Assembly (NCBI GenBank): GCA_009602725.1 | Contig: WELB01000171.1 | Location: 38,608-61,429, forward strand | Direction of reading: 5' to 3' | DNA: 22,822 nucleotides | DNA from: Spirogloea muscicola | Lineage: Eukaryota; Streptophyta; Zygnematophyceae; Spirogloeales; Spirogloeaceae | In this document: one piece after another, positions 1 to 22,822 of the stretch | Position numbering within the stretch: the first letter of the stretch is position 1 | Layout: each line of letters opens with the position of its first letter | Notes under the pieces: generated by a model | What the model saw: only the letters and a program-made list of their open reading frames with translations | The model's database searches: none | Told to the model about the DNA's origin: nothing | Position numbers and translations under genes: made by a program

Positions 1-2329
1 CCCCGCTCGCCGCCGAGGTCGGCGGCTACGCGGCGGCGCTCCAGCGCGCCTTCGACGCCGCCGCCGCCGCCGCCGATGGAAGCGGCCCGGCCGGCGTGCG
101 CGTGGACATCACCGGTGAGGCCCTGCCTGGCGCAGCCCAGCAAAGCCGAGCTCAGGATGCAGGGTTTAGGGGTATTAGAATTCTCAGGGTTTAGGCAGCT
201 GAGCAGCTTCATAGCCGCTTCGCCGGCATCTGTCTTTCTACGCCGCCTCAGGCGCTTCCGGTGATGCTGATATGGAAGAAAGCGCTGCTGATATTAATAG
301 AGCGGTTGATAAAACCCAGCCAGGTGCATACAGAGGGTGTTCATGACTACATTAGTCATATGTAGTCATGTATTATGTACACAGAGCGGCTGGTAATCCA
401 AGCTAGGTGCATACAGAGGGTGGTCATGACTCTGCTGGTTATATGTATAGTCATGTATGACTATATGACTATATCAGCTGATATGGTGGCACAGAGGGCC
501 CCCACCGTCCTCAGGCTTTGACGCCAAGGCGCAGGAGTACCCGCCGCAGGCGGCCGCCGGCTATAACGGCGTACTGGTCACGGGCTCCCTCAGCGGCGTG
601 TACGACCGGGAGCCCTGGATCGCCAGACTGCTCAAGGTGCTCACTCGCCCTTCCGGGCCACCTCTCATATGCTACCAGGCTGGAGCTCGCTGCGCAAGGC
701 TAGAGCCTTGAGCTCTGGTGCCGGCCATAGAGCCTCGAGTGTGTACTTACAGCCCCTGTTCGACTGATGAGAACTGGTACCTTACCCTGATTGCAAATCT
801 GATTTCATAGTCCGGACGTAGGACTCAGAAAATTGAAACTCGATCTACCACCGCTGGTGCACCCGCATAGGATGCCCACGCCCAGACCCAGTCTGCAGTT
901 GCTGCACCAAGGCTCGCCTGCATCGTGCTCTCCTGTGTGGGCATTACGTGATTGTTCCGAGGCCTAGATGCAATCAGGACCACCATTGTGGTCCTGACAG
1001 GAGGCGTGATGCAAGGTGTGCAGGAGCTGAAGGAGTACCACCAGAATGGCATAAAGCAAGTTGGCATCAGCTTTGGGCACCAGGCCATTGCACAGGCCCT
1101 CGGCGGCCTCGTCGAACGCAACCCCAAGGCAAGGGGTTTGCCATCAGACTGCATTGGCAGCCTTTCGACTGCCATTTACACCAGTTGGACTTGTCTAGCA
1201 CCTGCCTACTACTGTGGGCACCTGGCGAATTGACTGCAGGCAGCCCAACTGATGAAGAGATCTGGGGCAGGCCACCTGCAGGGCTCGGAGGTGGGCGTCC
1301 GGAATGTGCAGCTGACGGAGTACGGCAAGGAGTACTTGGGGACTGTACGAGAGGGCTTCTCACTGCAATATCACCACAATGACGCCATTACTCGGCTGCC
1401 GGCCTGCCTGCGGTCACTGGCTGGCAACAACGTCACGCAGTTCCAGAGCCTGGTATGCTCCCTCAGGCCTGCTTCACTTCAGTGCCAGTGACTGGCAGCC
1501 ACTTGGGCCATCTGAATGAGCATGACCTTAAGCGAGATGAGACCCTGTTAGAATTGAGAGACAAACTTATAATCAGTGCCCCAAATGCGGATGATGATCA
1601 AGTCTAATTTCTACACTTTCCAGTGATTTCTGTACGGCTGTGACTTGGCAGGCAGGCAAGAACGTCCTTACATTCTGCGGGTGAGCCGCCTCCTCAACTC
1701 GACTTTGGCAGGCTCTCCTCATTGCAAGACCCAGCCATGCACACCAATAATTGCTGCCGCTTGCCGTCGCCGCCGCTGCCACTGCAGCCGCCGCCTCCTC
1801 AGTCGATGTTGCCGCCACCGTCGTCCACGGCAAACATACCAACGGAGCTGATTGACATACTGTGCACACTTTGGGAGGCTTGAGAGGATGCTCAATTGTG
1901 CACATAGCTAGTGCAGTGCCTTAGGCAGCACAACTGAGGGTTCTCTGCTGCCAGGCTTTCGCCATCAGTGCCGATGTTGAGTCGTCATCCTGGCGCTGCA
2001 AGCCCCACAGGAGGCAGACTGCCAATACCTCCATAGGAGCACGCTCACTGGTACGCCTGTTGGCCTTGCTTCCTGGCCTGGCCTGGGCTGACTGGCCTTA
2101 CAGCGACGCCTTCGCCCTCCTGCAACTTTCGTGCAGGCACCCTGACTATGCGCACGACCCCAAACTGCTCGCCGCGCTCCTGGAGCTAGATCGCAAGATG
2201 CTGTGGGTGCCGGAGCAACTCATTGAGCTCACCCTCCCCAGACTGCATGAGCCCACGGACTACATCTGGGTCACGCAGCAGATGGTGCGGTTCTACCTGG
2301 GCGAGTTCGACCACAAGAACCACGATTGA
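1..2329 (+). CDS. Class I glutamine amidotransferase-like protein (GATase1/GGP type), 5' partial, catalytic Cys replaced by Ser
   Basis: Proposed exons: <1-114, 515-636, 1024-1128, 1282-1452, 1652-1680, 2137-2329 (stop TGA). Phases match at every junction and give 243 residues in the window; the start lies upstream. Family landmarks occur in order: VLVTGSLSGVYDREPWI (exon 2), GISFGHQAIAQALGG (exon 3), EVGVRNVQLTEYG and LQYHHNDAITRLP (exon 4), VLTFCGHPDY (29-nt exon 5 joined to exon 6), then a helical tail ending in YIWVTQQMVRFYLGEF. Active members use a Cys-His-Glu triad (GxCFGHQ and GHPE). Here the nucleophile codon at 1069-1071 is AGC (Ser), and Glu is Asp (2144-2146); His (2138-2140) is kept. 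Plant relatives such as gamma-glutamyl peptidases hydrolyse glutamyl bonds in the cytosol, so this copy may be inactive or altered. Intron 3 appears to use a GC donor (GCAAGG at 1129). Family certain; exon 5 is inferred. Confidence 0.88.
160..196 (+). repeat. Telomere-like TTTAGGG motifs in intron 1
   Basis: Two AGGGTTTAGG units are separated by about 16 nt within intron 1 of the amidotransferase gene. They match the plant/algal telomere heptamer in register and are too short to be a chromosome end. Confidence 0.6.
298..465 (+). repeat. Imperfect tandem duplication in amidotransferase intron 1
   Basis: Two copies with a period near 83 nt lie in intron 1 (115-514). Both start around AGAGCGG, share AGGTGCATACAGAGGGTG and continue into CATGACT and TATAGTCATGTAT-like sequence. 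The copies differ by several substitutions, so this is a diverged local duplication. No coding meaning is seen. Confidence 0.7.
1129..1281 (+). other. Probable GC-AG intron (amidotransferase intron 3)
   Basis: The exon ends AACCCCAAG at 1128 and the intron opens GCAAGG, a good GC-type donor. It closes CTGCAG at 1281. The join gives ERNPK followed by GSEVGVRNVQLTEYG, the expected family order, with no gap or frame shift. Confidence 0.7.
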
Positions 2330-2792
2330 GGCTTGGGAAACTGCAGGCCTCTCTTGGTAGCCCGCATGCGTCAAAGTGAAAGCCGCAGGGGAGCATTGAC
2401 AGAATGTAGATGCAGCTGGAGTAGAGGAGGCCTGTCTTATCTCAACAATGTTGTATCACCTGACGCTCTTTCATTTTTTGCCGCTACCTGAATGACTGGC
2501 AGTTGTCAACATGACGATGAATAGGATAGCTGTCAGGCAGGAGTTGTTATATTATGACCTTGTCGTCCCTTCTGAAGAACTCGATACCTCTTTGTCCACT
2601 GCAGTACATCTTTACTTGGGCTACAGCTCCCGGTTAAACTATTCTGTCCAGCCAGGCACAGCAGTGGCCACTGTTGCGGAGGCCTCTCTCAAAGCTTTGC
2701 GGATGTCTCTCGAAAGCTTGCCATCCTCGAGAGGCCGAACCTATTTCTAATTCATGCTAAGCAACAAACGTTTGGGTCTGGACGAGTTGCTG

Positions 2793-2981
2793 CAAGAGCC
2801 TGCACACAGATACCGGCCCAGCATGTTAGAAGTAAAGTGGGGTCCAAATGCGTCCCATTACTCAGCAAACAATTTGACAGGCTGCTGGACAGGCTGTCAA
2901 ATTGTTTGCTGAGTAATGGGACGCATTTGGACCCCACTTTACTTTTAACATGCTGGGCCGGTATCTGTGTGCAGGCTCTTG
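2793..2981. repeat. Near-perfect long inverted repeat (two 88-nt arms, 13-nt spacer)
   Basis: The left arm (2793-2880) starts CAAGAGCCTGCACACAG and ends AATTTGACAG. The right arm (2894-2981) is its reverse complement with a single difference, AGAAGT against AAAAGT, which would be a G-U pair in one RNA. The spacer is GCTGCTGGACAGG. Transcription from either side would give an RNA stem of about 88 bp. It could be a foldback/MITE-type element, a hairpin small-RNA locus, or a recent inverted duplication. No terminal target-site duplication is obvious. Confidence 0.92.
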
Positions 2982-2996
2982 GCTGGACAGGCTGTC
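2982..2996 (+). repeat. 15-nt copy of the hairpin loop/arm junction
   Basis: GCTGGACAGGCTGTC directly after the right arm is identical to 2884-2898, which spans the loop and the first bases of the right arm. It may be the footprint of a replication template switch that created the hairpin. Confidence 0.7.
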
Positions 2997-3286
2997 TAGT
3001 TGACGAACCCTGATTGCTGACTGAGTTTAGTCCCCAACACGTGAATGGAAGCCTACTTGACATGCATGCAGATGCTCCAACTGTTGACGGCCCTGTAGGA
3101 CTTTCAAGGACTGGCAGAATCAGCTAAGCTCTGCATACACTGCTAGTAAATCGTGGCTAGATTGTCAGGGATCTGGCCAGTAAAGCAGCCGGTGCAAGCT
3201 GGCTAATCTGAAGGAGCTACAACTGCTATTCCAATCGCACTATTGGTTGCTGGAATAGCAGGTACGCGCTATAAATAGTATCAGCA

Positions 3287-6200
3287 TCAGGACTGCATTA
3301 GCATCCAAGACAAATGGTCTAGTACTCTTGCGGCCGTCACCCGGGCGCCCATGAGGACCAGTGGGACGCCATTGCCGGGCCGTGTGGACGCTCCCACAAA
3401 GAACAAGCCACGTACTACGTGGTCCTCGATGCCTGGGCGAAAGTATGCCAGCTGGGAGAGGCCATGAGATAGGCCGAAGGCCGCACCATGCTGCAGGTTG
3501 TACGCATCCCGCCACTGTGGTGGCGCTATCACAAACTCAGACACAATGTGGTCCTCGACATTGCCTACTCCTTCCTCTTGTAACCTGCACAGGGATGCCA
3601 CTTGCTGGGAGGTGAAAAGGACAGTCCAGTGCTATCGCTACACGTGCCCTCATGCATTGTCCTGCAAGAGTCGAGCTGAATGGTTGTACATTTCCCCATC
3701 AGGCTTTGCTGGCTTTGCTGCTAACACAGTGGTAATGCAAAGCCCTGTATCCTTGCAGGCAAGCTAGCGAGATAGTCCTGGAATCTCTATTGCTACCCGG
3801 CTGCAGCAATGTCGGCAAGCCCTCCTCAACTACGAGCACGGCGCCCTTGTCGAGTTCATTGGGAGGAAGAATGGCTGACCTTTGGAGCACCTTGGACCTC
3901 GCAGCAGACACAAGAGCTTCCCATCGAGCATCCGCGTCGATGGCACTGCCAGCTTCCATCTGGCCGAGGTTGGCTACCGGCAGCAACACCGTGATTGCAT
4001 CACATCCTGCACATAGAGGAGACCACCTTTGACAATCTGCAGCCACATTCTCAGCCTGGAAACATTGCAGGGGCACACTGGGGCTGTGGGATATGGACCT
4101 GGAGGTGCAGCAGAGCTGTCTGTCCTCTGCGGCGCGTGGACGTAGAAGTTGGGCCGTGCCACCAGGCTCTGGGGCCCAGTGGCGCGAGCCCAGCTCCTTT
4201 CGACGTCGTCCGACAGGAACACGTTGTGGTGGGCGAGAGCCGGCAGGTGGGTGTCAAGCGCCCAATTGAATGAGACTATGCCTGCGCTGCTCCAACACTC
4301 AGGCAGAATATATCATGCATTGCTGTCAGGGCTGTGCCATTGTCAGCTCAGATGTCAATCACGTGTCAGCTTGACCAACACGTCAGTACGGAAGCCCCTT
4401 CCACGCTTCACATGACCGAACCTTGCAAAGCACCAAGCAATTGCAGATAGCAGCACTGACTTGATGAGAACGCAGAGACGTGCAAATTACGTCAACTGAC
4501 GATGAAAGCAGAGCAGATTGCAAGGTCGTGGATTACAGACAGTGTCGAGCTAGAGCTGCACCTGTACTCCATCTTGTTCAGTTGGGCCGCCTTCCTCTGA
4601 GCCTGCAATCCTGGCGAGCATACGCTCCTATTTATCTCAGTTTGTTGTGAGCAAATCAAGACCACAAGTCACAGCTTTTGCGCAGCCCAAAGTCTGGCCT
4701 CACTCGGACGCTTGGTCACATACGCTCCATTCGTCATCGCGGCTATCATACATCAGGTGCTCCCAGGATGATGGAAAGCTGGTATTCTGACTTCACCTGG
4801 GACCAGCTGACTGTATGCATAAGGTAGGTCAGCATTCGCCACAACAACATCTGCAGCAATTGTTGACCTGTCCTGCAATGTCACTCCAGATACCTGTGTC
4901 ACACAAGCTCATGGTCAGAACCTGCGTCTCTCATATATCTCTTAACATGCTATCCTGATCTACTGACACTTTTTCTCGTTTTGTGCAAGCAGTAAATATT
5001 ATCGGCGAGGTTGTGATAACAAGCCATGACTGCAACTCTCAGTGGTCAGCGTAAAAGGCAAAGCTTTCAAAGAGGTTTCTTTCGATTTATCTGCGGACCA
5101 TCAAACCTTACTGTTGCATTCATTGATTGCCTGCACCTCCGCTGACATGCGAACATCCACACCATTCTTGACAGCGGTGCTGAACAAGGCATCTTGAATT
5201 TTCTGGAAGCCGCCGACAGGGTACCACACGCCGTCTGTGATTTCTGTTGCGGCAAGGAGGCTGAAAACACCTGGTGCGTCGTAAGGCGTCAGGCCAACAT
5301 ATAAGTCCTGCAAAGAGATGCCCAGCTCCACTTCAACGCTAGAATATAGCTCATTGTGATGATCAAGAAGGGCACAGATGTTGCTATATCCACGTATATA
5401 GATACTACAGTCGCACATGCAGATTGTGCTCTGATGCGTACAAAGCATCGTGGAACAAACACTGGCAAATCATTTCGTGCACAATCCCAACACATAGAAG
5501 TAAAAGCTTTTCACATAAACTAGGGCTTAGAAGACTTCATCTAGCTCACCATGAATAGCTATTGAAGCCAGCAGCTATCCAGAACAACGAAATTCAATTG
5601 GAATTTGTACATAATAGGACAACAAATTACGACAGAGGAAAGGTGCAATGGCACTCAAGTAGCATGCCATGCATTTATGAGCCACCTGAAAGGTGAAGAG
5701 GGCCTGCAGCCGGGGATCCTTGAAATAGGTGGCCATGCGGGCATGGTGCTGCCCTAGGAGCTCAAATGGGGACAGCTTGCTCAACAGGGGCAGCAGGCGC
5801 GGCAAGTTGGCATAGTCCCAAAAGCTCCGGAAGTCGCGCTCGATGAAATTCTCTGTGCCCTGATTGACACGTAACTTATGTAGTCAACAGCAGCACCTGG
5901 GCTGGGAAAGGTGAAGCCATGTGCCCTGACATACTTGCAGTGGAAGGATCAAGCAACCTGGCCAATCCATGGCAGCTGAACGGACTCGGACTCGGATTCA
6001 CTGACAACAGACGGCCAGGGGTTAAGGTTTAGGGGTTAGCGTTTTGGGTCTAGGGTTTGGGGTTTAGAGTTACGGTTCAAGGTTTAGGCGCAGCTAGCTC
6101 TTCAACGTGAGCCTGACTACCGGACAGAGTCACCTAAATTCAATCAGCTGTGTAAACGCAAAGCCTGTTATTTAGTTGTCTTCTGCAGTCCCTGGCATCT

Positions 6201-7284
6201 GCCCCAGTGACGACGGCTTTACCCTACTCCGGTCACCTTAACGAGGGCCTCACGGGCATTGGCCAGGAAGCGCAGGTACGCGCTGGAGCACCCCGGCTCG
6301 ATGTGCTCGAGCTGCTCGGCCATGCGCTGCACGTCGTAGAGCAGGTCCACCGCAAGCGGCGGCCCCCACGGCCCTCGTGCGAAGAAGACGCGGTACGCTG
6401 CTGGCTCAACCCTGCGCAGCTCCACATGCTCGTCCAAATCCTCACCTGCGAAAGCAGGTACACAGACAAGGACAACTACTTAGGATCAGAGCTTCACAAT
6501 ATGAAGACTTCGGTTCAGTGTAGGAAGTCCACAACGGCTTCTACATTTCTTCGGGTGACTTGGACTTCTGTGACGAGGCTAAGGCCCAGGTTGCAGGTAT
6601 GGGGGAAGTCCGACCCGTAAACTGCAGATGCAGGCCCGCCCCCAGCAACATGCTCAAAATGCTAGGACCCATCGTGCCTGTTCTGGAGCTATAAGGAGGG
6701 AACGAAAGCGTGGAATGGCTGACGATGTTATGGGACTGAGCACACATTGAAGCTGCGTGGCCTTGCGCAAGAGAGGTGAGGCGGCAGCTCGGGCGTACGT
6801 GGGCTCAGAGCGGAGGTTAATGGCGGCGCTGACCGAGGTCCGCGAAGGCCTCCCGGCACTTGTTGGGCATCAGCAGCAGGCTAGGCCCAGTGTCGAAGCG
6901 GAACCGTTGCCGGCCGTCAGCCGCCTCCGGCAGCGGCCCATCAACGGCGGCACCAGCGCCGCCACGACCATCTAACTCAACGAGCACCGACTGCAGTCGG
7001 CCGCCGGGCCGGGCGTTCTTCTCCAGGACCGTCACGGCGTGGCCCGCCTTGGCCAGCAGCCCGGCGACGGCCAGGCCGCCGACGCCGGCGCCCACGACGG
7101 CCACCTTGCGACGGCGGCTGCTTTGGGCCTCCGCTGGCGGTCCGTCGCCAGCTGCGGAGGCTCGCCGACGACTTCCGCACTCCTTTGAGACGGGCCTCGC
7201 TGTGGCGGTATGGGTGAAGCCACTTGCAGCCGCCAAGCCCAGGGCTGGCGAAGCCGCCGTCGGCATTGCCGCAGCTGCCGTCAT
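3287..7284 (-). CDS. CrtI-type carotenoid desaturase/isomerase-family FAD oxidoreductase, plastid-targeted
   Basis: Nine exons in transcript order: 7284-6834, 6445-6237, 5859-5686, 5307-5107, 4893-4797, 4610-4551, 4275-4099, 4006-3880, 3584-3287. They sum to 1794 nt, or 597 residues plus stop, with phases agreeing throughout. Residues 1-60 are rich in Ala/Ser/Arg without acidic clusters, like a chloroplast transit peptide. At 61-97 lies the FAD Rossmann fold (VAVVGAGVGG, then VTVLEKNARPGGRL). Further motifs: FDTGPSLLL, FIERDFRSFWDY, DLYVGLTPYDAPGVFSLL, TDGVWYPVGGF, VVVANADLPYAY, LAHHNVFLSDD, RPNFYVHAP, and near 563-573 GASTRPGNGVP, the CrtI-family C-terminal FAD signature. The family acts on carotenoid polyenes (phytoene desaturases, isomerases and related enzymes). 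Which reaction this member catalyses cannot be told, and CRTISO-like proteins are an alternative. The start is the first in-frame ATG; only GTG lies above it. The exon 6/7 junction needs a GC donor. Confidence 0.9.
4276..4550 (-). other. Probable GC-AG intron (CrtI-type gene intron 6)
   Basis: The upstream exon must end after TGCAGCTCTA at 4551 and the next begin TCTCATTC at 4275 to restore the family motif CSSISFNWALD in frame. This puts GCTCGA at the donor and CATAG at the acceptor. The nearby GT (in TACAGGTGCAG) gives the wrong phase. The donor is not a strong GCAAGT match, so confidence is moderate. Confidence 0.55.
6018..6088 (+). repeat. Degenerate telomere-like TTTAGGG block in CrtI-type intron 2
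   Basis: About ten degenerate units of the GGTTTAGGG type (for example GGTTTAGGGGTTAG, TCTAGGGTTTGGGG, AAGGTTTAGGC) fill about 70 nt of intron 2 (5860-6236). The G-rich strand is the plus strand, opposite to the gene. The variants (GTTTTGGG, TTACGG) show it is old. Confidence 0.75.
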
Positions 7285-8061
7285 TGCTCGGCGCCAGGAG
7301 AGCGCCACCTGCTGCAGTGCAGCAGTTGTTTGTTGGCGACGCGCAAGGTCCTTCGTCTGTAGCCTTCAGGGTTTGGGTTTAGTCCATTCCTTTGGGCTGG
7401 CCTCGTACAGCCAGTAGTGAATTTGGAAGCGCTTCTCTTCTTTACTGCTGAAGCCTACAATGTAGTCTTCAGTCCGTCTCGGATCGACCTTATGGCTCCG
7501 ATGGTTTATGATCTATATGGTCTATATGATTTATTGACCTTGACTCGGACTTTCAAGTCAGGGAAGGCAAAAGGCCCTTAAGCAAGTGACAACAAGCGCC
7601 ACACAGTCGCCAAATCCAGCGTCTTGCACTCTTGGAGGCGCTCGCTTGCGGAAGAAGCTCTGGCGAGTGTGCAATAGGATCAGGCACGCAGTGCTTGTCT
7701 TTGACTTAGTGCAAAGACTTGAACTGTACACTGAGAGTAAAAAATGTCAGGAACTGACACGAAAGCAGAAGGCTCATCTCAGTGTCTGCAGCACAAGAAA
7801 CCTCGCCCACCTGTCCTTAGCCGGCAAGAGGTGAGCGTCCACCTCCGCTGGCCTGCATGGCACATGGCTCGCCTGCGACTGGCTCGCTGATGCGGAGCCA
7901 GCCATCAGATCGGCCTACTGCAGCATGCTGTATGACCTGAGGACGTGACCCAGATTGCGACGCATTTGCCTAGGATCTGCCGACCAAGATGCAACCCGTC
8001 TGCTCACTCCCAGCGCCCTACACATTATGCCACAATCATCACCAAGCTTGAGCACCAGTGA
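7285..8061. other. Intergenic region between two minus-strand genes
   Basis: This separates the SKL2 stop (8062) from the CrtI-type start (7284), so it should hold the SKL2 3' end and the CrtI-type promoter and leader. A short telomere-like CAGGGTTTGGGTTTAG lies at 7366-7382. An AT-rich stretch around 7498-7545 repeats TCTATATG-like units. No gene is supported. Confidence 0.6.
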
Positions 8062-11046
8062 TCATGCAATGCTGCCATCAACAAGGACAGCATCTGGGGC
8101 CTTCACGGCCTCAGTCTCGCCAACCACCGGCCCTGTCCCCGATCTGCACGGTGCAAGCTGCGCAGTGGGAAGTCCGCTGCCGTCGCCCGCAGCCCTCCAG
8201 CCTGGCGGCATCAGGTTGGGCCAGTCTCCACGGCAGCCCAGGCGCACGTACAAGCTCTTCTTTCCTGCTCAGAAGAAGTCAAGTGGACTGTGAAGAACAT
8301 GGACAAGCGCAAGCATCTTTTGATACTTTCAGTCCAGAGTCTGGCATCAGCTTGTCTGGTTTTGACATTGGCAGTAGTCATGGCATGGGGCTGGCAAGAG
8401 AGAGCCGGCCAGCTCTGCGGCACAGGCTCAGCATTGTTTTCTGCACTTCCTCTTTCTGCACTTACTGCAGGTACTGAAGGCCCTCACCATGAAGCCCGTA
8501 TCTACTTCTTGACCTTGAAGCCCACACCTAGCTCTCACTCTATCATTTGCTTGGCCCCTTAATATAATGCAGAACAGAGGGGGCAGGAGGAGGAGACAAA
8601 GAGCAGGGTGGAAGGGATAAGTTTGGAGAAGGAGAAAGAAGGCCCACCAATGAGGTCCGCATCACTGTCAGCCAGCCCCTTGATGGCCTTGAGCACGGCC
8701 TCCGCGGCCAGCCGCGCCCCTCCCTCGTCGTGCCAGCCGCCCTGCACAGCGACGCTTACATCGGCCCTGGAGTAGAGACTGGCGGCTCCAGACTGCACTC
8801 CCACTTTGCCGAGCTGAGTACCATCGCCAACGGCAGACGAGCAATCGAGGTGGACGCAGATGCCAGCTTGCAAGTGGCGCCATCCGCCTGTACTGGATGC
8901 AGCGCCGCGCTCGCCACCCATTGTGGCCACTACGCATCGCACGTGCCTGGCGGCAGGCAAGAAAGGAGCAATTGCCGTGTCATGGTGGGCCGCAGTGGCA
9001 GAGCTTCCACTGAATGCTACAGGAGTAATGTGATGGCGAAGGAGGCGGCAAAGGCCGGAGTACGAACGATGTCAGGCCCTCCAGGATGGCACCTTCCATA
9101 CGGGCCAGCTCAGCGGCCCCCTCCTCAGCTGCCACTGCATGACAAGCGCAGGGTGACCCAGATTTAGCCTCCATGGCACACACCAGGCGAATGTCAAGAG
9201 GCTGCAGCCTGGGGCCCCCCGCAGCAGTGGCCATTGTCAGACTTCAGCACCACCAAAGTGCGCAGTAAGAAAACTTCTTGAGGGAGGGGCACAAGATGGA
9301 TTGAATCCTACATATTTTGGGGCTTTTGGATTCTGCGCTCTACTTGGATTCAGCGGTCTTGAACCCTGAACCCTGAACCCCTAAACCCCTAAACCCTACA
9401 CCCTAAACCTAATAAATATGGTGAAAGTAGGAGTAGGGAGCGGCGGCGACGGAGTGGGAGAGAAGCGTGCCATGATTGGCGGGGACGCCTGCGGCTTGCT
9501 CCACCAGCTCCTCTGTTCTCAGCGGCACATATCTGAGGAGCCAAACATGTGTCAAGTGGGCGTCAGTGCAAGATCTTGGTTGCACTCGACGACATTGTTG
9601 TGGCCAATGCCCTACTTGCTCATCTCAACCTGAAACTTGAGCATCTCTGTACTGAAAAGCTGTATTCCACTCACACAATCCCCAAGCTCAACTTTGACGA
9701 TTGACAGACACAGCTTATGAAGCTCTAAACGTCACATCTAACCATTAGGCCCTGGACCTTGAAAGATGCAGGTGCAGGCCAAGGGGGCTCAACTGGAGGC
9801 CGCCGGCGAGCTCGCAAGCAACTGCCCAGCTGGCTGCGCTATCAGCGCCGACAATGTAGATTGAGGTGCCGGCTAGCGTGCGCCCCATGCCACGAACGAG
9901 AGCCGCCCACTCCTGCACCAGCGCCGGCCATGGCTTGCCGGGCTGCACCTTTCGGAGGCTCACCACGACCTCGCCCTCGTCCTCGTCAAGGAACCTAAGC
10001 CTCGCGACAAAGCAGCCAGGGTGCACCACACGCTGGCTTGAGTCGCCTGCAGCGCGGAGCCTGCAAGCCTTGACCCTAATCGAACACTTACAAGCAATCT
10101 GGACCATAAGTCCTTAAACTCTAGAACCCTGAAAAAATTCAACCTGGTCGGTAAGGCTTGAGCACAAATGCTGAAGCTTTTTGTGCTCAAGCCTTACACC
10201 ATAATACCGGGCCGGAGGGTTACTGTTAAGGGTAAAGGATTTAGGAGTAGGGTTTAGAGGGAAGGTTTTGAGGGAGGGTTTAGATCAGGGTTTCGGAAAA
10301 CGTCATGACAGCCTCACCACACTGTCTCAGCAGGCAGGACGCGATCGTAGAGTGGTCGCGCCACGAGCAGCGGCAACGGAAACCCCTGCGCCGAAGCACT
10401 GCCGGCGCCGTCGCCCCCGCCACCGTCTGCTGGCGGTGCCGCGGCGACGATGAGGGAGTCGTCCTGAGTGTCCACCGCCACGCGACAGCGTGCCGTGTCG
10501 GCCGGCAGCCTCACGCGCACCTCCACCTCCCCATGCTCGTCCAGGAACTGCAGCAGCAGCGCCCGCCAGCCAGGGGCGTGCACGGGCTGAGCGAGCGGCA
10601 GCAGGACGGGAGCCGGGCCTCCTCACTTGGAAGACCGGCCATAGCGAGGCTGCCATGCGAGGACTTCAGTTGGCTAGAGCCTCAGCACTAAGGCAGCGCA
10701 GCAGCTTGCGTGGCAGCGCCAGGGCCAGGCTAACCTCGTACTTGGCGCTGGCGGCGTTGGCACCATCCACGCCGCCTGAGGCGGCGGCGGCGGCGGCGGC
10801 GACGGCAGCGGTAGAGACAGCAAAGGCAGCCGGCGTGGCTGCGAGCCTGCCGACCGCCAAGACCGCCGTCTCCCGGGGACTCCAGCAGCGAGGCCGTGCC
10901 TGGAGTGCGGTGCCCGGGAGCTTTATAGCTGGAGGCAGCGCCGTCCTGGTGGCAGTCGGGCGAGCGGCCGCGGCGGTGGCACCGCCGGCGGCAGCGGCGG
11001 CGGCGGCGCCGCCATCGACGAGCCGCGCGCACGCCGGGGCATGCAT
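8062..11046 (-). CDS. SKL2: SKL2-like protein: CS domain fused to inactive shikimate-kinase-like domain, plastid
   Basis: Seven exons in transcript order: 11046-10735, 10547-10318, 10060-9794, 9532-9471, 9134-9068, 8946-8648, 8264-8062. Total 1440 nt, 479 residues, phases consistent. Residues 1-101 are an Ala-rich plastid-type leader. A CS/p23-like domain follows (about 102-230): GEVEVRVRLPADT, VDTQDDSLIV, PLYDRVLPAETVW, GEVVVSLRKVQPGKPWPAL. The shikimate-kinase-like domain starts TSIYIVGADSAASWAVA (about 245-261), where true kinases have GxxGxGKT/S; the Lys and Gly are absent, so ATP binding by a P-loop is not expected. Later: LRTEELVEQAAG, ARMEGAILEGLTSHVRCVV, ATMGGERGAA, and YVRLGCRGDWPNLMPPGW, a hallmark of land-plant SKL2. 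Plant SKL2 is described as a probable inactive shikimate kinase homolog of the chloroplast. Exon 4 (62 nt) is followed by a GC donor in this model. The start is the first ATG of the leader frame; an upstream exon is possible. Confidence 0.9.
9135..9470 (-). other. Probable GC-AG intron (SKL2 intron 4)
   Basis: The donor is ATCATG followed by GCACGC (from 9470) and the acceptor is CATGCAG (9135). The join adds G to TG to give Val and continues AAEEGAAELARMEGAILEG, matching plant SKL2. No GT in the right phase is available nearby. The intron contains a telomere-like block at 9361-9412. Confidence 0.55.
9361..9412 (+). repeat. Telomere-like CCCTAAA block in SKL2 intron 4
   Basis: The run GAACCCTGAACCCTGAACCC followed by CTAAACCCCTAAACCCTACACCCTAAACC is the best telomere-like array in the window, with seven to eight CCCTAAA/CCCTGAA units. 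It lies 59 nt from the exon 4 donor, inside the intron. The sense strand of SKL2 carries the G-rich form. Confidence 0.8.
10100..10135 (+). repeat. Weak telomere-like CCCTGAA/CCTTAAA motifs in SKL2 intron 2
   Basis: CCTTAAACTCTAGAACCCTGAAAAA is a short, decayed CCCTAAA-type stretch next to the hairpin at 10151-10197 and facing the opposite-strand block at 10214-10296. Confidence 0.4.
10151..10197. repeat. Perfect 18-bp inverted repeat in SKL2 intron 2
   Basis: GTAAGGCTTGAGCACAAA (10151-10168) is exactly repeated in reverse complement at 10180-10197, with an 11-nt loop TGCTGAAGCTT. It lies between two telomere-like stretches within intron 2. Function unknown; it could be a small foldback element. 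Confidence 0.85.
10214..10296 (+). repeat. Degenerate telomere-like TTTAGGG block in SKL2 intron 2
   Basis: GGGTTACTGTTAAGGGTAAAG is followed by further units such as AGGATTTAGGAGTAGGGTTTAG, AGGGAGGGTTTAG and ATCAGGGTTTCGG. The G-rich strand is plus, opposite to the block in intron 4 of the same gene. Confidence 0.75.
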
Positions 11047-11274
11047 TGCCACGGCGCTCGTCGCCCAAGGCGATGCCAGTGGTCAGCAGCTGCTGGAGCC
11101 CCCCCGCCGCCGCACGGCCGCTCCGGTGGCCGTTCACAAAAGTGGCCGTTAACAGAAGAGCCTCCAATTCTCGACTGTCCACGCTGCGGCAGTGGTGCTG
11201 GGGCGAGGACAGCCGCCGCCGTGAGCCGCGGCGCAGGCTGCGGCGGGGGGCGCGGCGCAGCCTGCGGCGCGGGA

Positions 11275-11324
11275 CCCTGACCCTAAACCCTAGAGCTCCC
11301 TTGGAGCCCAAAAACCCTCGGGCC
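11275..11324 (+). repeat. Telomere-like CCCTAAA motifs upstream of SKL2
   Basis: CCCTGACCCTAAACCCTAG and AAAAACCCTCGGGCC-type units lie about 230-280 nt upstream of the SKL2 start codon. Short CCCTAAA (telo-box) motifs occur in promoters of some plant genes, so this might be regulatory. Confidence 0.55.
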
Positions 11325-11781
11325 TAACTAGACGGCAGCGTCGTAGTTACTTACCGGCCGAGGTCCTCGACGGGACCCCTTGACGGTGTCCTTCTCCCCG
11401 TCTGCCGACCACCTGGGCATCTGGACAGAACACCCCGAGACCCGTGCCTGCCACGCGGCGCACTCGCCGGGACTGCGGCATCACGTGGACTCCACGTGGC
11501 TTCGGAGCCGCTCGGTCGGCCACGTGGGAAGGCATCGGGGGTGGATGCGCATCCGACGGCGTGTGGTGGCCTGCTGGCACTCGCATCGGACGGCGGAGCG
11601 CGAGGGGGAGGTGGAGCCCGGGATCTCGGCACGGGCTTCTCCGACAGCAGGGCGGCATTCAAAGATGCCAAGCATGCTGCTGCGGCTTGTGGGGGGGCGG
11701 TGGGTCCGGGTGGGAGGGCATATTCGCCCACGCCGCAGCGGGACTAGGAAGTTGCGCCTTGTTCCCAGGGGGGGGGGGGGA

Positions 11782-11836
11782 NNNNNNNNNNNNNNNNNNN
11801 NNNNNNNNNNNNNNNNNNNNNNNNNNNNNNNNNNNN
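11782..11836. other. Assembly gap (55 N)
   Basis: The run of N starts right after a run of 13 G and an A (11768-11781), which is a likely cause of the break. Reading frames that cross this gap are not reliable. Confidence 0.98.
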
Positions 11837-12719
11837 GCCCATTGAGAATAGGGGCTGGAACAACCAGCCCGAAAAAGAATGAACAGAGTACGAGAAGGGG
11901 GCCAGGGGAAGCGCTAAGTAACAGAAACAAAGCTGCTACGAGACACTCAGTAACCCCTGCTAAGCAGCCGCAGATCAGAGATGCTGGGCTCCTGGAAGTG
12001 GGTCCCCTGGCCAGCGCCAGAGGCAGCAGCGAGGGCTCTGCCGGCACGAAGGTGCAGCGCCCGGGCCATGGACCTCTGCAGCGGGAAGAAAAGGGGGGGA
12101 AAATACGACAGTTGGGCGGCGGGCAGATGCCGCCGGCCGGCCCGCGCCGTCGGGAGGCCAACGGCGCGGTCAGGGAATAAGAAGATTGGGCTACCTCCGG
12201 CTGTGGCTGTGGCAAATGGTCGCTCCTCAGAATCCTGCTTTGAGAGGCCATCCCAAAGTAGTAGTGTACACAATGTGTGATAGAAGAAGGCTCGCCTCGC
12301 CCATAAAGAAAGAGGGGCTGGCAAATAGGGGTGATAGGGGCCGGAAGGCGCAAAATCACAACTCCCCCCCGGTTGTCTGAACATTGAATTGGCTTAAAAC
12401 TTGGTCGCCCTTCCATTTCCTGCGCACACCGCGCCCTCTCCCGGCGACATGGCGCCCGGCCCCCTGTGCTGACTTGTCAAAACCGCGCCCGCGTCGGCTG
12501 GCAAACGGCAGCACTGGCCGGCGCCGGTTGCCCTCGCGTCTCAGCGCCGTCCGATGCGGCCGCCCCGACGGCCCCGATGCGCTCGGGCCGAAACGGGGGG
12601 CTCTCGCCGCACCGGGGTAGCGGGCCGCTAACCGCCAGCAGGCAGCCGATGACGGGTTGCCGTTAAGGCAAGCCACCCGCCCCGCCATCGGGATTCCCCA
12701 GCAGCCCCCTTGCCGTTTC

Positions 12720-12830
12720 GAGCCCCGTCGCCTCGCCCCCGCGACCTCCGCCGCACTCCGCGGCGCCGCCCGCGCCGCCGGCGCCGCCTCCTCCGCCGCC
12801 GCCGCCGTCGCCGCCGTCGCTCGTCCTTCC
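12720..12830 (+). repeat. CCG/GCC trinucleotide-rich low-complexity tract
   Basis: Repeated CCGCCG, GCCGCC and TCGCCG units peak around 12770-12825, about 400-450 nt upstream of the SPX start. On the minus strand they read as runs of Arg codons, which explains a spurious poly-Arg frame. This is a probable leader or promoter low-complexity tract. Confidence 0.75.
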
Positions 12831-13217
12831 TCCTCTGAGCGCGGAGCCTCGAGCGGGAGAGCGCTGCACCTTTCGGCCCTTTCATCTGAGAGCGGCGCAG
12901 CATCTTCTGCTGCCGGCAGCAGCGCAGGGCTGGCGAGCCTCGACCAGGGCGCTGGCCCGAGCGGAAGCCGCGGATATATCGTGTTGGAGGCGGAGGCAGA
13001 GCTCGCGCGGCCTCGGAGTGTCCTCGAATCCATCACTCGGTGGTCGGCGAAGAGCGGGGCCTGGCGGGACTGCTGGATGGGAGCGAGGGCCACGAAAGAG
13101 CGGCTGCGGCAGTCGTCTCCACCTCCGTCGTGAATAGTCAAGGCCGTCTGAAGGAGTGTAGCGGCTGCACAGAGGATCCTTCTGAGGCACTTACTGCTCT
13201 GCGCTTCGGCATCTGCG

Positions 13218-16151
13218 ATGAAGTTCTGCAAGCTCCTGCGTAGTCAGGCGGACTATTCCATGCCCGAGTGGCGCAACAAGTTCCTCTCGTACAAGGACCT
13301 CAAGAAGCGCCTCAAGTCTTTGTCCTCGCCCGACTGCTTTGCTAGTATGTTGAACGCTCCTCCCCAGCCTGCTGATATGCCGGCAGCTTACTGTAGCAGA
13401 CGCCCAATTGTTTGTGCTTCAAGGTAGCACTGAGCAGAGATGCTTGGACGATGTCAAATCATGGACTCCGTACTGTGGGCGAGTGCTTAGTTCACCTTTG
13501 TCCCGAGCTATGTTGCCGAGTTAGAGCCCTGTTGAGGATAGCAGCGTCAAGCAGTTGGTGAGGTGCTAAGCTATGTTAGGTCCTTGAGATGGTGTCTAGT
13601 CTTGCTTGATCATGCGTCCTTAATCGCATGTTTTCATCGTCATTTGCATGTGCCTGATGTCTGACCTGCATCTGTGACGCGCTGTTGGTGGCAGAGAGAG
13701 ACCAGCATCCAAAATCATTCCTGCGGGATGGTGGCGGCAAGCTGCGGAAGGCTGCGGCCCCAGCTCCAGAGCACTGCGCGTCTGCCTCCCCTGAGGTGGA
13801 CGAGTTCATCAACCTACTCAATGTGGAGCTCGAGAAATTTAACAATTTCTACCTGGAGAAGGAGGAGGACTTCGTGATACGCCTCCAGGACCTCAAAGAG
13901 CATGTTGAGCACGTGGTGAGATCCGCAGACCTGACCATACTTTGACACAAAGCAACACAACCCGGCATGATCTTGTCCTCAGACCTGCTGGATCATACAC
14001 AAACAGACCGTCCAGCATCATTCCATGGTCTAGGTTGCACATTGACTCACCACACAAAGCGCCTCTGATGGCGTTTGATGGTGGACAGCAGGATGCTTGT
14101 GATCCATGCACTGCTGGCTCTTGAGATTGAAGACCAACAGATTAGAAACTTATAGCTGGATGTTATTTGTTTCTGAGGTTAACAGTTGCTACGTTCTTGA
14201 AACATACCGGAGTTTTACCCCTAGAAGCTGATAGCACATGGCTTTCTCCAACCATATGCTGTCAGCTTATTGTTTGAACGGTGTCGAAAACATTGGCCAA
14301 AGTTGGCAGTGGTTGCTCTTACATCAGACTGATGCAACTAGTGAAATTGCCAGTGATTGATTCATGTGATGGAGAAGGCAGGGCACCAGATCCTGACTCC
14401 TGTGTCATGTCCCTTGTACGCAGAGGTCAAAGTGCTCGCAGAAGGACATGTCAGCCTGTGAGGACTGCGCCAAGGAGATTGATGAGGTCCGGAGGGCCAT
14501 CGTGGCGTTTCATGGGGAGATGGTTTGTGCTTCGCGACCTTTCTCAGCAGGCTCCTACACTGTGCAACATAGCGTTGCTTCCCGTAGCCAAGAGCAATGT
14601 GCAGTTCAGCGTCAGCGTGTGCTCTTTGGTAGTCACACTGGTTGACCACACTGTCTCGGCAAATGTGTGTGTTCGGCAACACATGACTGTTAGAGGAAAG
14701 AGGTCCTTCTAAGACTTAGTCACTCAGTTTCTGCTCTTCATCCTGTTTCTCATCCAGTTCCTCAAGCAACATGCCTTCTGCACGTCACTCGTCAGCAGCA
14801 GAGTCAGAAAGCATTCCACCTCACGTTGATGACATTCCGCCCTGTCATGTTGCCAGGTCCTTCTGAAAAACTACAGCTTGCTCAACTACATTGGGCTGGT
14901 CAAGATCCTCAAGAAGCACGACAAAATCAGGGGGTCGCTACTGCGCTCGCCGTACATTACCAATGTCCTCCGACAGGTACGCAATGCTGCTGGCGCTTGA
15001 CTGTTATAGCCTGACCTCTGTCGCAGTGTGTACTGATGATTTTTTGCCTTGGATCTTAGATCAGAGGAAGGTCTTATCGGTGTATTATAAAAAGGGGTCA
15101 GTCAGGCTTGTCTAAGTCAAGTGACTATGATGCGGCAACTTGTAAGGTCCACAACAGAAAAACACCTTACCATGTCCTACTGTTTGCTTACTTGTGCACC
15201 TGACAAATTGGTATTGGTTTTTGAGATTGATCCTGAATGTGCACATTGTACATGTCCAGCCTTTCTACACCACCGAGCTGCTGTCCCGACTCGTCAACGA
15301 GTGTGAACAGCGGTTGCTCGTTGTCTTCCCTGCACCTGGTAAAGTGCCTGTGCTCTGTAGGGCGGCTCTTGTATATTGTATCTCTGTATTTCTTCTCGTG
15401 GGCTTGCTCAGTCTTGGCCACCTTATGTAGCTGAGCCTGCACTGAAGAGTAGACCTCTGCAGCCTCTAGCACATACTTTTGCTTGCTGTCCAGGTCCAAG
15501 ATGCCGTCCCCTGCCTAATCTTTATCTGTGCACTTTGTCATTACATGAGCAGAGGCAGGCATTTTGCACATATACTTACCTGCTGCTCATGTCCAAGAGG
15601 TCGTCCACTGTCTGCTCACTTTGTGGTGCAATTTTTCTGTGACATGAGCAGGGGCTGCTCAGTCACCTTCTTCAGACGCGATCGGAGACAGGAGATCTGC
15701 TGGTGTCACCCTCAAGACGGTTGCCTCTCACTTGAGGGGAAGCGCCAACTTGGCAGCTGCATTGCCGGAGCACGAGCTCATCGATAGCATTTACCGCAGT
15801 GCCATGGTCGCCCTTGATGCGCTAGATGACATTCAGCACAAGTCAAGGACGCCGCAGATTCCCATCCCCGGCAAACGCGACCGGGATTCTAAGTCGGAGG
15901 AGGCGGGGAGCAGCGATGTGGATGACAGCGATGCGGAGGTGGGCCCCTTCAACAGCGCGGTGGAGGGTGGGAGTCCGCAGTTGCTGAAGCGGCAAAGAAC
16001 AAGCGAAGATGCTGGAGTTGGTGAGACGGGACTTGATGTGAAGGATGAATTGGAAAAGGTTGTGTCTGGTGAGTATGCCGAGAAGGAGAAGTCGATCGAG
16101 AAAGACGAGCCTGCGACTGGCAGCAGGGACACAGAGGCAACCAGGTTATGA
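13218..16151 (+). CDS. Stand-alone SPX-domain protein (phosphate/inositol pyrophosphate sensor)
   Basis: Six exons: 13218-13344, 13695-13915, 14424-14522, 14857-14976, 15260-15338, 15676-16151. Total 1122 nt, 373 residues, all GT-AG and in phase. The N-terminus starts [10 protein letters not shown], followed by [18 protein letters not shown] (16-33), the first SPX helices with the Tyr/Lys residues that bind inositol pyrophosphates. Next come [36 protein letters not shown] and the lysine cluster KILKKHDK (165-172), then [12 protein letters not shown]. No EXS, RING, MFS or VTC domain follows, so it resembles the small plant SPX1-4 proteins, which hold phosphate-starvation MYB factors when phosphate is plentiful. 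The tail (about 217-373) is low-complexity, with an acidic Ser/Asp stretch and a short basic KRQR patch that could be a nuclear signal. It faces SKL2 across a shared 2.2-kb region. The partner factor is inferred, not seen. Confidence 0.93.
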
Positions 16152-16355
16152 GGGATTGGCAAGTCCCACCTGTCATGTACAGCTCTTGGAGGTGGGCTTG
16201 CTTTTTTGGGGGTTTAGGCACCCCATCTGTTGCTCTTATGCTCGCTTAGTAGGACCGAAGCCTCGGAGGCACTGGAAGAGTATTCGGCCGCCCTCTTGCT
16301 GATTTTGCCAATCCCTTCCTCTTGGCTCCGGGTGTCCTTCACCCATCTAGGAATG

Positions 16356-16360
16356 TGTAA
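16356..16360 (+). terminator. Possible TGTAA polyadenylation signal of SPX gene
   Basis: TGTAA is the usual green-algal polyadenylation signal, and this copy lies about 205 nt after the SPX stop codon on the sense strand. A five-base match is weak, and no comparable site was found near the other gene ends. Confidence 0.3.
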
Positions 16361-16818
16361 GTGCTACAAAAATTCCTCTGTATATATGTAGCTAAAGCGG
16401 CTTCCTGTTTTGCTAAGGACTGGCAGAGCTTACTGTCATTCACCAATGTTCCCCAAGAAGTCAGTGTGTCCAGGTCAGCTTATTGGACATGAGGCATGAC
16501 TGCTTGGCTTCAACCCCGGCAAAGTGCAAGCATGCTCTTGTGCGGTCAAGCTTGTTTCTCATAGTCAGCTTACTTGGTGACAGCTGACTCAAACAGATAT
16601 TGAGATGTCATTGTCAAATCTCAGTACAGTTGTAAGGTTTCCTTGAAACCCAACCAAAGCAGCCAGAGGGCCCTATGTTGTTGAGATGGTTTTCTTGGGC
16701 ATTCTGAAAATTGAGGTCACTCGACTACTTTGATTAACCTGGCTAAGCTGACTACTTCTGAATAGCTCTCAGGGTCGTGAAGCTCCTTGTGCAAAAATAG
16801 GTGACCCCGCGCATGAAA

Positions 16819-16860
16819 GTGTAGTGCACTGATGCAGCTAGCAGCATCAGTGCACTTCAC
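16819..16860. repeat. 17-bp-arm inverted repeat between convergent genes
   Basis: GTGTAGTGCACTGATGC (16819-16835) pairs with GCATCAGTGCACTTCAC (16844-16860) with one mismatch and an 8-nt loop AGCTAGCA. It lies 76 nt beyond the channel stop codon, probably in its 3' untranslated region. It may be an RNA stem-loop or a remnant of a small foldback element. Confidence 0.85.
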
Positions 16861-16935
16861 AAAAATCAGAAGCTAATATACAAGTAATGACTCTGGCGTT
16901 GGTCTGGTGGATTATTCCTGATTGTAAATTGTGCA

Positions 16936-19900
16936 CTACATATTACGTCGTTGGACAATATCAAGAAGGCGCTTGTTGCTGCTGGCTCGAGCCAGGCTGA
17001 TGGGAGTCTCGCCAGCATCATCAGCCATGAGGACATCTGCTCCACTTTCCACCAAGAGCTGACAAGGGCAACGAGTCAACCTGGTCCATGTCAGGGTCAA
17101 CCATAGCTCCCGGGGCAGTATTAGTGGCTCGGCTCTGTACATTGCTCTCAAGTGTAAGGGCAAATACTAATTTTGATGCAGACGCAAGGCTTTGTAACCC
17201 AAAGACATGGCTGATTGAATCGATACGAGATGTGATGTAAGGTGATGGAACAATTACCTGCACAACGGCAATGTTCTGCTTGACACACGCGATGTGGAGA
17301 GCCGTCCTCCCTGTGTAGTCCCTTGCTCTGAAGTCTGCGCCACAGCGGAGCAGGCGTCGGAGGTGCGCGAGGTCGCCCAACGCCGCCGCCCCGCACAAGA
17401 GCGTCCCAGGGTCTGGGAGCCTCAGCTGGGCGCCTGCTTTCAGAAGTCTCTCAATCACAGCCGGCTGGCCTGCTTTCACGGCCTCCAGGAGAGGAGTGCT
17501 GCCTTCCTGGTCTGCAGGAGGTATCACAAGGGACCAACCGACAGTGGGGTCAGCACATAACACTAGGATATCTCAGCTTACATGTACTACAGAGCCAAGG
17601 GTTCCCTGTATTGAATACTGCCAAGTGCACTCATTACACCCAAAAGGGCACATTATGCGCAACATGGAGCAACATTGACAAACAACATTGACAAAGCTTT
17701 ATCACAAGCTGAACATAGATTTGCAAAGGGGGATGAGACAATGGAGGACTGCACGGGACGCTCCGAGTGATGCGGACTTACACAGACACATACACAGACA
17801 CATCTGAGAAGGAAGGCACGCATGCTGCCGCTCGTACCAGCAGCTAAGGTATCACCACCCTCCTCGATCAGGAAATGCACGCAGTCCTCAAAGCCTTGGC
17901 GAGCAGCTAAGTGCTGCACACGTTCTTGAGAAGCCAGTGAGTACATGTTGTACTTACAGTTTTGCAGCAGGACAGCTTCAAGGTGGTCAACCTCAGCATG
18001 CAGCCAATACAACGCAAGGAGTGTGACTGATAAGTGTTGTCTCGACGCTACAAGGGGCATACCAGTGGAGTGCGACCAGCATAGTCAGGAGTGCTGGCAG
18101 AGGCGGGCCCCTTCACAAGCGCTTGGAGGCGCCCAAGATCGCCCCTTCATGTGGAAAGCGGCAGATGGCAAACTTGAAGGGCATCAGTACTGACAAATGC
18201 AGCCCTGTGACATCATTGACGCTTATGACTGGGTCATCAGCTCCTTCCCATGTCTCTTGCATTGACACTGCCACTAATCTACATGAGGCTGTTGAAAAGG
18301 CCTCTCACATTGCTGCTGCCGCACAGAGCGCTGTGCTCAGCTCCGCGTCGTGCTGCTCAATGAGGCTTGCAAGCTCTGTTGTCATGGAGCTGACCTCTGC
18401 CCGTGTTCGGACGAGCAACTTCTGGCCAGGTGAGCTCCCTCCAGCTTCCACCTTCTGCTAGGACAGGTAGGTAGACAAAGACGAGTGAGTCACACGAATA
18501 CAGCAGTTCATTCCACTTCCTTTACAGGAAATGAAGGAAGTGCAAGGAAGGCAACAGTAATTTGTACCATGGACTGCAGTGATGCAAAGTATCTTGGTGG
18601 AGATAAGGCCATCCAAGATGATGCTGCAACATAATTGGGGTTGCTTGTACCACATCCCCATGACACACCTAACAGCCCTCCTAACCTTTGCTGCACCTCA
18701 TAGCAAGCCACAGGTCTCTCTTGTGCAACAAGGCCTTTGGTCCTTCGGTGCACCTCATAGTAGGCCCAAAGGCCTTGTTTCGTGCAAGACGCAGGTCATT
18801 GTTGCTGCCAATTCTGCCCATCTCTTTGTTGTTGTCATCTACGTAAGCACTTGTAGCTGCTAATCAGCAGCTGAGGAATGCACTTGAGACGATTTGCGGC
18901 CTTGCCTCTTTAAGGTTGGCAAGTATCTGGCGCGCTTCGCGCGGGTAAGCCCGGAGGATGTGGGAGAAGGCCTGCTTGTCAAGCTTCAGCAGCTGGCAAA
19001 GGCCCAGCGTGCGTACAGTGAGCAGTTGTGGTACATTGCAGAGCACCGCCATCTTGCCAAACACCGACCCTGGGCCAAGCTCTGCCTGTGAAAACCAGAT
19101 CCAGGGTCACGAGTAATGACATTCTAGATTATTGTGTTGCAAGGTGATAATGAGCATGCAATTGGTATATTAAGCTCGAGTCTTAGCTTCAGAATATGGA
19201 CGCTGCTCCATATGCAGACTAGACGAGGCTTCTACTAAGACTCTGGTTGTCTGGTGAGACCAATCAATGTAAAGGAGAGTGCTGCTGGCCATCAAGACCG
19301 CGGACATAGTCTGGCAGGACTTTCATTGGAATAAAGGCTTCCTCATCATCCTGCTACACAGTAGCCTTACGCACGTGAAAGGCAATACTTACCATCATGT
19401 TACTTCCGCTACAGAAATCACGCACCTGTTTACAAAGCAGACGAAAGATGGTTGCTGAGAATTGCCTGCCCAAGGAGGGCATGCTCTGACCTATTCCAGA
19501 AGTATGCCCTTCTCATCTCATCACCACTTTCGACGAAGTCGACAATAGCAATCAAATGGCCTCATATGGCTCGAGTACTTTCTCCTGCAGTCCTCATCAA
19601 CGTGCAAGACTCTCAAGACTGCCCAGTTGTCCTTCCTCTCACTTACAAGGGTACCAGATACAACAATGTACAGGTGAGCTGCAACGTCGCCCTCTGTGAC
19701 GACCACAGTGTTGGGCATAACTGTTTCCAGCTTCATTTCGCTGACCTGCAACAGCCACACTCTTATGCATGTCATAATCCTGGCAGATTGAAAACCAACT
19801 GCATATTCCCTTCATCGACCATCACCACAGGAAATATTCACTCACTGTCTGATTGACTTGGCAAGAGAAGTGAGCCTTGACCTGAAGCTGCTGACACCAT

Positions 19901-22822
19901 CAACACAGATGCAAAGTGGCAAAGGGCAGAGAGGAAAGGGACGAGTATCTACCACTTGATTCAGGAACTGAAGTGAGCAGCTCTGGAATGGGTATGTGGC
20001 AGAGACAAGAGGCAGGTACAAATGACGCGCAACGGCGACCTGGAGATGCCGTGGAAATTGTTCCAGAAACGTGCCCAGCTCCTGGTGAAGCTGCATCTCC
20101 AGGTGTGCGCGCAGCTGAGCCCTTATGCCCTGCGGGAGACCATGTCGCGCTGCATATCGCTGGAGGGCCTGCATCTCCTCGTGCTGCGGAGGTATATGGC
20201 AGTACATCAGAAAGGTCCTCAATTCTAGCACTGAAGCGACTTGTCCCGCACCAGGAAGTAACCCAAGTGATTGCTGTACACCTGCTATGCCTCAAACAAT
20301 GAGCGGGTCGATTTCATCCCAGCGTACGATACTTCTGTTGCAAGCTGGAGACTTTCCTTTTGGAATCCAAGGGTTGTCTTACATATTGCATTGTTTTGCT
20401 GGAATTCTTGACGATGAGCAATGTAAGTGTGCCAAGGGTGTAGGCAAGCTGCAGAGTGGTGTGGTTCAGCAGAGGCACCAGGTTTAGGTGCTTGGCCTGT
20501 CCTCACTGCCAACCTTATGTAGACTCAGGTTGCACCTCTGAAGCATATACAGTATGAGGGCCTAAGATGAAGTAGGAAACTTGCAACAGAGAGTGGCTAC
20601 AATAGCCCATGCCAAGAACAACACATGCTTCTGGGTCAACGAGGGAACTTACAACAGCCATCCCAAACAAGGCATAAAACGTGATGAAAATCTGCTCTGG
20701 GGTGGTATTGGCTGTGTAAGCGGGCCCTATGCTGGTTATCGTGAATACCGACCAGTAAATGGCTGCGACATCATGATTTCGTTTAGCATATTGGTCAATT
20801 GCGGCCCAATGGCTAGAGGTTTATTGCGAGGGGTGAAATCAAAAGCAGGTCCTATGAGATTAATTACTAAGAAACGAATGTCTGGTCCAATACAAAGATC
20901 ACCCCGGTGACTGGTCCCGCAGAAGACATTGAAAGTGAAGGGACAGAGTTTTCTCCAGGAGCTTACTGGCGATGTACTGTTTGGCAATGCCTTGCCCCTT
21001 CCAGTCAGTGCCGATGCCCTGGCCAATCCAACTATTGTCTGGATTTGATTCCACAGTCGCAATGTAAAAGTATAGGATACCAGCATAATGTGCACCGAGC
21101 AAAATGTTCTGCATGATGTGCGAGTAAATTATAAGTCTGAGCATGCATGACACTTGCATCCCCTCACTTTTTGGGATGACGTGCGACAACTAGTAATCAC
21201 CTATCAAGGACGTAAAAGTCATACTAATTCATCAAGTCTGGCAACTTGTCTCTTACAAAGCTTAGCTTTGACAATAATGATGTCATAGACAACTCAGATT
21301 CTCAGGGGATTGGGCAGAGTCCTGCTCGATGGTGGAGCTAGCTGAGTTTGACTAGCTGGGCTGAAATGCTCTGAGGATGCAAGCAAAGGACTGGAGGCGG
21401 GAGAGTACTCTTCACATACAATGAAGAGCTTGGACAGTCGGATGATCATGTAGCCATACCGATGCTTCCGGCCCAATCTGCACAAGTAGTGTGACTGACA
21501 TCACTTCAGCAAGATCACTTACATGCTTGAGACATGTCATTTGCTCAGTACAGGGTGGACTTTTGCATTGCTCACCAATTCCGTGCAGGAGCAAACAAAG
21601 ATGTACTTTGCTGCCTGCAGTAGTAACTTTCTAACCCCTGGACCCCAGACTTGGACACTTTGACCAAGACCCCTACACCCTACCTAGACCAAATCCATGC
21701 CGAAGGCTGGTAATTTCCACGGAGAATCAAGTGACAAATTGCCACGATGCAAGGCCAGTCGGAAGAGCTTGCTCACTGTGACAAAATTTCGTAGACGTGG
21801 CCCAGCCGATATATGCGGAGACATACTAGAAGCCTTAGCACGTCACCGAGCCGCCCGTGGGGCGGGTGGCCGGCAGCCAGGTACCACAGGAGGCTGTAAG
21901 GAATCGTCGACAAGATGTCTGGAATGAGACCATGGCTTGCATACCTGAGTAATAGCAGAGAGCACAGTGGGAAAGTCAAGCTGACTAGAACTTCACAATG
22001 CTGGAAGAGCAGTAGATAGACATCTGGCAGGAAGAATCAGTATCAATGCGAGTCGAGAAAAGAAGTTCCTGTCCGACTTGCTACCCAATGAGCACAGCAA
22101 AGTCACAAGTGCACGTCACAGAAGCGGCAAAATCTCCAATTGCAGGAGTAACCAGCAGGAAGGCACTGAGGAAGACCGGGAGGAAGGGGGAGGGAGGACA
22201 GGAAGGGGAGCATTGGACCTCCGGACTCGCTTCCTGCGTTCGGTTGCGAGCGTGAGGTCCCTGACATCCCGGTAAGCCACAAAGAAGGTGAGGCCTATAT
22301 CGATGGCAAAGAGGAGGTCGATAGCGGCGTCCCACATGATGAGGCCCAGCGGGGGGTGGGCCACGAAGCCGAATTGGAACGGCGACACGATCGCCGCGTA
22401 GGCCTCCCAGATGGCAATGAACCTGGCAGCCAGCTGCTCGCCTTGTAAGAGCACGCGCACGTATGCTGGCGGCCCGTTCTGGATCGCTGCTGGCAGCGAC
22501 AGAGACTGAGGCAATGTAGGTGCTGGCGCACTTTTTCCACAGCCGGTATCGAGGCCCCTGCGGGTGGACCAGCCGCGAGCGCCGCAGCTCCGCGAGCTCC
22601 CACTTGATCTGCTCGGGCATGCGCAGCGCCTGGATGCGCCGGAACTTCTCCGAGATGGCGTCGGTCGGCGAGGCGCTGCAGCCGCGGCCGAGCGGGCAAG
22701 CGCGGCGCGTCAGGATCGGCGAGAAGAACAAGAGCTCGTGGTAGAAGAGTGTCGTGAGCGCCGCCGGCGTCGCGGCGGCAGCTCCTGCGGCGCGCTCCCG
22801 GGCCGGCACGGCGGGCGGCGGG
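16936..22822 (-). CDS. AKT/Shaker-like channel with CNB-like domain and ankyrin repeats, non-GYG pore, 5' partial
   Basis: Exons in transcript order: >22822-22532, 22422-22266, 22023-21992, 21944-21777, 21477-21420, 21108-20967, 20762-20653, 20448-20383, 20183-19953, 19745-19647, 19425-19393, 19085-18906, 18454-18309, 18144-18063, 17913-17838, 17511-17258, 17058-16936. They encode 748 residues in the window, in phase throughout. S1 (AAIVSPFQFGF), S2 (LLFAIDIGLTFFVAYRD), S3 (LIPDILSTIPYSLLWYL), an S4-like arginine series (VLRLLVCLRIYRL), S5 (LLGAHYAGILYFY), pore helix (IYWSVFTIT) and S6 (FYALFGMAVLAYTLGTLTLL) match plant inward-rectifier channels. The selectivity filter reads TSIGPAY instead of TTVGYGD. 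A C-linker, a CNB-like fold (MKLETVMPNTVVVTEGD, then LGPGSVFGKMAVL) and five to six ankyrin repeats follow (GRTPLHLAARQG, GSTPLLEAVKAG, GRTALHIACVKQ). The stop comes directly after the ankyrins, so the C-terminal KHA domain of AKT1 is missing. Plasma or organelle membrane is likely; ion selectivity is unknown. Confidence 0.9.
17958..18026 (-). other. Possible 69-nt cassette or pseudo-exon in channel intron
   Basis: Inside the intron between channel exons 18144-18063 and 17913-17838 lies a segment with a good acceptor (TTATCAG) and a strong donor (GTAAGT). It is 69 nt and in phase 0, with no stop codon in the inserted frame. The direct join without it restores the ankyrin motif GRTPLHLAARQG, so the main mRNA should skip it. 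Confidence 0.4.
18455..18905 (-). other. Channel intron with ambiguous GC or GT donor
   Basis: After CTTAAAGAG the sequence GCAAGG (18905) is a good GC donor. A GT donor (GTCTCA) 12 nt further on, after CAAATC, is also in phase 0 and would add the four residues ARPQI-like tail codons. Only transcript data can decide. The acceptor is TAGCAG at 18455. Confidence 0.45.
18727..18779. repeat. 14-bp inverted repeat with flanking direct repeat in channel intron
   Basis: AACAAGGCCTTTGG (18727-18740) and CCAAAGGCCTTGTT (18766-18779) are perfect reverse complements. The sequence TGCACCTCATAGCA upstream of the left arm recurs as TGCACCTCATAGTA in the loop. No function is known. Confidence 0.75.
21638..21690 (+). 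repeat. Weak CCCTA-rich telomere-like stretch in channel intron
   Basis: AACCCCTGGACCCCAGACTT and ACCCCTACACCCTACCTAGACC-like sequence lies in the intron between channel exons 21944-21777 and 21477-21420. It is much decayed and could be chance. Confidence 0.3.

Follow-up and report, generated by a model that had tools for sequence, protein, structure and literature searches.

A Shaker-type channel gene of the alga Spirogloea muscicola with TSIGPAY in place of the K+ selectivity signature

The window, a stretch of 22,822 nucleotides from contig WELB01000171.1 of the zygnematophycean alga Spirogloea muscicola, carries on its minus strand a gene for a channel subunit, here called the GPAY gene. 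The gene runs from the window end, beyond which lies a run of N, to a stop codon at 16938-16936. Tail to tail with it lies an SPX-domain gene (13220-16150, plus strand; Pfam SPX 1.2e-26 for the hand-joined protein), and exons resembling a CrtI-type carotenoid desaturase occupy 3287-7365 on the minus strand, with crtI_fam as the best NCBIfam match in four of five stretches, each below the whole-protein cut-off.

Nine exons of the channel gene, from 22758 to 19647, join via GT-AG introns with matching phases into 435 residues free of stops. A spliced aligner recovers all nine and adds one more (19085-18906), which brings the total to 495 residues; its scoring used the joined protein together with 60 residues read by eye, and it is a consistency check, not an independent prediction. 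The first exon seen (22532-22758; this and all the following exons are on the minus strand) encodes the cytosolic N-terminus as far as YRLWK, ahead of S1, its 5' part being lost in the N run past the window end. There follow, by joined exons and aligner, the exons for S1 and S2 (FIAIWEAYAAIVSPFQFGFV to IDIGLTFFVAYRD; 22219-22422) and for S3 and S4 (DILSTIPY to LRLLVCLRIYRLGHV; 21777-21944), both also placed by alignment, for the S4-S5 linker and the start of S5 (21420-21477), and for S5 with the turret (ESNPDNSWIG to KQYIA; 20967-21108). The pore exon (20653-20762), found in three genomic copies, encodes the pore helix, the filter and the first half of S6; it joins S1-S5 upstream and S6, the C-linker and the CNB-like domain downstream, in phase and at GT-AG sites. 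The second half of S6 (LAYTLGTLTLLIVKNSSKTMQY; 20383-20448), the C-linker (19953-20183) and the first part of the CNB-like domain (19647-19745, with a cNMP_binding match) come next, again by joined exons and aligner. The second part of this domain (AELGPGSVFGKMAVLC to ANLKE; 18906-19085) is placed by the aligner and Pfam and is followed by a proposed GC-AG intron, its GC donor read by eye. The exons 3' of this tenth one were also read by eye and have approximate boundaries: the linker to the ankyrin repeats (KVEAGGSSPGQK to LCAAAA; 18309-18454) and the first repeat (GDLGRLQALVKGPASASTPDYAGRTPL; 18063-18144), both part of a hand-joined C-terminus, then several exons with further repeats and the TAG stop (16936-17960), whose inner boundaries are approximate and whose last residues are LLDIVQRRNM.

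The domain content is that of a plant-type Shaker channel. In the predicted protein, Pfam Ion_trans (54.2 bits) and cNMP_binding (44.9 bits) are both over cut-off, with Ion_trans_2 slightly below (22.3 against 22.5 bits); together with a continuous match to SKOR they give a six-helix core, a C-linker and a CNB-like domain, for which nucleotide binding is putative. C-terminal ankyrin repeats, which mark the SKOR/GORK/AKT subset, are present in the hand-joined protein with one uncertain stretch omitted, where several ankyrin families exceed their cut-offs (Ank_2 1.9e-25). S4 (LRLLVCLRIYRLGHV) has the series R, R, R, H; it is less charged than KAT1 LRLWRLRRV and has one or two basic residues fewer than KAT1 and SKOR. 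Of the domains that an earlier note on this DNA had called intact, the CNB-like domain and the ankyrin repeats are indeed kept, the voltage sensor only broadly so.

Comparison with known structures points to the same family. Among the best 60 of 130 phmmer matches to PDB chains, SKOR stands first (4.7e-70), matching from before S1 to the CNB-like domain, followed by AKT5 (2.2e-67), GORK, AKT1 (5.2e-67), KAT1 (7.6e-64) and KAT3 (1.8e-59); hERG (6.1e-24), HCN4 (4.8e-21) and CNGA2 (9.3e-21) are far weaker. SKOR and GORK have the same domain order as the GPAY gene, ankyrin repeats included; AKT1, AKT5 and KAT1 belong to the same fold family, GYGD being seen in AKT1 and KAT1 (the AKT5 filter was not viewed). 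For the hand-joined C-terminus, GORK (7.1e-52) and SKOR (1.0e-48) are the best matches among ion channels, and designed ankyrin proteins score higher.

Gene structure agrees. For six of the nine introns, one or more SKOR/AKT-like genes of the same genome have an intron in the same alignment column and phase; three are private to the GPAY gene (between YRLWK and K, YIA and T, and MAV and L). By the same comparison of column and phase, none is shared with the paralogue C123. An intron at YRLW common to the paralogues was considered and rejected, as the alignment columns differ. A ten-row tree sets two GPAY copies apart from the SKOR-like and KAT-like groups, with support of 92/93, below the starred level, and places the GPAY gene outside the pair of KAT1 and C41A; this placement is unsure, since C123 and the GPAY pair sit on long branches that meet in the tree. 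Shared descent with plant-type Shaker (SKOR/AKT-like) channels is nevertheless well indicated, because six of nine introns are common to the alga's own SKOR/AKT-like genes and the best matches are plant Shaker chains; the exact place in the tree is unsure.

Few motifs known from ion channels are as conserved as the K+ signature. In the GPAY gene the filter codons ACC AGC ATA GGG CCC GCT TAC (minus strand, 20736-20716) read T-S-I-G-P-A-Y and replace T-x-G-Y-G-D, as seen in a genome pattern search and an alignment of the copies. The degenerate pattern T-[ST]-I-G-P-A-Y matches exactly there (G000:C171:59323-59343, minus), in the frame fixed by the joined exons, and this bears out the earlier reading of the motif. 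In the whole genome searched (153,112,186 bases on 471 contigs, parts read as N) the pattern has three matches, one per gene copy; its reversed control has none in the same 153,112,186 bases. The surroundings are likewise those claimed for a plant Shaker-type channel: S5, the turret ESNPDNSWIG, the pore helix IYWSVFTIT and S6 (LAYTLGTLTLLIV). The signature itself is gone from all three copies found, each of which has TSIGPAY.

Aligned with SKOR, KAT1 and six paralogues from the same genome, T-S-I-G lines up with T-x-x-G in the K+ signature, P-A-Y stands where Y-G-D is expected, and one residue is missing further on. The loop, GPAYTANTTPE, is one residue shorter than GYGDIHAVNMRE, and the same holds when the SKOR filter region, TVGYGDIHAVNMRE, is set against TSIGPAYTANTTPE of the GPAY gene. 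The distance between the filter Gly and the pore-loop Glu is 10 residues in both GPAY copies counted, 11 in SKOR, KAT1 and the alga's own C41A, C41B, C364 and C99, and 12 in its C123 (C37 has no count, its gene model having missed that exon). CNGA1 also has 10, a match in length that comes from one alignment and one chain. With its filter loop TIG-ETPPPVRDSE, CNGA1 resembles the GPAY gene in loop length, in the T-x-I-G that is kept and in the absence of YG. Animal CNG channels differ in having a Glu in the filter, and their overall match is far weaker, CNGA2 being the best CNG chain among the 60 of 130 matches listed. In place of their TIGE filter with its acidic ring, the GPAY gene has Gly followed by P-A-Y, and its first acidic residue is the pore-loop Glu. 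Since the filter contains no acidic residue, the earlier guess of a Ca2+/Na+ channel finds no specific support in the sequence, and a CNG-type Ca2+ channel appears disfavoured.

The three copies of the pore exon, on contigs C171 (the window's own), C8 (95% identity) and C42 (94%), allow constraint to be weighed against decay or error. The TSIGPAY codons are identical in all three, on separate contigs, and an assembly error in GGG CCC GCT, named beforehand as grounds for abandoning the claim, is therefore very unlikely. Over the nine joined exons, gapped codons excluded, synonymous and nonsynonymous differences number 23 and 12 between the window and C42 (dN/dS 0.160, 388 codons), 31 and 15 between the window and C8 (0.149, 432 codons), and 20 and 10 between C42 and C8 (0.155, 386 codons). 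The synonymous excess is significant in each pair (P 2.6e-7, 1.1e-9 and 1.2e-6, respectively), and P stays at or below 1.1e-4 under an assumed transition bias of 8. The 50 codons that run from KQYIA past the filter and into S6 include 10 variable ones, nine with synonymous changes and one with a conservative T/S change just after the filter; pore helix, filter and S6 start are conserved in all three copies. Identity among them is 97.8-99.6% in the C-linker and first CNB-like exons. Between exons and introns the contrast is uneven: exons in general are 92-100% identical, and for introns 5' of the pore identity drops to 75-80% at the lowest. The copies differ by a dS of only 0.07-0.10, and the constraint seen is therefore recent, not of great age.

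A decaying gene or an assembly artefact would account for the holes in two of the three copies. The C42 copy (L014) has a single N in place of 139 nt of its S1-S2 exon, probably a gap in the assembly; in the C8 copy (L015), a 201-nt deletion removes the last 7 nt of the S6 exon, the donor site and following intron sequence. As read, neither yields a whole channel. The intron that follows the pore exon directly is moreover 94-96% identical, level with the pore exon itself (94-97%). Against this, the window copy has neither defect and is intact over its ten modelled exons, its 5' end being lost in the N run, and a dN/dS of about 0.15 with one and the same filter in three copies largely refutes decay. 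This explanation is accordingly given very little weight, and the codon pattern suggests that the channel gene is selectively maintained.

The same genome has canonical channels. Twelve channel loci were cut out for study, leaving out 12 weaker matches: three of them are GPAY copies, another eight (L001-L007, L012) have a reading frame with GYGD, and in L011 (C41B) an intron splits the codon, with GYGD present in the gene model. Six other channel loci were modelled across their exons, and five of the six models give GYGD; in the sixth, C37, GYGD is present in the DNA and was missed by the model. C41A matches KAT1 at 1e-121 and AKT1 at 2.3e-121. C37 (L018) is one base shorter than C41B just after the filter, its frame being broken as read. 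Several of the channel loci occur in about three to four related copies (C171/C42/C8; C364/C129/C99; C41/C37/C5/C123), such as a polyploid or hybrid genome, or haplotypes assembled separately, would give.

A transcript that differs from the model could in principle restore or remove the pore, either through an unseen exon or RNA editing that brings back GYG, or through an internal splice site. The pore exon contains an acceptor-like TTACACAG (20762-20712 minus, ending at 20712), and its use would drop 17 residues, IYWSVFTITSIGPAYTA, in frame and with them the pore. Both the string and the in-frame distance are present in the sequence, and in the alga's own C41B, C364 and C99 a phase-1 intron interrupts the filter Gly codon. 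Yet in the roughly 6 kb searched per copy, the gene strand has no G-[YF]-G string in a pore context in any of the three, and the pore codons that the internal site would discard look selectively kept. A differing transcript is the least probable of the explanations weighed here.

The string search covered the window copy up to the N run in which its 5' end is lost. TAYGGNGAY has no match on the gene strand of the window gene, and GGNTWYGG has one, in the intron that precedes the S4-S5 linker exon; a single match in a like context is seen in C42 and likewise in C8, and C8 has one more within the YRLW codons. The only match of GGNTWYGGNGAY in the window (7606-7617, minus) lies about 9 kb beyond the channel stop codon. 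Another exon supplying GYG, which the earlier note had said would overturn its claim, was thus rejected as a candidate: the DNA string search found none in a pore context in any copy.

The origin of the altered filter may be connected with an intron in the filter Gly codon. Among L016, L017, L018 and L020, the SKOR-like genes C41B, C364 and C99, and C37 by its DNA, have the filter Gly codon split by a phase-1 intron; the GPAY gene has no intron there. Its string GGCCCGCTTACACAG resembles an intron end. Because of this resemblance and the intron at that place in the SKOR-like genes, the altered filter might, as an idea only, descend from imprecise loss of an intron at the Gly codon.

Bacterial NaK, a small prokaryotic channel, offers a second comparison: it too has lost the outer part of the K+ signature (TVGDGN), but it has an Asp in the filter and a loop of standard length. 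The TVGDGN filter forms only the inner sites S3 and S4 and is non-selective, and a K+ filter has four sites (PMC9822992). Since the residues of the inner sites remain in the GPAY gene and those of the outer sites are gone, a cation pore without strong selectivity for K+ is plausible. The reading favoured here, with confidence falling somewhat short of even, is that the gene encodes a maintained SKOR/AKT-like subunit from which the outer half of the K+ signature has disappeared and which, by itself or together with partner subunits, passes cations with no strong selectivity for K+. The retained T-S-I-G would form two inner ion sites; the change of Y-G-D to P-A-Y and the loop one residue shorter would remove the residues of the outer sites and leave a loop of CNGA1-like length. 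From the observed sequence, gene structure, domains, constraint and loop length we infer the steps of assembly, ion conduction, loss of selectivity and gating: a tetramer of this subunit, or one that also contains canonical subunits made in the same cell, would conduct cations without strong preference for K+, and gating would proceed via the kept voltage sensor, S6 and C-linker. Several points count against this. The Pro that follows the filter Gly may keep the filter from conducting at all; an acidic residue like the Glu of CNG channels or the Asp of NaK is lacking; a non-conducting subunit would show the same constraint over its whole length; and the deletion in C8 would break that copy as read.

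The main rival, nearly as likely, is indeed a non-conducting regulatory subunit, which would assemble with canonical AKT/SKOR-like subunits and change their amount, voltage dependence or conductance. Its proposed functional analogue is KAT3 (AtKC1), a silent plant Shaker subunit that matches the GPAY protein at E 1.8e-59 and in plants assembles with AKT1 and modifies it in this way; chains of both proteins are found together in PDB entries 7xuf, 7wm1 and 9is8. A subunit whose own conduction is not needed would be free to change its filter, candidate canonical partners are present in the genome (C41A, C41B, C364/C99), and the near-identity of the C-linker and first CNB-like exons among the three copies would suit such a role. 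The pore is not drifting, however, as the identical TSIGPAY codons and the nine synonymous changes against one conservative change testify, and KAT3 itself keeps GYGD; it also differs from the GPAY protein in having no ankyrin repeats. A protein kept for a role outside the pore, as a voltage-driven or ankyrin scaffold with the pore occluded, would explain why S4, C-linker and ankyrin repeats are retained when the filter signature is gone; it is improbable, since the pore helix and the S6 start are conserved too, for which a scaffold has no obvious need.

If the favoured reading of a conducting, weakly selective subunit is taken further, one lineage among green-plant Shaker channels may independently have re-made a CNG-like filter, with the same loop length, the inner T-x-I-G sites kept and a neutral P-A-Y for YGD; on the sequence comparison this is a possibility to be held with some doubt. 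In the laboratory, deletion of YG makes Shaker non-selective, and the gene would then be a natural counterpart of that deletion. A survey of eukaryotic Kv-like/CNBD channels describes strong deviations from the TVGY/FG consensus as rare and as a property of individual channels, with animal CNG channels the only clade-level exception and plant CNGC outside its set (PMC7576140). The strings SIGPAY, TSIGPA, GPAYTAN and GPAYSAN were not found in the literature text searched. In a search for relatives, a virus contig collection gave no match, and of 15 stretches in a prokaryote contig collection that matched a peptide pattern none was confirmed; these viral and prokaryotic collections have no bearing on other algae.

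Motif-based screens can pass over channels with filters like TSIGPAY. Klebsormidium channels were selected by features that include GYGD (PMC4565715), and GYG served as an additional screen of one genome (PMC3410407). If a CNG-like filter was re-made here, the alga would have a voltage-gated, ankyrin-bearing, non-selective cation channel, a kind not found in the literature searched. A constrained gene with a replaced filter offers a direct test of selectivity loss on a plant Shaker scaffold.
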